Shown: positions 1-64,000 of the stretch, piece after piece
Numbering within the stretch: position 1 is the first letter of the stretch
How the letters are laid out: every line of letters starts with the position of its first letter
Assembly (NCBI GenBank): GCA_947489705.1
Contig: CANLEQ010000003.1
Span: forward strand, 1 to 64,000
Length of the DNA stretch: 64,000 nucleotides
Origin: an uncultured Paracoccaceae bacterium
Lineage (GTDB): Bacteria; Pseudomonadota; Alphaproteobacteria; Rhodobacterales; Rhodobacteraceae
Reading direction: 5' to 3'
Position numbers and translations under genes: made by a program
Notes under the pieces: generated by a model
Databases searched by the model: none
Told to the model about the DNA's origin: nothing
What the model saw: only the letters and a program-made list of their open reading frames with translations

Positions 1-223
1 CTCGCTCATCGGCATCATGCCGATCTTGCGCGGATCATCCACTCAAAACCCTTGTTCAGTTTCCCCGAGCCACCACTCCATATCCAATTGCTGTCTTGGA
101 CTGGCGCGTCCGCAAGGTGCCCGCCTGGCGCATCTCGAACACGAGTTCCGCGTCGCAGCACCGAACGAGGCGGCCTAAGGTGCCGCCTGAAACTCGGACA
201 TGTTGCTCAGCTTGCAGCCAACG
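1..223. other. Left edge, no supported gene
   Basis: No coding region with a recognisable product is seen. The minus strand at about 1-38 could be the first codons of a gene leaving the window on the left (a GTG followed by codons for DDPRKIGMMPMSE), but it is too short to name. The stretch adjoins a dead transposase and is probably insertion-sequence debris. Confidence 0.4.
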
Positions 224-511
224 ATGACGAGGACGAACAGCGTAGCTAGCAAACGGAAGAACTGCAGCCCCGAGTTCAAGGCGAAAGTGGCGCTTGAGGC
301 CATTCGAGCGGAGATGACGGTGGCCGAACTGGTGGCAAAGCACGGCGTGCATCAGACAGCGATCAACACGTGGAAGCGCCGGCCCGACCATGTCTGGTGC
401 GCCGACATCACCTACATCCCCATGCGGCGGGGCCTTCTCTACCTCGTCGCGATTATGGACAGGGCGACGCGCCGGGTTCTGTCCTTGCGGCGGTCAAACA
501 GTTCGCCATGA
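224..511 (+). pseudogene. IS3-family transposase remnant, OrfA fused to OrfB by deletion
   Basis: This is a dead piece of an IS3-family insertion sequence. Residues 1 to about 52 read as the helix-turn-helix OrfA protein (SPEFKAKVALEAIR, then ELVAKHGVHQTAINTWKR). From about residue 53 the same frame becomes the start of the OrfB integrase core (RPDHVWCADITYIP, first catalytic Asp at 61, then LYLVAIMDRATRRVLS). In intact elements OrfA and OrfB are in different phases and joined by a frameshift, so an internal deletion must have fused them. The second Asp and the Glu of the DDE triad are missing, and reading stops after 95 codons. An in-frame ATG at 200 exists, but the one at 224 matches OrfA better. 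No terminal inverted repeats were found. Confidence 0.85.
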
Positions 512-1145
512 GCCGCCATCGGTCCGAGGCCATGGCGGACGGAAATCGGCGGATGAATAGACTTCTGCAACACTGGACGTCCTCATTCAGCACTCGGAGA
601 ACGGACACCGGTCGAGGCCGATTAGCGGCTCGGCAACGCGGCGGCATCATCAACAGGAAAGCTTAGCAGCGCCGCGAAACTGTTCGGGAATTGGGGACCA
701 TCTCAGCCCACCGCCTTGGCCCACCCGAAACCATGAAGACCGACCAGGCATCACAGGCCACGGCCTTCGAGTGGCAAGATCTTGTCCGCCTGAGGCTGGA
801 ATAGTCCTGTGTTCCTTCGCTGCCCGTATGGGAAGCCTACGCAATGCCTGAAGGAAAGCCGACAAAAAACTCTTCGACGGCTCCGGTCAGGCCAGAGGCC
901 TCCAGAGACATGCTTGCCGTCGCCGCGCGGCATGCTGCGACTTGGAAGAGCGTCGGTTGTACGGGACCAAACTGCCGTCCCAAGATCAGGTTCTCCCAAT
1001 CTGCCAGTCTGATGCGCGTTTGGTGATATCACGCGTCGAGGCGCCGCGCCGCGTCGATAGCGGCGATGTCGATCTGCTGCATATCCATCATGGCCCCATT
1101 CAAGCGCTCAGCATGGCCTGCAGGGATGATCGTAGCGCCGGTGCG
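512..1145. other. Degenerate spacer of about 630 bases
   Basis: No gene could be supported on either strand. Short open frames here have no recognisable family and a base pattern unlike coding DNA of the neighbourhood. A minus-strand scrap near 1036-1100 (MMDMQQIDIAAIDAARR, then stop) may be the tail of a lost gene. The stretch sits between the IS3 remnant and an intact metabolic gene, so it is most likely decayed mobile-element or gene debris. Confidence 0.5.
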
Positions 1146-1499
1146 TCAGGCCTTGTCCTCGAAGACGGGATCGAACCCGCCCCAGATCATGCGCTTTCCG
1201 TCGAAGGGCATGTCGAGCTCCTGCCAGCGGGGATCGCTGTCGATGCTGGCGCCGCACCTGTCGTGGCTTTCCTTGTTGGGCCAGACCATCCAGGAAAAGC
1301 AGACGGTTTCCCCCTCCTTGAGCGCCACGGCCTTCTTGAAGTCGGTATGCTTGCCATCCGGGACCTCGTCGCCCCAGCACTCCGTGATGGACAGGGCACC
1401 GTAGTCGCGGAAGAGCGGCCAGGCCTTGCGGGCGCTTTCGATATAGGCCTCCTTGTTCTCGTTGGGGACTGGGACGAGGAATCCGGCCACGTAGGTCAT
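1146..1499 (-). CDS. DUF1428 family protein
   Basis: A 117-residue protein of the DUF1428 (YbaA-like) family, which folds as a dimeric alpha-beta barrel; no reaction is established for the family. Family-typical stretches are the N-terminal TYVAGFLVPVP, ECWGDEVPDGKHTDF (about 40-54), FSWMVWPNKESHD (68-80) and the C-terminal MPFDGKRMIWGGF. The start ATG overlaps the stop of the upstream glutathione transferase gene by four bases (ATGA), so the two are probably translationally coupled. It is the last gene of a minus-strand unit with a VOC protein and a glutathione transferase, suggesting a role in handling reactive small molecules. That role is inference. Confidence 0.88.
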   Translation of the reverse strand: MTYVAGFLVPVPNENKEAYIESARKAWPLFRDYGALSITECWGDEVPDGKHTDFKKAVALKEGETVCFSWMVWPNKESHDRCGASIDSDPRWQELDMPFDGKRMIWGGFDPVFEDKA

Positions 1500-2221
1500 G
1501 CGAGTTTTCCTTTCTTGGCTTCCATTTCTGCCAGCCAGGCATCGACTTCCGGCGGCGGGCTGCCGGTGAAGCCGGCCATCTGATCGGCCAGGGCCTGCCG
1601 GAAGGCCGGGCGGTCGGTGCCGCGGGTCACGTATCGGGCGAGGCTCGGATAGGGATCGAGAAGGCCGGTGCCCTTGAGGGGCCTCAGCACGCTCACCATC
1701 ATCAGATCGCCGACGGTGAAGGTGCCGGTGAACCAATCGGCGTCGCCGAGGCGCTCGGACGCCTCTTCCAGGCGCTGGAAAATGCGCGCCTCGACCGACG
1801 GAAGGCGCTGTGCGGCCCAGGGCTCGCCCGCCTCGAAGATAGTGGCAATGGCGTAGTCGGAGATCGGCGGCTCGACGGTGTTGAGCGCGGCGAACAGCCA
1901 TTCGAGGGCTTTGGCGCGGCCCCGAGGTTCGCGGGGCATGAGACCATCGAAGCGTTCGGCGATGTGCCAGACGATGGCCCCGGATTCGAAAAGGGTAAGA
2001 TCGCCTTTCTCGTAGGTCGGGACCTGACCGAAGGGTTGCAGGGCCCGGTGGGCCGGCGCCTTCTGCTGTCCCTGCTCCAGGAAACGGACGGCGTAGGGCT
2101 GACCCACCTCCTCTAGCGCCCAGCGGACGCGAAGGTCGCGGACCTCGCCCTTCGCGAAATCCGGAACCCAGTCGTAGGCGGTAACGGTGATGGGGGCGTT
2201 TGGATCAACGGGCATGGGCAT
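1496..2221 (-). CDS. Glutathione S-transferase family protein
   Basis: A 241-residue cytosolic glutathione S-transferase. The N-terminal thioredoxin-like domain spans about residues 12-92, with the glutathione-site elements GQVPTYEKGD and FESGAIVWHIAE (about 78-89). The all-helical C-terminal domain runs from about 100 to 225. Such enzymes conjugate or reduce electrophiles with glutathione; the substrate cannot be read from sequence. The first ATG (MPMPVDPN) is used; a second ATG two codons later is equally possible. The gene lies between a 50-codon ORF that overlaps its start and the DUF1428 gene that overlaps its stop, so the whole unit reads as one operon. Confidence 0.9.
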   Translation of the reverse strand: MPMPVDPNAPITVTAYDWVPDFAKGEVRDLRVRWALEEVGQPYAVRFLEQGQQKAPAHRALQPFGQVPTYEKGDLTLFESGAIVWHIAERFDGLMPREPRGRAKALEWLFAALNTVEPPISDYAIATIFEAGEPWAAQRLPSVEARIFQRLEEASERLGDADWFTGTFTVGDLMMVSVLRPLKGTGLLDPYPSLARYVTRGTDRPAFRQALADQMAGFTGSPPPEVDAWLAEMEAKKGKLA

Positions 2222-2357
2222 CCTCCCTTCCGGTCTGCGCGAAGACCGGCCTGTGGGAGGCGCGGGAGAGAGCCCAACGGACGCGCATGTCGCGGGCCAG
2301 GCTCCGGCCGGCGTCGGCCGAATGGGAGAAGACAACGAGGATCGGGTCAGGCGGCAT
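2205..2357 (-). pseudogene. Short ORF resembling a truncated glutathione transferase N-terminus
   Basis: A 50-codon ORF sits exactly between the VOC gene and the glutathione transferase gene, overlapping the end of the first and the start of the second. Its middle, LARDMRVRWALSRASHRPVF, resembles VRDLRVRWALEEVGQPYAVRF in the adjacent transferase, but the glutathione-site motifs are absent. The simplest reading is the leftover start of a duplicated or recombined transferase gene. It may still be translated and keep the operon coupled. It could instead be chance similarity, so confidence is modest. Confidence 0.4.
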
Positions 2358-2760
2358 CGTGAGCGCCCTCCGGCGGGGACATGAAGAGCGTCTCCCAGGT
2401 ATGGCCGTCGGGATCGTCGAAGGCACCGCCATACATATGGCCCTGCCCCGCCGCCGGGCGGGTCTCCCGTCCGCCCGCCTCCCGCACGCGGCGGTGGATG
2501 TCGTCGACGGCGTCCCGGCTCTCGAAAGGCAGACAGAGGAGGACACCGCTCTGTGTCCTGGCGTCGATGATCGTCTTGTCCGTGAAGGTCGCGTAGAAGG
2601 CATGGTCCAGCAGCATCACGGCGACGGCGTCGCCCCATCTCATGCCGGAGGCCCGATCGTTGGAGAAGTCCGGGTTCAGGATGAAGCCCAGCGCCTCGTA
2701 GAAGCGCGTGGCGGCCCCAACGTCCCTGACAGGCAAGTTGATGTAGATCGCGTGGGGCAT
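2347..2760 (-). CDS. VOC (glyoxalase/bleomycin-resistance-like) family protein
   Basis: A 137-residue protein of the vicinal oxygen chelate superfamily: NLPVRDVGAATRFYEALGF at the N-terminus and GGAFDDPDGHTWETLFM at the C-terminus are the paired beta-alpha-beta-beta-beta modules. Members include glyoxalase I, fosfomycin-resistance enzymes and many uncharacterised lactoylglutathione-lyase-like proteins; the sequence does not decide between them. GAGGA lies about nine bases before the ATG. It is the first gene of the minus-strand detoxification unit and is transcribed away from the HxlR regulator across a 102-base shared control region. Confidence 0.88.
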   Translation of the reverse strand: MPHAIYINLPVRDVGAATRFYEALGFILNPDFSNDRASGMRWGDAVAVMLLDHAFYATFTDKTIIDARTQSGVLLCLPFESRDAVDDIHRRVREAGGRETRPAAGQGHMYGGAFDDPDGHTWETLFMSPPEGAHDAA

Positions 2761-2799
2761 GACGTCGCTCCTCATGCTCGGCGGTGCAAACGCCGATGC

Positions 2800-2828
2800 T
2801 TGACTGCTTAGGCCGATTCGATTACAAA
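2800..2828 (+). promoter_or_regulatory. Candidate sigma-70 promoter for the HxlR gene
   Basis: TTGACT at 2800-2805 and TACAAA at 2823-2828 are separated by 17 bases, a good match to a housekeeping promoter. It lies about 35 bases before the TTG start of the HxlR-type regulator, in the only intergenic gap between it and the divergent VOC operon. This is pattern recognition only; no experimental start site is known. Confidence 0.45.
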
Positions 2829-2862
2829 AAGCAACAATGACGTTACCTAAAGAAACCCATTT

Positions 2863-3537
2863 TTGAGCGTATCGGCGAAAGGCCCCCATGGCAGGTGGTA
2901 CGGCGATGCCTGCGGCACCGCGTTCGGACTCGAGCTGCTGGGCGAGCGCTGGTCCCTTCTGATCGTTCGTGAGTTGATGTTCGGACCACGGCGCTTCACC
3001 GATTTGCGCGCGCACCTGCCGGGGATCAGCGCCAAGGTGCTGACCGAGCGGCTCGGCGGGCTGGAGGCGAGCGGCGTCGTCATTCGCTCGACGGCGCCCG
3101 AGCCCACGCCGGCGCGGCTCTACGGGCTTACCGAATGGGGCTACCGCGCCGAGCCGATCATCCAGGAGATTGGTCGCTGGGCTGCCGCCTCGCCGCTGCA
3201 CGACCCGACGCTGCCACTCTCGCCCGCCTCGTTCATGCTCTCGCTGCGCACGATGCTCGACGTCGGGGCCGCCGGGGACATGGAGGCTGTCGTGACCTTC
3301 GCAATCGACACCGCGCGGTTCACGGCCCGGCTCGCGGGCGGCGCCATGCCGGTGTCGCGCGGCACCGCTGCGTCGCCCGATCTTGCCTTCGAGGCCGCGT
3401 CCGCCCCTGTGCTGGCGGGACTCTTCTACGGCGGAAAGCGTCCGGAAATACTGGGCGTGGACGTCATCGGCGACCCGAACCTGGCCGAAAGCTTCATCGG
3501 TCTGTTCAACCTTCCGAACCCGCCGGCCCAACGATAG
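2863..3537 (+). CDS. HxlR-family winged-helix transcriptional regulator
   Basis: A 224-residue regulator. The N-terminal winged helix (about 12-100) has the HxlR signature: DACGTAFGLELLGERWSLL, then the recognition segment FTDLRAHLPGISAKVLTERL. Cys17 occupies the position of the redox or electrophile-sensing cysteine described in HypR/QorR-type members. The C-terminal half (about 110-224) is an extra domain beyond the roughly 110-residue minimal family. Translation must start at TTG 2863: an in-frame stop lies at 2848 and no in-frame ATG precedes the conserved domain. Divergent placement suggests it controls the VOC/glutathione transferase/DUF1428 operon and itself; this is inference. Confidence 0.85.
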   Translation: MSVSAKGPHGRWYGDACGTAFGLELLGERWSLLIVRELMFGPRRFTDLRAHLPGISAKVLTERLGGLEASGVVIRSTAPEPTPARLYGLTEWGYRAEPIIQEIGRWAAASPLHDPTLPLSPASFMLSLRTMLDVGAAGDMEAVVTFAIDTARFTARLAGGAMPVSRGTAASPDLAFEAASAPVLAGLFYGGKRPEILGVDVIGDPNLAESFIGLFNLPNPPAQR

Positions 3538-3651
3538 CCCCGACAATCGGCGCATGAGCTAGGTCTTGAAGGATCGGAACCGCCTCGCGGCACTGTGGCA
3601 ACACCCGAACTTCTTGCAATAGGGTCGTTACCCCGAGGCAGCACGGGATAT

Positions 3652-3668
3652 GCCCCGCCGGCCGGGGC
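3652..3668. terminator. GC hairpin between convergent genes
   Basis: GCCCCG and CGGGGC form a six-base-pair stem with a five-base loop between the end of the HxlR gene and the end of the convergent phosphatase gene. It has no T-tract, so it is only a weak candidate for a bidirectional terminator. Confidence 0.3.
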
Positions 3669-3690
3669 CAGCGGGGCACCAGACCTACGC

Positions 3691-4443
3691 TCAGTACTCT
3701 TCGAGCACGGTCTCGGCGTCCCACGCGTCCAGTTCTGCATCCGTCCATGCACCGTAGGCGGCGTTGGGGAAAACGATCCACCTGCTCCCAAACTCCTCCG
3801 CGTTCGCCATGACGGCGTCCCGCTGCTCGGTCAGGGACTCGACATCAAAGATCGCCTCGAAGTCAGGCAGCGAGTCTCCGAGCAGCATCACGATTTCATG
3901 GTCGGCAGAAACGTTGGAGCGCCTTTCTTCCTTCGGCGGTCCGAGAAGCTGGACCGATTGCTCGCTCACCTGCGGCAAATCCAAATCTTGCAGCGTGGCG
4001 ATCGTTGCGTCCTTCTGATCATAGGTGCGGTCGGAGATATAGCTGATCGTCACCCCTTGCTCGTCGACATAGTCGAGAAATGCCTCGGCGCCCGGGACAA
4101 GAGCGGGTTCACCGTCACGCTCCCAGTGACGCCAGGTATCCCACTCGTCGTATGGATGGCAATTGGCGAGGTCGCGCGCAAGAAGCGGCGTATTGTCGAT
4201 CACCGTCTCATCCAGATCGAAAACGACCGCGAGGCGCGAGGGATCCTCCGCCTCGTCCAGAATGGCGTCGAGGCGCATCCGTGCGATGTTGAAGCCTTGG
4301 ATCTGAAGGGCCGCGACCTCGGCCGACTGCTGCTGGTAGCGTAGTCCGGCCGCGTGGGCGGAGATGGGGCACTCGCCGCCGTCCTGTGCCGCGGCACCGG
4401 TTGCCATGATGCACAGCGTTCCGATGGCCAAAGACCTGAACAT
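3691..4443 (-). CDS. Secreted HAD-superfamily acid phosphatase (class B/C, e(P4)-like)
   Basis: A 250-residue periplasmic phosphatase of HAD subfamily IIIB, related to class C acid phosphatases and 5'-nucleotidase e(P4). Residues 1-20 form a signal peptide ending AAAQ. The catalytic motif FDLDETVIDN (about 94-103) carries both aspartates; ISYISDRT supplies motif II and LLGDSLPDF motif III. Unlike e(P4), no lipobox cysteine follows the signal, so the protein is probably soluble in the periplasm. It likely removes phosphate from nucleotides or other esters. It is a single-gene unit on the minus strand. Confidence 0.85.
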   Translation of the reverse strand: MFRSLAIGTLCIMATGAAAQDGGECPISAHAAGLRYQQQSAEVAALQIQGFNIARMRLDAILDEAEDPSRLAVVFDLDETVIDNTPLLARDLANCHPYDEWDTWRHWERDGEPALVPGAEAFLDYVDEQGVTISYISDRTYDQKDATIATLQDLDLPQVSEQSVQLLGPPKEERRSNVSADHEIVMLLGDSLPDFEAIFDVESLTEQRDAVMANAEEFGSRWIVFPNAAYGAWTDAELDAWDAETVLEEY

Positions 4444-4743
4444 GAAATTCTCCTTCTGTTTCGGATCGATGGTTCCAGCTTCGGGTATTCACGGGGGCAA
4501 GTACAAGCGAAACCCATGACAGCAAGCCTTGGGCGGCCTACCGGCTTCCTCGATCCATCTCATGTGCGGCCGCTGCCGGCACCGGTCCGAATGTCCGGCG
4601 GCCGCCTGTCGATCGGCCCAGAACCGATGATCCGGCCCGCTTCGGGTGCCGGTCAGTTCGCTGACTTTTCTTGAGAGTATCGCAAGGGAACTGCCGGCCC
4701 CCGGGAGGAAGGGACCGGCACACTCGGTAATAGGCGCTGCCGG
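4444..4743. other. Intergenic stretch between galU and the phosphatase gene
   Basis: No gene is seen in these 300 bases. The stretch carries the promoter and ribosome-binding region of the phosphatase gene (AAGGAG just before its ATG), a GC-rich inverted pair of GCGGCCGC units near 4566-4604, and the galU terminator hairpin. Confidence 0.5.
4692..4720 (-). terminator. Probable galU terminator hairpin
   Basis: On the minus strand TGCCGG and CCGGCA pair around a loop that can extend the stem by CCC/GGG, 24 bases past the galU stop codon. The run that follows is only weakly T-rich. Confidence 0.45.
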
Positions 4744-5646
4744 TCAGGCGGCAGCGGTCGCCATGCCGTATTCCGTCGAGCAGAATTCGGACAGGACTTC
4801 GGCGTAAGCGGGGTCCTGTTGCGCCACGTAAAGCGTGGCGGACAGCATTCCCTGCTTGGATCCACAATCGAAACGACGGCCCGAGAACGCGAAGCCGGCA
4901 AGACCGACCCGGTCGATCCCGGCCGCGATGGCGTCGGTCAGCTGGTATTCGCCCCCCGCGCCGGGTTCCAGCCTGTCGAGATCGGCGAAGATCGACGCGT
5001 CGAGCACGTACCGCCCCACAACCGCCTGCCGCGAGGGCGCCTCCTCGGGCGCAGGCTTCTCGACCATGCCGGAGGAAAAGATCACCTTGCCTTCGGTCCG
5101 TTCGGGGGTGAGCACGCCGTAGGAGCTGACCGCCTCGCGCGAAACTTCCATCGTCGCGACCATGTGGCCGGCGTCGCATGTCGCATAGGCATCGACCATC
5201 TCGGCAAGGCACCCCATCCTGCCGAGGATCAGGTCGTCCGGCAGGATCACGGCGACGGCCCCCGGAAGGGCGTGCTTCGCCGCACAATTGACCGCATGGC
5301 CAAGCCCCAACGGCTCGTCCTGCATGACGAAGATGACCTCGTGGCTTTCCTCGTCGAGCGCGTCCTTCTCCATCTGGCGCGCCACCTTGCCCTTGCCCTT
5401 GTCGCGCAGGGTCCGCGACAGATCGGCATCGTAGCGCACATGCCGTTCGATCGAGGATTTCGACGGGTGGCTGACGAAGACCATGCGCTCGATCCCCGCG
5501 GCACGCGCTTCGTCGATCGCATACTGGATGAGCGGGGTATCGATCACGGGAAGAAGTTCTTTCGGCGTGGCCTTCGTGGCCGGAAGGAATCGCGTACCAA
5601 GCCCTGCAACGGGAAAGATTGCGGTACGGACTGCGGCATTCGACAT
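4744..5646 (-). CDS. galU: UTP--glucose-1-phosphate uridylyltransferase
   Basis: A 300-residue cytosolic enzyme that makes UDP-glucose from UTP and glucose 1-phosphate, feeding envelope polysaccharides and other glucosides. The nucleotidyltransferase signature AGLGTRFLPATKATPKELLP lies at residues 14-33, followed by the family blocks FVMQDEPLGLGHAV (about 106-119) and ILPDDLILG. Length equals the usual 290-305. The start (MSNAAVRTAIFPVAG) is the only one that keeps the N-terminal strand intact. It is transcribed away from gpsA across a 397-base gap holding a perfect palindrome. UDP-glucose would be useful to the polysaccharide cluster further right. Confidence 0.95.
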   Translation of the reverse strand: MSNAAVRTAIFPVAGLGTRFLPATKATPKELLPVIDTPLIQYAIDEARAAGIERMVFVSHPSKSSIERHVRYDADLSRTLRDKGKGKVARQMEKDALDEESHEVIFVMQDEPLGLGHAVNCAAKHALPGAVAVILPDDLILGRMGCLAEMVDAYATCDAGHMVATMEVSREAVSSYGVLTPERTEGKVIFSSGMVEKPAPEEAPSRQAVVGRYVLDASIFADLDRLEPGAGGEYQLTDAIAAGIDRVGLAGFAFSGRRFDCGSKQGMLSATLYVAQQDPAYAEVLSEFCSTEYGMATAAA

Positions 5647-6043
5647 AAGCGTGTTCCTGTTGGTTGGGTTCCTGAAGCCGATGTTGCAACGCAGCATATG
5701 CGCTTTGGTTGCGACAAACAGCGCCATGTTCGCAACGTCGCAGGCCATGCCTGGCGGGGCCGAGGGTAAATCATCAGGCAAACCAGTCGCTTGCATCGCG
5801 TTCCGCGATGCCCTGCCTGTCGGAGGGAATTCGTGGAGAATTTGTTTCGCGCGCGAAACGCTTCTCCGTTGGGCTTGTCGCCCGTTTCGCGGGCACGTCG
5901 AGCATGCAAACCGCCGCCGGGCCCGCCGCAATCCGATTGCTTTCGCGTCTCCGTCGTCTAGATCATTCACCGGGTGGAGCAGGTGCAATTCGCTGGATCC
6001 TGCCCTAGGATGCCTGTGTTCAGCATGACCCAAGGACCGATAC
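5647..6043. other. Divergent control region between galU and gpsA
   Basis: No gene is seen in these 397 bases. They hold the promoters of two divergent genes and, near the middle, a perfect 16-base palindrome (separate entry). An AAGGACC ribosome-binding site precedes the gpsA ATG. No clear sigma-70 hexamers could be chosen for either direction. Confidence 0.5.
5844..5859. promoter_or_regulatory. Perfect palindrome GTTTCGCG|CGCGAAAC, candidate operator
   Basis: A 16-base perfect palindrome with an A/T-bearing outer half and a CG-alternating core, about 200 bases from both the galU and gpsA starts. The same sequence recurs inside a longer palindrome upstream of rpe (52567-52588), also intergenic. 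An even-length palindrome with a central CpG is what LacI-family regulators bind. A central-carbon LacI regulator such as CceR of Rhodobacter is a conceivable owner, but this is not verified. Confidence 0.55.
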
Positions 6044-7159
6044 ATGACGCTCAGCAAGTCCGACCAGCAGATGCTCACATCGCTGGCCAAACCCTATCAT
6101 CGCATTGCGGTGATCGGCGCGGGATCGTGGGGCACCGCCCTTGCGACCGTGGCACGCCGCGCGGGGCGCGAGGTCGTCATCTGGGGTCGCGACGAGGCCG
6201 TCACCCGGGCCATCTCGGAAGGCCGCGAGAATCCCAGATACCTTCCCGGTAACACCCTGCCCGAGGGCATCGAGGCGACCACCGACATGAAGGCGGCGCT
6301 CGACGGGGCCGAGGCGGTGCTCATCGTGACGCCCTCGACGACCCTGCGCAGCGTCTGTGCGCAGATGAAACCCCATCTCGCGCCCGGCGTGCCGGTCGCG
6401 CTCTGCGCCAAGGGGATCGAGGCCAAGACCGGCCTGCTGCTCGGGGAGGTCGCGTCGCAGGAGCTTCCCGGCCATCAGATCGGCGCGCTGTCCGGCCCGA
6501 CCTTCGCCAAGGAAACCGTGCTCGGTCATCCGACAGCGGCGACCGTCGCCTTCGACTTCCGCTATGCCGACCGGCTCGCGCCCCAGGAAAGCCCGGCCGC
6601 GCGGCTCGCCATCTCGATGAGTTCGGAATCCTTCCGCCCCTATATCAGCGACGACCTGGTGGGGGTCGAGATCGGCGGGGCGGTCAAGAACGTCATCGCC
6701 ATCGCCTGCGGGATGATGTCCGGCGCGGGCTTTGCCGAGAATACCCGCGCGGCGCTCATCACCCGCGGCATGGACGAGATGAAGACCCTCGCCGAGACGC
6801 TGGGCGGCCGCCGCGAGACGGTGACGGGCCTTTCGGGCGCCGGCGACCTGACGCTCACCTGTTCGTCCACCACGTCGCGCAACATGAGCCTCGGCACGCA
6901 GCTGGGCCAGGGCCTGCGGCGCGAGGATTGCTTCAATGGTGAGCCGGTGGTCGTCGAGGGCGAGGTCAACTCGATCTCGGTCGTCGATCTCGCGAACCAG
7001 ATCGGCGTCACTCTGCCGATCTGCGAGGCGGTCCATTCGATCCTTCACGAGGGCGCCGATCTCGCACAGACCTTCCGCGATCTGTGGTCGCGCCCCATCG
7101 AGGCCGAGCCAAAGGCGCTCGTCATTTCCCTCAATCATCCCTTTGGAGAACACGCATGA
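6044..7159 (+). CDS. gpsA: NAD(P)-dependent glycerol-3-phosphate dehydrogenase
   Basis: A 371-residue enzyme reducing dihydroxyacetone phosphate to sn-glycerol 3-phosphate. The Rossmann motif GAGSWG is at 25-30, CAKGIE at 121-126, the catalytic lysine is Lys215 in GGAVKN, and LSGAGDLTLTC follows at about 263-273. It is some 35-45 residues longer than the usual enzyme, from an N-terminal extension and a small insertion after residue 175. It overlaps the next gene by four bases (ATGA) and heads a three-gene operon with a sugar-phosphate phosphatase and ggpS. It therefore probably supplies glycerol 3-phosphate specifically for glucosylglycerol. Whether a second housekeeping gpsA exists outside the window is unknown. 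Confidence 0.93.
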   Translation: MTLSKSDQQMLTSLAKPYHRIAVIGAGSWGTALATVARRAGREVVIWGRDEAVTRAISEGRENPRYLPGNTLPEGIEATTDMKAALDGAEAVLIVTPSTTLRSVCAQMKPHLAPGVPVALCAKGIEAKTGLLLGEVASQELPGHQIGALSGPTFAKETVLGHPTAATVAFDFRYADRLAPQESPAARLAISMSSESFRPYISDDLVGVEIGGAVKNVIAIACGMMSGAGFAENTRAALITRGMDEMKTLAETLGGRRETVTGLSGAGDLTLTCSSTTSRNMSLGTQLGQGLRREDCFNGEPVVVEGEVNSISVVDLANQIGVTLPICEAVHSILHEGADLAQTFRDLWSRPIEAEPKALVISLNHPFGEHA

Positions 7160-7932
7160 CCGATGACGCCTTCGTCCCCGGCGAAAACATGGGTGGCCGA
7201 CGCTTCGTGCTGGCCACGGATCTCGACGGCACCTTCCTCGGCGGCAGCGAAGAGGACCGCAAACGCCTCTACGACTGGATCGAGGAGAACCGTTCGACCA
7301 TCGGCCTGATCTTCGTCACCGGGCGCGATCCGAAATTCATCGCCGAACTCTGCGAGGGCGGCGTGCCCTGGCCGGAATACGTCGTCGGCGATGTCGGAAC
7401 GACCATCGCCAGGATCGAGAACAAGACGGTGGAGCCCATCATCACCCTCGAGGAAGAGATCGCCGAGACCTGGAACGACGGCGGCGACAAGGTGCGCGCC
7501 GCCCTCGCCGACGAGCCCGGCCTGACCCTGCAAGAGACCGAGTTCCGGTACCGGGTGAGCTACGATCTCGATCCGGCCGAATTCGACCATGCGACTTGCG
7601 ACAAGGTGCGCGATCTGGGATTCGATCCGCTGGCCTCCGACAACCGCTTCTTCGACGTGCTGCCGCGCGGCATCAGCAAGGGGCCGTCGATCAAGCGGCT
7701 GGTGTCGCATCTCGGCGTCGAGCCCAACAAGGTGCTTTGCGCCGGCGATACGCTGAACGACCTGTCGATGCTCGAATGCGGTCTGCCGGCCGTCGCCGTG
7801 GGCGGCTCCGAAGCCGCCCTGCTCGATCGCGTCGCGCCGCTGTCGCACGTCTATATCGCAAAGGGCGTGGGGGCGGCCGGCATATTGGAAGCCGTGGCCG
7901 AACTCGACCTGCACGACACACCCGAAGGATAA
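7156..7932 (+). CDS. HAD-IIB phosphatase, probable glucosylglycerol-phosphate phosphatase
   Basis: A 258-residue HAD-superfamily phosphatase of subfamily IIB (sucrose-phosphate phosphatase-like). Motif I is TDLDGT (residues 21-26, nucleophile Asp22 and acid/base Asp24), motif II IFVTGRD, motif III lysine in SKGPSIKRL, motif IV GDTLNDLSM. The ATG at 7156 overlaps the gpsA stop; an in-frame start further upstream would run through gpsA. The gene ends three bases before ggpS. Position between gpsA and ggpS argues that it removes the phosphate from glucosylglycerol 3-phosphate to release the compatible solute. That assignment rests on context; the substrate cannot be proven from sequence. Confidence 0.82.
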   Translation: MTDDAFVPGENMGGRRFVLATDLDGTFLGGSEEDRKRLYDWIEENRSTIGLIFVTGRDPKFIAELCEGGVPWPEYVVGDVGTTIARIENKTVEPIITLEEEIAETWNDGGDKVRAALADEPGLTLQETEFRYRVSYDLDPAEFDHATCDKVRDLGFDPLASDNRFFDVLPRGISKGPSIKRLVSHLGVEPNKVLCAGDTLNDLSMLECGLPAVAVGGSEAALLDRVAPLSHVYIAKGVGAAGILEAVAELDLHDTPEG

Positions 7933-7935
7933 TCC

Positions 7936-9420
7936 ATGCCAGCAGATCTCGTCATCGTCTATCACCGCCAGCCCTACGAAGAGGTCGAGGAAGGCGGCAA
8001 GATCGTCTTCAAAGAGAACAAGAGCCCGAACGGAATCGTGCCCACGCTGAAGGGCTTCTTCGGTCGCGTCGAAAAGGGATCGTGGGTCGCCTGGAAGCTT
8101 TCCGACACGCCCGCGACGCCCGATTTCGAGCGCGTGGTCGAGATCGAGGACAGCTACGGCAAGTATTCCGTCTCGCGCCTGCCGCTGACCGAAGCGCAGG
8201 TGAAGTCGTTCTACCACGTCACCTCCAAGGAGGCGTTCTGGCCCATTCTCCATTCGTTCAAGGAGAAGTACGACTACGACCCCGTGGACTGGCCCACCTT
8301 CCGCGAGGTGAACTGGGCCTTCGCCGAAGCCGCCGCCGCCGAGGCCGCGGAAGGCGCCGTGGTCTGGGTCCACGACTACAATCTCTGGCTCGTGCCGGGA
8401 TACCTGCGCAAGCTGCGGCCGGACCTTCGGATCAGCTTCTTCCACCATACGCCGTTTCCCTCGGCCGACATGTTCAACGTCCTGCCGTGGCGCCGCGAGA
8501 TCGTCGAGTCGTTGCTCTCGGCCGATGTCGTGGGCTTCCATATCCCGCGTTACGCCGCGAACTTCGTGGGCGTGGCCGAAAGCCTCTTCGATATCGAGAC
8601 GGGCCCGCGCCAGCCTGTGAACCCCGATTTCATCAAGGAACACGTGGCCCTGTCGGAGCGGCGCGTGGCCGAGCAGATCACCTATAACGGCCACGACGTC
8701 TACGTTCAGGCCTCGCCCGTGGGCGTCGATCTCGACTACATCCAGAGCAAGGCGGGAACCGACGAGACCACCCGGAAGGCCCGTCAGATCCGCGAGGATC
8801 TCGGCGACGTCGCGATGATCCTGTCGGTCGGCCGCACCGACTACACCAAGGGCGGCAGCGATCAGCTGATGAGCTTCGAGCGGATCCTCGACGAGAACCC
8901 GGACCTGCACGGCAAGGTGCGCCTGATGCATGTCTCGGTCTCGGCCAACCGCAACATGACGGTCTACGAGGGCATCCAGAACGAGATCGAGGCGACGGTC
9001 GGCCGGATCAACGGGCGTTTCGGCAGTTTCGACTGGACCCCCGTGACGCTGATGAGCCGGGCGATCCCGTTCGACGAGCTGGTGGCCTATTACCGCGCCG
9101 CCGACGTCGCCTGGATCACGCCACTCGCCGACGGCATGAACCTCGTCGCCAAGGAATTCGCGGCCTGCCGCTCCGACAATCGCGGCGCGCTGGTCCTGTC
9201 GGAATTCGCGGGGGCCGCGATCGAGATGGGCTCGGCGATCCTGGCCAACCCGTTCTCGCACAAGAGCATGGACCGCGCCCTTCTCCAGGCATTGAACATG
9301 TCCGAGGAAGAGCAGGAACACCGCATGAAGCACATGCGCCAGACGATCGCCAAATACGACATCAAGGCCTGGGCCGAGGATCAGATGAAGGGATTCTCGG
9401 GCAAGTCCGGACCTCTCTGA
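7936..9420 (+). CDS. ggpS: Glucosylglycerol-phosphate synthase (GT20 family)
   Basis: A 494-residue retaining glycosyltransferase of family GT20. It is expected to join glucose from ADP-glucose to glycerol 3-phosphate, the committed step of glucosylglycerol, an osmoprotectant. GT20 blocks are WVHDYNLWLVPGYLR (144-158), SFFHHTPFPSADMF (168-180), the phosphate-binding VGRTDYTKG (298-306) and DGMNLVAKEF (399-408). GgpS and trehalose-phosphate synthase (OtsA) share this fold. The call for GgpS rests on the divergent N-terminal acceptor region, on cyanobacterial GgpS-like stretches such as YHRQPYEE, and on the upstream gpsA and phosphatase genes. A strong hairpin follows. Trehalose-phosphate synthase remains a less likely alternative. 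Confidence 0.88.
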   Translation: MPADLVIVYHRQPYEEVEEGGKIVFKENKSPNGIVPTLKGFFGRVEKGSWVAWKLSDTPATPDFERVVEIEDSYGKYSVSRLPLTEAQVKSFYHVTSKEAFWPILHSFKEKYDYDPVDWPTFREVNWAFAEAAAAEAAEGAVVWVHDYNLWLVPGYLRKLRPDLRISFFHHTPFPSADMFNVLPWRREIVESLLSADVVGFHIPRYAANFVGVAESLFDIETGPRQPVNPDFIKEHVALSERRVAEQITYNGHDVYVQASPVGVDLDYIQSKAGTDETTRKARQIREDLGDVAMILSVGRTDYTKGGSDQLMSFERILDENPDLHGKVRLMHVSVSANRNMTVYEGIQNEIEATVGRINGRFGSFDWTPVTLMSRAIPFDELVAYYRAADVAWITPLADGMNLVAKEFAACRSDNRGALVLSEFAGAAIEMGSAILANPFSHKSMDRALLQALNMSEEEQEHRMKHMRQTIAKYDIKAWAEDQMKGFSGKSGPL

Positions 9421-9428
9421 TCCCCGTT

Positions 9429-9456
9429 CCGGACCCGGTCGGTCGATCGGGTCCGG
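9429..9456. terminator. Bidirectional hairpin terminator
   Basis: CCGGACCCG and CGGGTCCGG form a perfect nine-base-pair stem with a ten-base loop, eight bases past the ggpS stop and eleven bases from the end of the convergent export gene. There is no T-tract, so it may act as a bidirectional structural terminator. Confidence 0.6.
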
Positions 9457-9466
9457 GCGGCCGCGA

Positions 9467-10579
9467 TCAGTTGCTCAGCTGGCGTGCGAAGCCCACGCCC
9501 CCACCGAGCAGCGACAGCGCCACCTGGATCGAGCTGACGGGCGATTCGGTCGCGAGCACCACGTCGCCCGGCATGATCTGGAGCGATTTCGCGCTGAAGA
9601 GGCCGTCGGCGCTCGTCAGGTCGATGGCGAAGATCACCCGATCCTCGCGCGGGCCGCGCAGGCCGGCGGCGAGTGCGGATTGCGGATATTCGCGCAGGAT
9701 CAGCACCCCTTCGGGATCGGCACGCGTATCGGTCAATCCGCCGATCAGCGAGATCGCCTCGAGGGCGGTGACGCGATCTTGCGGGAAATAGATCAGGTCT
9801 TCCTTGCCCGCCGCCCCGAGGGCCAGGAAATATCGATCGTCCTGCTCCACGATCACCGTATCGCCGGCCTGCACCAGCGCGTTGGCCTGCGGATTGTCGT
9901 AAAGCGTGCCGAGCGACGTGGTGTAGCTGTTCGATCCGCGCTGCAGGCGGATACGCGGGTTGCGCAAGCTCGGCGAGACGCCGCCCGCGAGGCTCAGCAA
10001 TGTGAGCACATCCATGTTGCGATCGCGCAGCGGGAAGATGCCGGGTGCCGCGACGCCCGCCGCGACGGCCACGGAATTGTTGACCCCCTCGACCAGGGCA
10101 AGCTGCACCTGCGACGAGGGCGCTATATCCGCGAGCTGCGTCTGGATCGCCTCGCGGGCGCGTTCGGGGCTCATCCCCGTGATGCGGACCTCGCCCACAT
10201 AGGGGATGAAGACCCGGCCCGAAGGGCTGACGACCAGCTCGCCGAGCGATGCCTGGCGTTCCTCGAGCCCGGTCAGCAGCGAATTTTCGGAACTGTCCCA
10301 CAGGGTCACCGCGACGCGATCGCCGGGCTGGATGATCTGACCTAGAGACCCCTCGCCCGCCCGCGGCCAGCCGTCGCTGCGGTCCGCGCCGACACCCGGC
10401 CAGGCCGCCACCGTCGGAAGCAGGGCCCGCGTGACCGGATAGAAGGCGTAATCCTCCGCATCGGCCGTTCGCGACGGCCGGATCTCCGATTGCAGCGCCG
10501 CGCCGCGCGGCAGGCCCGAACAGGCGGCCGTAAACAGCATCGAGCCAGCGATTGTTGCGGTGACGATCCGTCGGATCAC
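9467..10579 (-). CDS. Wza/GfcE-like polysaccharide export outer-membrane lipoprotein
   Basis: A 370-residue polysaccharide biosynthesis/export protein that should form the outer-membrane exit channel for an exported polysaccharide. Residues 1-20 are a lipoprotein signal ending FTAAC (Cys20). The polysaccharide export domain begins around IIQPGDRVAVTLWDSS and VSPSGRVFIPYVGEV; two SLBB-type repeats follow (VNNSVAVAAGVAAPGIFPL; EDLIYFPQDRVTALEAI). The start is GTG 10579, preceded by GGGGGAAG at ideal distance; longer frames would bury the signal peptide. Polysaccharide genes lie on both strands downstream, but no inner-membrane Wzc-type kinase or polymerase is in the window. Confidence 0.88.
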   Translation of the reverse strand: MIRRIVTATIAGSMLFTAACSGLPRGAALQSEIRPSRTADAEDYAFYPVTRALLPTVAAWPGVGADRSDGWPRAGEGSLGQIIQPGDRVAVTLWDSSENSLLTGLEERQASLGELVVSPSGRVFIPYVGEVRITGMSPERAREAIQTQLADIAPSSQVQLALVEGVNNSVAVAAGVAAPGIFPLRDRNMDVLTLLSLAGGVSPSLRNPRIRLQRGSNSYTTSLGTLYDNPQANALVQAGDTVIVEQDDRYFLALGAAGKEDLIYFPQDRVTALEAISLIGGLTDTRADPEGVLILREYPQSALAAGLRGPREDRVIFAIDLTSADGLFSAKSLQIMPGDVVLATESPVSSIQVALSLLGGGVGFARQLSN

Positions 10580-10685
10580 GCTTCCCCCCGGGAACGATGG
10601 TTGCAGAGGGGCATTTCGCCCGCCGCGCCAAGATACTAGGATGCCGCCGGAACGCAATCGCCCAAGATCCGGAATTCCGCGCCGC

Positions 10686-11519
10686 ATGTCGAGCCCCGCC
10701 CATCCCAAGCCCCTCGTCCTGATCGGCGCCGGCGGTGCCGTCGGCCGCCGCTTGCGGCGCGCATGGAAGGCTGCGGGCCATCCGCATGTGGCGCTCGGTC
10801 GCGGGGCGGATGCGGATCTGCGCTGGGACATGCGCGCACCGCCGCCGCCCTGCCCGCTTGCCCGCGGCGCGGGGGTCGTGGCGCTCGCCGGGGTCACGCC
10901 GGAGACGGGGGGCGATCTCGGGGACAATGCGCGGCTCGCCGCGGCGGCGATAGCGGCGGCGCGCGACTGGGGCGCCGCGCATGTCTTCGTGATCTCGTCA
11001 TCGGCGGTCTACGGCGCCACGTCGCGCCATCCCGCCGGCGAGACGGCGCCGCTCGATCCCGCGCGGCCCTATGCCGCCGCCAAGATCGAGATGGAACGCG
11101 CCACGGCGGCGCCGGACGTCACCGCCCTTCGGCTCGCCAATGTCGCGGGGGCGTCGCAACCCTTCCTCGCGATCCGCGCGGGCCATGCGAGGCTCGACCG
11201 TTTCGCGGAAGAGGACGCGCCGACGCGCAGCTTCATCGGGCCCGTCGCGCTGGCCGATTGTCTTGCGAGGCTCTGCGACCTCGCCGCCGATCGACACGCC
11301 CTGCCGCCCGTGCTGAACGTGGCGTCGCGCGATCCCCTCGCCATGCTCGACATATTCACCGCCGCGGGCCTCGCGCCCGAGCGGCCGGACGCGCCCGAGG
11401 GTGCGGTGGCCCATGCCAACCTTTCCACCGGCCTTCTCTCGCAACTCTGGGAGGTGCCGGCGCAGGATGCCGCGGATCTCTGGGCCGAAACCCGCGCGAC
11501 CGACGAGGCGAGCGCATGA
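10686..11519 (+). CDS. NAD-dependent epimerase/dehydratase (extended SDR)
   Basis: A 277-residue sugar-nucleotide epimerase/dehydratase-like protein. A Rossmann motif GAGGAVGRRL sits at residues 13-22, ALAGVT follows the third strand, and the SDR catalytic set is visible as SSSAVYG with PYAAAKIEMER giving the Tyr-x-x-x-Lys pair. It is about 40 residues shorter than typical GalE-type enzymes and the glycine motif is G-x-x-G-x-V-G. The ATG at 10686 follows a divergent gap with the Wza-like gene. It overlaps the sugar transferase by four bases, so the two are one operon that likely makes and transfers one sugar. The precise sugar is unknown. Confidence 0.8.
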   Translation: MSSPAHPKPLVLIGAGGAVGRRLRRAWKAAGHPHVALGRGADADLRWDMRAPPPPCPLARGAGVVALAGVTPETGGDLGDNARLAAAAIAAARDWGAAHVFVISSSAVYGATSRHPAGETAPLDPARPYAAAKIEMERATAAPDVTALRLANVAGASQPFLAIRAGHARLDRFAEEDAPTRSFIGPVALADCLARLCDLAADRHALPPVLNVASRDPLAMLDIFTAAGLAPERPDAPEGAVAHANLSTGLLSQLWEVPAQDAADLWAETRATDEASA

Positions 11520-12130
11520 GCCCGGGAAAACGCCTCTTCGACATCGCGCTCGCGCTGGTGCTGGGCGCGCTCTTGCTCGTGCCGGGGATTCTCATCGCAG
11601 CGATTGTGCTCGTCACTTCGGGATGGCCCGTCTTTCACCTGTCGGAGCGGATGCGCGCGCCGGACGAGCCGTTTCGCCTCTGGAAGTTCCGTTCGATGCG
11701 GCCCGATCCCGGCGATGCCGGTGTCACGGGCGGCGACAAGAGCGCGCGCGTCACGCCGGTCGGGAAGGTGCTGCGGCGCAGCCGGCTCGACGAGCTTCCG
11801 CAGCTCTGGAACGTGCTGCGCGGAGATATCAGCTTCGTCGGCCCGCGCCCGCCGCTGCGCCGATATGTCGAGATGTTCCCCGAACTCTATGCGGAGGTCC
11901 TGCGCTCGCGACCGGGCATCACCGGCCTCGCGACGCTGCGGTTCCACGGTCAGGAGGAACGGCTTCTGTCGCGGACCGCGTCCGCCGCCGAGACCGAGGC
12001 GGTCTATTGCCGGCGTTGCGTGCCGCGCAAGGCCGCACTCGACCTCATCTACCAGCGCAACAGGACGCTCTGCATGGATATGGCCCTGATCTGCGAGACG
12101 GCGGCGCGGTTGCTGCCGAAACGGCGCTAG
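11516..12130 (+). CDS. Undecaprenyl-phosphate sugar phosphotransferase (WcaJ/bacterial sugar transferase family)
   Basis: A 204-residue monotopic phosphoglycosyl transferase of the bacterial sugar transferase family (PF02397). It should start a polysaccharide repeat unit by moving a sugar phosphate onto undecaprenyl phosphate at the inner membrane. One membrane helix spans about 12-36. The catalytic core shows WKFRSMRPDPGDAG, LRRSRLDELPQLWNVLRGDI, SFVGPRPPLRRYVE and RSRPGITGLATLRF. The start is fixed by the ATGA overlap with the epimerase gene. It lacks the large N-terminal membrane domain of WcaJ/WbaP and so belongs to the short, PglC-like class. It converges on the YjbF gene with four bases shared. 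Confidence 0.93.
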   Translation: MSPGKRLFDIALALVLGALLLVPGILIAAIVLVTSGWPVFHLSERMRAPDEPFRLWKFRSMRPDPGDAGVTGGDKSARVTPVGKVLRRSRLDELPQLWNVLRGDISFVGPRPPLRRYVEMFPELYAEVLRSRPGITGLATLRFHGQEERLLSRTASAAETEAVYCRRCVPRKAALDLIYQRNRTLCMDMALICETAARLLPKRR

Positions 12131-12813
12131 CGCAGGCCGCCATGCACGTCCTGGAGTTCGAAATATCCAAGCCGCGGCGAGACGAACTGGCGTGACTTGC
12201 GCATCACGCCGCGCGTGTCGACCCAGTAGCGGTTGGTGAACGTCTCGCCCTGCCCGTCGGTGCAGGCCTCATCGACCCGAACCGTGTCGAAACGGCGCCC
12301 GGTGACGACGACCTGTTCGCCGACCGGTCGGGAGAGCTCGCAGAAATACCGGAACCGTTCGATCGTCTCGTCGCCCTGCAGGCGATAGTGATCGCGCACC
12401 ACGCGGCCGCCCGTCGTCTCGAGGCGGGGAATATCTGCCGAACTCAGGTCGAAACCGAACCCGGCGGTTCCGACGATCTGCCCCTGCTTCAGCGAGACGC
12501 TGTAGCCCTCGGGCGTGACCCAGGTGACGACGTCGCGGTTCACGGCCTGCTGAACGAGGCCCACCTCGCTGCCGAATTCGGGAATGTCGAGCAGCATGAC
12601 GTCGACCGGCGCGGCGTTGAGCTCCGCGTCGCTCAGGGTGACGCCCTGGGTAGCATCGCCCCGGCGGTCGATAAATCCGGTCGCGGCGCGGCGCAATTCC
12701 GCGTAGGCCGATCCGCCCTCGGAGCCATTTCCCGAACAGCCCGCCAGCGCCAGCAGCGCGATGGCCGTTGCGGCCCGCAGGGCCCGGCCCCGGTTGGTCG
12801 CGATCATCTCCAT
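12127..12813 (-). CDS. YjbF/GfcB-like lipoprotein
   Basis: A 228-residue outer-membrane lipoprotein of the YjbF (GfcB, group 4 capsule) family. The signal is residues 1-26 with lipobox LAGC (Cys26). The body carries family-like stretches ATQGVTLSDAELNAAP, WVTPEGYSVSLKQGQIVGT and VRDHYRLQGDETIERFRYFC. The ATG at 12813 has GGGGAC at good distance; the in-frame ATG at 12807 overlaps the YjbH stop by four bases but has a Shine-Dalgarno sequence too close. It is downstream of and coupled to the YjbH gene, reproducing the yjbF-yjbH pairing of enterobacterial yjbEFGH and gfc operons. Molecular function is unknown. Confidence 0.85.
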   Translation of the reverse strand: MEMIATNRGRALRAATAIALLALAGCSGNGSEGGSAYAELRRAATGFIDRRGDATQGVTLSDAELNAAPVDVMLLDIPEFGSEVGLVQQAVNRDVVTWVTPEGYSVSLKQGQIVGTAGFGFDLSSADIPRLETTGGRVVRDHYRLQGDETIERFRYFCELSRPVGEQVVVTGRRFDTVRVDEACTDGQGETFTNRYWVDTRGVMRKSRQFVSPRLGYFELQDVHGGLR

Positions 12814-14957
12814 ACCCGTCCCCATTGCGCGTCGAGGCCCTCCGCGTGATAGTCGCGGATCTTGTCGTAGAGGCGCCCGTCGACATTGAGCCTGGCGCCC
12901 CCGTCCCGCGTGATCGGACGGATCGTGGTGCCGAACGCGCTGCCGGACGGGCGGCCGGTGAACCAGCCGACCGGGATCCTGATGTTGATGCCCTTGTCGA
13001 ACGAGCCCTCGCCGAAATCCTCGGAGGAGACATCGGTCTGCGTGGCGAAGACCCCCACCTCCCAACCGTTCGTGAATTCCCGCGTCAGGGTCAGCGTCGC
13101 GCCCACGTCGCCGGCAAGGTAGCGGCCCACATCGAGCTGGACGTTGAATTCGTCCGTCACGTCGTAATAGGCCGAAACGTGGCCGGTCGCGACGTCGTAA
13201 TCCTGAAACCCGAAGGTCTGGTCGAAATCGCGCTGTGCGACGTAGTTGAGTTCCGCCCCGAGGGCCAGACGGCTCCCCACCGGCTTCCAGAGAAGCTCGG
13301 TCGACAGGCCGCCGAACATTCGCTCGAGATAGCCCGCCGTGACGCGGGCGTAGAGTTCGGGCGCCGGCTTGAAGTAATAGGCCGTCGTCAGGCGGTCGAT
13401 CGCGATGTCCGATTCCTCGTTGTAGCGCGGGAAGTTGGTGCGCACCGGGGGCAGTGCCGAATTGCTGTCGCGCGCCGTATCGTCGAGATTGCCGGCAAGG
13501 ATCCGCGAAACCGACCCGCTGAAGACGAGGCCGGGGCGCGGCTCGTAACTCGCGCGGGCGCGGACCCCCACGCCGAGCCGCAAGGGCGCCGCGGGGTCGA
13601 AGAAGATGCGGCGCACGAACGGCCCGACGGACCAGTCGAAGCGCGGAAAGACTTCGCTGTTGAGCGTCGCGCCGGGATTGGGTCCGCGCGCATTGCCGAT
13701 CCCCGTCACCGCGCGCAGCTGCGCGGCGGCGTTGGGTGCCGCCACGAGCGCCTCCACGTCGGATCGGCGTATCGTCACGGCCGAGGCCGGGATGCCGTCG
13801 ACGCTCGGGACGATGCGGAACGTCTCGACCGAGCTCGGCATGGTCCGCGTCAGCGCCCGCGCCATCCGCCCCACGGCCTGCGCGGTCGCGCCGTAGCTCG
13901 GGTTGCGGAACCGGACCTCGACCGCATCGGGGCCCAGCACCTCGAACGCCTCGACCGTCAGGCCCGCCTCGCCCGCCTCGTCGGCCAGCGCCGTCAGCAG
14001 CGCGGATTGCACCCGCGGCACCGCGGCCCAGTCCTGCGACCATCGATCGGGGCTGGTGGCGCGCGACGGCCGCTCGGCCACGGGTGCGGGTGCGGGCCCC
14101 ACGCTTCCCTCGACCGGCGGACGGTAGGGATTGCCCGAGAAGGTCAGCCGCAACCCGAATTCGGACCCGTAGAGATAGTAGCCGCCGAGGCTCACCGCCT
14201 CGTTGATGTGGTAGGCCGCGCCGAAACTGAACGACGATTCGCGCTCGAGGATGCGGCTCGAGGCCGGCCGCTCGTTGCCGGTTTCGAGCGTGTAGGCGTC
14301 GGAGCTGTATTCCGCCATCAGCGTGAGGTCGTCCGTGGCGCGGTAGATCACGCTGCCGAACGGAGCCACGTCGCCGCGAAACCACTGGTCCGCGTTGAAG
14401 TCGCCGCCCTCGCCCGCGTCGATCGGGCCGCGTTCGCCCGTCTCTCCGATGGGCTCGAACGATCCGAGCCGTCCCCATCCCAGGCCCGCCGATATCGCCA
14501 GCCGGTCGCCGAACGTCTTGGTGGCGACCAGGTATTCGCCCGACGAAACACCGGTCCCCGCGAAATCCTGCAGGCCGATCTTAAGCGCCGGCACGAAGCG
14601 CCGCTCGTTGAGCAGGCGGACGGAGATGTCGAAGCTGCGGTCGAAGTAATCCTCGTATCGCGGCTCGTTGAGAAGGTTGAGACCGGAATACTTGGTGTAG
14701 CGGAACGCGCCCTGCACGGCCGGCAGGCCTTGGAAGGCAAGCGTGCCGCGGGTCACGTTGCCGAAATAGCCGACCGTGACGGCGATCTCGCCGTCGGGCT
14801 GGCTGAGCGCCGTGGGCGTGTCGATCGCACCCGTCATGCCGTAGAAGTTGAAGTCCGGCCGGTCGAAATCGGCCTGCGCCGTTCCGGCGACAAGCGCGAT
14901 CGCGGCGCTCGAGGTCGCGATGCGCAGGTGTCGCGCCAGTCTTACCTTGGGATACAC
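12804..14957 (-). CDS. YjbH/GfcD-like outer-membrane beta-barrel protein
   Basis: A 717-residue YjbH-family protein, a predicted large outer-membrane barrel linked to exopolysaccharide secretion. Residues 1-29 are a signal peptide ending AQA. The start of the mature protein, NFYGMTGAIDTPTALSQPDGE, is the family hallmark, followed by many amphipathic strands with aromatic girdles. A periplasmic-like linker at about 280-420 is rich in Pro, Ala and Arg. The C-terminal half contains FKPAPELYARVTAGYLERMFGG, also family-typical. It precedes the YjbF lipoprotein gene. With the Wza-like protein it suggests a group-4-capsule-like export route. The yjbE and yjbG partners are not present here. Confidence 0.88.
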   Translation of the reverse strand: MYPKVRLARHLRIATSSAAIALVAGTAQADFDRPDFNFYGMTGAIDTPTALSQPDGEIAVTVGYFGNVTRGTLAFQGLPAVQGAFRYTKYSGLNLLNEPRYEDYFDRSFDISVRLLNERRFVPALKIGLQDFAGTGVSSGEYLVATKTFGDRLAISAGLGWGRLGSFEPIGETGERGPIDAGEGGDFNADQWFRGDVAPFGSVIYRATDDLTLMAEYSSDAYTLETGNERPASSRILERESSFSFGAAYHINEAVSLGGYYLYGSEFGLRLTFSGNPYRPPVEGSVGPAPAPVAERPSRATSPDRWSQDWAAVPRVQSALLTALADEAGEAGLTVEAFEVLGPDAVEVRFRNPSYGATAQAVGRMARALTRTMPSSVETFRIVPSVDGIPASAVTIRRSDVEALVAAPNAAAQLRAVTGIGNARGPNPGATLNSEVFPRFDWSVGPFVRRIFFDPAAPLRLGVGVRARASYEPRPGLVFSGSVSRILAGNLDDTARDSNSALPPVRTNFPRYNEESDIAIDRLTTAYYFKPAPELYARVTAGYLERMFGGLSTELLWKPVGSRLALGAELNYVAQRDFDQTFGFQDYDVATGHVSAYYDVTDEFNVQLDVGRYLAGDVGATLTLTREFTNGWEVGVFATQTDVSSEDFGEGSFDKGINIRIPVGWFTGRPSGSAFGTTIRPITRDGGARLNVDGRLYDKIRDYHAEGLDAQWGRVWR

Positions 14958-15042
14958 TTGGGTCCGCTCCCCGACAAAGTCCCGATCCGTCGGCCCTCTA
15001 TGGCGGCTCGCGGCATCAGCGTAAAGGTCGCGCCGCGCGCGA

Positions 15043-16986
15043 TCACCCGCGCAACGGTTCCGCGGCCGCGGCGCGGCGATAGCCCTCGACCCAGCGGGCG
15101 GCCACGGCGGCGGCGGCGTCGCTGTTGCCGGTCGCGAGGGCCTCGCGCAGCGACCGGATCGCCGAGGCGACCTCGATCTCGCTCAACGCCGCCTCGCGCA
15201 CGCAGAAGATCTTCTCGTGCCGCGTGGTGAGATGCCCTTCGCCGATGATCAGTTCCTCGTGCAGCTTCTCGCCCGGCTTGAGGCCGATCTCGACGATGTC
15301 GATGTCGCCGTCGGGATTGTCCTCGCTCCTGAGCGTGTAGCCGTGCTCGGAGATGAGGTGCTCGGCCAGTCCCCAGATCCGCACCGGATTGCCCATGTCG
15401 AGCACGTAGACTTCGCCGCCCTCGGCCATCGAGCCGGCGACGAGGACGAGGCTCACCGCCTCCTCGACCGTCATGAAGAAGCGGGTCACGTCGCGGTGGG
15501 TCACGGTGACGGGGCCGCCCCGGGCGATCTGGTCCTTGAAGAGCGGAATGACCGATCCCGACGACCCGATCACGTTGCCGAAGCGCACCATGGAGAAGAT
15601 CGTTCGATTGCTGCGCGCGGCGAGGTCCTGCACCACCAGCTCGGCCAGCCGTTTGGACGCGCCCATGACGTTGGTGGGCCGCACCGCCTTGTCGCTCGAG
15701 ACGAGGACGAACCGCTCGCAGCCGGCGCGCTCGGCCTCGCGTGCCAGCGTCCAGGTGCCCAGAACGTTGTTGGCAAGGCCCACCAGCGGGTTCTGCTCGA
15801 CCAGCGTCACGTGCTTGTAGGCCGCGGCATGCAGCACCACCTCGACGCGGTGGGTCTCGATCGCGTGACGCACCAGACGCGATTCGGTGATCGAGCCCAG
15901 CACCGCGACCAGTTCCACGCCGGCATCCTGCGCGAGCGGCGCAAGCGCCTTTTCCGTCTCGTAGAGCGCCAGTTCCGATAATTCGAAGATGACGAGCTTG
16001 CGCGGCGCGCATGTCAGCACCTGCCGGCAGAGCTCGGAGCCGATCGACCCGCCGCCCCCGGTCACCATCACCGCGCGGCCCGCGAATTCGCGCGCGGCGC
16101 GGTCGGTCTGCCGGTCGACCACGGCGCGGCCCATCAGGCGCGCCGGCGACAGCGGCACGAGCTTTTCGATCAGAGGCTCTTGGCCGATCAGCTGCGAGAA
16201 CGAGGGAAGCGCCTGCACGTCCAGCCCCTGGGCCTGGAGGCGGCGCGCGATCTGCGTTTGTTTCGGACGCGACAGAGACGGCATGGCAAGCAGGACCCGC
16301 TCGACCTTGCGCTCGGCCGCGATGGCCTCGATATCGACGGGCCGCAGCACCGGAAGCCCGGCGATGGTGAGGTTCTGAAGCGACGGGTTGTCGTCGACGA
16401 ACGCCACGGGCTCGATCTTGTCATGGGTGATCAGCGCCCGCGCGAGCTGCATGCCCGTCGTGCCGGCGCCGTAGATCAGCACCCGGCAGCGTTTGCCCTG
16501 CATCCTGTAGAACGAGATCAGCAATTCGAGCATCACGAGGCGCGACGCGGCTAGCAGCACGAAGAGGAACAGGCCGAAGACCACGAATGTCGACGGGTCG
16601 AGCGGCGCACTGGCGATCCGGTGAAGCGCCGCGGCAATCACCGCGGAAATGCCCGACAGCACCCCCACCCAGCCGATCCCCTTGGCGTCGTAGGCGTTCA
16701 GACGGATATTGGGGATCTTGAGGATCACCGACGTCACCGCCGTCATGATCAGCAGCAAAGATAGCGTCAGCACCCCGACCCAGCCGCCGAGGATCCGCCC
16801 CAGCGGATCGCCGAGCAGCGCAAGCGTCGCACAATAGGCGAAGGCCGTCAGGACGATGTCGACGGTGACGAAGACCACGCGCTTCTCGGTCCGCTCCAGA
16901 CCGGTGACGCGCCGCGAAAGCGCCGCCCGCAAGCGCCCGTACCAGCCCGGTTTCGCCGTCTTGGGCGGTGTGCTGGATTGTGTCAT
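15043..16986 (-). CDS. Membrane-bound nucleoside-diphosphate sugar 4,6-dehydratase (CapD/PglF/WbpM-like)
   Basis: A 647-residue inner-membrane enzyme. Four membrane helices fall at about 37-58, 68-88, 104-123 and 133-156. A cytosolic CoA-binding-like Rossmann domain (GAGTTG, 173-178) follows, then the catalytic SDR domain (TGGGGSIGSE, 309-318). Its active site VSSDKAVRPTNVMGASKR has Met in place of the usual SDR Tyr, as in WbpM, PglF and CapD, which convert UDP-GlcNAc to a 4-keto-6-deoxy sugar. Length is normal (about 600-660). It heads its own minus-strand unit upstream of the YjbH gene and presumably supplies a modified sugar for the surface polysaccharide. Confidence 0.93.
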   Translation of the reverse strand: MTQSSTPPKTAKPGWYGRLRAALSRRVTGLERTEKRVVFVTVDIVLTAFAYCATLALLGDPLGRILGGWVGVLTLSLLLIMTAVTSVILKIPNIRLNAYDAKGIGWVGVLSGISAVIAAALHRIASAPLDPSTFVVFGLFLFVLLAASRLVMLELLISFYRMQGKRCRVLIYGAGTTGMQLARALITHDKIEPVAFVDDNPSLQNLTIAGLPVLRPVDIEAIAAERKVERVLLAMPSLSRPKQTQIARRLQAQGLDVQALPSFSQLIGQEPLIEKLVPLSPARLMGRAVVDRQTDRAAREFAGRAVMVTGGGGSIGSELCRQVLTCAPRKLVIFELSELALYETEKALAPLAQDAGVELVAVLGSITESRLVRHAIETHRVEVVLHAAAYKHVTLVEQNPLVGLANNVLGTWTLAREAERAGCERFVLVSSDKAVRPTNVMGASKRLAELVVQDLAARSNRTIFSMVRFGNVIGSSGSVIPLFKDQIARGGPVTVTHRDVTRFFMTVEEAVSLVLVAGSMAEGGEVYVLDMGNPVRIWGLAEHLISEHGYTLRSEDNPDGDIDIVEIGLKPGEKLHEELIIGEGHLTTRHEKIFCVREAALSEIEVASAIRSLREALATGNSDAAAAVAARWVEGYRRAAAAEPLRG

Positions 16987-17133
16987 CTGCTCCTCGTGTC
17001 ACGCGGCCGCATCTTTTGCGTCGTGTGCGATCCGCCTGCGATTGGAGTGTCATACCGCAATTTGCGCGCATTCGGCAATGCGAAGGCCGCGCCGGGCGGA
17101 AAATCGCCTTGTCGAAGCGTAACGCGCGCCGTC

Positions 17134-18561
17134 TCAGCCGTCCAGATGCGCGACCGCCAGCGCGAGATCGGCCCGGAAATCCCGTGTCGCCGCGTCCTTT
17201 GCCGCCGCATTCGGCACCCGCAGGAGATAGGAGGGATGCAGCGTGAGGAGGATTTCCGTCCCGTCTGCGGCGGTCTCGAACGTGCCGCGGCGCTTGAGGA
17301 TGCCCTGCCCCGTGCCCGTGAGGCTCGCGGCGGCGGTGGCCCCCATCGCGAGGATCAATTTCGGACGGATCAGGTCGCGTTCGGCGTCGAGCCACCATTT
17401 GCACGCCTGCACCTCGCCGCCATCGGGTCGCTGATGGAGACGCCGCTTGCCACGGGGCGCGAACTTGAAATGCTTGACGGCGTTGGTCACGTAGACCCGG
17501 TCGCGATCGAGCCCGACCTCTCCGGCGATCTCGTCGAAAAGCTGTCCGGCGGGTCCGACGAAGGGCCGGCCGGCCAGATCCTCCTGATCGCCCGGTTGCT
17601 CGCCCACGATCATCAGCGGCGCATCGCGGGGCCCCTCGCCCATCACCACCTGCGTCGCGTTGCGGTGCAAGGGGCAACGCGTGCATCCCTCCGCCTCGCG
17701 GCGCAGGGCCTCGATATCGGTGGCGGCGGGGGCGTCGTCGGTCATCCTGAGCCTTTCGCTGATCCGCCCGGCCCGGATGGGCGCGAGCGAGGGTGTCGCA
17801 AGCTGCATCTCGCGGGCCCGGGCCTCGGCGCTCGCGATCATGTCGGGGATCGCCGCGGCCTCGGGGAGGTTCCGCCAGTATTTCTTCGGCATCTCCGATT
17901 GCATCGCCTGGATCTTGAGGCGCGCGGGGTTGAAGATGTTCCGGAAATACGTCGTCCAGAGACCTTCGGTCGCATCCTCCGGCAGGTCCGGCTTCGGCTG
18001 ACCGGGGGCGAGCGAGACCGCGCCGTCGGTGAAGATCAGCGTCCGGTCGGGCGTCGCGATCATCCAGTCCATGTCGCCGAAGCGCCGCGCGAAAAAGCCC
18101 GCCATCGGCTCCACGATGTGATGCTCGGGCTCGAACCAGGCGGCGAAGCGGCGGCGCGAACCCTCGGCGTCGATCTCGCGAAACCGGACGAAGGCTTTCA
18201 TCTTGTGCTTGTCGCGGCGAACCGCCTTTTCCAGCCCGCGCAGGGTGGCGAGCGCCGCGTCCCCGCGATCCTGCATCAATCCGGGCGTCTCTCGCAGGCG
18301 CCACAGGAACGCATAGAGCCGCGCGAACCGTTCGGGATCGCTGTGCCAGCAGACCGTCTGGGAGAGTTCGACGAAGCTTTTGGGCACGCTGGCGGGCTGC
18401 GTGGCGGGCCGGGTCGCGGTGCCGCCGGCAAAAAGGTCCGGCTGGGCCTCGCCATATTGCCAGATGACCTCGCCGGGAGACGTCCCCGACGCCAGAAGAT
18501 CCCGCGCCGCCGTTCGCCATGCCGCGGCCGTGTCGAGCTCGGGCACGCGGATCGTCCGCAT
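17134..18561 (-). CDS. udgX: DUF4130-UdgX fusion, uracil-DNA glycosylase family
   Basis: A 475-residue two-domain protein. Residues about 1-250 are DUF4130, the partner domain commonly fused to or beside UdgX. Residues about 280-475 are a UdgX-type member of the uracil-DNA glycosylase superfamily: active-site motif GEQPGDQEDLAGRPFVGPAG (320-339) and HPSYLLR near 442. The UdgX-specific loop is KRRLH (372-376); the equivalent His of mycobacterial UdgX forms a covalent bond with the abasic site after uracil removal. Possible Fe-S ligands are Cys293, Cys296 and Cys387; the family-4 cysteine in the strand before the loop is His364 here. It shares one base with the upstream radical SAM gene stop, so they are one operon. 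Likely function is capture or repair of damaged DNA. Confidence 0.9.
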   Translation of the reverse strand: MRTIRVPELDTAAAWRTAARDLLASGTSPGEVIWQYGEAQPDLFAGGTATRPATQPASVPKSFVELSQTVCWHSDPERFARLYAFLWRLRETPGLMQDRGDAALATLRGLEKAVRRDKHKMKAFVRFREIDAEGSRRRFAAWFEPEHHIVEPMAGFFARRFGDMDWMIATPDRTLIFTDGAVSLAPGQPKPDLPEDATEGLWTTYFRNIFNPARLKIQAMQSEMPKKYWRNLPEAAAIPDMIASAEARAREMQLATPSLAPIRAGRISERLRMTDDAPAATDIEALRREAEGCTRCPLHRNATQVVMGEGPRDAPLMIVGEQPGDQEDLAGRPFVGPAGQLFDEIAGEVGLDRDRVYVTNAVKHFKFAPRGKRRLHQRPDGGEVQACKWWLDAERDLIRPKLILAMGATAAASLTGTGQGILKRRGTFETAADGTEILLTLHPSYLLRVPNAAAKDAATRDFRADLALAVAHLDG

Positions 18562-19796
18562 CAGAAAAGGCTCAGCTGTTCCGGTGCGGGTGCGAATCTC
18601 GCCCGCAGATCGGCGGTATCGGTCAGGGCCCCGGGGCTCCAGCCGCCGGCGGTGATGAAGGCGCGCGCCTTCTTGAGGCTCGCCCCCATGCGCGTCAGAT
18701 CCTCGTAGCGCAGGGTGCGATGCCGCCGCGTGGTCAGGATCCTGTTGACGGTCTTCACGCCGAATCCCGGTATCCGCAGGAGCATCTCGCGCGGGGCGCG
18801 GTTCACGTCGAGCGGAAAGTGATGCCGGTTGCGCAGGGCCCAGGCCAGCTTCGGGTCGATCGTGAGGTCGAGATTTCCGTCCGCCGCGCCGTCGGTGATC
18901 TCGGCCAGATCGAACCCGTAGAACCGCAGCAGCCAGTCTGCCTGGTAAAGCCGATGCTCGCGTTCCAGGGGCGGACGGATCAGCGGCAGTTTCGCCGTGG
19001 AATCGGGGATCGGCGAAAAGGCCGAATAATAGACGCGCTTGAGCCCGTAACTCGCATAGAGACGCGTGGACTGGCCGAGGATCGCCGCGTCGTTCGCGCC
19101 ATCCGCGCCGACGATCATCTGCGTGCTCTGCCCCGCGGGCGCGAACCGCGCGGGGCGCTTGCCGGTATGCGAGCGGTCCTTCGACGCCTCGCGGGTGAGA
19201 CGTACATCGGCCATCGCCTTGCGGATCGTGCCGGGGTTCTTTTCGGGCGCATAGGCGCGCACCGAGGCGTCGGTCGGAAGTTCCACGTTGATCGACAGGC
19301 GATCGGCGTGGAGCCCCGCCTCCTCGATCAGCTTGGGATCGGCATCGGGGATGGTCTTGAGATGGATATAGCCGCGGAAATTGTGCTTCAGGCGCAGGTC
19401 GCGGGCGATCCGCACCATGTCGGCCATCGTGTCGTCGGGCGAGCGGATGATCCCCGAGCTGAGGAACAGGCCCTCGATGTAATTGCGCCGGTAGAATTCC
19501 AGCGTGAGGGTGACGACCTCCTCGGGCGAGAACCGCGCACGCGTGACGTTGGAGCTCACGCGATTCACGCAATAGGCGCAATCGTAGATGCAGAAATTCG
19601 TCATCAGGATCTTCAGCAGGCTGATGCAGCGCCCGTCCGGCGCGTAGGCGTGGCAGATCCCCGACCCTTCGGTCGAGCCGAGGCCGCTCCCGTCGCGGGA
19701 GCTGCGCTTGGCCGTGCCCGAGGAGGCACAGCTCGCGTCGTATTTCGCGGCGTCCGAGAGGATCGCGAGTTTCTGCTGGAGATCGAGCTTGCCCAT
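18561..19796 (-). CDS. Putative DNA modification/repair radical SAM protein
   Basis: A 411-residue radical SAM enzyme of the family always found with UdgX/DUF4130 proteins. The 4Fe-4S motif is Cys69-x3-Cys73-x2-Cys76 in FCIYDCAYCVN. A second cysteine pair (Cys48, Cys57) lies upstream. GLFLSSGIIRSPDDTM (109-124) is the SAM-binding GGE-like region. A helix-hairpin-helix DNA-binding motif, LLRIPGFGVKTVNRIL, occupies about 339-354. The reaction is unknown; DNA is the inferred substrate. The stop overlaps the start of the UdgX fusion by one base. It is the first gene of the pair, behind a short gap from ychF. Confidence 0.9.
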   Translation of the reverse strand: MGKLDLQQKLAILSDAAKYDASCASSGTAKRSSRDGSGLGSTEGSGICHAYAPDGRCISLLKILMTNFCIYDCAYCVNRVSSNVTRARFSPEEVVTLTLEFYRRNYIEGLFLSSGIIRSPDDTMADMVRIARDLRLKHNFRGYIHLKTIPDADPKLIEEAGLHADRLSINVELPTDASVRAYAPEKNPGTIRKAMADVRLTREASKDRSHTGKRPARFAPAGQSTQMIVGADGANDAAILGQSTRLYASYGLKRVYYSAFSPIPDSTAKLPLIRPPLEREHRLYQADWLLRFYGFDLAEITDGAADGNLDLTIDPKLAWALRNRHHFPLDVNRAPREMLLRIPGFGVKTVNRILTTRRHRTLRYEDLTRMGASLKKARAFITAGGWSPGALTDTADLRARFAPAPEQLSLF

Positions 19797-19873
19797 CCTC
19801 GGAACATACGTCCCGCGACCATGGCGAACAAGTGGCGAACACTGCGACGGTTTGACCCCCGCCCGGGGCGTGC

Positions 19874-20971
19874 TCAGGCGTTGAAGAGGAAATGCATGAC
19901 GTCGCCGTCCTTGACGACGTAGCTCTTGCCCTCGACCCGCATCTTGCCGGCTTCCTTGGCGCCCGCCTCGCCGCCGAGGGCCACGTAATCCTCGAACGCG
20001 GTGGTCTCGGCGCGGATGAAGCCGCGCTCGAAATCGCCGTGGATGACGCCGGCGGCCTTGGGCGCGGTCGTGTCGCGCGGAATGGTCCAGGCGCGCGCCT
20101 CCTTGGGGCCGACGGTGAAATAGGTTTGAAGGCCCAGAAGCGTGTATCCCGCCTGGATCAGCCGGTCGAGACCGGCCTCCTCGAGGCCCAGTTCCGCGAG
20201 GAATTCCGCCGCTTCCTCGGCGTCGAGCTGGGCGATCTCCTCCTCGATCTGGGCGGAGATGACGACCACGCCGGCACCCTGCTCTGCGGCCATCTCAGTG
20301 ACGGCATTCGAATGCGCGTTGCCGGTCGCGGCCTCGTCCTCGGAGACGTTGCACACGAAGAGGATCGGCTTCGACGTCAGAAGCTGGAGCATCGTCCAGG
20401 CCTTGCGGTCCTCCTCGGCGACCTCGACGAGGCGGGCCGGCTTGCCCTCTTCCAGAAGGGCCTGCGCGTCCTTCAGGAGGCGCTCCTGCTGCTGCGCCTC
20501 CTTGTCGCCGCCCTTCACCTTGCGCACGAGCCCGGCCAGGCGCTTCTCGACGCTCTCGAGATCGGCGAGCATCAGCTCGGTCTCGATCGTGTCGGCGTCC
20601 TGTACGGGATCGACGCGGCCGTCGACATGGGTGACGTCGTCATCCTCGAAACAGCGCAGGACATGCGCGATGGCGTCGCATTCGCGGATATTGGCGAGGA
20701 ACTGGTTGCCGAGGCCCTCGCCGCGGCTCGCGCCCTTCACGAGGCCCGCGATGTCGACGAAGGTCATGCGCGTCGGCACGATCTGCTTCGACTTGGCGAT
20801 CTCGGCCAGCCGCGTGAGCCGCGTGTCGGGAACCGCCACCTCGCCGACATTGGGCTCGATCGTGCAGAAGGGAAAGTTGGCCGCCTGGGCGGCGGCGGTC
20901 CTGGTCAGCGCGTTGAACAGCGTGGACTTGCCCACATTGGGCATACCCACGATCCCCATCTTGAATCCCAT
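19874..20971 (-). CDS. ychF: Redox-regulated ATPase YchF (Obg family)
   Basis: A 365-residue ribosome-associated P-loop NTPase (YchF/EngD) that prefers ATP over GTP and takes part in stress and translation control. The P-loop is GMPNVGKS (residues 9-16); FVDIAGLVKGASRGEGLGNQF is the switch region with the family's tolerant base-specificity loop further on (FVCNVSEDE). A coiled-coil arm lies at about 125-200 and a TGS domain at the C-terminus. Length matches the usual 363-366. In many genomes it neighbours pth; here it does not. It is probably a single-gene unit. Confidence 0.95.
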   Translation of the reverse strand: MGFKMGIVGMPNVGKSTLFNALTRTAAAQAANFPFCTIEPNVGEVAVPDTRLTRLAEIAKSKQIVPTRMTFVDIAGLVKGASRGEGLGNQFLANIRECDAIAHVLRCFEDDDVTHVDGRVDPVQDADTIETELMLADLESVEKRLAGLVRKVKGGDKEAQQQERLLKDAQALLEEGKPARLVEVAEEDRKAWTMLQLLTSKPILFVCNVSEDEAATGNAHSNAVTEMAAEQGAGVVVISAQIEEEIAQLDAEEAAEFLAELGLEEAGLDRLIQAGYTLLGLQTYFTVGPKEARAWTIPRDTTAPKAAGVIHGDFERGFIRAETTAFEDYVALGGEAGAKEAGKMRVEGKSYVVKDGDVMHFLFNA

Positions 20972-21033
20972 GACGCATTCCTTCCGTTCGGCAACCGCGC
21001 CCCCTCTAGTCGGGCGCGCGGGGCTCTACAAGG

Positions 21034-21228
21034 TCAGTAGCGGTCGCGCCGGTCCGCATGCGACTGATAGATCAGGATCCATGCCAGCAGGATGAACATG
21101 GGATGCGTCAGCCCGCCGGAGAAGATGATCGCCGGCACCCAAATGATGAAGGTGATGATCGAGGTGAAGATCCGGCCGGCCAGCAGGATCGACAGCGGGG
21201 GGAGGAAGAGTGCGAGTACATAATTCAT
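21034..21228 (-). CDS. YqaE/Pmp3-family small membrane protein
   Basis: A small hydrophobic protein of the Pmp3/YqaE family, which in yeast and plants affects membrane potential and salt tolerance. The family block LALFLPPLSILLAGR is followed by IITFIIWVPAIIF, giving two membrane helices; a third, MFILLAWILIYQ, extends beyond the usual 52-60 residues. The ATG at 21228 gives 64 residues and places the N-terminus as in relatives, with GGTGGGG just ahead. A TTG at 21264 would add 12 residues and cannot be excluded. It is divergent from trpA. Role in salt stress is inference. Confidence 0.72.
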   Translation of the reverse strand: MNYVLALFLPPLSILLAGRIFTSIITFIIWVPAIIFSGGLTHPMFILLAWILIYQSHADRRDRY

Positions 21229-21317
21229 GCCCCACCAGATAGGGTTCCGCCGCGCATTGGACAATATCCGCCACGCTGCATAAGGATGCCTGAAATCAGC
21301 CAGAGTCGGGAGGCAGA

Positions 21318-22109
21318 ATGGGCCGTATCGCAGCGCGTTTCGCGAAACTGAACACCGAGGGGCGCAAGGCCTTCGTCAGCTACATCATGGCCGGCGATCC
21401 GGATTACCGCGGCTCGCTCGACCTGATGACGGGGATGCCCGGCGCGGGCGTCGACATCATCGAGCTTGGCCTGCCCTTCACCGATCCGATGGCCGATGGC
21501 GAGACGATCCAGCTCGCCGGCCAGCGTGCGCTGGCGGGCGGCCAGACGCTGAAGAAGACGCTGGAGATGGTGGCGGACTTCCGGACGCGCGACGACGAGA
21601 CGCCGATCGTCGTCATGGGATACTACAACCCGATCTATTCGCACGGCGTGGAGGAATTCCTCGACGATGCGAAGGCGGCGGGCGTCGACGGGCTGATCGT
21701 GGTGGACCTGCCACCCGAGGAGGACGACGAGCTTTGCGTGCCCGCGATGCGCAAGGGCATCGATTTCATCCGTCTCGCCACGCCCACGACCGACGATGCG
21801 CGCCTGCCCGCGGTCCTGACCAACACGAGCGGCTTCGTCTATTACGTCTCGATCACCGGGATCACCGGTGCCGCGGCGCCGCAGCCCTCCGACGTGGCCC
21901 CCGAAGTCGAACGGATCAAGGCCAGGACCGACCTGCCCGTCATCGTGGGCTTCGGCATCCGTACCCCCGAGGCCGCGAAGGGCATCGCCGAGATCGCCGA
22001 TGGCTGCGTCGTCGGCTCGGCGATCGTGGCCGAGCAGGCGCAGGGCAAGTCGGTCGACGAGGTGCTGGCCTTCGTGCGCAGTCTGTCGGAGGGCGCGCAT
22101 CAGGCATGA
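21318..22109 (+). CDS. trpA: Tryptophan synthase alpha subunit
   Basis: A 263-residue TIM-barrel subunit that cleaves indole-3-glycerol phosphate to indole and glyceraldehyde 3-phosphate, passing indole to TrpB. The catalytic pair sits at Glu49 and Asp60 in [14 protein letters not shown], the same numbers as in E. coli; the phosphate-binding region is [14 protein letters not shown] near the C-terminus. GGGAGG precedes the ATG. It is separated from trpB and trpF, which are some 9 kb to the right on the other strand, so subunit expression is not coordinated by one operon. It is followed on the same strand by the NADH dehydrogenase gene. Confidence 0.96.
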
Positions 22110-22205
22110 GGCAGCGCCGCTGATTTCGCGTCGCCCGCGCGCAAAACCGGTCTATACCGATATCATCGGGGCGCGCGTGCCCATATCGGACGAGGAGGAC
22201 TGCCT

Positions 22206-23513
22206 GTGACCGAGCGCAAGACCCAGATCGTCGTGGTCGGAGGCGGCGCCGCGGGCCTCGGCCTCGCCCGCAAGCTCGGCAAGAGGTACGGCCGCGCCCG
22301 GCACGACATCATCCTCGTCGACCGCAACCGGTCGCATATCTGGAAACCCTTGCTGCACGAGGTGGCGGCGGGATCGCTCGACCCGAACCTCGAGGATGTC
22401 GGGTATGGCGGTCATGCCGCGCTCTGGGGATACCGGTTCTTCAACGCCGCGATCGAGAGCATCGAACGGGAGAACCGGACGATCACCACCGCCCCCCTGC
22501 TCGACGAGGAGGGAGAGGTCGTCGTCGACCGCCACGTGCTGCGCTACGATTATCTGGTGCTGGCGATGGGGGGCGTGTCCAACGATTTCGGGATCGAGGG
22601 CGTGCGGGAACATGCCATGTTCCTCGAGGATCGCCGGCAGGCGGACCGGTTCCGGCAGGTCCTGCTCAACGCCTGCCTGAACGTCAACGCGCGCCGGCGG
22701 GACGACCCCGACGCCAGGCTCTCGATCTGCATCGTCGGCGGCGGGGCCACGGGGGTCGAGCTTTCGGCGGAGCTGGTCAACTGCGCGAAGACGCTGCGCG
22801 ATTACGGTCTCGAGGTCTTCGACGAGAGCGCGCTCGAGCTGCATCTGCTGGAGGCCGGGCCGCGACTCCTGCCCGCGCTGGAGCCCGACATCGCGCAAGG
22901 CGTCCGCGACGAGCTCGAGGGCCTCGGCGTCGACGTGCGCACCGGTGCCATGGTCGAACGGCTCGAACGCGGCCGCATCCACATCAGGGACGGCGACACG
23001 CTCGAGGCGCGGATGATCCTCTGGGCCGCCGGCGTGCGCGGCGACCGGAGCGTGGCACGGATGAGCGATCTGGAGCTCACCAAGCTCGACCAGTTCGTGG
23101 TCGAGCCGACGCTTCGCAGCACGCGCGACGAGCGCATCTTCGCCATCGGCGACTGCGCCTCCTGCACCCTGCCCGGATCCGAGCGGCCGGTCCCGCCGCG
23201 GGCGCAATCGGCGCAGCAGATGGCGGATTGCGTGTTCGACAATCTCGACCGCGCGCAAAAGGGCGAGCCGCTGCGCGATTTCGTCTACAAAGATCGCGGC
23301 GCGCTCGTCTCACTCAGCCGCTTCGCCACCCTGGGCAGCGTCCGGACCGGATCGGGCGGCGGCGTGGCGGTCGAGGGCCGGATCGCCCGCGCGGCCTACA
23401 TGTCGCTCTACAGACTTCATCTGCTGTCGATCCACGGCTGGCTGCGCGGCTCGGTGCAGATCGTCGCGGCCAAGATCAACAAGGTCGTGCGCCCCACTGT
23501 CAAGCTGCACTGA
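22206..23513 (+). CDS. Type II NADH:quinone oxidoreductase (NDH-2-like)
   Basis: A 435-residue FAD-dependent pyridine nucleotide-disulfide oxidoreductase of NDH-2 type, which transfers electrons from NADH to the quinone pool without pumping protons. The FAD Rossmann motif GGGAAGLGLA lies at residues 12-21, the NAD site at GGGATGVELSAEL (about 181-193), and FAIGDCA is the C-terminal FAD motif. PRAQSAQQMAD and a hydrophobic, basic tail (about 390-435) suit a peripheral membrane protein. The start is GTG 22206, with GAGGAGGA a few bases upstream. Its neighbour is a flavin L-lactate dehydrogenase, another quinone-reducing enzyme. Confidence 0.87.
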   Translation: MTERKTQIVVVGGGAAGLGLARKLGKRYGRARHDIILVDRNRSHIWKPLLHEVAAGSLDPNLEDVGYGGHAALWGYRFFNAAIESIERENRTITTAPLLDEEGEVVVDRHVLRYDYLVLAMGGVSNDFGIEGVREHAMFLEDRRQADRFRQVLLNACLNVNARRRDDPDARLSICIVGGGATGVELSAELVNCAKTLRDYGLEVFDESALELHLLEAGPRLLPALEPDIAQGVRDELEGLGVDVRTGAMVERLERGRIHIRDGDTLEARMILWAAGVRGDRSVARMSDLELTKLDQFVVEPTLRSTRDERIFAIGDCASCTLPGSERPVPPRAQSAQQMADCVFDNLDRAQKGEPLRDFVYKDRGALVSLSRFATLGSVRTGSGGGVAVEGRIARAAYMSLYRLHLLSIHGWLRGSVQIVAAKINKVVRPTVKLH

Positions 23514-23598
23514 CCGCCCTGCGGCGGCATCGCGTTTGCGCCGCCCTGTCCGGTCGGCTAGAGCTTGGCCGTCGCGCGTTTCACCGGGAGGATCATCC

Positions 23599-24768
23599 AT
23601 GCCGCATATCACCGAGATCGAGGACCTGAAGCGGATCTACCGCCGCCGGGTGCCCAAGATGTTCTACGATTACTGTGAGAGCGGCTCCTGGACGGAACAG
23701 ACATTCCGCGACAATTCCACCGATTTCGACCTGCTGCGGCTGCGCCAGCGGGTTGCGGTCAACATGGACGACCGCTCCACCTCCTCGACCATGATCGGCG
23801 AGGAGGTCGCGATGCCAGTGGCGCTGGCGCCCGTGGGCATGACCGGCATGCAGCATGCCGACGGCGAGATCCTGGCGGCCCAGGCCGCCGAGGAATTCGG
23901 CGTGCCCTTCACGCTGTCGACCATGTCGATCTGTTCGATCGAGGACGTCGCCCAGCACACGAAAAAGCCGTTCTGGTTCCAGCTCTACGTGATGCGCGAC
24001 GAGGAATTTCTCGAGAACGTCATCGAACGCGCGCGGGCCGCCGGGTGTTCGGCGATGGTTCTCACGCTCGATTTGCAGGTGCTGGGACAGCGCCACAAGG
24101 ACATCAAGAACGGGCTGTCCGCCCCGCCCAAGCTGACCCCGAAAACCATCGCGAACCTCGCCACGAAATGGGGCTGGGGCATGGAAATGCTCCAGACCAA
24201 GCGCCGCAATTTCGGCAACATCGTGGGCCACGCCAAGGGCGTGAAGGACGTGAGTTCGCTCGGGTCCTGGACGGCCGAGCAATTCGACCCGCGGCTCGAC
24301 TGGGAGAAGGTCAGGCGCATCAAGGAGAAATGGGGCGGCAAGCTGATCCTGAAGGGGATCCTCGACCCCGAGGATGCGCGCCGCGCCCTCGATATCGGGG
24401 CCGACGCGATCATCGTCAGCAACCATGGCGGCCGCCAGCTCGATGGCGCGCTGAGCTCGATCCGCACCCTGCCCGAGATCGTCGAGGCCGTGGGCGGCCA
24501 GACCGAGATCCATCTCGACAGCGGCATCCGCTCGGGTCAGGACGTGCTCAAGGCGCTCGCCATGGGCGCGGACGCCACGCATATCGGCCGCGCCTTCGTC
24601 TACGGGCTCGGCGCGCGCGGCAAGAAAGGCGTCACCGAGGCGCTCGGCGTGATCCATAAGGAACTCGACACGACGATGGCGCTCTGCGGACGTCGCGACG
24701 TCAAGAACGTGGATCGCGACATCCTGCTGATCGACGACGCGTTCCATCGGTATCGCCGGAACATCTGA
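23599..24768 (+). CDS. lldD: FMN-dependent alpha-hydroxy acid dehydrogenase, probably L-lactate dehydrogenase
   Basis: A 389-residue member of the FMN-dependent alpha-hydroxy acid oxidase/dehydrogenase family, probably oxidising L-lactate to pyruvate and giving electrons to quinone. Family motifs are LAPVGMTGMQHADGE, FQLYVMRD, LTLDLQVLGQRHKD, LILKGILDPEDARRA and the catalytic SNHGGRQLDG, followed by DSGIRSGQDVLKALAMGA for FMN phosphate. GGGAGGA precedes ATG 23599. Length and the WGWGMEMLQ segment fit LldD better than glycolate or mandelate enzymes, but substrate is inferred. The stop overlaps the amylosucrase start in TGATG, so both are co-translated. Confidence 0.88.
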   Translation: MPHITEIEDLKRIYRRRVPKMFYDYCESGSWTEQTFRDNSTDFDLLRLRQRVAVNMDDRSTSSTMIGEEVAMPVALAPVGMTGMQHADGEILAAQAAEEFGVPFTLSTMSICSIEDVAQHTKKPFWFQLYVMRDEEFLENVIERARAAGCSAMVLTLDLQVLGQRHKDIKNGLSAPPKLTPKTIANLATKWGWGMEMLQTKRRNFGNIVGHAKGVKDVSSLGSWTAEQFDPRLDWEKVRRIKEKWGGKLILKGILDPEDARRALDIGADAIIVSNHGGRQLDGALSSIRTLPEIVEAVGGQTEIHLDSGIRSGQDVLKALAMGADATHIGRAFVYGLGARGKKGVTEALGVIHKELDTTMALCGRRDVKNVDRDILLIDDAFHRYRRNI

Positions 24769-26699
24769 TGCCCGGCCGACCGACGACATCCGCGGCGCCC
24801 GGACCCGCCAGCGTTTCCGACGACGCACTCTTCGACATGCGCTGGGAACGCGCAGTCGCGGATCTGCGCGCCCCGCTCGGCCGGCTCTATGGCCGCGCGA
24901 TCCCGATCGACGCGCTCATGGACCGGCTGCACGCGCTTCTGGCGCGGAAATGGGCGGAGCGCCCCGTGGATCTGCGGGTGCTGGATATACGGCGCGACCT
25001 CGACCCGCACTGGTTCCAGTCGTCGCGCATGGCGGGCTACGTCTTCTACGTGGACCGCTTCGCCGGAACGATGCGGGGCGTGGCCGACAGAATCCCCTAT
25101 CTGCGCGATCTCGGGATCACCTATGCCCATTTCATGCCCTGCCTGATGCCGCGACCGGGAGACAGCGACGGCGGCTATGCGGTCATGGACTACACCCGCA
25201 TCGATCCACGCCTGGGCACGATGGCCGAGTTCAGCGAGGTCTGCGCCGAGATGCGCGCGGCCGGCATCAGCCCCTGCATCGACATGGTGCTGAACCATAC
25301 CGCGCGGGAACACGACTGGGCCGAGAAGGCCCGCGCGGGCGATGCGTATCATCAGGCCTTCTACCGTCTCTACGACGCGCCGGAGATCCCTCTGGAATTC
25401 GAGAAGACCCTGCTCGAGGTTTTCCCCGAACAGGCGCCCGGCAACTTCACCTTCGACGAGGCGATGGGCAAATGGGTCTGGACCACGTTCAACACGTTCC
25501 AGTGGGACCTCAACTGGGAAAACCCGGAGGTCTTTCTGGCCATCATGGAGACGATCCTGACGCTCGCAAATGCCGGCGCCGAGGTGCTGCGCCTCGATGC
25601 GGTGGCGTTCATGTGGAAGCGGATGGGCACGATCTGCCAGAACGAGCCCGAGGTCCACGACATCCTCCAGGCGATCAACCAGGCAGCGTCGGTGGCGGCA
25701 CCGGCCACCATCTTCAAGGCCGAGGCGATCGTGGGGCCGGACCGGCTCGTCCCCTATCTGGGCGCGGGGCGGCATACCGGCAAGGTCTGCAACCTCGCCT
25801 ACCACAACTCGCTGATGGTGCAGTTCTGGTCGGCGCTCGCCACGCGCGAGACGCGGATGATGACCGACGTGCTGGCCCGGCATTTCCCCGACAGCTTCCG
25901 GGGCGCGCAATGGGCGACCTATATCCGGTGCCATGACGATATCGGCTGGGCCATCACCGAGGAGGATGCCGGGCGGCACGGCGTGACCGGCCCCGGACAT
26001 CGGCGGTTCCTGGGCGATTTCTATGCCGGCCGGTTCGAGGGCAGTTTCGCCCGCGGCGCGGATTTCCAGGTCAACGAGGCGACCGGCGACAGCCGGACCA
26101 ACGGCAGCTTCGCCGCCCTCGCCGGGCTGGAGGCCGCGCTAAGGACCGGCGACGCCGAGGCGATCGACCGGGCCGTCGCGCGGATCGTGTTGGGCCATGC
26201 GATCATCGCCGGGTTCGGGGGCCTGCCGCTCGTCTATATGGGCGACGAGATCGGCCTGCCGAACGACACGACGTTTCCCGACGATCCCGATCTCGCCGGC
26301 GATGGCCGCTGGATGCAACGGCCCTTCATGGACTGGGATCTGGCGGGGTCCGCCCCCACCACGGACGCGCCGCATGGCCGGATCTTCCGCGCCCTGCGCC
26401 GCACGCTCTCGGTGCGCGCGGCCTGCCCCGAACTCGGCGGTGCCACCGCCTCGCGGGTGATCGACACGGGCCACGGGCGGCTATTCTGCGTGGCCCGGCC
26501 CGGCATCGACGCGACGACATGGCTGGTCGCGAACATGTCCGACGAAGACCAGCGCCTCCACCGCGACGCGCTGGGCCTGCCCGACGGGCCGGTTCCGCTC
26601 GACGCGCTGACATCCCTGCAGCCGGAGATCGCGGACGATCACATCGTGATCCCCGCCCTCGCCTGCCTGTGGCTGCGCGCCGTCCACGACGGGGCGTGA
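24768..26699 (+). CDS. Amylosucrase (GH13 subfamily 4)
   Basis: A 643-residue GH13 enzyme matching amylosucrase, which makes glycogen-like alpha-1,4-glucan from sucrose and releases fructose, or splits sucrose. The catalytic residues align with the Neisseria enzyme: nucleophile Asp277 in LRLDAVAF, acid/base Glu319 in FKAEAIVG, and His389-Asp390 in CHDDIGW. The amylosucrase-specific WKRMGTICQNEPEVH (283-297) and DLNWENPEV are present, and length equals the usual 630-650. No signal peptide is seen, so it acts in the cytosol. It directly follows lldD (one base shared), an unusual partner. Sucrose hydrolase activity is a possible alternative. Confidence 0.9.
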   Translation: MPGRPTTSAAPGPASVSDDALFDMRWERAVADLRAPLGRLYGRAIPIDALMDRLHALLARKWAERPVDLRVLDIRRDLDPHWFQSSRMAGYVFYVDRFAGTMRGVADRIPYLRDLGITYAHFMPCLMPRPGDSDGGYAVMDYTRIDPRLGTMAEFSEVCAEMRAAGISPCIDMVLNHTAREHDWAEKARAGDAYHQAFYRLYDAPEIPLEFEKTLLEVFPEQAPGNFTFDEAMGKWVWTTFNTFQWDLNWENPEVFLAIMETILTLANAGAEVLRLDAVAFMWKRMGTICQNEPEVHDILQAINQAASVAAPATIFKAEAIVGPDRLVPYLGAGRHTGKVCNLAYHNSLMVQFWSALATRETRMMTDVLARHFPDSFRGAQWATYIRCHDDIGWAITEEDAGRHGVTGPGHRRFLGDFYAGRFEGSFARGADFQVNEATGDSRTNGSFAALAGLEAALRTGDAEAIDRAVARIVLGHAIIAGFGGLPLVYMGDEIGLPNDTTFPDDPDLAGDGRWMQRPFMDWDLAGSAPTTDAPHGRIFRALRRTLSVRAACPELGGATASRVIDTGHGRLFCVARPGIDATTWLVANMSDEDQRLHRDALGLPDGPVPLDALTSLQPEIADDHIVIPALACLWLRAVHDGA

Positions 26700-26825
26700 T
26701 CCGTCGCGCGATCGCGTGGCGGCGCCCCCTTTTCAAACGAGCCGCCCTAGACTATACGCCCGCATCCCTGCGTGCACACCCTTGGAGGCGGCAGGGCGCG
26801 ATGACACATTTTTAGGAGATTCCTC

Positions 26826-27503
26826 ATGGCAGGCGAAACACCTGACATCATCGCCATGGAACGGACGGGGACAGGCAAGGGGGCCGCCCGTCAGGCCCGG
26901 CGCGACATGCTCGTGCCCGGTATCGTCTATGGCGGCGGATCCGATCCGCTTCCCATCAACCTCCCCTACAACGAACTCGTCAAGAAGCTGAAGGCCGGCC
27001 GGTTCCTGTCCACGCTCTTCAACCTCAAGGTCGAGGGGCAGGACGACGTGCGCGTGATCTGCCGCAGCGTCCAGCGCGACGTGGTCAAGGACCTGCCGAC
27101 GCATGTCGACTTCATGCGTCTGCGCCGCACGAGCCGCGTGTCGCTCTACATCCCCGTGACGATCACGGGCGAGGAGGAATCTCCGGGTCTCAAGGAAGGC
27201 GGCGTGCTGACCATGGTCCGCCCCGAGGTCGAGCTGCGCTGTACCGCGGGCGAGATTCCCGAAGAGATCGTGGGCGACATCTCGGGCCTCGGGATCGGCG
27301 ACACGCTGACCATCTCGATGATCGACCTGCCGCAGGGCACGCGCCCGACCATCGACCGCGACTTCGTCATCGCGAACATCCAGGCCCCCTCCGGGCTTGC
27401 CTCGCAGCGTGACGAGGACGAGGATGGCGTCGATGCCGACGAGGTGCCCGCCATCGAGATGGGCGGCGCCGATGGCGAAGAAGGAGCCGACGACAACGGC
27501 TGA
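26826..27503 (+). CDS. rplY: 50S ribosomal protein L25 (general stress protein Ctc type)
   Basis: A 225-residue long-form L25 that binds 5S rRNA. The N-terminal L25 domain (about 6-92) contains [25 protein letters not shown] and a typical end at HVDFMRL. The C-terminal TL5 beta domain (about 100-190) has VPVTITGEE-like and PGLKEGG elements, and an acidic tail of Asp, Glu and Gly closes the protein. The start is supported by GGAG shortly before ATG 26826. In most alphaproteobacteria rplY is directly followed by pth; here a LOV kinase and regulator intervene. Confidence 0.95.
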
Positions 27504-27526
27504 TCGCCGGCGACGTCATCGGCGAT

Positions 27527-27555
27527 GCAGGGTGCGACATCCGTTCGCGCCCTGC
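27527..27555 (+). terminator. Possible rplY terminator hairpin
   Basis: GCAGGG and CCCTGC pair, with inner GCG/CGC pairs around a mismatch, 24 bases after the rplY stop. No T-run follows. It would separate rplY from the photoreceptor operon. Confidence 0.4.
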
Positions 27556-27657
27556 GAATCCGGCCACCATGCCGTGTCCCGATATAACATCTGAACTTTT
27601 CCTGCAGGAGTAGGTTGGACCCTGCGCCCGCCGCGTAAAGTTCATACAGGCCGCGAG

Positions 27658-28725
27658 ATGTCCGACAGACCACTCCCAGAAAGCCAGTCCCAACTCAGTT
27701 TCGGGGATTCCCCCCAGAGATTCCGGGATCGGCATCCCGACGACAAGTTCGCGGGGGCATCGGGGGTACTCTTCGAACAAGCAATGTCCCAGACGCGGAT
27801 GGCGATCTGCCTTGCGGACCCCAATGCGCCCGATCAGCCGATCGTCTTCGTCAATCGCGCCTTCACCAGGCTCACGGGCTATGACGAGCACGAGGTGGTC
27901 GGCAAGAATTGCCGGTTCCTTCAGGGTCCCGGCACCGACAGTTCGAAGGTCGCCATGATCAGCAACGCGATCCGCCAAGAGGACGTGATGGTCGTCGAGC
28001 TGATGAATTACCGCAAGGACGGGACGCCGTTCTGGAACGCCCTGCATCTCGGGCCGATCTACGACGAATCGGGCAAGCTGCTCTATTACTTCGGCTCGCA
28101 ATGGGATGTCAGCGACGTGCACGCGGCGCGCGCCGACGAACAGCACGCAAAGGCGCTGGCCCGCGAGCTGAGCCACAGGATCAAGAACATGTTCGCCGTG
28201 ATCGGCGGCCTCGTATCGGTCACGGGACGCGCGCGGAACTTCCGCGAGGAGGCGAAGGAGATCAACGATCGCATCCGCGCGCTCGGCCGGGCCTTCGAGA
28301 CCACGCTCGACGAAGCGTCGCTCGGCTCGGTCGATCTGGGCGATTCCGTCCGATCGGTCCTCGCACCCTACGACGCGGAGCGTACCCGTATCGCCTTTCA
28401 GGGCGAGAGCTTTCGGGTCGATCCGAACACCGTGTCCACCATCGGCCTCGCGCTCCACGAACTCGCGACCCACGCGATCAAGCATGGCGCCCTCAGCACC
28501 GACGACGGACAGATCGAGATTGTCTGGTCGCGCCATGGCGAGGCGCAGGACCTTGTGATGGAATGGCGCGAAACCGGCGTACCGAGGGCGTCCTCTGTGA
28601 GCGACGAGGCCGGGGTCGGGATGGGGATCGTCGACAACCTGCTGTCGTTCATCGGCGGCCGGCTGGACCGGTCATGGAACGATGACGGGTTCCTGGCCCG
28701 CATCGAGATTCCGTCGCTCCGATGA
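27658..28725 (+). CDS. Blue-light LOV-domain histidine kinase (HWE/HisKA_2 type)
   Basis: A 355-residue soluble sensor kinase. The LOV domain (about 34-155) has GKNCRFLQ with the photoactive Cys85. The flavin-contacting Asn117 and Asn127 are in NYRKDGTPFWN, and Gln148 is in FGSQWD, so it should bind FMN and respond to blue light. A helical linker leads to the HisKA_2/HWE box ELSHRIKNMF with phospho-acceptor His173. The ATPase domain follows (about 255-352). Its N-box reads HELATHAIKHG, with His272 where the family has Asn, which may weaken Mg-ATP binding. The response regulator overlaps its stop by four bases. The pair sits between rplY and pth. Output genes are unknown. Confidence 0.92.
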   Translation: MSDRPLPESQSQLSFGDSPQRFRDRHPDDKFAGASGVLFEQAMSQTRMAICLADPNAPDQPIVFVNRAFTRLTGYDEHEVVGKNCRFLQGPGTDSSKVAMISNAIRQEDVMVVELMNYRKDGTPFWNALHLGPIYDESGKLLYYFGSQWDVSDVHAARADEQHAKALARELSHRIKNMFAVIGGLVSVTGRARNFREEAKEINDRIRALGRAFETTLDEASLGSVDLGDSVRSVLAPYDAERTRIAFQGESFRVDPNTVSTIGLALHELATHAIKHGALSTDDGQIEIVWSRHGEAQDLVMEWRETGVPRASSVSDEAGVGMGIVDNLLSFIGGRLDRSWNDDGFLARIEIPSLR

Positions 28726-29120
28726 GCGAAGACGACAAACCTTTTGAAAGACCTTGTTCCATGCGTATTCTCATCCTCGAAGACGAGCCACTCATCCTGA
28801 TGGAGCTGGCGCTTTCTCTGGAGGACGAGGGGATGGTTCCGGTGACCGCGACCAATGTCCGGGCGGCACTCGAAGCGATCGAGACGCACGACCTCGACGC
28901 CGCCATCCTCGATGTCAATCTCGGGCGCGGCGAGACCTGCGAGAGTGTCGCCGAGAGCCTTGCCGAACGGCAGATCCCGTTCCTGCTCCATTCGGGCGAT
29001 CTGATGCGGCAGGGCGAGCTGATCGAGCGAATCGAGGCGGAGGTGATCCCCAAACCCGCTTCGTCGAGCCGGGTGGCGAGCCGCGCCATCGCGCTGGCGC
29101 GGGAGAAACGGCCGGCCTGA
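28722..29120 (+). CDS. Single-domain response regulator, partner of the LOV kinase
   Basis: A 132-residue CheY-like receiver without an output domain. The acidic pair is Glu20-Asp21, the phospho-acceptor Asp64 in AILDVNLG, the switch Ser91 in LLHSGD, and Lys111 in IPKP. The first ATG overlaps the kinase stop (ATGA), which sets the start; an ATG at 28761 would still keep the whole receiver fold. The low-identity, small receiver resembles those paired with HWE kinases, such as FixJ-less and PhyR-feeding regulators. It may act by protein contact or as a phosphate sink. pth begins 32 bases after it. Confidence 0.9.
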   Translation: MSEDDKPFERPCSMRILILEDEPLILMELALSLEDEGMVPVTATNVRAALEAIETHDLDAAILDVNLGRGETCESVAESLAERQIPFLLHSGDLMRQGELIERIEAEVIPKPASSSRVASRAIALAREKRPA

Positions 29121-29152
29121 TCGTCTGTCGGCGCAACGAGACGGAGGATAGG

Positions 29153-29845
29153 ATGCGACTGTTCGTGGGGCTGGGAAATCCCGGCGCGAAATACGCCCTC
29201 AACCGGCACAATATCGGCTTCATGGCAATCGACCGCATCGCCGATGATCACGGGTTCAGCCCCTTCCGCGCGAAGTTTCAGGGGCAGGTTTCCGAGGGTC
29301 GGCTCGGCTCGGACAAGGTCTTGCTGCTCAAGCCCGACACGTTCATGAACCTGTCGGGCCAGTCGGTCGGCGACGCGATGCGGTTCCACAAGCTCGACCC
29401 CGCCGATATCGTGGTCTTTCACGACGAGATCGACCTCGCCCCGGGCAAGCTCAAGGCCAAGACGGGCGGCGGACATGCCGGGCATAACGGTCTGCGCTCG
29501 CTCCACGCCCATATCGGCCCCGATTACGCCCGCATCCGCATGGGGGTCGGTCACCCGGGCCACAAGGATGCGGTGGCGGGCTACGTCCTGCGCGACTTCG
29601 CCAAGGCCGATCGTGACTGGCTCGACGACATGCTGCGCGGCGTATCGGACGGCGCGGAGGATCTTGCGCACGGCGATACGTCGAAATTCCTCAACGCCGT
29701 GGCACAGAGGCTGACCCCGTCCCGCCCCTCGACCGGCAGCCGCAAACCGCAGGCGGCCCCCGCGGCGGAGGCCCGGCGCGAAAGCACGCCGGAAGCCGCC
29801 GACGACCGCAATCCGCTTCAGAAGCTGATCGACCGCTTTTCCTGA
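29153..29845 (+). CDS. pth: Peptidyl-tRNA hydrolase
   Basis: A 230-residue enzyme that frees tRNA from peptidyl-tRNA dropped by ribosomes. Core motifs are GLGNPGAKYALNRHNIGF, with catalytic His19 in NRHN, LLKPDTFMNLSGQSV, FHDEIDLAPGK and GGGHAGHNGLRSLHAHIG. The C-terminal 40 residues are a Pro/Ala/Arg-rich extension common in this bacterial group. ATG 29153 follows GGAGGATAGG; longer in-frame starts run through the response regulator gene. Close spacing suggests co-transcription with the LOV operon as well as, or instead of, rplY. Confidence 0.95.
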   Translation: MRLFVGLGNPGAKYALNRHNIGFMAIDRIADDHGFSPFRAKFQGQVSEGRLGSDKVLLLKPDTFMNLSGQSVGDAMRFHKLDPADIVVFHDEIDLAPGKLKAKTGGGHAGHNGLRSLHAHIGPDYARIRMGVGHPGHKDAVAGYVLRDFAKADRDWLDDMLRGVSDGAEDLAHGDTSKFLNAVAQRLTPSRPSTGSRKPQAAPAAEARRESTPEAADDRNPLQKLIDRFS

Positions 29846-29899
29846 CACCCCGGCATGAGCGCGGTGGACGGACGGACGGCGTCGCCTTAGGGTGGAACC

Positions 29900-30271
29900 A
29901 TGGAAATGGATACTCCCACCAACGTGCTCGGCGGCGATCTTCGGCCCTGTTCGAACGACCCGGTAACGGGGTTCTTCCGCGACGGGCAATGCAATACCTG
30001 CGCCGCCGACGAAGGGTCGCATACGGTATGCGCGGTGATGAGCGCCGAATTTCTCGCCTTCTCGAAATATCTCGGCAACGACCTCAGCTCGCCGCGTCCG
30101 GAATTCGGCTTTCCCGGCCTGCGGCCCGGCGATCGCTGGTGCCTCTGCGCCGCGCGGTTCCTCCAGGCGGTCGAGGAGAATTGCGCACCCCGCATCCACC
30201 TCGAGGCCACGCATCTGCGCGCCCTCGACATCGTCGCGCTGGAAATCCTGGCCGCGCACGCGGAGCGGTAA
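29900..30271 (+). CDS. DUF2237 family protein
   Basis: A 123-residue protein of the DUF2237 family, small cytosolic proteins without known function. Family-typical elements are NVLGGDLRPCSNDPVTGFFRD (split by the conserved Cys), GSHTVCAVMSAEFLAFSK, PRPEFGFPGLRPGDRWCLCA and VHLEATH-like IHLEATHLRALDIV at the end. Cysteines are conserved and could bind metal. It is convergent with trpB and 54 bases downstream of pth. No functional inference is possible from context. Confidence 0.88.
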   Translation: MEMDTPTNVLGGDLRPCSNDPVTGFFRDGQCNTCAADEGSHTVCAVMSAEFLAFSKYLGNDLSSPRPEFGFPGLRPGDRWCLCAARFLQAVEENCAPRIHLEATHLRALDIVALEILAAHAER

Positions 30272-30304
30272 CCCCCGCCGGCGACCACGGGGCCAGTCGG
30301 TCCG

Positions 30305-31528
30305 CTAGTCGATATCGACGTCGAGGGCCTTGGCGACCGTGTAGATGTCCTTGTCGCCCCGCCCGCACATGTTCATGCAGATGATGTGATCGCGGGGAAG
30401 CTCCGGCGCGATCTTCATCACATGGGCAAGCGCGTGGCTCGGCTCCAGCGCCGGGATGATCCCCTCCATCGCGCAGCAAAGCTGGAATGCATCGAGCGCC
30501 TCACGGTCGGTGATCGCGACATATTGCGCGCGCTTGGTTTCGTGGAGCCACGAATGCTCGGGGCCGATGCCGGGATAGTCGAGGCCCGCCGAAATGCTGA
30601 ACCCTTCGAGGATCTGTCCGTCGTCGTCCTGAAGCAGGTAGGTCCTGTTACCGTGCAGAACGCCCGGCCGTCCGCCCGTCAGCGAGGCGCAATGCTCCAT
30701 CTTGGCGTCGACGCCCTTGCCCCCGGCCTCGACGCCGATGATCGCCACGTCCTTGTCGTCGAGGAACGGATAGAAAAGCCCCATGGCGTTCGATCCGCCG
30801 CCGATGGCCGCGACGAGCGTATCGGGCAGACGGCCTTCGGCCGCCTGCATCTGCTCGCGGGTTTCCTTGCCGATGATCGACTGGAAATCGCGCACCATCG
30901 CGGGATAGGGATGCGGCCCCGCCACGGTGCCGATGCAATAGAACGTGTCGCGCACATTGGTCACCCAGTCGCGCAGCGCGTCGTTCATCGCGTCCTTGAG
31001 CGTTCCCCGCCCGCTCGTCACCGGAACGACTTTCGCGCCCAGCAGTCGCATGCGGAACACGTTGGGCTGCTGCCGCTCGACATCGTGCGCGCCCATGTAG
31101 ACCACGCAATCCAGCCCGAACTTCGCACAGACGGTGGCGGTCGCGACGCCATGCTGGCCCGCCCCGGTCTCGGCAATGATGCGCTTTTTGCCCATCCGCC
31201 GTGCGAGCAGGATCTGTCCCAGCACGTTGTTGATTTTGTGGGCACCGGTATGGTTCAGCTCGTCACGCTTGAGATAGATCTTGGCGCCGCCGAGTTGTTC
31301 GGTCAGCCGCTCGGCATGATAGAGCGGGCTTGGCCGGCCGACGTAATGCGTCCAGAGGTCGTTCATCTCCGCCCAGAAGCTCTCGTCGGTCTTGGCCTTC
31401 TCGTATTCCGCCTCGAGCTGGAGGATCAGCGGCATCAGCGTCTCGCTGACGAAGCGGCCGCCGAATTTTCCGAACCGCCCCTTCTCGTCGGGGCCGGTCA
31501 TGAAGGAATTGAAGAGATCGTTGGCCAT
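30305..31528 (-). CDS. trpB: Tryptophan synthase beta subunit
   Basis: A 407-residue PLP enzyme condensing indole with serine to give tryptophan. Lys98 in [10 protein letters not shown] is the PLP Schiff-base lysine; the phosphate-binding GGGSNAMG and the [12 protein letters not shown] block are intact, and the length is standard. It is the last gene of the run aroA to trpB on the minus strand and lies directly after trpF, with a 66-base gap. Its alpha partner trpA lies elsewhere in the window on the other strand. Confidence 0.97.
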
Positions 31529-31594
31529 GAGGGTTCTCCATCGGTCGGTCCACAGACGTAACCCCGATCTTGCCCGGAAACAAGAAGCCGCGGT

Positions 31595-32242
31595 CTAGCT
31601 GTCGGCGCGGACGGCGCGGGCGAAATCCCGGATCAGGTCGCCGTCCTTGAGGCCCGGCGCGCGTTCCACGCCCGAGCTCACATCGACCTGCCGCGCCCCC
31701 GTCTGCCGGATCGCATCGCCGACATTTTCCGCATCGAGGCCACCGGCCAGCATCCAGGGTACCGTCCATTGCCGATCGGCGATCAGGCGCCAGTCGAAGG
31801 CGCGCCCGTTGCCCCCCGGCAGCGCCGCACCCTTGGGGGGCTTCGCATCGACGAGAAGCTGATCGGCGACGCCCTCGTAGATATCGAGCTTGGGCAGGTC
31901 GGCCGCCTCCGCGATGCCGACAGCCTTCATCACAGGCAATCCGTAGCGGGTGCGGATCTCCGCGACGCGCTCGGGCGCCTCGGTGCCGTGCAGCTGAAGC
32001 ATGTCGAGCGGGACCTTGTCGACCAACGCGTCCAGCGTTTCGTCGTCGGCATCGACGACCAGCGCGACCTTGGCGATGCCCGGCGGAACCGACGACGCCA
32101 TGAAGGCCGCATCGTTCAGGTCGAGGTTGCGCGGGGATCTGGGAAAGAAGACGAACCCCACATATGCTGCGCCCGCCAGCAAGGCGGCCGCCACATCGGC
32201 CGTTTCCGTCAGACCGCAGAACTTGATCCTGACATCGGGCAT
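31595..32242 (-). CDS. trpF: Phosphoribosylanthranilate isomerase
   Basis: A 215-residue TIM-barrel enzyme for the third step of tryptophan synthesis, an Amadori rearrangement. The catalytic Cys9 is in IKFCGLTE. Other blocks are [37 protein letters not shown] and [15 protein letters not shown], with the acidic Asp near residue 190. It follows lapA by five bases and precedes trpB. Placement behind ihfB and lapA is common in Rhodobacteraceae. Confidence 0.95.
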
Positions 32243-32247
32243 GACAC

Positions 32248-32613
32248 TCAGCGCGGAACGCTGCCATCCTCGAGCAAAGCGAGAACGTCGTCATTGCGCC
32301 GCGTGCCGCGATCGCCCCGGCGGAGTTGTTCGTTCTCGCGCTTCAGGGCATCCTTCTCGCGACGCTCGGATCTCGCGGCGGCTCGGTGCTTGTGCTCGCG
32401 CAGGAATTCCCAGACGAAGCCGATCAAGAGGCCGATCACGATCGCCCCGAGGATGACCGCGAACATCGGCAGGGTCAGCTGCCACGACCAGCCGAGGAAC
32501 CCGGCCATCGCCTCGGGCAGGACGCGCAGCGTCACCAGCGCCGAGTTGGCAAGTGCCACGACGATCAGCAGGACGGCCAGAACGGCGAGAAAGATGTATT
32601 TCACCAGATGCAT
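32248..32613 (-). CDS. lapA: LapA-domain inner-membrane protein
   Basis: A 121-residue protein with two membrane helices at about 5-30 and 44-68 followed by a basic, charged coiled-coil tail (about 70-110). This matches LapA (YciS), which with LapB regulates lipopolysaccharide synthesis through LpxC turnover in E. coli. The family block [15 protein letters not shown] lies after helix 2. No lapB is adjacent here, so function by analogy is uncertain. It is spaced six bases from ihfB and five from trpF, in one operon. Confidence 0.8.
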
Positions 32614-32619
32614 AGACGC

Positions 32620-32907
32620 CTATCCTTCGTTCAAGCGATCGCGCAGAAGTTTACCCGTCTTGAAGAACGGCACATGCTTTTCTTCTACATGAACCGTGGC
32701 GCCGGTCCTAGGGTTCCGGCCCTGGCGAGCGTCCCTTTTCTTCACCGAGAACGCCCCGAACCCGCGCAGCTCGACCCGGTCGCCGCGCGCCATGGCGTCG
32801 ATGATGCTGTCGAAGATCGTGGTCACGATACGCTCGACGTCACGCTGGGTCAGATGCGGGTTCTCATCGGCGATCCTCTGGATCAGCTCGGACCGAATCA
32901 TAGTCAT
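32620..32907 (-). CDS. ihfB: Integration host factor subunit beta
   Basis: A 95-residue DNA-bending protein that pairs with IhfA and shapes promoters, replication origins and recombination sites. It has [16 protein letters not shown] at the N-terminus and the DNA-intercalating arm [21 protein letters not shown] (starting near residue 49), with the intercalating Pro in RNPRTG. ATG 32907 is used; an ATG two codons later gives the canonical MIRSEL start. A 213-base gap with a terminator separates it from rpsA, so it likely has its own promoter. Confidence 0.95.
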
Positions 32908-33120
32908 GTTCCCCCGTACTGCACGCGCGCTTCCGGCGCGTTTTGCAACAGATCGACTATAGCGGGATTTTCGCCGCGAAAAACCGATTTTGCCGAAGAA
33001 ACGATGTTCGGCGTCACGTTCGTCGCGAAAATTGTCGCGCTTTCAATCACTTCAAATGCATCCCGGTCGGCATCCGCACCGATGCCTCTCGGAACGAACC
33101 TCTCTTGAGCGGTCATCTTT

Positions 33121-33154
33121 AACGAAGAAACCCGCGGCAACAAGGCCGCGGGTT
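33121..33154 (-). terminator. Rho-independent terminator of rpsA
   Basis: On the minus strand AACCCGCGGC and GCCGCGGGTT form a perfect ten-base-pair stem with a six-base loop followed by TCTTCGTT, 32 bases after the rpsA stop. It is the clearest intrinsic terminator of the window. Confidence 0.8.
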
Positions 33155-33186
33155 CCACTTCGTTCAGCTAGGGTACCTGCCCCCGA

Positions 33187-34863
33187 TCAGTCGTCGCCCT
33201 TGAGCGCCGCCCCGAGGATATCGCCGAGCGAGGCGCCCGAGTCGGAGGAGCCGTATTGCTGCACGGCCTCCTTCTCTTCGGCGATCTCGCGGGCCTTGAT
33301 GCTAAGGCCGAGGCGACGGGTCTTCTGGTCAACGTTGGTCACGCGGACATCGACCTTGTTGCCGACGCCGAAGCGCTCGGGCCGCTGCTCGGAGCGGTCA
33401 CGCGACAGGTCGGAGCGACGGATGAACGATTTCGCACCCTCGTACTCCACCTCGATGCCGCCATCCTCGATCGCGGTGACCTCGACCGTGATGATGGAGC
33501 CGCGCTTCACGCCGCTCGTCACCTCGGTGAAGCTGTCGTCGAGCGCCTTGATCGACAGGCTGATCCGCTCTTTCTCGACATCCACCTCGGTCACGACGGC
33601 CTGAACGGTGTCGCCCTTCTGGTAGTTCTGGATGGCTTCCTCGCCGCGCTGGTCCCAGCTGATGTCGGAGAGGTGAACCATCCCGTCGATATCGCCGTCG
33701 AGACCCACGAACAGGCCGAATTCGGTGATGTTCTTGACGTCGCCCTCGACATGCGTGCCCTCGGGATGCGTCTCGGCGAAGATCTCCCACGGGTTGCGCA
33801 TGGTCTGCTTGAGACCGAGCGACACGCGGCGCTTCTGCGTGTCGATCTCGAGTACCATGACCTCGACCTCTTGCGAGGTCGACACGATCTTGCCCGGATG
33901 GACGTTCTTCTTGGTCCACGACATCTCGGACACGTGGACGAGCCCCTCGACGCCCGGCTCGAGCTCGACGAAGGCACCGTAATCGGTGATGTTCGTGACC
34001 CGGCCCGTATGCGTGCTGTCGAGCGGGAACTTCGCCTCGACGGTATCCCACGGATCGTCCTGCAGCTGCTTCATGCCGAGGGAGATGCGGTGGGTCTCCT
34101 TGTTGATCTTGATGACCTGAACCTTGATGGTCTCGCCGATCGTCACGATCTCGGAGGGGTGGTTCACACGGCGCCAGGCCATGTCGGTGACGTGCAGAAG
34201 CCCGTCGACACCGCCGAGATCCACGAAGGCACCGTATTCGGTGATGTTCTTGACCACGCCGTCGACGGCCTGACCCTCGGCGAGGTTGCCGATGACCTCG
34301 GCGCGCTGCTCGGCCCGGCTCTCCTCGAGGATCGCACGGCGCGACACCACGATGTTGCCGCGGCGGCGGTCCATCTTGAGGATCTGGAACGGCTGCTTGA
34401 GACCCATCAGGGGCCCTGCATCGCGCACGGGGCGCACATCGACCTGCGAGCCGGGCAGGAACGCCACGGCGCCGCCGAGATCGACGGTGAAGCCGCCCTT
34501 GACGCGGCCGAAGATCGCGCCCTCGACGCGGTTCTCGTCGGCATAGGCCTTCTCGAGACGGTCCCAGGCGGCTTCGCGACGGGCCATCTCATGGCTGATC
34601 ACGGCTTCGCCACGGGCATTCTCGACCTGACGGAGATAGACTTCGACCTCGTCGCCCACGTTGATCTCGGGGGCCTGGCCGGGTTCTGCGAATTCTTTCA
34701 GATCGACGCGGCCTTCCATCTTATAGCCGACGTCGACGATGGCCTGTCCCGCCTCGATGGCGAGGACCCGACCCTTGACGACAGACCCTTCGTCGGGCGT
34801 GTCGATATCGAAGCTTTCGTTCAGGAGGGCTTCGAATTCCTCCATCGATGTATTTTGAGCCAT
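33187..34863 (-). CDS. rpsA: 30S ribosomal protein S1
   Basis: A 558-residue S1 protein that brings mRNA to the ribosome. Six S1 (OB-fold) repeats are seen, with repeated blocks such as GKVLSI-like GRVLAIEAGQAIVDVGYK, VKNITEYGAFVDLGGVDGLLHVTDMAWRR, VTNITDYGAFVELEPGVEGLVHVSEMSW and VKNITEFGLFVGLDGDIDGMVHLSDISW in shorter units along the chain. Length equals E. coli S1 (557). The ATG is preceded by a GGAAACC-type site. The aroA-cmk-rpsA-ihfB order is conserved widely. A terminator hairpin upstream suggests an independent promoter. Confidence 0.97.
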   Translation of the reverse strand: MAQNTSMEEFEALLNESFDIDTPDEGSVVKGRVLAIEAGQAIVDVGYKMEGRVDLKEFAEPGQAPEINVGDEVEVYLRQVENARGEAVISHEMARREAAWDRLEKAYADENRVEGAIFGRVKGGFTVDLGGAVAFLPGSQVDVRPVRDAGPLMGLKQPFQILKMDRRRGNIVVSRRAILEESRAEQRAEVIGNLAEGQAVDGVVKNITEYGAFVDLGGVDGLLHVTDMAWRRVNHPSEIVTIGETIKVQVIKINKETHRISLGMKQLQDDPWDTVEAKFPLDSTHTGRVTNITDYGAFVELEPGVEGLVHVSEMSWTKKNVHPGKIVSTSQEVEVMVLEIDTQKRRVSLGLKQTMRNPWEIFAETHPEGTHVEGDVKNITEFGLFVGLDGDIDGMVHLSDISWDQRGEEAIQNYQKGDTVQAVVTEVDVEKERISLSIKALDDSFTEVTSGVKRGSIITVEVTAIEDGGIEVEYEGAKSFIRRSDLSRDRSEQRPERFGVGNKVDVRVTNVDQKTRRLGLSIKAREIAEEKEAVQQYGSSDSGASLGDILGAALKGDD

Positions 34864-34954
34864 GTGGCCTATGGTTTCCTTTTATCGGTCTATACGGGCC
34901 GCGCGGTTGTCTCCGCCGGTCTTGGCTTGGTCATTTGAAACGGGGTCCGGGTAT

Positions 34955-34983
34955 GACAAAAAGGGCCGGTTGGTACCGACCCT
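34955..34983 (-). terminator. Intrinsic terminator between cmk and rpsA
   Basis: On the minus strand AGGGTCGGT and ACCGGCCCT pair (one G-T wobble) around a four-base loop, followed by TTTTTG. It lies about 80 bases after cmk and 92 before rpsA. It would stop or reduce read-through from aroA-GFA-cmk into rpsA, giving the ribosomal gene its own control. Confidence 0.7.
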
Positions 34984-35060
34984 GCTCACGCCCGGGGCTG
35001 TCCCGCCCCTTCGACGGGTAAGTGTTTACGACATGTGTGCGTCCGGCGCAAGGCTCGGCT

Positions 35061-35669
35061 TCACGACCGCACCGCGGCCACGATCTGCACGGCGCGCACG
35101 ATCGCCTCCTCCACGCTGAGGTCGGACGTGTCGATCTCCACCGCGTCGGGTGCGGGCCGCAGGGGCGCGTCGGCGCGTCCCATGTCGCGCGCGTCGCGGG
35201 CGTGCACGTCGGCTAGGACAGCCTCGAACTCCGTCTCGGCCCCCGCCGCGATCAGCTCGTCGAACCGCCGGCGGGCCCGGATCTCGGGGGATGCCGTGAC
35301 GAAGAGCTTCACCTCCGCTTCGGGGCAGATCACCGTCCCGATATCGCGCCCGTCTAGCACGGCGCCCGCACCGCGCCGGGCGAAATCGCGCTGGAACGCC
35401 AGAAGCGACGCGCGGACCGCGGGGATCGCCGCGACCTCCGACGCCTTCGCGGCGACGGGCGCGGTTCTGAGGTCGGAGCGTTCGAGATCTGCGGGGCCGA
35501 GCGCGGCCGCCGCGTCCTCCGGCGCCATCCCATCGAGCGCGCGGGCTGCCGTCGCGCGATAGAGCAGCCCCGTATCGAGATGGCCGAAGCCGAAGTGACC
35601 TGCCAAGGCTCGGGAGATCGTGCCCTTTCCGGCCGCGGCCGGTCCGTCGACGGCGATGGTGAACCCCAT
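35061..35669 (-). CDS. cmk: Cytidylate kinase
   Basis: A 202-residue enzyme phosphorylating CMP and dCMP. The P-loop is GPAAAGKGT (residues 9-17); [12 protein letters not shown] and [14 protein letters not shown] are the CMP-binding blocks. ATG 35669 (MGFTIAVDG) gives the canonical start and lies nine bases from the GFA stop; a TTG four codons upstream would only add MSGD. It forms an operon with aroA and the GFA-family gene and precedes rpsA after a terminator. Confidence 0.95.
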
Positions 35670-35677
35670 ATCGCCGC

Positions 35678-36100
35678 TCAACCGGTGCGGAAATCGGCGT
35701 CGGCGCCATCGGCCTTCGGCAGATCGCCCTCGATCTCGTAGTAATCGCCCTTCTCCGCGCAGTTGATATGCCCGGCGAGTTTCGCGCCAGTGGGTTTGTC
35801 GAGCGCGCCCGCATGGATCATCAGCGCCGCACCGCCTTCGTCGCTGAACAGGTTCGACCCGCAGATCGGACAGAAGCCGCGCTTTACGCCGCCATTGCCC
35901 TCATACCAGGTGATATCGCCCTCGATCTCGACATTCTCTCGGGGCACCGAGGTGAAGGCGGTGTAATGGCCGGACATACGGCGACAATCCTGCGAATGGC
36001 TCGCGACCACGGGCGAGAGCTTTCCACGCACCCGGAACGAGACCTCGTTGCAAAGGCACCCTCCCATCACCGGCAGGTCCGCATCGTCGCTGAACATCAT
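35678..36100 (-). CDS. GFA family (glutathione-dependent formaldehyde-activating-like) zinc protein
   Basis: A 140-residue Mss4-like zinc fold protein of the GFA family. Zinc ligands are expected at Cys15 and Cys17 ([10 protein letters not shown]), Cys39 (DCRRMSG) and Cys77/Cys80 ([10 protein letters not shown]). The prototype Gfa was proposed to speed formaldehyde-glutathione adduct formation, but many family members have no known activity. ATG 36100 overlaps the aroA stop by four bases and has AAGGAG in front. It is an insertion into the otherwise conserved aroA-cmk pair. Confidence 0.87.
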
Positions 36101-37449
36101 CGGATCTCCTTGGTCAGATCTGCACCGAGCGCCGTCATCAACGGCTCGAAGATGGGAAAGGATGTAGCGATGGGTCCCGCATCGTCCACCGTGACCGGCT
36201 CGCGCGTTGCCAAGCCCAGGATCAGCGCCGACATCGCGATCCGGTGGTCGAGCCGCGCCGCGACCGTGGCACCGCCCTTCACGCCGCCGGCGCCCGTTCC
36301 GGTCACGCGCCACCAGTCGGGCCCGTCCTCAACGGTGACGCCGCAGGCCCGCAGGGCGGCGGCCATCGCGTCGATCCGGTCGGATTCCTTGACCCGAAGT
36401 TCGGCCACGCCGGGCATGTCCGTGACCCCCTCCGCGAAGGCCGCGACGACCGACAGGATCGGGTATTCGTCGATCATCGAGGCCGCGCGCTCGGGCGGCA
36501 CGCGGATGCCTTTCATGCCGGGCGAGTACCGCGCGCGCAGATCGGCCACCGGCTCGCCCCCCTCGTCGCGGGGATTCTCGTAAGCCAGATCCGCGCCCAT
36601 CTCGCGCAAAGTCTCGAAAAGGCCGGCGCGCGTCGGGTTGAGCCCGATATTGGGCACCAGGACATCCGATCCCTCGACGATCAGCGCGGCGCAGACCGGA
36701 AAGGCGGCGCTCGACGGATCGCGCGGCACCGCGATCGTCTGGGGTCGCAATTCGGGCCGTCCGGTCAGCGTGATCTCGCGGCCCTCGTCGGTCGCCCGCG
36801 TCGTGATCTCCGCACCGAACCCCGCCAGCATCCGCTCGGAATGGTCCCGCGTCGCCTCGCGCTCGATCACCACGGTCTGTCCCGGCGCGTTGAGACCGGC
36901 CAGAAGCACCGCCGACTTGACCTGCGCCGAGGGCACCGGCGTGGCATAGCGCACCGGCACGGGCGACGCCGCGCCCACCAGCGTCAACGGCAGCCGCGCG
37001 CCCGCGCGCCCGACCGCCCGCGTTCCGAAGAGCGACAGCGGCTCGGTCACGCGGCCCATGGGGCGTCCGTTGAGCGACGCGTCGCCGGTGAAGGTCACCG
37101 CCATGTCGTGCGTCGCCACGGCCCCCATCAGAAGGCGGACGCCGGTGCCGGAATTGCCGCAATCGATCACCTGCTCGGGCTCGCGAAACCCGCCGACGCC
37201 CACGCCGTGGACCGACCATGCGCCCGCACCGTGCCGGACAACCTCGGCCCCGAGCGCGGCCATCGCGCGGCCGGTATCGAGGACGTCACCGCCTTCGAGC
37301 AGGCCGGTGATCTTGGTCTCGCCCACCGCCATCGCGCCGAGGATCAGCGCGCGGTGGCTGATCGACTTGTCGCCCGGCACCTGGGCCGTGCCGCTCAGGG
37401 CTCCCGAGCGGCGCGATTGCAGGGGGACGGGATCGCCATGGGCCGACAT
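36097..37449 (-). CDS. aroA: 3-Phosphoshikimate 1-carboxyvinyltransferase (EPSP synthase)
   Basis: A 450-residue enzyme of the shikimate pathway joining phosphoenolpyruvate to shikimate 3-phosphate. The [11 protein letters not shown] block (25-35, Lys28) binds both substrates; [39 protein letters not shown] and [15 protein letters not shown] are the other family signatures. The PEP-binding segment is LNSGTG-type with GNSGTG, which in many alphaproteobacterial class II enzymes gives altered glyphosate response; this is not tested. It heads the operon with the GFA gene and cmk. Confidence 0.96.
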
Positions 37450-37515
37450 CGGAACCTCGTGCGCGGACAGGAAAGGGTCCGCGCGACAATAGGCATGGCG
37501 GGGTCGGTCGCAAGC

Positions 37516-37590
37516 CTAGATGAAGATCGAGAGCGGGATGACGAGGAAAACGAAAACGGGAAGTGCTACATGCTTGAGAATACGGATCAT
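37516..37590 (-). CDS. Possible 24-residue membrane peptide upstream of aroA
   Basis: An ORF of 24 codons reads MIRILKH, then an all-hydrophobic stretch of Val, Leu, Ile, Phe and two Pro, and ends SIFI before TAG. The basic start and single helix-length hydrophobic stretch are typical of tiny single-pass membrane proteins. It lies 66 bases before aroA in the same direction. GAGG lies about 12 bases before the ATG, a weak ribosome-binding site. No family is recognised. It could be a chance ORF, but base composition is less GC-rich than surrounding genes and the reading is clean. Confidence 0.4.
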   Translation of the reverse strand: MIRILKHVALPVFVFLVIPLSIFI

Positions 37591-37688
37591 TGCGGGACTG
37601 CCTCGGGTGGACTTTTTTTGATTGTCCCATCGATGGCACCGCGCGGCGCACCTGCATACTCGCGAATGCGTGATCGGCGCAGCGCCGC

Positions 37689-38387
37689 CTATCCCTGTCG
37701 TCGGAAAGTCACGTAATGCGGCGTCCGGCCCTCGCGCAGGGCCTTGCGCTCGTAGCGCGTGGGGATCCAGTCGTCCCAGGCCTCGGGCCCCTCGTCGGCA
37801 AGGTCGAAGCCCGCGCGCGGCACCTCCTCGAGGGTCTGACGCACGTAATCGGGAATGTCCGTCGCGACGCGGAAATCGGCACCCGGCGCCATGATTCGCG
37901 CAAGCGGGTCGAGATGTTCGGGTGTCACGAACCGGCGGCGGTGATGCCGTGCCTTGGGCCAGGGATCGGGATAGAGCAGGAAGGCCCGCGCGATCGAGGC
38001 GTCGGGCAGCACGTCGAAGAGGTCGCGCGCATCGCCCGGATGCACCGCCAGGTTCTCCGCTCCCGCCTCCCGGATCTTGCCCAGCAGCATGGCGACCCCG
38101 TTGATGTAGGGTTCCGCCCCGATGATCCCGACCTCAGGGTTGCGGACGGCCTGGTGGACCAGATGCTCGCCGCCTCCGAACCCGACCTCCAGCCAGACGG
38201 GCCTGTCGCCGAAAAGCGCGCCGAGATCGAGCTTCGCCCTTTCGGGGTTCTCGTCCCATCCGACCGCACCGGGGCTGAGCCGGGCGAGATCCTCGGCCAG
38301 ATAGGCCTCTTGGCTGTCGCGCAGGGCGTGGCCCTTGCGACGGCCGTAGAAATTGCGCCAGGGGGCGTGCTTCGGCTTGTCGGTCAT
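37689..38387 (-). CDS. trmB: tRNA (guanine-N7-)-methyltransferase
   Basis: A 232-residue SAM-dependent enzyme that methylates G46 of tRNA. Key blocks are WLEVGFGGGEHLVHQA (SAM site), GAEPYINGVAMLL, FLLYPDPWPKARHHRRRF (active site) and the C-terminal PTRYERKALREGRTPHYVTF. ATG 38387 gives the usual MTDKPKHAPWRNFYGRR start; an ATG four codons upstream (38399) is possible and neither has a strong ribosome-binding site. It lies downstream of metK on the same strand, separated by an oppositely oriented peroxiredoxin gene. Confidence 0.94.
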   Translation of the reverse strand: MTDKPKHAPWRNFYGRRKGHALRDSQEAYLAEDLARLSPGAVGWDENPERAKLDLGALFGDRPVWLEVGFGGGEHLVHQAVRNPEVGIIGAEPYINGVAMLLGKIREAGAENLAVHPGDARDLFDVLPDASIARAFLLYPDPWPKARHHRRRFVTPEHLDPLARIMAPGADFRVATDIPDYVRQTLEEVPRAGFDLADEGPEAWDDWIPTRYERKALREGRTPHYVTFRRQG

Positions 38388-38453
38388 GGGCGCGCACATA
38401 TTTCAAGCGACAGGCAGGTGCAACTGAGCCCCCGGCAAGATGGAGATCGCGAC

Positions 38454-39014
38454 ATGAGCCTCGAGACCGCCGACTGGTCGAACATCCCCGCCCCCGAGGA
38501 TGACGGGGCCGCGGATCACCTGCTGGACGCGTTGCTGCCCGATCTGCCGATGCACAGCACGGCCGGCGCGGACGTGTCGCTCGCCGCCATGCCCGGCACG
38601 AACGTGGTCTATTGCTATCCAATGACCGGCCGTCCCGATCGGGCGCTTCCCGACGGCTGGAACGAGATCCCCGGCGCGCGCGGCTGCACGCCGCAAAGCT
38701 GCGCCTATCGCGACAGGCTGACGGAGCTTCGCGCGGCCGGCGCGCAGGAGGTCTACGGCGTGTCCACCCAGACGCCGGGCGAGCAGGCCGAGGCGGCGGC
38801 GCGTCTGGGGCTGCCCTTCGCGCTGCTGTCCGATCACCGGCTCGAACTCGCGGAACAGCTCAGCCTTCCGACATTCGAGGTCGAGGGCGTCACCCGCCTC
38901 AAAAGATTGACGATGATCCTCGAGAATGGCCGCGTCGCCAAGGTGTTCTATCCGGTCTTCCCGCCCGACGCGGATGCGGGGCGGGTGCTCGACTGGTTGC
39001 GCATGCGCGGCTGA
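38454..39014 (+). CDS. Peroxiredoxin-like thiol peroxidase (AhpC/TSA, redoxin fold)
   Basis: A 186-residue thioredoxin-fold protein of the peroxiredoxin/redoxin group. The active loop is PGARGCTPQSCAYRD with the likely peroxidatic Cys78 and a nearby Cys83; family members reduce hydroperoxides. The pattern VYCYPMTGRPD before the loop and GLPFALLSDHRLELAEQL after it match the BCP/Prx5-like branch. ATG 38454 follows GGAG. It is a single gene on the plus strand, set between metK and trmB, both of which point the other way, so it interrupts a common gene order. Confidence 0.85.
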   Translation: MSLETADWSNIPAPEDDGAADHLLDALLPDLPMHSTAGADVSLAAMPGTNVVYCYPMTGRPDRALPDGWNEIPGARGCTPQSCAYRDRLTELRAAGAQEVYGVSTQTPGEQAEAAARLGLPFALLSDHRLELAEQLSLPTFEVEGVTRLKRLTMILENGRVAKVFYPVFPPDADAGRVLDWLRMRG

Positions 39015-39051
39015 CGGCGCGGGGCCCGCGCCCCGCCCCCCCGCGGAGATC

Positions 39052-40233
39052 TCAGACCGCCCGGCGCAGCGCGTCGGCCAGATCGGTCCGTTCCCACGAG
39101 AAACCGCCATCCTCTTCGGGCGCGCGCCCGAAATGGCCATAGGCCGCCGTCCGCTCGAAGATCGGACGGTTGAGTTGGAGGTGTTCGCGGATGCCGCGGG
39201 GCGTGAGGTCCATGCACTCGTAGCACGCCTTCTCGATCGTCTCCTCGTGGACCTCGCCGGTCCCGTAGGTATCGGCATAGATCGAGAGCGGCTTCGCGAC
39301 GCCGATCGCATAGCTCAGCTGAATCGTGCACCGCTTGGCGAGGCCCCCCGCGATGACGTTCTTCGCGAGATAGCGCGCGGCATAGGCGGCCGAGCGGTCG
39401 ACCTTGGTCGGATCCTTTCCCGAGAACGCGCCGCCGCCATGCGGGGCGGCGCCGCCGTAGGTGTCGACGATGATCTTGCGCCCCGTGAGACCGGCATCGC
39501 CGTCGGGCCCGCCGATCACGAAGATGCCCGTCGGGTTCACCCACCATTCGGTCGCCTCCGTGAGCCAGCCATCGGGCAGGACCTCGCGGATATAGGGCTC
39601 CACGATGGCGCGAATATCGTCGCTCGTCTGGGTCTCGTGGCGGTGCTGGGTCGAGAGCACGATCTGCGTGACCTCGACCGGCTTGCCGTCCTCGTAGCGC
39701 AGGGAGATCTGCGATTTCGCATCCGGCCCGAGCGTGGGCTCGGTCCCGTCCTTGCGGACCTCGGCCAGCCGCTTGAGGATCTGGTGGGCATAGTGGATCG
39801 GCGCGGGCATGAGCTCGGGCGTGTCCTCGACCGCGTATCCGAACATGATGCCCTGGTCGCCCGCCCCCTCGTCCTTGTCGCCCTCGGCATCGACGCCTTG
39901 CGCGATGTGCGCCGATTGCGCGTGCAGCAGGTTGGTCACCTCGCAGGTGTTCCAGTGGAACTTGTCCTGCTCGTAGCCGATATCGCGGATGCAGTCGCGC
40001 GCGATCGTCTCGACCTTGCCCAGATATTCGGAAAGCTTCGACTTGTCGCTCAGGCCCACCTCGCCGCCGATGACGACGCGATCGGTCGTGGCGAAGGTCT
40101 CGCAGGCCACACGGGCCTCGGGCTCTTGCGACAGGAACGCGTCGAGAATGGCATCGGAGATGCGATCGCAGACCTTGTCCGGATGCCCCTCGGAGACGGA
40201 TTCCGAGGTGAAGATATAATTCTGACGCGCCAT
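39052..40233 (-). CDS. metK: S-adenosylmethionine synthase
   Basis: A 393-residue cytosolic enzyme making S-adenosylmethionine from methionine and ATP. Motifs are [15 protein letters not shown] (ATP site), [31 protein letters not shown] and the RDIGY-linked loop. ATG 40233 ([12 protein letters not shown]) is taken because GGAG lies eight bases upstream; that same GGAG is part of the SAM/SAH riboswitch, so translation of this start is switched by product. An ATG four codons upstream is in the aptamer and less likely. The gene follows lnt on the same strand. Confidence 0.96.
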
Positions 40234-40237
40234 GAAG

Positions 40238-40285
40238 TGCTCCATTCACATGTGTAGGGCGCACGCCAGGAAGCCGTTGTGCGCC
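40238..40285 (-). promoter_or_regulatory. SAM/SAH riboswitch in the metK leader
   Basis: A 48-base RNA on the minus strand, ending five bases before the metK ATG, matches the SAM/SAH aptamer. A first stem GGCGCAC/GTGCGCC encloses the invariant AACGGCTTCCTGGC. It is followed by a short linker and AATGGAGCA, which pairs with the loop to form the pseudoknot. The Shine-Dalgarno GGAG of metK is part of that pseudoknot arm, so S-adenosylmethionine (or its homocysteine analogue) should hide it and shut off translation. The class is known from Rhodobacterales metK leaders; the match was made by memory of the consensus, not by a covariance search. Confidence 0.88.
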
Positions 40286-40324
40286 GGGGGGGACGCTCTG
40301 CCGTAGCCGCCCTTCGCGGGTTAT

Positions 40325-41815
40325 TCAACCTCTCAATCGCGGCATCGTCACGCCCAGCCCGAGAAGCGCCAGAAGCAGCAGCAGCGCCACGGGCAGATCG
40401 CCCGAACGCGCGTAGGGCGTCGGCGGATGGGCGGGCGGAAGCGGCCTGTCGAGATAGCCCGCCTGCCCGAGCGGCAGCATCGCCCGCACGCGGCCCGCCG
40501 CGTCGATCATCGCCGAAATCCCGGTATTGGCCACGCGCACCATCGGCAGGCCCTGTTCGATCGCCCGCATCCGCGCCTGTGCCAGATGCTGTTGCGGCCC
40601 CGCGAAGGTCCCGAACCACGCATCGTTGGTGATCTGGAGAAGCCAGTCCGGCCGGTCCGGTGCGCCCGCCACGTCCTGCGGAAAGATCGCCTCGTAGCAG
40701 ATGAGCGGCAGCGGACGCCCCAGCGGCCCCAGATCGAGCAGCCGCGGGCCGGGACCCGCGCTGTAGCCGTAGCCGTCGCGCGACGCGAAGCTCTGCAGGC
40801 CGAGGATCCGCGTCACGCTGCCGAAGGGCATGTATTCACCGAAGGGCACAAGATGATGCTTGTCGTAGCGCGCCGCGATCTCGCCGCTTTCGTCAAGCAC
40901 CACGAGCGTGTTGTAGGCCCGCAACCCCTCGAGCCGCTGCGCCCCGAACGCCACGGGAATGCCGCCCGCGGCGGCGGCGATATCGCCCAGCGCCGGATGC
41001 CCCGCCTCGATCAGATAGGGCACCGCGGTCTCGGGCCAGACCACCAGATCGGGCGCGCCCTCCGCGGCCGTAAAGCTCAGCTGCCGCTCGAAATACTGCA
41101 GCGCGTGGACCGCATCCCATTTCTCGTCCTGCGGCGCGTTGGGCTGGACGAGGCGGATGACGGGTGCATCGGGCGCCGCCGGGCGCGGCGGCGGCAGGAT
41201 CGACCAGCCGCCCAGAAGCATGAGCCCCCAGAGGCCCGCGAGTGCCCCGCCCCGCCCGATCCATCCCGGCGCCATCGCCACGGCGCCCGCGCCGAGCGTG
41301 GTGACAAGCGTGAGCCCGAAGGGACCGATCCAGGCGGCAAGCTGCGCGCCGGGCCCCTCCGACCAGAGATAGCCGATCATCGACCACGGAAACCCCGTCA
41401 TGACGTAGCTGCGCGTCATCTCGACCGCCGCCAGGGTCACGCCGAACGCGACCGCGTAGCGCCAGCGGCGCCCCGCCCCGAGCCGGAACGCCGCCCATGT
41501 CGCCAGCGCCCAGAAGAGCGCGAAGCCCGTCGCGATGAGCACGAGCGCGAAGGGCGCCATCCATCCGTGCCGCGCGATGTCGATCAGGAACGGCTCGACG
41601 ATCCAGTGCAGGGTGAGCGCGAAATACCCCGTCCCCCCGGCAAACCCGCGCCACGCGGCGGCACGTCCCGAAGGCGCCCGGAAGCCGAACCACGCCAGCA
41701 TCGCGAGGCCGGCCAGACCGACCGGCGTCAGCGCGAAAGGAACCTGGCCGAGCCCCGCGACCGCGCCGGCGAGGCCACTCAGGGCAAGGGGCCGCAACCC
41801 GCCGGTTTCACGCAT
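40325..41815 (-). CDS. lnt: Apolipoprotein N-acyltransferase
   Basis: A 496-residue inner-membrane enzyme adding the third acyl chain to bacterial lipoproteins. The N-terminal half has about six to seven membrane helices. The nitrilase-like domain carries the triad: Glu in VVWPETAVPYL, Lys in KHHLVPFGEYMP and Cys in LICYEAIFP. The ending has a final membrane helix, LPVALLLLLALLGLGV. ATG 41815 (MRETGGL) overlaps the corC stop by eight bases. Longer in-frame starts would run into corC. The phoH-ybeY-corC-lnt order is strongly conserved. Confidence 0.95.
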   Translation of the reverse strand: MRETGGLRPLALSGLAGAVAGLGQVPFALTPVGLAGLAMLAWFGFRAPSGRAAAWRGFAGGTGYFALTLHWIVEPFLIDIARHGWMAPFALVLIATGFALFWALATWAAFRLGAGRRWRYAVAFGVTLAAVEMTRSYVMTGFPWSMIGYLWSEGPGAQLAAWIGPFGLTLVTTLGAGAVAMAPGWIGRGGALAGLWGLMLLGGWSILPPPRPAAPDAPVIRLVQPNAPQDEKWDAVHALQYFERQLSFTAAEGAPDLVVWPETAVPYLIEAGHPALGDIAAAAGGIPVAFGAQRLEGLRAYNTLVVLDESGEIAARYDKHHLVPFGEYMPFGSVTRILGLQSFASRDGYGYSAGPGPRLLDLGPLGRPLPLICYEAIFPQDVAGAPDRPDWLLQITNDAWFGTFAGPQQHLAQARMRAIEQGLPMVRVANTGISAMIDAAGRVRAMLPLGQAGYLDRPLPPAHPPTPYARSGDLPVALLLLLALLGLGVTMPRLRG

Positions 41816-42671
41816 CCCTGGTGTCGGGAACCCGTACGCGAAGACGCTTGAGACGGCGCGGATCGGCATCGACGATCTCGAATTCCGGGCCCGCCGGATG
41901 CGGCACGACCTCGCCCCTGATCGGCACCCGGCCGGTCAGCAGCACGACGAGCCCGCCCAGCGTGTCGATCTCCTCGTCCTCGTCGGGATCGACGAGCCGC
42001 ATCCCGATCTCGGCCTCGAATTCCTCGAGCGGCGTCTTGGCCTGGGCGAGATAGGAGCCCCCCTTCTCGACCATCCAGAACTTGTCTTCCTCGGTATCGT
42101 GCTCGTCCTCGATCTCGCCGATGACCTGCTCGATCAGATCCTCGATCGTCACCAGACCGTCGACCCCGCCATATTCGTCGATGACGAGCGCCATGTGCAT
42201 CCGGTCCGTCTGCATCTTCTGGAGCAGCACGCCGATCGGCATCGAGGGCGGCGCATAGATCAGCGGCCGCAGCATGTCCTCCATCCGGAAGTCGGACCGT
42301 GCGCCGAACCCGTGCCGCAGCGCCAGATCCTTGAGATGCAGCATGCCGACGGGCGAATCGAGCGTGCCCTCATAGACCGGAAGCCGGGTCATGCCCGATT
42401 CCTGGAACACGTCGACCAGCGCCTCGAGCGAGATGTCGACCGGAACCGAGACGATCTCGGCCGAGGGGATCGACACGTCCTCGACCCGCATCCGGCGCAG
42501 GTTCAGAAGGCCGGGCGGCAGGCGGACCGGGGCCGAGCCGTCATCGACCGCCTCGTCGTCCTGCGGCGAGAACGCGCCGAAGATCCTGCCGAAGAATCCC
42601 TTTTCGGGACTGTCATCCTCATCGCTGCGGGGATCGGTCTGTTCCGGTCCCGGCTCGTCTACGTTGGTCAT
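41808..42671 (-). CDS. corC: CBS-domain transporter-associated protein (CorC/YbeX-type)
   Basis: A 287-residue cytosolic CBS-pair protein of the CorC/YbeX family, tied to magnesium and cobalt efflux and recently to ribosome assembly in E. coli. The two CBS motifs lie at about 60-180 (VPVDISLEALVDVFQESGMTRLPVYEG; QMQTDRMHMALVIDEYGGVDGLVTIEDLIEQVIGEIEDE in pieces), followed by a CorC/HlyC domain (about 200-280, ending LKRLRVRVPD). The start overlaps the ybeY stop (ATGA). It is the third gene of the phoH operon. Confidence 0.93.
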   Translation of the reverse strand: MTNVDEPGPEQTDPRSDEDDSPEKGFFGRIFGAFSPQDDEAVDDGSAPVRLPPGLLNLRRMRVEDVSIPSAEIVSVPVDISLEALVDVFQESGMTRLPVYEGTLDSPVGMLHLKDLALRHGFGARSDFRMEDMLRPLIYAPPSMPIGVLLQKMQTDRMHMALVIDEYGGVDGLVTIEDLIEQVIGEIEDEHDTEEDKFWMVEKGGSYLAQAKTPLEEFEAEIGMRLVDPDEDEEIDTLGGLVVLLTGRVPIRGEVVPHPAGPEFEIVDADPRRLKRLRVRVPDTRDA

Positions 42672-43207
42672 CGCACCTTTCCAGTCAAAGCAGCTTGGGG
42701 CGCATATGGATCGGGAAGACCCATCCGCGCAAGTATCTCCGTCTCGGTCGCCTCCATGAGGTCGCCGTCGCGCGGGCGTTCGTGATCGTAGCCCAGAAGA
42801 TGCAGTACCGCATGCACGACGAGATGTGTCACATGCGCGTCGAAGGGGATCCCGCCCGCGCGCGCCTCGGCCGCGCTGACGCCGTAGGCGATGGCGATGT
42901 CGCCGAGTTCAGGATCGGCCGGGTCGGGCGCGTCGGGGCGCTGACCCTCCCGCGCGGCGCCGCGCTCGGCCGAGGGCCACGACAGCACGTTGGTCGGACG
43001 CGGCTTGCCTCGGAAATCGCCATTGAGCGCCGCGATCCGGTCGTCGCCGCAGGCGAGGATCCCGACCTCCCATTCCGTGCCCAGCCCGAGATGAGCGAAG
43101 GTCTCGGCCACCGCGCGCTCGGCCAGCACCTGCAAATCCGCCTCCGACCAGCGCGTATCCTCGACCGACAGCGCCACGACGGGGACATCGGGAAAGGTGT
43201 CAGCCAT
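42668..43207 (-). CDS. ybeY: Endoribonuclease YbeY (rRNA maturation)
   Basis: A 179-residue zinc ribonuclease for 16S rRNA 3'-end maturation and ribosome quality control. The zinc site HLVVHAVLHLLGYDH (His-x3-His-x5-His) is intact; other blocks are LNGDFRGKPRPTNVLSWP and LGDIAIAYGV. ATG 43207 overlaps the phoH stop by eight bases. Longer in-frame reading would run into phoH. The member gene order phoH-ybeY-corC-lnt is the standard operon. Confidence 0.95.
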   Translation of the reverse strand: MADTFPDVPVVALSVEDTRWSEADLQVLAERAVAETFAHLGLGTEWEVGILACGDDRIAALNGDFRGKPRPTNVLSWPSAERGAAREGQRPDAPDPADPELGDIAIAYGVSAAEARAGGIPFDAHVTHLVVHAVLHLLGYDHERPRDGDLMEATETEILARMGLPDPYAPQAALTGKVR

Positions 43208-44222
43208 CGGCCTCGTAGGCCTCGATGATCCGGGCGACCAGCGGGTGCCGCACCACGTCGCGGCTGGTGAAGTAGTTGAAGCTGATCTTCGGGATTCCCT
43301 TGAGCAGGCGCTCGGCATCGGCGAGGCCGCTGACCTGTCCGCGCGGCAGGTCGATCTGCGTCCGGTCGCCGGTGATGACCATGCGCGATCCCTCGCCCAG
43401 CCGCGTGAGGAACATTTTCATCTGCATGCCGGTGGCGTTCTGCGCCTCGTCGAGTACCACGAAGGCATTGCTGAGCGTGCGTCCGCGCATGAAGGCGAGC
43501 GGCGCGATCTCGATCCGCTTCTCCTCCATCAGGCGGGCGAGCATCTTGCCCGGCATGAAATCGTTCAGCGCGTCGTAGAGCGGCTGCATGTAGGGATCGA
43601 CCTTGTCCTTCATGTCGCCGGGCAGGAAGCCCAGCCGCTCGCCCGCCTCGACGGCGGGCCGGCTGAGGATGATGCGGTCCACCTGGCCGTTGATGAACAT
43701 GTTGATGCCCACGGCGACCGCCAGATAGGTCTTGCCGGTGCCCGCCGGCCCGATCCCGAAGGCGAGCTCGTGCGCGAAGAGCGCGCGGGCATAGGCCTTC
43801 TGCGCCTCGGTACGCGGCTCGACCAGCTTCTTGCGGGTCTTGATCTCGACATTGCCGGACTGGAACATTTCCATCTGGTCGCCGTCGCGGGGATTGTCCT
43901 CCTCGACCGCGGCGCCCATGCGCAGGGCGCTGTCGATATCGCCGTGCGCGACCGGCTTGCCGGCCTCGAGCCGCTGGTAGAGGCCCTGAAGCACCTCCGC
44001 CCCGCGCGCGGCGGAGGCCCCCTCGCCCATCACGACGAGCTGGTTGCCGCGGCGCACGATCTGCACCTCCAGCGCCTGCTCGATCATCGCGAGGTTGGCG
44101 TCGAACTGACCGCAAAGATCGATCAGCAACCGGTTGTCGGGGAATTCCAATCGGGTCTCGGACGGGCGTTCGGCCAGGCTCACATCGTCGGGCGTGGTGG
44201 CAGGACTGGGTGTAAGGGCCAA
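43200..44222 (-). CDS. phoH: PhoH-family ATPase
   Basis: A 340-residue PhoH-like (PhoL-type) nucleotide hydrolase, a putative RNA helicase-type ATPase acting with YbeY. The P-loop is GPAGTGKT; the Walker B is VVLDEAQNAT; the ending is ISFNYFTSRDVVRHPLVARII. The N-terminal KH-like region carries FDANLAMIEQALEVQIVRRGNQLVVMG in pieces. No ATG lies in a suitable place: the start TTG 44222 follows CGGAGG at five bases, whereas the sequence upstream lacks a ribosome-binding site. It heads the operon. Confidence 0.93.
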   Translation of the reverse strand: MALTPSPATTPDDVSLAERPSETRLEFPDNRLLIDLCGQFDANLAMIEQALEVQIVRRGNQLVVMGEGASAARGAEVLQGLYQRLEAGKPVAHGDIDSALRMGAAVEEDNPRDGDQMEMFQSGNVEIKTRKKLVEPRTEAQKAYARALFAHELAFGIGPAGTGKTYLAVAVGINMFINGQVDRIILSRPAVEAGERLGFLPGDMKDKVDPYMQPLYDALNDFMPGKMLARLMEEKRIEIAPLAFMRGRTLSNAFVVLDEAQNATGMQMKMFLTRLGEGSRMVITGDRTQIDLPRGQVSGLADAERLLKGIPKISFNYFTSRDVVRHPLVARIIEAYEADG

Positions 44223-44354
44223 ACGAAACCTCCGTTCATGGCGGACCGTAAGATATGGTGGGGGCTTTGGCGGTCTCGTGCAAGAGCCGCCGGACAAGTC
44301 GTTCGGCCCTGCGCGCGCGAACGCCCGAAAAAGCGGCGCAGCGGTGGCGATCCC

Positions 44355-45662
44355 CTAGACCAGTTCGGCCGCCAGGGAATTGGCCGCGCTCCCGGTGATC
44401 CGCACGCGCCGCAGGTCGCCCGCCACCAGGTCCGACGATTCGACGAAGACGGAATGAAGGTGATCGGACTTTCCGACCATCTGTCCCGCCGCCCGTCCCG
44501 GCCGCTCGAAAAGCACGCCCACCTCGCGGCCGACCATGCGATCCTGAACCGCGCGCTGCTGCCGCTTCAGCAGGGCCTGCAACCGCTGCAGACGGTCGTC
44601 CTTGGTGGCCTCGTCGACATGCGCGCGCTCGGCGGCCGGCGTGCCGGGACGCGGGCTGTACTTGAAGCTGTAGCACTGGCCGTATTCGACCGCCTCGACC
44701 AGATCCATCGTCGCCTGGAAATCCGCCTCGGTCTCGCCGGGAAAGCCCACGATGAAATCGCCCGACAGCAGGATATCCGGCCGCGCCGCACGGATCCGCT
44801 CGATCAGCCGCAGATAGCTTTCCGCGCTGTGCTTGCGGTTCATCGCCTTCAGCACGCCGTCGCTGCCCGATTGCACCGGCAGGTGCAGATACGGCATCAG
44901 CTTGTCCACTTCGCCATGCGCCGCGATCAGCGCGTCGTCCATGTCGTTGGGATGCGAGGTGGTAAAGCGGATCCGCTCCAGCCCGTCGATCGTCGCCAAC
45001 TCGCGAATGATCCCCGCAAGGCCGCCCTCGTGCCCGTGATAGGCGTTGACGTTCTGGCCCAGAAGGGTGATCTCGCGCACCCCGCGCTCCACCAGGTCGC
45101 GCGCCTCGGACATCACGCGCGCGGCGGGGCGGCTGACCTCTGCGCCGCGGGTATAGGGCACCACGCAGAACGCGCAGAACTTGTCGCAGCCTTCCTGCAC
45201 CGTCAGGAAGGCGGCCGGCGCGCGGCGGGCCTTGGGACGTGCGGTCAGGTGGTCGAACTTGTCCTCCTCGGGGAAATCCGTATCCAGCGCCTTCTGCCCC
45301 GCCCGCGCCCGCGCCTCGAGCTGCGGCAGCCGGTGATAGCTCTGCGGTCCCACGACCAGATCGACCAGCGGCTGGCGGCGCATGATCTCCTCGCCCTCGG
45401 CTTGCGCGACGCAACCCGCGACGCCGATCCTGAGCTCGGGATTGGCGTCCTTGAGCTCGCGAAACCGCCCGAGCTCGGAATAGACCTTTTCGGCGGCCTT
45501 CTCGCGGATGTGACAGGTATTGAGCAGAATCATGTCCGCGCCCTCGGCACTGTCGGTCTGGACATAGCCCTGCCCGCCCAGCGCCTCGGCCATGCGCTCG
45601 CTGTCGTAGACGTTCATCTGGCAACCATAGGTCTTGATGAAAAGCTTGCGCGTCTGGGACAT
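44355..45662 (-). CDS. miaB: tRNA-2-methylthio-N6-dimethylallyladenosine synthase
   Basis: A 435-residue radical SAM methylthiotransferase that modifies A37 in tRNAs reading U-starting codons. The auxiliary cluster cysteines are Cys14, Cys50 and Cys84; the radical SAM cluster is Cys159-x3-Cys163-x2-Cys166 in [14 protein letters not shown] domain closes the protein (about 370-432). The start [14 protein letters not shown] is canonical. The gene lies 132 bases upstream of phoH on the same strand, the usual order miaB-phoH-ybeY, and diverges from a methyltransferase-like gene. Confidence 0.96.
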
Positions 45663-45758
45663 GGGGGCAATCTTTCGGGTGGGTTGGGGATCGCGGCGGT
45701 GCATACGCGATAACCGCCCCTCCCGCAACGCCACTGGCCTCGCGACGCGGCGCGGGAT

Positions 45759-46448
45759 ATGCGGTCTTTCATGCTGCCCTGGATTGCCATCGCCGAGACG
45801 ACCACCCCCGACGGAGAGGTCCTGCGCCTCTTTCGCCGCGGCACGGAATACTCGATCCGCCTCGCCGGCGGCAACGAGCTGATGAGCTCGCGCGTCAGCG
45901 GCTCGGAGGCGGCGCTGGCCACCCTGACCGCCGCAGCACTCGGTGGACGGGACGCGCCCCGCCTGCTGATCGGCGGGCTCGGGCTGGGGTTCACCCTGCG
46001 CGCCGCGCAATCCGCCTTCGGCCCCGAGGCGCGGATCGAGGTGGCCGAGATCGTGCCCGACCTCGTCGACTGGGCCGCGGGGCATCTCGCGCCGGTGTTC
46101 GGCGATTGCCTCGCGGATATGCGGGTGGAGGTCTCGATCCGCGACGTCGCCGCGATCATCGCGGAGGCCGACAGAGCCTACGACGCGATCCTGCTCGACG
46201 TGGATAACGGCCCCGACGGGCTGACGCGGGCCGGCAACAACGCGCTCTACGGCGCGGGCGGCCTCGGCCTCGCGGGCCGGGCGTTGCGGCCGGGCGGCAT
46301 TCTCGCGATCTGGTCCGCCCATCCCGACGCGGCCTTCGAACGCCGCCTGCGCGCGGCGGGCTTTGCCGTCCGCCGCGAGACGGTGCGCGCGGGCGGCGGC
46401 AAACGCGGTCCGCGGCACACGATATGGCTCGCGCGACGCGACGGTTGA
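45759..46448 (+). CDS. Spermidine synthase-like methyltransferase-fold protein
   Basis: A 229-residue SAM-fold protein similar to short spermidine-synthase-like proteins. The nucleotide-binding loop is [14 protein letters not shown] (71-84), then [14 protein letters not shown] and [13 protein letters not shown] (about 145-157), where true spermidine synthases place active-site Asp residues. It lacks the N-terminal beta-hairpin domain of full-length enzymes (about 290 residues), so substrate is uncertain. MRSF at 45759 or the ATG at 45771 (MLPWIAIA) could be the start. It diverges from miaB and precedes the regulator gene by 60 bases with its operator. Confidence 0.82.
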
Positions 46449-46467
46449 GCCTCGCCAAGACGGCTTT

Positions 46468-46488
46468 TTGCCGGTAAATTACCGGCAA
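46468..46488. promoter_or_regulatory. Perfect 21-base palindrome before the MarR-type gene
   Basis: TTGCCGGTAA and TTACCGGCAA flank a central A, a perfect inverted repeat ending 20 bases before the ATG at 46509. Its position, length and pseudo-dyad suit a MarR-family dimer, so it is probably the autoregulatory operator and covers the promoter. No other copy was noticed in the window. Confidence 0.7.
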
Positions 46489-46508
46489 TTCGCCTCGGAG
46501 GAGCCGCC

Positions 46509-47024
46509 ATGACCACCCCTGATCCCCACCGCATCGTCTCGTCCCACCATCTGGCCGACGGTCCCTGCTGGGAGATGTCGGAGCTGGAATACGGTCTGAT
46601 CGTCGCGCACAACGCCTTCTATCGCTGGATCACGAAATGCATGGCCGCCGCCGGGATGGGCGAGTTGTCGCCGCTGGAGGTTCTGGTCCTGCACAACGCC
46701 AACCACCGCGAGCGCGCGAAACGCATCGGCGACATCTGCTTTCTTCTGAATATCGAGGACACCCATACCGTCACCTATGCGCTGCGCAAGCTGGTGCGGA
46801 TGGAGCTGCTCTCGGGCGAGAAGCGCGGCAAGGAGGTCTTCTACACCACCACGCAGCAGGGCCGCGACATGTGCGAGCGGTACCGCACGCTGCGCCAGCA
46901 ATGCCTGCTCCAGGGATTGCCGCAGACCGGGATGGAGGGCGACGCCCTGCGCGAGGCCGCGGCTCTCCTCAGGGGCCTTTCGGGGCAATACGATCAGGCG
47001 AGCCGCGCGGCGACGTCGATCTGA
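46509..47024 (+). CDS. MarR-type winged-helix transcriptional regulator
   Basis: A 171-residue winged-helix regulator of MarR type. The core is ELSPLEVLVLHNANHRERAKRIGDICFLLNIEDTHTVTYALRKLVRMELL in successive pieces (about 54-100), followed by the wing SGEKRGKEVFYTTTQQGRDM. Helices at both ends would form the dimer. GGAGGAG precedes the ATG. Its gene converges on the TRAP transporter operon (17 bases between stops). A perfect palindrome upstream indicates self-control. Its effector may be a TRAP or 5-oxoproline substrate; that is guesswork from position. Confidence 0.82.
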   Translation: MTTPDPHRIVSSHHLADGPCWEMSELEYGLIVAHNAFYRWITKCMAAAGMGELSPLEVLVLHNANHRERAKRIGDICFLLNIEDTHTVTYALRKLVRMELLSGEKRGKEVFYTTTQQGRDMCERYRTLRQQCLLQGLPQTGMEGDALREAAALLRGLSGQYDQASRAATSI

Positions 47025-47040
47025 CGCCGGATCGCCGGGC

Positions 47041-48342
47041 TCAGTTGCCCATCGCGCCCGGCAGGAACGTGACGATCGACGGAAAGAGCGTGATCAGCAC
47101 CGCCCCCAGCACCAGCAGCAGGAAGAACGGCAGAGCCGCGCGCGCCACCCGCAGGATGTCGATCCCCGTCAGCCCCTGGATGACGAAGAGGTTGAAGCCC
47201 ACCGGCGGCGTGATCTGGCTCATCTCGACGACGAGGACGAGGTAGATCCCGAACCAGAGCCGGTCGATTCCCGCGGCCTCCACCATGGGCAGGATGATCG
47301 AGGTGGTCAGCACCACGATCGAGATCCCGTCGAGAAAGCATCCCAGCACCACGAAGAACACGGTCAGCACCGCCAGCAGCGCATAGGGTGACAGATCGAA
47401 CGTCCCGATCCAGGCGGCGAGGTTGCGCGGGATGCCGGTGAACCCCATCGAGATCGACAGGAACGCCGCCCCGAGCAGGATGAACGCGATCATGCACGAG
47501 GTGCGCGTGGCCCCCATCAGGGCCGACCGGAACTCCGACCAGCCGAACGACGAGGTGAGCGAGGCGAGGACCAGCGACAGGAACACGCCCACCGCGGCCG
47601 CATCGGTGGGCGAGGCGATCCCGGTATAGATCGACCCGATCACGCCCGCGATCAGCGCGATCACCGGAAGCAGGCGGCGCGACGCCATGAGCTTTTCGCG
47701 GATCGAGAAATCCCGCAGCTCCGACGGGATCAGGTCGGGATCGAGCAGCGCGCGCACCACGACGTATCCCGAGAAGAGCGCCACCAGCAGGATCCCCGGC
47801 AGGATTCCCGCCACGAAAAGCCGCGCGATGCTCTGCTCGGTCGCCACGCCATAGACGATCAGGATGATCGACGGCGGGATCAGCAGCCCCAGCGTCGCCG
47901 AGCCCGCCAGAGTGCCGAGGATCAGGCTCATCGGATAGCCGCGGCCCTTGAGCTCGGGCACCGACATCTTGCCGATCGTCGCCGCCGTTGCCGCCGACGA
48001 GCCCGAGACCGCCGCGAAGATCGCGCAGCCGAGGATGTTGACGTGCAGCAGCCGCCCCGGCGCGCGCCCGAGCCACGGCGCCAGTCCCGAGAACATGTCC
48101 TCGCTCATCCGCGAGCGCAGCAGGATCTCGCCCATCAGGATGAAGAGCGGTAGTGCGGCCAGCGGCCAGGAATGCGAATGCCCCCACAGGGTCGTGGCCA
48201 GAACCAGCCCCTCGGGCGCGTTGGTGAAGAACGCCATCGCGACGAAGGCCATCACCATCAGCGACAGCGCGACCCAGAGCCCCATGGCGAGGAGTGCGAT
48301 CAGCAGGCCGAAGAGGATCGCGAAGGTGGCGGGATCGGACAT
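47041..48342 (-). CDS. dctM: TRAP transporter large permease (DctM type)
   Basis: A 433-residue TRAP transporter large membrane subunit with about 12 membrane helices, typical blocks LFILMGEILLRSRMSEDMFSGLAPWLGR, GSSAATAATIGKMSVPELKGRGYP and IPPSIILIVYG in short units. It takes up an organic acid with Na+ using energy of the ion gradient, with DctQ and the DctP binding protein. It starts one base after the dctQ stop. The operon is dctP-dctQ-dctM on the minus strand and diverges from pxpBCA, so the substrate is probably 5-oxoproline or a related acid. Confidence 0.95.
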   Translation of the reverse strand: MSDPATFAILFGLLIALLAMGLWVALSLMVMAFVAMAFFTNAPEGLVLATTLWGHSHSWPLAALPLFILMGEILLRSRMSEDMFSGLAPWLGRAPGRLLHVNILGCAIFAAVSGSSAATAATIGKMSVPELKGRGYPMSLILGTLAGSATLGLLIPPSIILIVYGVATEQSIARLFVAGILPGILLVALFSGYVVVRALLDPDLIPSELRDFSIREKLMASRRLLPVIALIAGVIGSIYTGIASPTDAAAVGVFLSLVLASLTSSFGWSEFRSALMGATRTSCMIAFILLGAAFLSISMGFTGIPRNLAAWIGTFDLSPYALLAVLTVFFVVLGCFLDGISIVVLTTSIILPMVEAAGIDRLWFGIYLVLVVEMSQITPPVGFNLFVIQGLTGIDILRVARAALPFFLLLVLGAVLITLFPSIVTFLPGAMGN

Positions 48343-48343
48343 G

Positions 48344-48868
48344 TCAGGCCTCCCCCTCGTCGATCAGGACCGGGCGCCCGCTCCGCAAGGCGGTCAGCGC
48401 CGTGTCGATCATCGCCACACAGAGAAGCCCCAGCCCCGCCACCATCGGGATCTGCGGAATCCAGAGCGGGATCGCGATGATGCCGGTCGAACGGTCGCCG
48501 TAATGCCAGCTTTCGCCGACCAGGTTCGCGGTCCACCACGTCGCGATGCCGACCATCCCGGCCCCGATGACCAGCACCAGGATCTCGGACATCCACATCA
48601 GCCGTGGCGGCAATTTGCGCACCACGAGGTTCACACGGATATGCACGCCGTGCCGCAGGGTCGAGGCCGCCGCGAGGAAGGTCGATGCGGCAAGCGCGAA
48701 GCCCGCGAAATCGGCATAGGACGGGATCGTCCAGTTGAGATCCGTCCCGCCCAGCCGCGACGCGATGTTGAGCGCCACCTGCGCCGTCACCACCACGCAT
48801 ATGCCGAGGATCGAGAGCGCGGCGAGCCAGCCGGCGCCGTGATAGAGTCCGTCGAGTATCCGCCGCAT
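48344..48868 (-). CDS. dctQ: TRAP transporter small permease (DctQ type)
   Basis: A 174-residue small membrane subunit with four helices at about 14-36, 50-70, 90-112 and 135-158. WTIPSYADFAGFALAASTFLAA and LRHGVHIRVNLVV are family features. ATG 48868 is chosen; a GTG at 48898 lies inside the hairpin between dctP and dctQ and is less likely. It bridges the binding protein and the large permease. Its ribosome-binding site, GGGAC, is weak, in keeping with lower expression than dctP. Confidence 0.9.
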   Translation of the reverse strand: MRRILDGLYHGAGWLAALSILGICVVVTAQVALNIASRLGGTDLNWTIPSYADFAGFALAASTFLAAASTLRHGVHIRVNLVVRKLPPRLMWMSEILVLVIGAGMVGIATWWTANLVGESWHYGDRSTGIIAIPLWIPQIPMVAGLGLLCVAMIDTALTALRSGRPVLIDEGEA

Positions 48869-48895
48869 GTCCCGTACCCCCGCCTTGTCGCAAGA

Positions 48896-48921
48896 CACCC
48901 CGGGAACGGGTCCCCGGGGTG
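48896..48921 (-). terminator. Hairpin between dctP and dctQ
   Basis: CACCCCGGG and CCCGGGGTG form a nine-base-pair stem with an eight-base loop between the binding-protein and permease genes. It may partly terminate or stabilise the dctP message, a common way to make more binding protein than permease. The T-run after it is poor. Confidence 0.55.
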
Positions 48922-48946
48922 CTTTCTGCTGCGTCTTGCGGACCCG

Positions 48947-49924
48947 TCAGGATCCGGCGTCGCGATAGGCGTCGAGGATCTCCTTGGCCTCGTCGCTCGC
49001 CGTCTCGTTCCAGGTCTCGAGCATCCGGTCGCCCAGTTCCTGAAGACCGCTGACGAGCTCATCGCTCGGCTCGTAGACGGTGATGCCGTTATCGGCGAGC
49101 TCCTGCGTCTTGGCCTCGGCCTCCTCCATCGACATCTCCCAGCCGCGCGTCTCGGCGGCCTCGGCGGCGTCGAGCACGGCCTGCTGCTGGTCTTCGGGCA
49201 GGCGGTCGAAGGCGCGCTGGTTCACCACGACGAGGTTCTTCGGCACCCAGGCGTTGATCGGCGAGTAATGCGTCAGGAAATCCCACGCCTTGGAATCGGC
49301 GCCGGTCGAGGGCGAGGTGATCATCGCCTCGACCTGGCCGGTGCTGAAGGCTTGCGGGATGTCGGGCGCCTCGACCTGAACCGGGGCCGCGCCGGCAAGC
49401 TGCGCGAATTCCTCGAGCTGGGCGTTGTAGGCCCGGAACCGCAGGCCGTTGAGGTCGTCTACCGTCTCGATCTCGCCGTTGGTATAGAGGCCTTGCGCCG
49501 GCCACGCGACGGAAAAGAGCGGCATCAGTCCCTCTTCGGCCAGAAGCTCGGTGATGACCGGCTCCTGCGCTTCCCAGAGCCGGCGCGCCTCCTCGTAGGA
49601 AGTCGCGACGAAGGGCTGCGAATCGAGGCCGTAGGCGGCATCCTCGTTCGACAGCCGCGACAGGAAGAACTCGCCGATCGGCACCTGCATCGACCGGACG
49701 GCGCCCTTGATCTCCTCATGCGGAAACAGCGAGCCGGCCGAATGGATCGTGAATTCCAGACCGCCATCGGTCGCCGCGCTGACGTCTTCGGCAAATTGCT
49801 GGATGTTCTGCGTATGGAAGATACCGTCGCCATAGGGCGTCGGGAAATCCCATGTATCGGCCGCGAGAGGCGATGCGGCCAGGGTCAGGCCGGCGGCGAA
49901 CAGGGCGCTCGGGGTGGGAATCAT
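48947..49924 (-). CDS. dctP: TRAP transporter substrate-binding protein (DctP type)
   Basis: A 325-residue periplasmic binding protein. Residues 1-22 form a signal peptide (PSALFAAGLTLAASPLAA). The mature part shows the DctP fold: FHTQNIQQFAEDVSAATDG, FRAYNAQLEEFAQLAGAAPV with the Arg that pairs the carboxylate (GLRFRAYN), and AMITSPSTGADSKAWDFLTHY. AGGAGAG lies before ATG 49924. It leads the dctPQM operon and is transcribed away from pxpBCA, hence probably binds 5-oxoproline or a similar organic acid. The exact ligand cannot be deduced. Confidence 0.93.
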   Translation of the reverse strand: MIPTPSALFAAGLTLAASPLAADTWDFPTPYGDGIFHTQNIQQFAEDVSAATDGGLEFTIHSAGSLFPHEEIKGAVRSMQVPIGEFFLSRLSNEDAAYGLDSQPFVATSYEEARRLWEAQEPVITELLAEEGLMPLFSVAWPAQGLYTNGEIETVDDLNGLRFRAYNAQLEEFAQLAGAAPVQVEAPDIPQAFSTGQVEAMITSPSTGADSKAWDFLTHYSPINAWVPKNLVVVNQRAFDRLPEDQQQAVLDAAEAAETRGWEMSMEEAEAKTQELADNGITVYEPSDELVSGLQELGDRMLETWNETASDEAKEILDAYRDAGS

Positions 49925-49966
49925 GTACTCTCTCCTGTCGATCATGTCGTTTTCTGTTCTTGCGCA

Positions 49967-49998
49967 CCACGTTGACAATTTATCGCTTTTTTGTCAAC
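49967..49998. promoter_or_regulatory. Inverted repeat in the dctP/pxpB divergent promoter region
   Basis: ACGTTGACAA and TTGTCAACGT are perfect inverted ten-base arms with a 12-base AT-rich spacer, so the arm centres lie 22 bases apart, two helical turns. They sit between the divergent dctP and pxpB starts and include TTGACA-like hexamers facing both ways. They differ from the palindrome ahead of the nearby MarR-type gene, so a different regulator is implied, such as a GntR-type or LysR-type protein encoded outside the window. Confidence 0.6.
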
Positions 49999-50031
49999 GT
50001 TAAGCATTGATCCCGAAAGTCGCCCGATCCC

Positions 50032-50790
50032 ATGCCGCTGCCCGATGCCGTTCTCGCCCGCCCCGATCCGCCACGGCTCACGCCGCTGGGGCTCGACGGC
50101 ATGCTGGTCACGTTCTCGGACGCGATGAGCGACGCCGCCAATCGCGCGGCGCTGGCCTTTCGCGCCGAGATCGACGCGCAGGGCTGGGACGGCGTGCGCG
50201 AGACGGCGACCTCGCTCTGTTCCGCCTTCGTGATGTTCGACCCCATCCGCCTTCCTCCGGCAAAGCTGCAGGCACGGCTCGGCGAGATGCTCGACGATCG
50301 CAACTGGCTTGCCGCCGATCTGCCGGCCGATCGCACGCTCTGGACCATCCCCGCCTCGTTCGAGGGCGATCACGCCCCGCAGCTGGCAGATGCGGCGGAA
50401 CTCGCGGGCCTCAGCATCGAGCGGGCGGTGTGCGAGATCTGTGCGCGACCTCTGAGGGCGCTCGCCCTCGGTTACGCCCCCGGGCAGGCCTATCTCGGCG
50501 CGCTTCCCGAGCATTGGGACCTCGCGCGGCAGCGCGACCTGACGCCGACGGTGCCCGAAGGCGCGGTCGTGACGGCCGTGCGGCAGGTGATCGTCTTCGC
50601 CACGTCGGGACCGACCGGATGGCGACAGATCGGCATGACCCGCTTCAAGGGGTTCCGCCCCGACGATCCCGACCGGCCCATCGCCCTCGCCCCAGGCGAC
50701 GAGGTGCAGCTGCGCGCCGTCTCGCGCGACGAGCTGGACCGGCTGGCCGCGGACCCGCTCGCCGGCGCCACGTCCGAGGCCATCCGATGA
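50032..50790 (+). CDS. pxpB: 5-Oxoprolinase subunit B (KipI-like)
   Basis: A 252-residue protein of the KipI/allophanate hydrolase subunit 1 family, subunit B of ATP-dependent bacterial 5-oxoprolinase, which opens pyroglutamate to glutamate. The carboxyltransferase-type fold shows FEGDHAPQLADAAELAGLS, ALGYAPGQAYLGALPEHW and TRFKGFRPDDPDRP. The start is the first ATG after the divergent control region. It overlaps pxpC by four bases. With pxpC and pxpA it makes a complete set; the gene order B-C-A is a usual one. Confidence 0.92.
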   Translation: MPLPDAVLARPDPPRLTPLGLDGMLVTFSDAMSDAANRAALAFRAEIDAQGWDGVRETATSLCSAFVMFDPIRLPPAKLQARLGEMLDDRNWLAADLPADRTLWTIPASFEGDHAPQLADAAELAGLSIERAVCEICARPLRALALGYAPGQAYLGALPEHWDLARQRDLTPTVPEGAVVTAVRQVIVFATSGPTGWRQIGMTRFKGFRPDDPDRPIALAPGDEVQLRAVSRDELDRLAADPLAGATSEAIR

Positions 50791-51809
50791 CCGCGCTGAC
50801 CGTCGTCAAGATTGGCCAGGGTGCCTCGGTCCAGGATCTCGGGCGCCTCGGCCTTCTGACCCAAGGGCTGTCGCGCGGCGGTGCCGCCGACCGGCTCGCT
50901 CTACTGGAAGGCGCGGCGCTTCTGGACCAGTCGCCCGATTGCGCGGCGATCGAGATGACCGCCATGGGCGGCAGCTTTAGGTCCGACGTGGCCCTGCGGT
51001 TCGCCCTGACCGGGGCGCCGATGCGCGCCGCGATCGACGGCACCGCATTGCGGTGGTCCGCCTCCTACCGGCTGGAACCGGGCCAGGTGCTCAGCCTTGG
51101 GCCGGGCAAGCGCGGCGTCTGGTCGTATCTGCATGTGGGCGGCGGCATCGCGACCGATCCCGTGATGGGCAGCCGCGCGGCGCATCTTTCGCTCAGGCTC
51201 GGCCCGATCCTGAGCGCGGGCGACACCCTGCCCGTCGGTCCCGACGATGGCGGTCCGGTGGAACGGGTCCTGGACGTGGACGACCGGTTCGGCGGCGGCC
51301 CCATCCGCCTGCTGCCGAGCGCGCATACCGCGCTTTTCGCGCGCGCCGATCTGGAGCGGTTCGAGGCCACGACCTTCACCCGCGATCAGCGCGGCAACCG
51401 CCAGGGGGTGCGCCTCTCGCATGAGGGCGCGCCCTTCGCGACCCGCGACCAGCTCGGCCTCGTGAGCGAGGTCATCGTGCCGGGCGACATCCAGATGACC
51501 GGCGAAGGCACGCCCTATATCCTGCTTCCCGAATGCCAGACGACCGGCGGCTATCCCCGGATCGGCAGCGTGGTTCCCGCGGATCTGCCGCGCGCGGCGC
51601 AGGCGGCCCCGGGGGCTGCGCTCGACTTCCGCTTCGTCGACCGTGACGAGGCGCTTGCCGCGCACGCCACCGATGCGGACCTGTTGCGGGATCTGAGGAA
51701 ATCCGTCCGTCCGCTGGTGCGCGACCCGCACCGGATGCCGGACCTGCTCAGCTATCAGATGATCTCGGGCGTCACCGCCGGAGACTTCCTCGAAGGAGAA
51801 GACCTATGA
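50787..51809 (+). CDS. pxpC: 5-Oxoprolinase subunit C (biotin-dependent carboxyltransferase-like)
   Basis: A 340-residue protein of the allophanate hydrolase subunit 2/KipA family, subunit C of 5-oxoprolinase. Motifs include ASVQDLGRLGLLTQGLSRGGAADRLA, GVWSYLHVGGG and LLPECQTTGGYPRIG. It has the usual length. It is coupled to pxpB and pxpA through ATGA overlaps at both ends, giving equimolar synthesis. The subunit catalyses, with B, the ATP-dependent activation of 5-oxoproline. Confidence 0.92.
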   Translation: MTALTVVKIGQGASVQDLGRLGLLTQGLSRGGAADRLALLEGAALLDQSPDCAAIEMTAMGGSFRSDVALRFALTGAPMRAAIDGTALRWSASYRLEPGQVLSLGPGKRGVWSYLHVGGGIATDPVMGSRAAHLSLRLGPILSAGDTLPVGPDDGGPVERVLDVDDRFGGGPIRLLPSAHTALFARADLERFEATTFTRDQRGNRQGVRLSHEGAPFATRDQLGLVSEVIVPGDIQMTGEGTPYILLPECQTTGGYPRIGSVVPADLPRAAQAAPGAALDFRFVDRDEALAAHATDADLLRDLRKSVRPLVRDPHRMPDLLSYQMISGVTAGDFLEGEDL

Positions 51810-52567
51810 CCCGCGTGGATCTCAACGCCGATATGGGCGAAAGCTTCGGGCCCTGGAAGATGGGCGACGACGACGCCCTTCTCGACGTGGTGAGCTCGGC
51901 CAACATCGCCTGCGGGTTTCACGCCGGCGATCCGGACGTGATGGCCGCCACGATGGCGCGCGCCGTGGCGAACGATGTAGGGATCGGCGCGCATCCGGGC
52001 TTTCCCGACCTGCAGGGCTTCGGACGGCGCAAGATGCACATGGATCACGATGCCGTCGCGCATATGGTGCAGTACCAGCTCGGCGCGGCGCAGGCGATGG
52101 CCCGTGCGGCCGGGGGCCGCGTGCGGCACCTGAAACTCCACGGGGCGCTGTCGAACATGGCGATGGTCGACGGCGAGATGGCGCGACGGGCCTACGACGC
52201 CGCGCTGCGGGTCGATCCCGACCTCATCATCATGGTGCTGGCCGCGACGCCCATGCAGGAGGCGGCGGAGGCGCTCGGCTGTGCGATGGCCCGCGAGATC
52301 TTCGCCGATCGCGGCTACAACGACGACGGCACCCTGATCCAGCGCGGCACACCCGGCGCGATGATCACCGATGCCGAAGAGGCCGCGGAGAGGATCAGCA
52401 CGATGGTCCGCGACGGCGCCATCATCGCCGCCTCCGGCGCGCGTCTCGAGGCGCGGATCGACACGATCTGCCTGCATGGCGACGAGCCGTCGGCGGTCGA
52501 CGCCGCGCGCACCTTGCGACGAAGGCTCGAGGGCGACGGCGTCACCATCGCGCGGTTCGGAGCCTGA
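51806..52567 (+). CDS. pxpA: 5-Oxoprolinase subunit A (LamB/YcsF family)
   Basis: A 253-residue LamB/YcsF-family TIM-barrel-like subunit, 5-oxoprolinase subunit A. Signature blocks are VDLNADMGESFGPWKMGDD, SSANIACGFHAGDPDVMAATM, VGIGAHPGFPDLQGFGRR and CLHGDEPSAVDAARTLR. AGGAGA lies before ATG 51806. The last gene of pxpBCA; its stop codon is the first base of a palindrome that precedes rpe. The unit would feed glutamate from imported or cellular pyroglutamate. Confidence 0.94.
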   Translation: MTRVDLNADMGESFGPWKMGDDDALLDVVSSANIACGFHAGDPDVMAATMARAVANDVGIGAHPGFPDLQGFGRRKMHMDHDAVAHMVQYQLGAAQAMARAAGGRVRHLKLHGALSNMAMVDGEMARRAYDAALRVDPDLIIMVLAATPMQEAAEALGCAMAREIFADRGYNDDGTLIQRGTPGAMITDAEEAAERISTMVRDGAIIAASGARLEARIDTICLHGDEPSAVDAARTLRRRLEGDGVTIARFGA

Positions 52568-52588
52568 ATGTTTCGCGCGCGAAACATT
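52567..52588. promoter_or_regulatory. Perfect 22-base palindrome upstream of rpe
   Basis: The half-site AATGTTTCGCG is followed by its exact complement, centred between 52577 and 52578, starting in the stop codon of pxpA and ending 93 bases before the rpe ATG. Its inner 16 bases equal the palindrome between galU and gpsA (5844-5859). The repeat, the symmetry and the intergenic positions support a shared operator for one regulator of carbon metabolism. Confidence 0.7.
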
Positions 52589-52680
52589 TGAGCCCTCGGC
52601 GCCGCGGCCTTCCGGCGCATCCGGCCGACCGCTATAGGGGGCGTATTCCGCAGAAAAGCGCCCCCCGGAAAGGAGCTTCC

Positions 52681-53361
52681 ATGTCGCAGGTCCTCATCGC
52701 CCCGTCGATCCTTGCCGCAGATTTCGCCGATTTCGGGGCCGAATGCCGGGCCGTCGAGGCCGCGGGTGCCGATTGGATCCATGTCGACGTGATGGACGGC
52801 CATTTCGTCCCGAACCTGACCTTCGGGCCCGCCACATGCGCCGCGATCCGGCCGCATATCAAGGGCGTCATGGACGTGCATCTGATGATCTCGCCGGTCG
52901 ATCCGATGATCGACGCCTTCGCGCGGGCCGGCGCCGACATCCTGACCGCGCATGTCGAGGCGGGGCCGCATATCCACCGCACGATCCAGGCGATCCGCGC
53001 GGCCGGGATGCGGCCGGGTGTCGCACTCAACCCCGGCACGCCCGCCTCGGCGGTGGCGCATGTGCTCGACCTGGTCGATCTCGTCTGCGTGATGACGGTC
53101 AATCCAGGCTTCGGCGGACAGGTCTTCATCGACCTGTCGCGGAAGATCGCGGAGCTGCGCGCGATGATCGGCGACCGGCGCATCCATATCGAGATCGACG
53201 GCGGCGTCGACGCCACCACCGCGCCGGGCGTGGTACGGGCCGGCGCGGACGTTCTCGTCGCGGGCTCGGCGGTCTTCCGCGGCGGGTCGGTCGCCGATCC
53301 TGCCCCCTATGCGCGCAACATTACGGCGATCCGCACCGCCGCGACCAGCCGGCAGGCCTGA
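52681..53361 (+). CDS. rpe: Ribulose-phosphate 3-epimerase
   Basis: A 226-residue TIM-barrel enzyme interconverting ribulose 5-phosphate and xylulose 5-phosphate in the pentose phosphate path. The metal ligands sit at His34, Asp36 and His67 (IHVDVMDGHFVPN, MDVHLMI), with Asp near residue 178 (IEIDGGVDA), and MTVNPGFGGQ binds phosphate. GGAAAGGAG lies before ATG 52681. The palindrome at 52567-52588 lies upstream and may control this gene. It is convergent with the DUF1523 gene. Confidence 0.96.
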   Translation: MSQVLIAPSILAADFADFGAECRAVEAAGADWIHVDVMDGHFVPNLTFGPATCAAIRPHIKGVMDVHLMISPVDPMIDAFARAGADILTAHVEAGPHIHRTIQAIRAAGMRPGVALNPGTPASAVAHVLDLVDLVCVMTVNPGFGGQVFIDLSRKIAELRAMIGDRRIHIEIDGGVDATTAPGVVRAGADVLVAGSAVFRGGSVADPAPYARNITAIRTAATSRQA

Positions 53362-53374
53362 TCGCGACGCGACG

Positions 53375-54028
53375 CTAGCGGGTCCGGTTGCCGCCGCGCC
53401 GGTCCATCCAGCGCCGCCAGATCGCCCTCTTCTGCCGGCCGCCGAGTTCCACCCCATCCCAGCTTTGGTCCTCGTCCCCGAAAAGGGGCCCGAGCACGCG
53501 GCGGCGGAACCGCACCCAAGCCCGCCAGAGCACGATGGCCAGCACCGCGAGCGTCGTGAGGATGACGATGTTCGACCACGGCACGATCTTGACGTCGGGC
53601 CCCGCAACCGTCCGCACGCTCGTCGCGTTGGGAAAGATCGTCAGGAGCTGCGACCGCCAGCCGTAATGCGTGACCACCACCCATTCCGGATCGGACCGCG
53701 TCGAGATCAGATCCGCGGCCCGCGCCTGGAGGTTCGAACTGTCGAGCTTGAAATAAGGCGGCCAGCCCCAGCCGGTATCCTCGTTGCGATAGACCGAGGG
53801 GCGGCCGTCGGGGCGCACCGCCTCGATGAAGCGGATGTCGCGATTGACGCTCGCCCCGTCGGTGCCGGCATCCGCATTGGCCCAGAAGATCGCGTTCGCG
53901 CCGAAATCCATGCGCCGGATCTCGGTGTTGACGATGCGGACGATGTCGCGCTGCGGCAGGGTATAATGCAGCATCGCCAGAACGAAGAGCGCGACGATCA
54001 CACCGAGGAGCAGTTTGACATATTTCAT
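53375..54028 (-). CDS. DUF1523 family membrane protein
   Basis: A 217-residue protein of the DUF1523 family, found mainly in alphaproteobacteria, without known role. It has a membrane helix at about 5-24 and a second at about 150-172, with a roughly 120-residue periplasmic or extracytoplasmic domain in between that contains YRNEDTGWGWPPYFKLDSSNLQA and VVTHYGWRSQLLTIFPNA, both family-typical. The C-terminal tail is strongly basic (RRAIWRRWMDRR-like). It is convergent with rpe and divergent from the P1 peptidase gene. Nothing indicates function. Confidence 0.85.
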   Translation of the reverse strand: MKYVKLLLGVIVALFVLAMLHYTLPQRDIVRIVNTEIRRMDFGANAIFWANADAGTDGASVNRDIRFIEAVRPDGRPSVYRNEDTGWGWPPYFKLDSSNLQARAADLISTRSDPEWVVVTHYGWRSQLLTIFPNATSVRTVAGPDVKIVPWSNIVILTTLAVLAIVLWRAWVRFRRRVLGPLFGDEDQSWDGVELGGRQKRAIWRRWMDRRGGNRTR

Positions 54029-54111
54029 GGGCGCAATGCTCTCACGGATCCGCCCCGCGGACCAGTGCCTTCGCCTTGCGCGGACCGGCCCCGCGCGCGA
54101 GGATGACGCCC

Positions 54112-55137
54112 ATGCTGATCAACCCGGCCCCCGGCCCCCGCAACCTCATCACCGACGTGCCCGGCATCGCCGTGGGGCATGCGCAGGACGCAAGCCTCAA
54201 ATCCGGCGTGACCGTCGTTCTGGGCGAGCGTCCGATGGTGGCGGGGCTCCACATCATGGGCGGCGCGCCCGGCACCCGCGAGGCCGCGCTGCTGGCGCCC
54301 GAGAACACCGTGCCGGCGGTCGACGCGCTGACGCTGTCGGGCGGATCGGCCTTCGGGCTTTCGGCGGCCGACGGAGTGATGGCGGGATTGCGGGCGATGG
54401 GCCGGGGATACGTCGTGGGCGACCGGCGGGTGCCGATCGTGCCGGCCGCGATCCTCTACGACCTCGCCTCGGGCGGCGATCACGACTGGGCCGTGACGCC
54501 CTATCCCGAGCTTGGTTCCCGCGCGCTGGCCGCCGCCGGGCCCGATGTGGCGCTGGGCAACGTGGGCGCGGGCACCGGCGCCATCGCGGGGCAGATCAAG
54601 GGCGGGATCGGCAGCGCGTCCTGCCGGCTCGAGACCGGCCGAAGCGTGGGCGCGATCGTCGCCGCCAACCCCGTGGGTGCGGTCGCGCATCCGCGAACCG
54701 GCCAGTTCTGGGCCGCGCCCTTCGAACAGGGCGCGGAATTCGGCGGGCGCGGCATCGCGCCGCCGCTCGACGCGCTGAATATGGGCGATCTGGTCAAGGG
54801 GGCCAACACCACGATCGCGGTCGTGGCGACCGATGCGACGCTGACCAAGGCCGAAGCGACGCGGCTCGCGACCGCGGCGCATGACGGGATGGCCCGCGCC
54901 GTCCTGCCCAGCCACACGCCCTTCGACGGCGATCTGGTCTTTGCCGCGTCGACCGGGAGGGCCCCCGCCCCCGACGCGGCCGAACTGCTCGCCCTGGGGC
55001 ATGCGGCCGCGACATGCCTTGCGCGCGCCATCGCCCGGGCCGTCCACCACGCGCGCCCGGCGCCGGGCGACGTCGTTCCGTGCTGGGAGGAAAGGTTCGG
55101 CGGCGCGGGCCTCAGTTCTTCCAGAACGCGCGGGTGA
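54112..55137 (+). CDS. P1-family (DmpA-like) aminopeptidase
   Basis: A 341-residue self-processing peptidase of family P1 (DmpA, beta-aminopeptidases). The nucleophile is expected to be Thr233 in ANTTIAVVATDA; autocleavage before it makes two chains. Other features are ITDVPGIAVGHAQD, LSGGSAFGLSAADGV and GNVGAGTGAIAG. Members cut N-terminal D- or beta-residues from peptides; the exact substrate is unknown. ATG 54112 has GAGG nine bases upstream; ATG 54103 is close and possible. The last 26 bases overlap the end of the convergent trkH. Confidence 0.9.
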   Translation: MLINPAPGPRNLITDVPGIAVGHAQDASLKSGVTVVLGERPMVAGLHIMGGAPGTREAALLAPENTVPAVDALTLSGGSAFGLSAADGVMAGLRAMGRGYVVGDRRVPIVPAAILYDLASGGDHDWAVTPYPELGSRALAAAGPDVALGNVGAGTGAIAGQIKGGIGSASCRLETGRSVGAIVAANPVGAVAHPRTGQFWAAPFEQGAEFGGRGIAPPLDALNMGDLVKGANTTIAVVATDATLTKAEATRLATAAHDGMARAVLPSHTPFDGDLVFAASTGRAPAPDAAELLALGHAAATCLARAIARAVHHARPAPGDVVPCWEERFGGAGLSSSRTRG

Positions 55138-56590
55138 AGATGACGTAGACGGCCATCAGCTCCAGCCGTCCCACCAGCATCCCCGCGATCAGCAGCCATT
55201 TCGCCGCGGGGTTGAGCGGGCCGAAATATCCCGACGGGCCGATGATGGGCCCGAGCCCCGGCCCCACATTGCCGATCGCGGTCGCCGCGCCCGAGACGCA
55301 GGTGACGATGTCGAGGCCGGTGAGGCTCAGAAGCACCGCGAGGATGCCGAGTGACACGATGAAGAGCACGAAGAACGCCATCACCGAGCTCAGGACATCG
55401 TCGGAGACGCGTCGATCCTCGTAGCGGGGTGCGAAGACGCCGTGCGGCGAATGGATGCGGCGGATCTGGGTCGCCACCGCCGAGAAGAGGATCTGATACC
55501 GGAACACCTTGACCGAGCAGCTGGTCGAACCCGCGCAGCCCCCGACGAGGCCGAGACAGAAGAACACCACCATCGCGAAGCTGCCCCAGAGCTGGTAATT
55601 GACCGAGGCGAAGCCCGTGCCGGAGATGATCGACGTCACGTTGAAGATCGCCTCGCGAAAGCTTTCCTCGAACGCCCGCTCGTCGGCGAGGACCTGGAAC
55701 ACGCTCAGGATCACCGTCGCGGTCAGGATGACCCCCAGATAGGCGTGGATCTGGGAATCCCGGAAGAACGGCCGCGCCGTGCCGGCCAGGAGCTGGATGT
55801 AGCGCACGAAGGGCAGCGACGCGAACACCATGAAGAGCGCCGCGACATATTCCGGGGCGCCCTGGAACGCCCCGAACGAGGCGTCGGTGGTGGAGAACCC
55901 GCCCGTCGAGACCGTGGTCAGCGCATGGTTGATCGCGTCGAACCCCGACATTCCGAGCGTGCGGTAGCTCAGGAAGCACATGAAGGTGATGACCACGTAG
56001 ATCCAGCTGATCTGGCTCGCGATCTCGGCCGCGCGCGGCAGGATCTTGCCCATCGTGTCGAACGCCTCGGAGCGGAAGATCTGCATGCCGCCGATCCTGA
56101 GCTCCGGCAGGAACACCATCGCCACGACGACGATGCCGATGCCGCCGAACCACTGGATCATCGACCGCCAGAGCAGCAGTCCCGCCGGCATCTCCTCGAG
56201 ATTGGCGAAGACCGTCGATCCGGTGGTCGTGAGGCCCGACATCGCCTCGAACATCGCGTCGGTGAGGCTGGCATCGACGGGGCCCACGAGGAAGGGGATC
56301 GCGGCGAAGATCGGCAGCGCGACCCAGACCGCCGTGGTGAGAAAGAACGTCTGTTGCAGCGTCAGCCGCCCGGTCGTGCCGCTGGCGCAGGCCATGGCGA
56401 CGAGGCCGCCGGTCAGCATGGTGAGCACGGCGCTTTGCAGGAACACCTCCCATTCGCCGTTGAAGAGCACCAGATCGACCGCGAAAGGGACCAGCATCGT
56501 TCCGCCGAGGCAGGCGACCAGCAGGCCGATGACGTATCCCACGGGCCGGATATCGAGGGCGGGCACCCGTTCGACGAGCGCGGCCTTCAT
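55112..56590 (-). CDS. trkH: TrkH-family potassium uptake protein
   Basis: A 492-residue inner-membrane K+ transporter of TrkH/KtrB type with four M1-P-M2 repeats. The selectivity loops show LTTTGSTVF (after SGL), INHALTTVSTGGFSTTDAS, IISGTGFASVNY and GAATAIGNVGPGL. Length matches TrkH. The DUF6151-like gene overlaps its start by four bases. A cytosolic TrkA partner is not in the window. The transporter supports osmotic adjustment together with glucosylglycerol; this is inference. Confidence 0.95.
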   Translation of the reverse strand: MKAALVERVPALDIRPVGYVIGLLVACLGGTMLVPFAVDLVLFNGEWEVFLQSAVLTMLTGGLVAMACASGTTGRLTLQQTFFLTTAVWVALPIFAAIPFLVGPVDASLTDAMFEAMSGLTTTGSTVFANLEEMPAGLLLWRSMIQWFGGIGIVVVAMVFLPELRIGGMQIFRSEAFDTMGKILPRAAEIASQISWIYVVITFMCFLSYRTLGMSGFDAINHALTTVSTGGFSTTDASFGAFQGAPEYVAALFMVFASLPFVRYIQLLAGTARPFFRDSQIHAYLGVILTATVILSVFQVLADERAFEESFREAIFNVTSIISGTGFASVNYQLWGSFAMVVFFCLGLVGGCAGSTSCSVKVFRYQILFSAVATQIRRIHSPHGVFAPRYEDRRVSDDVLSSVMAFFVLFIVSLGILAVLLSLTGLDIVTCVSGAATAIGNVGPGLGPIIGPSGYFGPLNPAAKWLLIAGMLVGRLELMAVYVIFTRAFWKN

Positions 56591-57165
56591 CGGGCGTCCC
56601 GGTAGGCCGTGCGCAGGGTCGCGGCGTCGGGCGTCGCGGGGCGCGCGACCGGCTGACCATCCGCCCCGAAGAACGGCGTCCGGGTCCAGCGGCCGGAGAG
56701 GCGCGAAGCGATGCCGCGCTTCGCGACCGCCATGACGAGCGCATAGGTGTTGCCGCGCGGGCGCGGGATGTGCCCCGTCGCCGATCCGCGATGCAGCCGC
56801 GCCGCGGGCTTCGAAGGGGCGTCGGCGAGGCGCGCGGCCTGAACGCTGAAGAACGGGACGCCGCGCAACGGCGCGCCGTTGCCGACCGGCGTGTCACAGC
56901 AGGTCGTGAACCAGCGCAGCGGGCCGCGCGGCGTCAACCGCTCGCAGGCCAGATGCGCGCTACCCCGGACGATGTCGATCCGGTCCGGGGTCGTGGTATA
57001 AAGGGCCACGCCCCCGGCGGGGTCGAGCGCGCCCGCGTCGCCGTGGAGATACGCGAAGGCGCGGCAATCGGTGCAGTAGCAGGTGGCCGGCGTCCCCGAT
57101 GCCGGCACCTCCTGCACCCGCATCGCGAAGGCGCCGCAGCGGCAGGTCCAGTTCGCGTCGCTCAT
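56587..57165 (-). CDS. DUF6151-like (GFA-related) zinc protein
   Basis: A 192-residue protein with a GFA/Mss4-like N-terminal part: Cys8 and Cys10 (WTCRCGAF) and the trio Cys29, Cys31 and Cys34 (TCYCTDCRAFAYL), plus a conserved C-C pair further on (WFTTCCDTPVGN). It resembles the DUF6151 family; family attribution is from memory of the pattern. The C-terminal portion is basic. Start ATG 57165 follows shortly after folE2 and its stop overlaps trkH. No substrate is known. Confidence 0.7.
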   Translation of the reverse strand: MSDANWTCRCGAFAMRVQEVPASGTPATCYCTDCRAFAYLHGDAGALDPAGGVALYTTTPDRIDIVRGSAHLACERLTPRGPLRWFTTCCDTPVGNGAPLRGVPFFSVQAARLADAPSKPAARLHRGSATGHIPRPRGNTYALVMAVAKRGIASRLSGRWTRTPFFGADGQPVARPATPDAATLRTAYRDAR

Positions 57166-57253
57166 GACGCGCGCCCTCCCCGCGCGTCGGCGGTTCGTAC
57201 CCGCGACCGCGTCGGACGTTCTCGCGGTCCGACCGGCTGACCCACGGGAATCG

Positions 57254-58360
<1,107 letters not shown>

Positions 58361-58449
58361 CGGACTTCCCCGTCATTCGCCCGGGCTAGGCCCGCGCGCC
58401 CCCTATATAGGCAAGGACGCGGCGGACCGCCAATGCAGAGCGTCGGACC

Positions 58450-59631
58450 TCAGATCGCGTCGAGCGCGGAGTTGAGATCCGCCAGCAGATCGTCGGCATC
58501 CTCGAGCCCGACCGACAGCCGCACGAGGCCCGGCGTGATGCCGAGGTGATCGCGCTGTTCCTGGGTCAGGCGTTGATGCGTGGTGGTGGCGGGATGGGTG
58601 ATGATCGACTTCGTGTCCCCGAGATTGTTCGAGATCGTCACGAGCTCGAGCGCATTGAGAAACCGGAACGCCGCCTCCTTCCCGCCCTTGATGTCGAGCG
58701 CGATGACCGTGCCGGGCCCGTGCATCTGGTCGGCCACGATCGCCGCCTGCGCGTGGTCCTCGAGGCCCGGGAAGATCACCCGCGCGAGCCGCGCATCGCC
58801 CGAGATCGCCTCGGCCAGCACCTGCGCCGCGCCCGACTGGGCACGGACGCGGAGATCCAGCGTCTCGAGCCCCTTCAGCATCGCCCAGGCGGTGAAGGGC
58901 GACATCGCGCCGCCGGTATGCTTGAGATAGGGCTCGACGGTCTTGCGGATGAACTCCTCCGATCCGAGGATCACGCCGCCCAGCATCCGGCCCTGCCCGT
59001 CGATATGCTTGGTCGCCGAATAGACCACCACGTCTGCGCCCATCTCGAAGGCGCGCGAGAAGGTCGGCGTGACGAAGACGTTGTCGACCACCACCAGCGC
59101 GCCCGCCGCATGGGCGATCTCGGCCACGGCGCGCAGGTCGACGATCTCGAGCGTGGGGTTCGAGATCGGCTCGAGGAACACGGCGCGGGTGTCGTCGCGG
59201 ACCGCGGCGCGCCACTGGTCGAGGTCGGTGCCGTCGACGAACGTCACCTCGACGCCGTAGCGGGTCAGAATCTCCTCGAGGATGTAGAGGCACGACCCGA
59301 AGAGCGCGCGCGACGACACGATGTGGTCGCCGGCCTTGAGCATCGAGGTCAGCGCGCCGTTGACCGCCGCCATGCCGCTCGCCGTGGCGAAGGCCGCTTC
59401 GGCCCCCTCGATGGCGGCGATCCGGTCCTCGAACATCGCGACGGTCGGATTGCCGTAGCGGGCATAGATGAACTCGTCGTCGCCAAGCTGCTCGAATCGC
59501 TGCTGGGCCGCCTCGGGGCTGTCGTAGACGAATCCCTGGGTCAGGAAGATCGCCTCGCTCACCTCGCCGTACTGGCTGCGGCGGATGCCGGAATGGACGG
59601 CTTGCGTCCGCTTGTTCCAGGTCTTGCTCAT
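58450..59631 (-). CDS. metZ: O-succinylhomoserine sulfhydrylase
   Basis: A 393-residue PLP enzyme of the Cys/Met metabolism family that makes homocysteine from O-succinylhomoserine and sulfide. PLP lysine Lys208 lies in YSATKHIDGQG, Asp183 in VVVDNVF binds the pyridine nitrogen, and YARYGNPT and SNPTLEIVD are typical. Distinction from cystathionine synthase rests on the MetZ-like lengths and motifs and on the leader: a SAM-II riboswitch precedes it. The start MSKTWNKRT is canonical. O-acetylhomoserine activity cannot be excluded. Confidence 0.92.
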   Translation of the reverse strand: MSKTWNKRTQAVHSGIRRSQYGEVSEAIFLTQGFVYDSPEAAQQRFEQLGDDEFIYARYGNPTVAMFEDRIAAIEGAEAAFATASGMAAVNGALTSMLKAGDHIVSSRALFGSCLYILEEILTRYGVEVTFVDGTDLDQWRAAVRDDTRAVFLEPISNPTLEIVDLRAVAEIAHAAGALVVVDNVFVTPTFSRAFEMGADVVVYSATKHIDGQGRMLGGVILGSEEFIRKTVEPYLKHTGGAMSPFTAWAMLKGLETLDLRVRAQSGAAQVLAEAISGDARLARVIFPGLEDHAQAAIVADQMHGPGTVIALDIKGGKEAAFRFLNALELVTISNNLGDTKSIITHPATTTHQRLTQEQRDHLGITPGLVRLSVGLEDADDLLADLNSALDAI

Positions 59632-59686
59632 GGGGTGTTCCCTTCGACGTTGCCCCACCGATACCAAAGGCGGAAGCTGCGTCCCG

Positions 59687-59745
59687 ACCTCTTTAGCGGT
59701 ATGTTTTACGTGGCCCGCAATCCGGTGTACAAATCGCCACGCGGG
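59687..59745 (-). promoter_or_regulatory. SAM-II riboswitch upstream of metZ
   Basis: On the minus strand the SAM-II pattern is complete: a P1 stem CGTGG/CCACG surrounds GCGATTTG and ACCGGATTGCGG. The strand then reads ACGTAAAACATACCGCTAAAG, where ACCGCTAAAG closes the H-type pseudoknot. It ends about 55 bases before the metZ ATG. S-adenosylmethionine binding would lower metZ expression, by masking the ribosome-binding site or by blocking transcription. The call is from recognised consensus elements; no covariance search was run. Confidence 0.85.
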
Positions 59746-59804
59746 TCGTGCTAATCTTCCCGTGCGTGCAGGTCAATACGGACACTATCGGTGCGGAGGG
59801 CGCA

Positions 59805-60503
59805 ATGGCCGAGATCGAGCTTCATTACTGGCCGACGCCCAATGGCTGGAAGATCTCCATCGCCCTCGAGGAACTCGGCCTGCCCTATCGCGTCCGGCTC
59901 GTCGATATCGGCGCGGGCGATCAGAAGACCGACGCGTTCCGGGCGATCTCGCCCAATGGTCGTATTCCCGCCATCGTCGATCCCGAAGGCCCCGACGGCG
60001 CGCCGATCGCGATCTTCGAATCGGGCGCCATCCTGCAATATCTGGCGCGCAAGACCGGACGGCTCGGTGGCGATGGCGAGCGGATGCGCATCGCGGTCGA
60101 TGCCTGGCTGATGTGGCAGATGGGGGGTCTTGGGCCGATGGCGGGCCAAGCGCATCACTTCCTCAAATACGCCCCCGAGGACGTGCCCTACGCCAGGGAC
60201 CGCTACCGCACCGAGGTCGCGCGGCTCTACGGCGTGCTCGACCGCCGGCTGGGCGAAAGCCCCTTCGTCGGCGGCGACGCCTATTCCATCGCCGATATCG
60301 CGATCTATCCCTGGGCCTCGCTCTGGGAGGGACAAGAACAGACGCTCGACGACAAGCCGCACATGGCGCGTTGGCTGGACGAGGTCGGCGCGCGCCCCGC
60401 GGTGCAGCGTGGCACGGCGCTGCACCTCGAGAAGCGAAAGGCGTTCCAGTCGGATGCGGCCGCGCAGGATCGCCTCTTCGGGCGGGATGCTAAGGACGGG
60501 TAA
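59805..60503 (+). CDS. Glutathione S-transferase, YfcG/YghU-like
   Basis: A 232-residue glutathione transferase resembling the Nu-class YfcG/YghU disulfide-bond oxidoreductases. The N-terminal thioredoxin fold has LHYWPTPNGWKISIALEELG, SPNGRIPAIVDPEG and IFESGAILQYLA; the C-terminal domain holds GDAYSIADIAIYPW. ATG 59805 is chosen for its GCGGAGGG site; upstream in-frame ATGs lie near the riboswitch region and would add unrelated residues. It diverges from metZ. A role in disulfide or peroxide defence is inference. Confidence 0.87.
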   Translation: MAEIELHYWPTPNGWKISIALEELGLPYRVRLVDIGAGDQKTDAFRAISPNGRIPAIVDPEGPDGAPIAIFESGAILQYLARKTGRLGGDGERMRIAVDAWLMWQMGGLGPMAGQAHHFLKYAPEDVPYARDRYRTEVARLYGVLDRRLGESPFVGGDAYSIADIAIYPWASLWEGQEQTLDDKPHMARWLDEVGARPAVQRGTALHLEKRKAFQSDAAAQDRLFGRDAKDG

Positions 60504-60565
60504 CCAATCTTCAACCGGCACGCCCTAGGCTCGATGGAGACCTCACTGGCAATGAAGGACGTGCC

Positions 60566-60934
60566 ATGCAGATGCGCAAGCGGCGGTGGCCCTCGGACGT
60601 GATCGTCCTGCTCGAATCGAAGGGCGAGCGGGTCAAGGCGCGCGTCAGCGACGTGAGCGAGGGCGGCGTGAAGGTCCGCTCCCCGAAGCTTTGCGGTGCC
60701 GCGGGCCAGAGCGTCACGATCTTTGCGGCCCGGCAGGCCGCCACCGGCGAGATCCGCTGGACCCGCGGCGACGTCTACGGCCTGTCGTTCCGGCCGGGCC
60801 TGTCCGACGACATGCTGGCGGCACTGACCGGCGGGCTCTACCGCGCGCCCGCGCGCGAGACGTTCGGCCACCGCCGCAGCCCGACAGGCCGCGGGCGGCA
60901 TGGGCCGCGGGCCGGGTATCTCGACACGATGTGA
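60566..60934 (+). CDS. PilZ-domain protein
   Basis: A 122-residue protein with a single PilZ-like domain, a receptor fold for cyclic di-GMP. The basic start MRKRRWPSD gives the RxxxR-like end and VSDVSEGGVKV the D/N-x-S-x-x-G motif. The rest of the domain (GEIRWTRGDVYGLSF) is intact, and the C-terminal tail is basic and unstructured. The first Arg spacing is less regular than in high-affinity receptors, so binding needs checking. It lies between a glutathione transferase gene and convergent ispZ. Confidence 0.78.
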   Translation: MQMRKRRWPSDVIVLLESKGERVKARVSDVSEGGVKVRSPKLCGAAGQSVTIFAARQAATGEIRWTRGDVYGLSFRPGLSDDMLAALTGGLYRAPARETFGHRRSPTGRGRHGPRAGYLDTM

Positions 60935-60939
60935 GCCCT

Positions 60940-61536
60940 CTAATCGCCCTCGCCGGTCCCGTGCTCGCGGAAAAGGCGGCTCTGGGCGATGAAGAACACG
61001 AACACGGCCCCGGTCAGGCCGAAAGTCTTGAAGTTGACCCAGGCATCGGTCGACATCGTGCGCCAGACGATCTCGTTGAGCAGGGCGAGCGCGAAGAAGA
61101 ACGCGCAGAAGCGCCGCGTCAGGATCATCCACCCTTCCTCGTCGAGCGGGACCACCCCCTCCATCACCATGCGCAGATAGCTCTGCCCGCGCAGGATCCC
61201 CACGAGGAGGATCACCCCGAAGATCAGGTAGATGAGCGTCGGCTTCATCTTGAAGAACCGCTCGTCGTTGAGCCACACGGTCAGCCCGCCGAAGACGACG
61301 ACCAGGATCAGGGTCATGGCCTGCATCCGCGACAGGCTGCCGGTGATCTTCCAGATCAGCCCCATCGACACGACGAGGATCGGCACGAAGAGCGCGGTCA
61401 TCAGGATGAAGCCGGTATATTCCTCGCCCGCGACGACGAAGGTCCGGTCGCGCAGCAGCAGGTAGCCCACGAAGAACAGCGCGACGGGTCCCATCTCCAA
61501 CGCCGTCACCAGCCCCTTTTTCGATTGCTCGGCCAT
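60940..61536 (-). CDS. ispZ: Inner membrane septation-type protein (IspZ/YciB)
   Basis: A 198-residue membrane protein of the IspZ/YciB family with five to six helices; in gammaproteobacteria it affects cell division and envelope integrity. Typical blocks are ALEMGPVALFFVGYLL, KMKPTLIYLIFGVILLVG and RTMSTDAWVNFKTFG. It lies between an EamA transporter gene and a PilZ gene and belongs to the ispZ-ftsY neighbourhood of alphaproteobacteria. Confidence 0.93.
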   Translation of the reverse strand: MAEQSKKGLVTALEMGPVALFFVGYLLLRDRTFVVAGEEYTGFILMTALFVPILVVSMGLIWKITGSLSRMQAMTLILVVVFGGLTVWLNDERFFKMKPTLIYLIFGVILLVGILRGQSYLRMVMEGVVPLDEEGWMILTRRFCAFFFALALLNEIVWRTMSTDAWVNFKTFGLTGAVFVFFIAQSRLFREHGTGEGD

Positions 61537-61544
61537 GCCACCCT

Positions 61545-62447
61545 CTATCCGCTGAATTCCACGATGACCGCACCTAACGCGATCAGGGCCATGAGGACCA
61601 GCCTGCGCGCACCGACCCGTTCGCCCAGCATCAGCCAGCCGATCAGCGCCGCGAAGACGGTCGAGGTCTCGCGCAGGACCGCCGCCTCGCCGACCTTGTC
61701 GAGCCGGGTGGCGAGCAGGATGGCGCCGAAGCTGCCGAAGGCCACGAGGCCGCCGGTCAGCCCCAGCCGCAGGACCGATCCCCAATCGACGATCCGCGCC
61801 ACCGCCCGGCGATGCGCGATCGCGACCAGCGGGGAAAAGCCCAGCCCGTCGATCATGAAGAACCAGGCGAGGAAGGTGAACGGATCGGCCGTCGCCCGGA
61901 TGCCGTAGGCATCAAAGGTCGTGTAGAGCGCGACGAAGATGCCGGTCAGCACGGCGAGCCCCAGGGCCAGCGGCATCGTCTCGCGGTCGACGCGCACGTT
62001 GCGCAGGTTGTAGACCGCGAGCCCGTAGATCCCCGCGAGCAGAACCGCGACACCGGCCCATTGCCCCGCCGTGAACCGCTCGCCGAAGACGATGGAGGCG
62101 CCGATCACCGTGAAGAGCGGCCCGGTTCCGCGGACCACCGGATAGACGACCGTGAACGCCCCCTTGGTGTAGCAGAAGGCCTGCGCCACCTTGTAGCACA
62201 GGTGAATGCAGAAGGCGCCCGCGAAGATCGGCCACATATGCGGCTCGGGCCAGGGAACGACGAAGAGCGCGAATGGCGCGGCCATCACGCCGTAGCTCGC
62301 ATCGATCGCCATGCGGCTGATCCACGGATCGTGGCGTCCCTTCTGCAGCGCGCCGAACACCGCGTGCAGGATCGCCGCGAAAAGCGCGAGCGCCAGGGCC
62401 AGCCGGTGTCCCTCAACGGTCCCTTCCAGCGCGATCAGCCAGTCCAT
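61545..62447 (-). CDS. EamA/DMT-family transporter
   Basis: A 300-residue membrane protein of the drug/metabolite transporter superfamily with ten predicted helices in two EamA halves. Examples are LALALFAAILHAVFGALQKG at the N-terminus and TSTVFAALIGWLMLGERVG near the C-terminus. Glycine- and aromatic-rich re-entrant pieces such as VYPVVRGTGPLFTVIGA are typical. Substrate cannot be deduced. The gene is 8 bases upstream of ispZ and probably cotranscribed with it. Confidence 0.9.
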   Translation of the reverse strand: MDWLIALEGTVEGHRLALALALFAAILHAVFGALQKGRHDPWISRMAIDASYGVMAAPFALFVVPWPEPHMWPIFAGAFCIHLCYKVAQAFCYTKGAFTVVYPVVRGTGPLFTVIGASIVFGERFTAGQWAGVAVLLAGIYGLAVYNLRNVRVDRETMPLALGLAVLTGIFVALYTTFDAYGIRATADPFTFLAWFFMIDGLGFSPLVAIAHRRAVARIVDWGSVLRLGLTGGLVAFGSFGAILLATRLDKVGEAAVLRETSTVFAALIGWLMLGERVGARRLVLMALIALGAVIVEFSG

Positions 62448-62513
62448 CAGGGCGCCTGGAACGCGGGTCGGTCCGCGCCGTTGGAATCACAGCGACAAGG
62501 GAGGCCCCGCGAC

Positions 62514-63014
62514 ATGACCGACACGATCCTGGCGGACCTGCAACAATCCTTCGGCACGCTGCCAACCGCCGCCGATGCGATCCGGCTGATCGCGGCGCTG
62601 ATCCTCGGCGGCGCCGTCGGCTGGGAACGCGAGTACCGCGACAAGCCTGCCGGGCTGCGCACCCACATGCTGGTCTCGATCGCCGCCTGCCTCTTCATCC
62701 TCGTGGGCCGGCATCTGGGGTCGATGGATTTCGGCACGCCCGACCAGATGCGGATCGATCCGCTGCGCCTGATCGAGGCTGTGACGGCCGGCGTCGCCTT
62801 CCTGGCCGCGGGCCTGATCTTCACCGCGGGCGGTCGCGTGCGCAACATCACCACCGGCGCGTCGCTCTGGCTTTGCGGGGCGATCGGCCTGGCCTGCGGT
62901 ACCGGCGAGGTATGGCTGGCGATCCTCGCGACGCTGATGGTGGTCATCGTCCTGTCGGTTCTCGGCGCCATCGAGCGGCGCAGAGCGCGGCTCGAGGCCG
63001 AGGGGTCGGAGTGA
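62514..63014 (+). CDS. MgtC/SapB-family membrane protein
   Basis: A 166-residue membrane protein of the MgtC/SapB family, with four to five helices. The family box LIAALILGGAVGWEREYRDKPAGLRTHMLV is clear in the N-terminal half, and AVTAGVAFLAAGLIFTAGG and ITTGASLWLCGAIGLACGTG follow. MgtC proteins support growth in low Mg2+ and modulate ATP synthase in pathogens; the C-terminal soluble domain of Salmonella MgtC is absent, so the role here is unknown. ATG 62514 follows GGGAGG. It is divergent from EamA and convergent with ftsY, 3 bases apart. Confidence 0.9.
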   Translation: MTDTILADLQQSFGTLPTAADAIRLIAALILGGAVGWEREYRDKPAGLRTHMLVSIAACLFILVGRHLGSMDFGTPDQMRIDPLRLIEAVTAGVAFLAAGLIFTAGGRVRNITTGASLWLCGAIGLACGTGEVWLAILATLMVVIVLSVLGAIERRRARLEAEGSE

Positions 63015-63017
63015 GCA

Positions 63018-64000
63018 TCAGGCATCGGCCCCGGTCAGGGCGGCGGCGAATTCCTGCGGATCGAACGGCGCCAGGTCGTCGATCTGTTCGCCCACGCCGA
63101 TCGCGTGGATCGGCAGCCCGAACCGGTCGGCCAGCGCCACCAGAACCCCGCCCCGCGCCGTGCCGTCGAGCTTGGTCATCACCAGACCCGACACGTCGGC
63201 GAGCTTCTGGAACGTCTCGACCTGGCTCAGCGCGTTCTGACCGGTGGTGGCGTCGAGCACGAGGACGGTGTTGTGCGGCGCGTCGGGATCCTTCTTGCGG
63301 ATGACGCGGACGATCTTGGCGAGCTCTTCCATCAGGTCGGCGCGGTTCTGGAGCCGCCCGGCCGTGTCGATCAGCAGGAGGTCCGCGCCCTCGGCCTCGG
63401 CGCGGGTCATCGCGTCGAAGGCGAGGCTGGCCGGATCGCTTCCGTGCGGGGCCGTCATGACCGGCACGCCCGCGCGGTCGCCCCAGATCTGGAGCTGTTC
63501 GACGGCGGCCGCGCGGAACGTGTCGCCGGCCGCGATGACGACGCTCTTGCCGGCGGCGCGGAACTGGCTGGCGAGCTTGCCGATCGTCGTGGTCTTGCCC
63601 GAGCCGTTGACGCCCACGACCAGCACGACCTGCGGCGTCTTGGCGTAGATCGGCAGCGGTCGTGCCACGGGCTCCATGATCCGTGCGATCTCGTCGGCCA
63701 GCAGCGCCTTGATCTCGGCCGTCGAGACGCGCCGGCCGAACCGTCCCTCGGCCATGTTCGCGGTCACCCGCGCCGCGGTCTCGACGCCCATGTCGGCGGT
63801 GATGAGCAGATCCTCGAGCTGCTCCAGCATGTCGTCGTCGAGCGGCCGTCGCATGACCGGCGCCGCGGCGGGCGCGCCGCGCCCGAAGAGCCGGCCGATC
63901 ATGCCGCCCGACTGGCGCGCGGCGGGCGGGCTGTCGTCGGGGATCTCGATCGGCGTGGGGGCCGTGGGAACCTCGGGCGGCGGCGTCTGTTCGGGCAGCT
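63018..64000 (-). CDS. ftsY: Signal recognition particle receptor FtsY, N-terminus outside window
   Basis: The C-terminal part of FtsY, the membrane-associated receptor that docks signal-recognition-particle-bound ribosomes at the translocon. The N-domain (from LDDDMLEQLEDLLITADMGV) and the G-domain are complete: G1 is GVNGSGKTTTIGKLA, G2/IBD FRAAAVEQL, G3 DTAGRLQNR, G4 TKLDGTARGG, and the ending is IGVGEQIDDLAPF. The frame is still open at 64000, reading Pro- and Thr-rich codons that are the usual acidic/proline linker of alphaproteobacterial FtsY. The true start is therefore to the right of the window. A methionine at 63902 is internal. Confidence 0.94.
   Translation of the reverse strand, partial: LPEQTPPPEVPTAPTPIEIPDDSPPAARQSGGMIGRLFGRGAPAAAPVMRRPLDDDMLEQLEDLLITADMGVETAARVTANMAEGRFGRRVSTAEIKALLADEIARIMEPVARPLPIYAKTPQVVLVVGVNGSGKTTTIGKLASQFRAAGKSVVIAAGDTFRAAAVEQLQIWGDRAGVPVMTAPHGSDPASLAFDAMTRAEAEGADLLLIDTAGRLQNRADLMEELAKIVRVIRKKDPDAPHNTVLVLDATTGQNALSQVETFQKLADVSGLVMTKLDGTARGGVLVALADRFGLPIHAIGVGEQIDDLAPFDPQEFAAALTGADA

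Follow-up and report, generated by a model that had tools for sequence, protein, structure and literature searches.

When a radical SAM gene shares a base with the gene of a uracil-DNA-binding protein, do the two form a single DNA-lesion system, and which of their domains make up its core? This question was raised by two genes in the window, the 64,000-nt stretch of DNA from an uncultured Paracoccaceae bacterium that we analysed. The first-pass annotation took them as a novel pair in which a radical SAM enzyme may install or remove a base modification, to be captured afterwards by its partner UdgX; it was silent on DUF4130 (TIGR03915) in the N-terminal half of the fusion, on three extra conserved cysteines and on an upstream LexA box.

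The two genes overlap at a conserved junction

Both genes, and all features described below, lie on the minus strand. The radical SAM gene (18561..19796) encodes a protein of 411 aa, which belongs to TIGR03916 (rSAM_link_UDG, 'putative DNA modification/repair radical SAM protein') with 575.7 bits in the NCBIfam profile search (cut-off 343.5) and reached 36.0 bits against Pfam Radical_SAM (cut-off 29.5). The second gene (17134..18561; 475 aa) encodes a fusion of two domains. Its N-terminal half (17857..18534) belongs to TIGR03915 in NCBIfam (211.3 bits, cut-off 112.25) and to PF13566 in Pfam (136.8 bits, cut-off 27), both describing DUF4130, and its remaining part (17158..17853) is a UdgX uracil-DNA-binding/cross-linking domain, a member of TIGR03914 (329.4 bits, NCBIfam cut-off 189.95).

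At the junction TGATG, the radical SAM stop codon TGA and the ATG of the fusion share base 18561, as the first-pass annotation had described, and this overlap is kept across loci. Of 115 scored loci, 58 have the DUF4130-frame ATG exactly at this one-base overlap and 17 have it at a four-base overlap (75 of 115 junctions for the two together), while every other in-frame ATG offset within 40 nt of the junction was found in at most 5 loci. In a comparison, made without annotation, of the 30 largest clusters of ORFs surrounding 80 related loci, only the two operon genes were general, and every further cluster, antisense ORFs aside, occurred in at most 12 of the 80. Sporadic insertions between the two genes, in single or few loci, encode a beta-helix protein, a hemerythrin or a cytidine/dCMP-deaminase-family protein.

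DUF4130 accompanies the radical SAM protein in every sampled genome that encodes it

Co-occurrence was scored in 299 genomes of the window's phylum, 53 with the radical SAM gene and 246 without. DUF4130 was present in all 53 radical SAM genomes. UdgX exceeded its cut-off in 40 of the 53 but not in the other 13, and in 12 of the 246 genomes without the radical SAM gene; this co-occurrence is far beyond chance, with Fisher values that overstate independence because the sampled genomes are related. Of 15 genomes in the family to which the source organism belongs, 7 carry both genes and 8 neither. Caulobacter vibrioides, a named control, matches all three protein families, and the gene set also occurs in Bacteroidota and Fusobacteriota. 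No UdgX was found in 9 of the 80 closer loci. Across 71 loci, the distances between pairs of radical SAM proteins correlated with those of DUF4130 at r=0.795 and with those of UdgX at r=0.588, a comparison confined to operon parts and lacking an unlinked control gene. Taken together, these results show that DUF4130, not UdgX, constantly accompanies the radical SAM protein, and that UdgX is an optional accessory, dispensable to the core pair; the radical SAM protein and UdgX are not the pair that is always kept.

DUF4130 may also act alone, since three genomes of one genus keep it, together with the LexA box, without the radical SAM gene. As for the 12 UdgX genomes without the radical SAM gene, 10 are also without an intact DUF4130, and in 9 of these 10 the LexA box was absent from the stretch examined.

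Fold searches with DUF4130 in PDB and BFVD yielded nothing at E<=0.001, and a sequence-profile search against PDB returned nothing below E=0.5. Among the 50 PDB fold matches listed, 11 were ribosome chains and 10 were entries that we assign to the DHH-type class (RecJ, PAP phosphatase, family II pyrophosphatase), the latter at E of at least 0.075 and a query TM-score of at most 0.33. The best row in BFVD was an uncharacterised protein (E=0.0071), and phosphohydrolase, exopolyphosphatase and DHH rows recurred there from E=0.011 with TM-scores of at most 0.34. A DHH phosphoesterase stays a weak lead, no match being significant in the PDB or BFVD fold searches.

An anti-phage defence system and a phage origin were also considered and rejected. 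No PADLOC family matched either protein at E<=0.01, and in the PHROG search the fusion matched nothing and the radical SAM protein had one weak match, to a radical SAM family (E=0.0067). Two viral contigs were confirmed by pattern scans: L113, where the radical SAM gene lies near the contig end with no DUF4130 in the remaining 777 nt, and a second contig that ends inside the radical SAM gene. In phage collections, the matches came from 8 gut contigs of unverified status and from 2 records titled 'Acinetobacter phage'; in the one of these two records that was examined, the match is surrounded by glyS, glyQ and further genes of chromosomal appearance.

A LexA box precedes the operon in different clades

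A 77-nt gap upstream of the radical SAM gene holds a LexA (SOS) box, GTTCGCCACTTGTTC (19826..19840), an exact GTTC-N7-GTTC that lies 29 nt before the start codon. Chance alone would give 1.43 copies of this motif per 64 kb, and the motif also stands upstream of lexA and recA in the source genome. Of the 80 related loci, 77 have a box in the 250 nt that precede the radical SAM gene, compared with 23 of 3809 random 250-nt control segments. By position, 78 box sites fall within the last 100 nt ahead of the profile match and 24 in the remainder of the loci.

The type of box follows the clade. Among the 53 radical SAM genomes, the box is exact in 48, altered by one base in 3 and absent in 2. All 36 genomes of the window's class have a GTTC/GAAC-type box. 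Of the 17 outside it, 12 have CTGT-N8-ACAG in exact form, 3 have a CCAG variant that departs from it by one base and was identified by eye from the sequence, and 2 have no box. The box thus stays linked to the operon across two differing LexA motif types. Given that a clade-appropriate box stands at the promoter, as in members of a LexA/SOS regulon, the operon is almost certainly SOS-regulated, and its sequence predicts that it would be induced in the SOS response of the source organism. The main text of a 2025 paper on the Caulobacter SOS regulon, whose gene table is in the supplement, mentions neither uracil, glycosylase nor radical SAM (PMC12700426). The conserved box ties the two genes to DNA damage, and the first-pass proposal of one DNA-lesion system is upheld in this respect. 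A damage-inducible promoter would also favour repair over routine modification, and we consider repair to be the fairly probable function.

The radical SAM protein carries three extra conserved cysteines

The CxxxCxxC cluster motif recognised in the first-pass annotation corresponds to C69, C73 and C76 (19569..19592), with cysteine at all three positions in 118 of 118 sequences, the window included. In the same alignment, C23 is kept in 116 sequences and C48 and C57 in 117 each, and these six are the only positions where cysteine reaches 80%. The N-terminal region with C23, C48, C57 and H49 (19626..19730) holds candidate auxiliary-cluster ligands. A distant relative, L116, lacks all three extra cysteines, and DUF4130 was not found there either; in L058, the C23 position is an alignment gap and the reading frame appears split. 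The structure model is poor in this region, with pLDDT block means of 32-52 over residues 21-60. Because the three extra N-terminal cysteines are conserved, they suggest an auxiliary (second) Fe-S cluster. The nearest solved folds among the 50 PDB matches listed were HydE, HydG, BioB and LipA enzymes, several of which bear auxiliary clusters; in these matches, the likeness to the window protein is limited to the core barrel, at a TM-score of about 0.4 and 9-18% identity.

The C-terminal helix-hairpin-helix-like region (18735..18860) had been called a DNA-binding domain. This is plausible, but when the C-terminal 99 residues were excised, the match to HHH_5 (E=0.0013, 19.6 bits) stayed below the Pfam cut-off of 27, and profile matches to ComEA and RuvA were weak (E 0.037-0.12). 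The helix-hairpin-helix-like C-terminus points to a nucleic acid as the substrate, and judged from the sequence, DNA is likely to be the molecule on which the enzyme acts.

The UdgX domain keeps its diagnostic motifs

The UdgX domain aligned to the solved UdgX chain 6ajo at E=1.2e-45, a structure from M. smegmatis (PMC10359453). Diagnostic motifs of UdgX are motif A GEQPG, an R-loop with a histidine and motif B HPSxxLR (PMC10359453), and the window protein has GEQPG at 320, KRRLH at 372 and HPSYLLR at 442. The R-loop KRRLH (17434..17448) contains the presumed nucleophilic histidine H376, whose role is known from the equivalent H109 (PMC10359453) and which is kept in 93 of 94 UdgX domains including that of the window; GEQPG is kept in 90 of the 94. 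Candidate ligands of the UdgX 4Fe-4S cluster are C293, C296 and C387, present in 87, 87 and 88 of the 94 domains, and a fourth ligand was not found.

A proposed repair mechanism and its alternatives

We propose, with a probability of roughly 0.55, that these genes constitute an SOS-induced DNA-lesion repair operon with a radical SAM-DUF4130 core and UdgX as an accessory. LexA would repress the operon until DNA is damaged, and upon derepression the two overlapping genes would be co-translated. In the chemistry, each step of which we infer, the radical SAM protein of the core would bind damaged DNA through its C-terminal helix-hairpin-helix and use a 5'-deoxyadenosyl radical to reverse or otherwise process a base lesion, probably assisted by the predicted second Fe-S cluster near its N-terminus, while its core partner DUF4130 would recognise or present the lesion. 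The fused UdgX may excise uracil from that DNA or from DNA close by, remaining attached through its histidine and shielding the abasic site. That the reaction is a direct reversal of a base lesion is possible but doubtful. Tentatively, and with the odds somewhat against it, the radical SAM-DUF4130 pair might be a distinct and widespread SOS-induced repair machine outside the described pathways, in which a two-cluster enzyme directly repairs a base lesion presented by DUF4130; in some lineages UdgX would be added, which would covalently cap uracil or abasic sites formed nearby. The constancy of DUF4130 and the LexA box across two motif types make a testable claim out of what had been a 'putative repair protein', and a radical SAM DNA-repair enzyme unlike spore photoproduct lyase (SPL) would, if true, be a clear advance.

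The sequential pathway of the first-pass annotation, in which UdgX captures what the radical SAM enzyme has made or undone, fits the near-invariant UdgX histidine and the enrichment of UdgX in radical SAM genomes (40/53 against 12/246). However, capture by UdgX cannot be the general function, because UdgX is absent from some radical SAM genomes (13/53, and 9 of the 80 closer loci); UdgX also occurs in 12 genomes that lack the radical SAM gene, with no LexA box in the stretch examined in 9 of the 10 of these that have no intact DUF4130, and its described specificity is for uracil (PMC10359453). We found no evidence for such a pathway and regard it as improbable. Slightly better placed, yet still unlikely, is a protein substrate, the radical SAM enzyme modifying or maturing DUF4130 or the fused UdgX so that DUF4130 would be the effector on DNA. 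Such a role would suit the universal presence of DUF4130 beside the enzyme, the stop/ATG overlap at most junctions and the maturases HydE and HydG among the closest solved folds listed, but the HhH-like C-terminus points to nucleic acid, three genomes lacking the radical SAM gene still have DUF4130, and no obvious conserved target peptide was seen on viewing the DUF4130 alignments. We would give similarly low odds to SOS mutagenesis or lesion tolerance in place of repair, with UdgX capping abasic or uracil sites and the core readying template lesions for error-prone polymerases. SOS control of the operon agrees with this, as do the description of DUF4130 as 'a predicted mutagenesis-related enzyme' (PMC3765255) and the suggestion that uracil glycosylases of the SOS response deal with bases misincorporated by SOS-induced polymerases (PMC8565304); on the other hand, once the two operon genes and antisense ORFs are set aside, none of the 30 largest ORF clusters, which were compared unannotated, recurred in more than 12 of 80 loci.

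SPL employs a catalytic cysteine C-terminal to its cluster, and no cysteine C-terminal to the cluster reached 80% in our 118 sequences. In the NCBIfam and Pfam libraries, both of which presumably include SPL models, the only matches at E<=0.001 were TIGR03916 and the general Radical_SAM, and an SPL entry was absent among the 50 PDB fold matches listed. Membership in the SplB family was therefore rejected, and reversal of a photolesion by an SplB-like enzyme is very improbable, even though the radical SAM fold and the association with DNA repair would allow it and the radical SAM partner has been labelled SplB-like (PMC3765255); SplB (COG1533) and COG4277 are entered separately elsewhere (PMC8565304). 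We thus retain the SOS-induced repair operon with a radical SAM-DUF4130 core as the preferred reading.

Comparison with known systems

The window copy is an ordinary member of the NCBIfam set TIGR03916/TIGR03915/TIGR03914, with no difference in kind. All three parts score well above the cut-offs, and the model names give putative DNA repair or uracil-DNA binding, stating no chemistry; a described reaction for the gene set was not found in the literature either. We take COG4277 to be the radical SAM/HhH family of the window operon. The novelty first claimed for the pair does not stand, given that NCBIfam names all three parts and that passages of two earlier papers cover their association and SOS control (PMC3765255, PMC8565304). 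The association of DUF4130 with radical SAM and UDG, described in 2013, is the same three-way set as in the window, while its SplB-like label is unsupported by our tests (PMC3765255).

M. smegmatis UdgX and the window domain share GEQPG, the R-loop histidine and HPSxxLR. The solved chains of the former comprise about 205-229 residues of the UDG domain only, whereas the window domain is fused to DUF4130 within a radical SAM operon. In 2021, a two-gene UDG-COG4277 operon in LexA/SOS networks was reported for Bacteroidetes, with citations of its occurrence in Verrucomicrobia and Alphaproteobacteria (PMC8565304). That operon is treated as uracil base-excision repair (PMC8565304), whereas in the system described here DUF4130 is constant and UdgX is dispensable.

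Gene arrangement and family identity

The first-pass annotation had placed a radical SAM gene beside a UdgX fusion gene, and both were recovered on the minus strand, at 18561-19796 (411 aa) and 17134-18561 (475 aa), respectively, with their one shared base visible in TGATG. The radical SAM protein matched the NCBIfam model TIGR03916 at 575.7 bits (cut-off 343.5), while the fusion matched TIGR03915 at 211.3 bits (cut-off 112.25) and Pfam DUF4130 in one part, and TIGR03914 at 329.4 bits (cut-off 189.95) and Pfam UDG in the other. Therefore, the fusion is DUF4130-UdgX. An ATG in the DUF4130 frame gave an overlap of exactly one base at 58 of 115 loci and of four bases at 17, and every other in-frame ATG offset within 40 nt occurred at five loci or fewer. 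When GTG and TTG were also accepted and the start closest to the stop was taken, these overlaps were found at 58 and 21 loci, and 12 junctions lay more than 20 nt apart. At a Fulvimarina locus (L104), a cytidine/dCMP-deaminase-family gene at 7904-8503 separates DUF4130 from the radical SAM gene.

DUF4130 is the constant partner of the radical SAM gene

Co-occurrence was examined in one set of 299 genomes from the window's phylum, taken as Pseudomonadota, in which TIGR03916, TIGR03915 and TIGR03914 were over cut-off in 53, 56 and 52 genomes, respectively. DUF4130 was present in 53/53 radical-SAM genomes and occurred without that gene in G200, G217 and G287 (Fisher p about 1e-55); the proposed co-occurrence of UdgX with the radical SAM gene was also borne out, with UdgX in 40 of the 53 and 12 genomes carrying UdgX but no radical SAM gene (p about 1e-27), although both p-values overstate independence because the sampled genomes are related. 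Within the window's own family, 7/15 genomes had both the radical SAM and DUF4130 genes and 8/15 had neither.

A profile search of genome contigs confirmed 584 stretches, of which the best 80 were used, 79 with names read as alphaproteobacterial and one (L111) named just 'Pseudomonadota bacterium'. Among these best 80 of 584, a same-strand DUF4130 lay 3' of the radical SAM gene in 80/80 and UdgX was found in 71. Beyond the window's class, DUF4130 was also downstream in Spirosoma, an 'Acinetobacter phage' record, Fusobacterium and three gut contigs (6/6), with UdgX not found in any of the six stretches examined; a Cupriavidus locus had both. On this distribution, UdgX is the optional part. The radical SAM-UdgX pairing that had been put at the heart of the system was the wrong pair. 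Pairwise distances were compared over 71 loci with all three parts, among these parts only: those of the radical SAM protein correlated with DUF4130 distances at 0.795 and with UdgX distances at 0.588, and the DUF4130 and UdgX distances correlated with each other at 0.661. In a plasmid collection, the radical SAM gene occurred in 158 records, 58 of them Phaeobacter, and 142 were typed as non-mobilizable.

The core is preceded by a LexA box

A predicted LexA box, GTTCGCCACTTGTTC, lies at 19826-19840 (minus strand) in the 77-nt gap 19797-19873 upstream of the radical SAM start. It is of the GTTC-N7-GTTC type described as the alphaproteobacterial LexA motif in a passage of PMC8565304. This pattern occurs twice in the window against 1.43 expected by chance per 64 kb, and the second exact copy (24047-24061), within a long ORF (23536-24768), is probably a chance match. 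Genome-wide, there were 135 occurrences against 56 for the reversed control, and two overlapping copies immediately precede lexA, while another lies 5' of recA. Among the best 80 of 584 loci, the 250 nt ahead of the profile match contained a box in 77 (absent in L053, L077 and L103); 78 sites fell in the 100 nt preceding the match versus 24 elsewhere along the loci, and 23/3809 random control segments carried one. A viral contig (L113) also had this box 5' of its radical SAM gene (5001-6239), with no DUF4130 in the 777 nt remaining to the contig end; another (L114) is truncated within the gene.

The 53 radical-SAM genomes in the 299-genome sample were all scanned for boxes up to 300 nt upstream. 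The alphaproteobacterial box was present in 36/36 genomes of the window's class. The beta/gamma LexA motif is CTGT-N8-ACAG, and it was exact in 12 of the other 17 genomes (background 23/8040 segments), with a CCAG variant, judged by eye, in three (L141-L143) and no box within 300 nt in two (L003 and L025). Three loci of one genus with DUF4130 and no radical SAM gene (L127, L128 and L129, in G287, G217 and G200, respectively), two of them with UdgX, retain a box 164-258 nt ahead of the DUF4130 match, and DUF4130 may serve an independent function. Upstream of UdgX genes found without the radical SAM gene or an intact DUF4130 (L160-L169), no box was seen in 9/10 stretches examined. The one with a box (L162) is a decayed operon with UdgX and a C-terminal DUF4130 remnant interrupted by one in-frame TGA, and its genome, G071, has no radical SAM gene over cut-off. 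A DUF4130 remnant is also present at L160, and some UdgX genes outside an intact operon may derive from the fusion. Thus, the box travels with the core and not with UdgX.

Features of the three protein parts

The CxxxCxxC motif of the radical SAM protein was confirmed, whereas its proposed helix-hairpin-helix is plausible but scored under the Pfam cut-off. Across 118 sequences, window included, six cysteine columns reached at least 80%: C69, C73 and C76 (118/118 each), C48 and C57 (117/118 each) and C23 (116/118). The exceptions were a Gemmatirosa protein (L116) and, for C23, also L058, whose reading frame is seemingly split. The N-terminus may therefore hold an auxiliary cluster. The predicted structure had a mean pLDDT of 81.7 and was poor over residues 21-56, a stretch that includes C23 and C48. 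It gave 91 PDB matches at E<=0.001; among those listed, the closest folds were HydG, HydE and BioB (TM about 0.4), and spore photoproduct lyase was not among the 50 listed. The Gemmatirosa relative (5001-6197, 37% identity) lacks the three N-terminal cysteines, with neither DUF4130 nor UdgX found nearby, and possibly represents a sister family.

The DUF4130 model was confident (mean pLDDT 90.4), with no fold match at E<=0.001 in PDB or BFVD. HKMxAFVRF, WFEP and FNPAR are conspicuous in close relatives, and 13 diverse sequences share seven invariant columns (R126, F127, P145, F157, R160, I168 and R214). We infer its role in the system from linkage alone. The UdgX part aligned with the solved chain 6ajo (E=1.2e-45), which a passage of PMC10359453 assigns to M. 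smegmatis, and carries GEQPG, KRRLH and HPSYLLR. The R-loop His is retained in 93/94 UdgX domains, window included (exception L080); a family-4-like paralogue without the R-loop (L002) is also encoded in the window's genome.

Comparison with described SOS operons

We take COG4277 to be the radical SAM/helix-hairpin-helix family. Among the SOS networks of Bacteroidetes, passages of PMC8565304 list an operon of two genes, COG1573-COG4277, with citations of earlier reports for Verrucomicrobia and Caulobacter. PMC3765255 associates DUF4130 with a radical SAM protein and a UDG, and a table line of PMC8307549 lists a 'putative DNA modification/repair FeS-containing radical SAM protein' with its role given as unknown. 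By term search, the main texts of three alphaproteobacterial SOS papers (PMC12700426, PMC6473078 and PMC13384398) mention neither uracil, glycosylase nor radical SAM. In the open-licence PMC literature, 'UdgX' together with 'radical SAM' gave no match, and no description of the reaction chemistry was found. According to the published passages, the gene association and its SOS control are thus already in print. The first-pass annotation had picked out a real system and overstated its novelty, as NCBIfam models and the SOS-operon literature already cover the association. The action of the radical SAM-DUF4130 core on DNA is now a sharper and directly testable question. Taken together, the window operon is an ordinary copy of a known SOS-regulated, chemically uncharacterised gene set.
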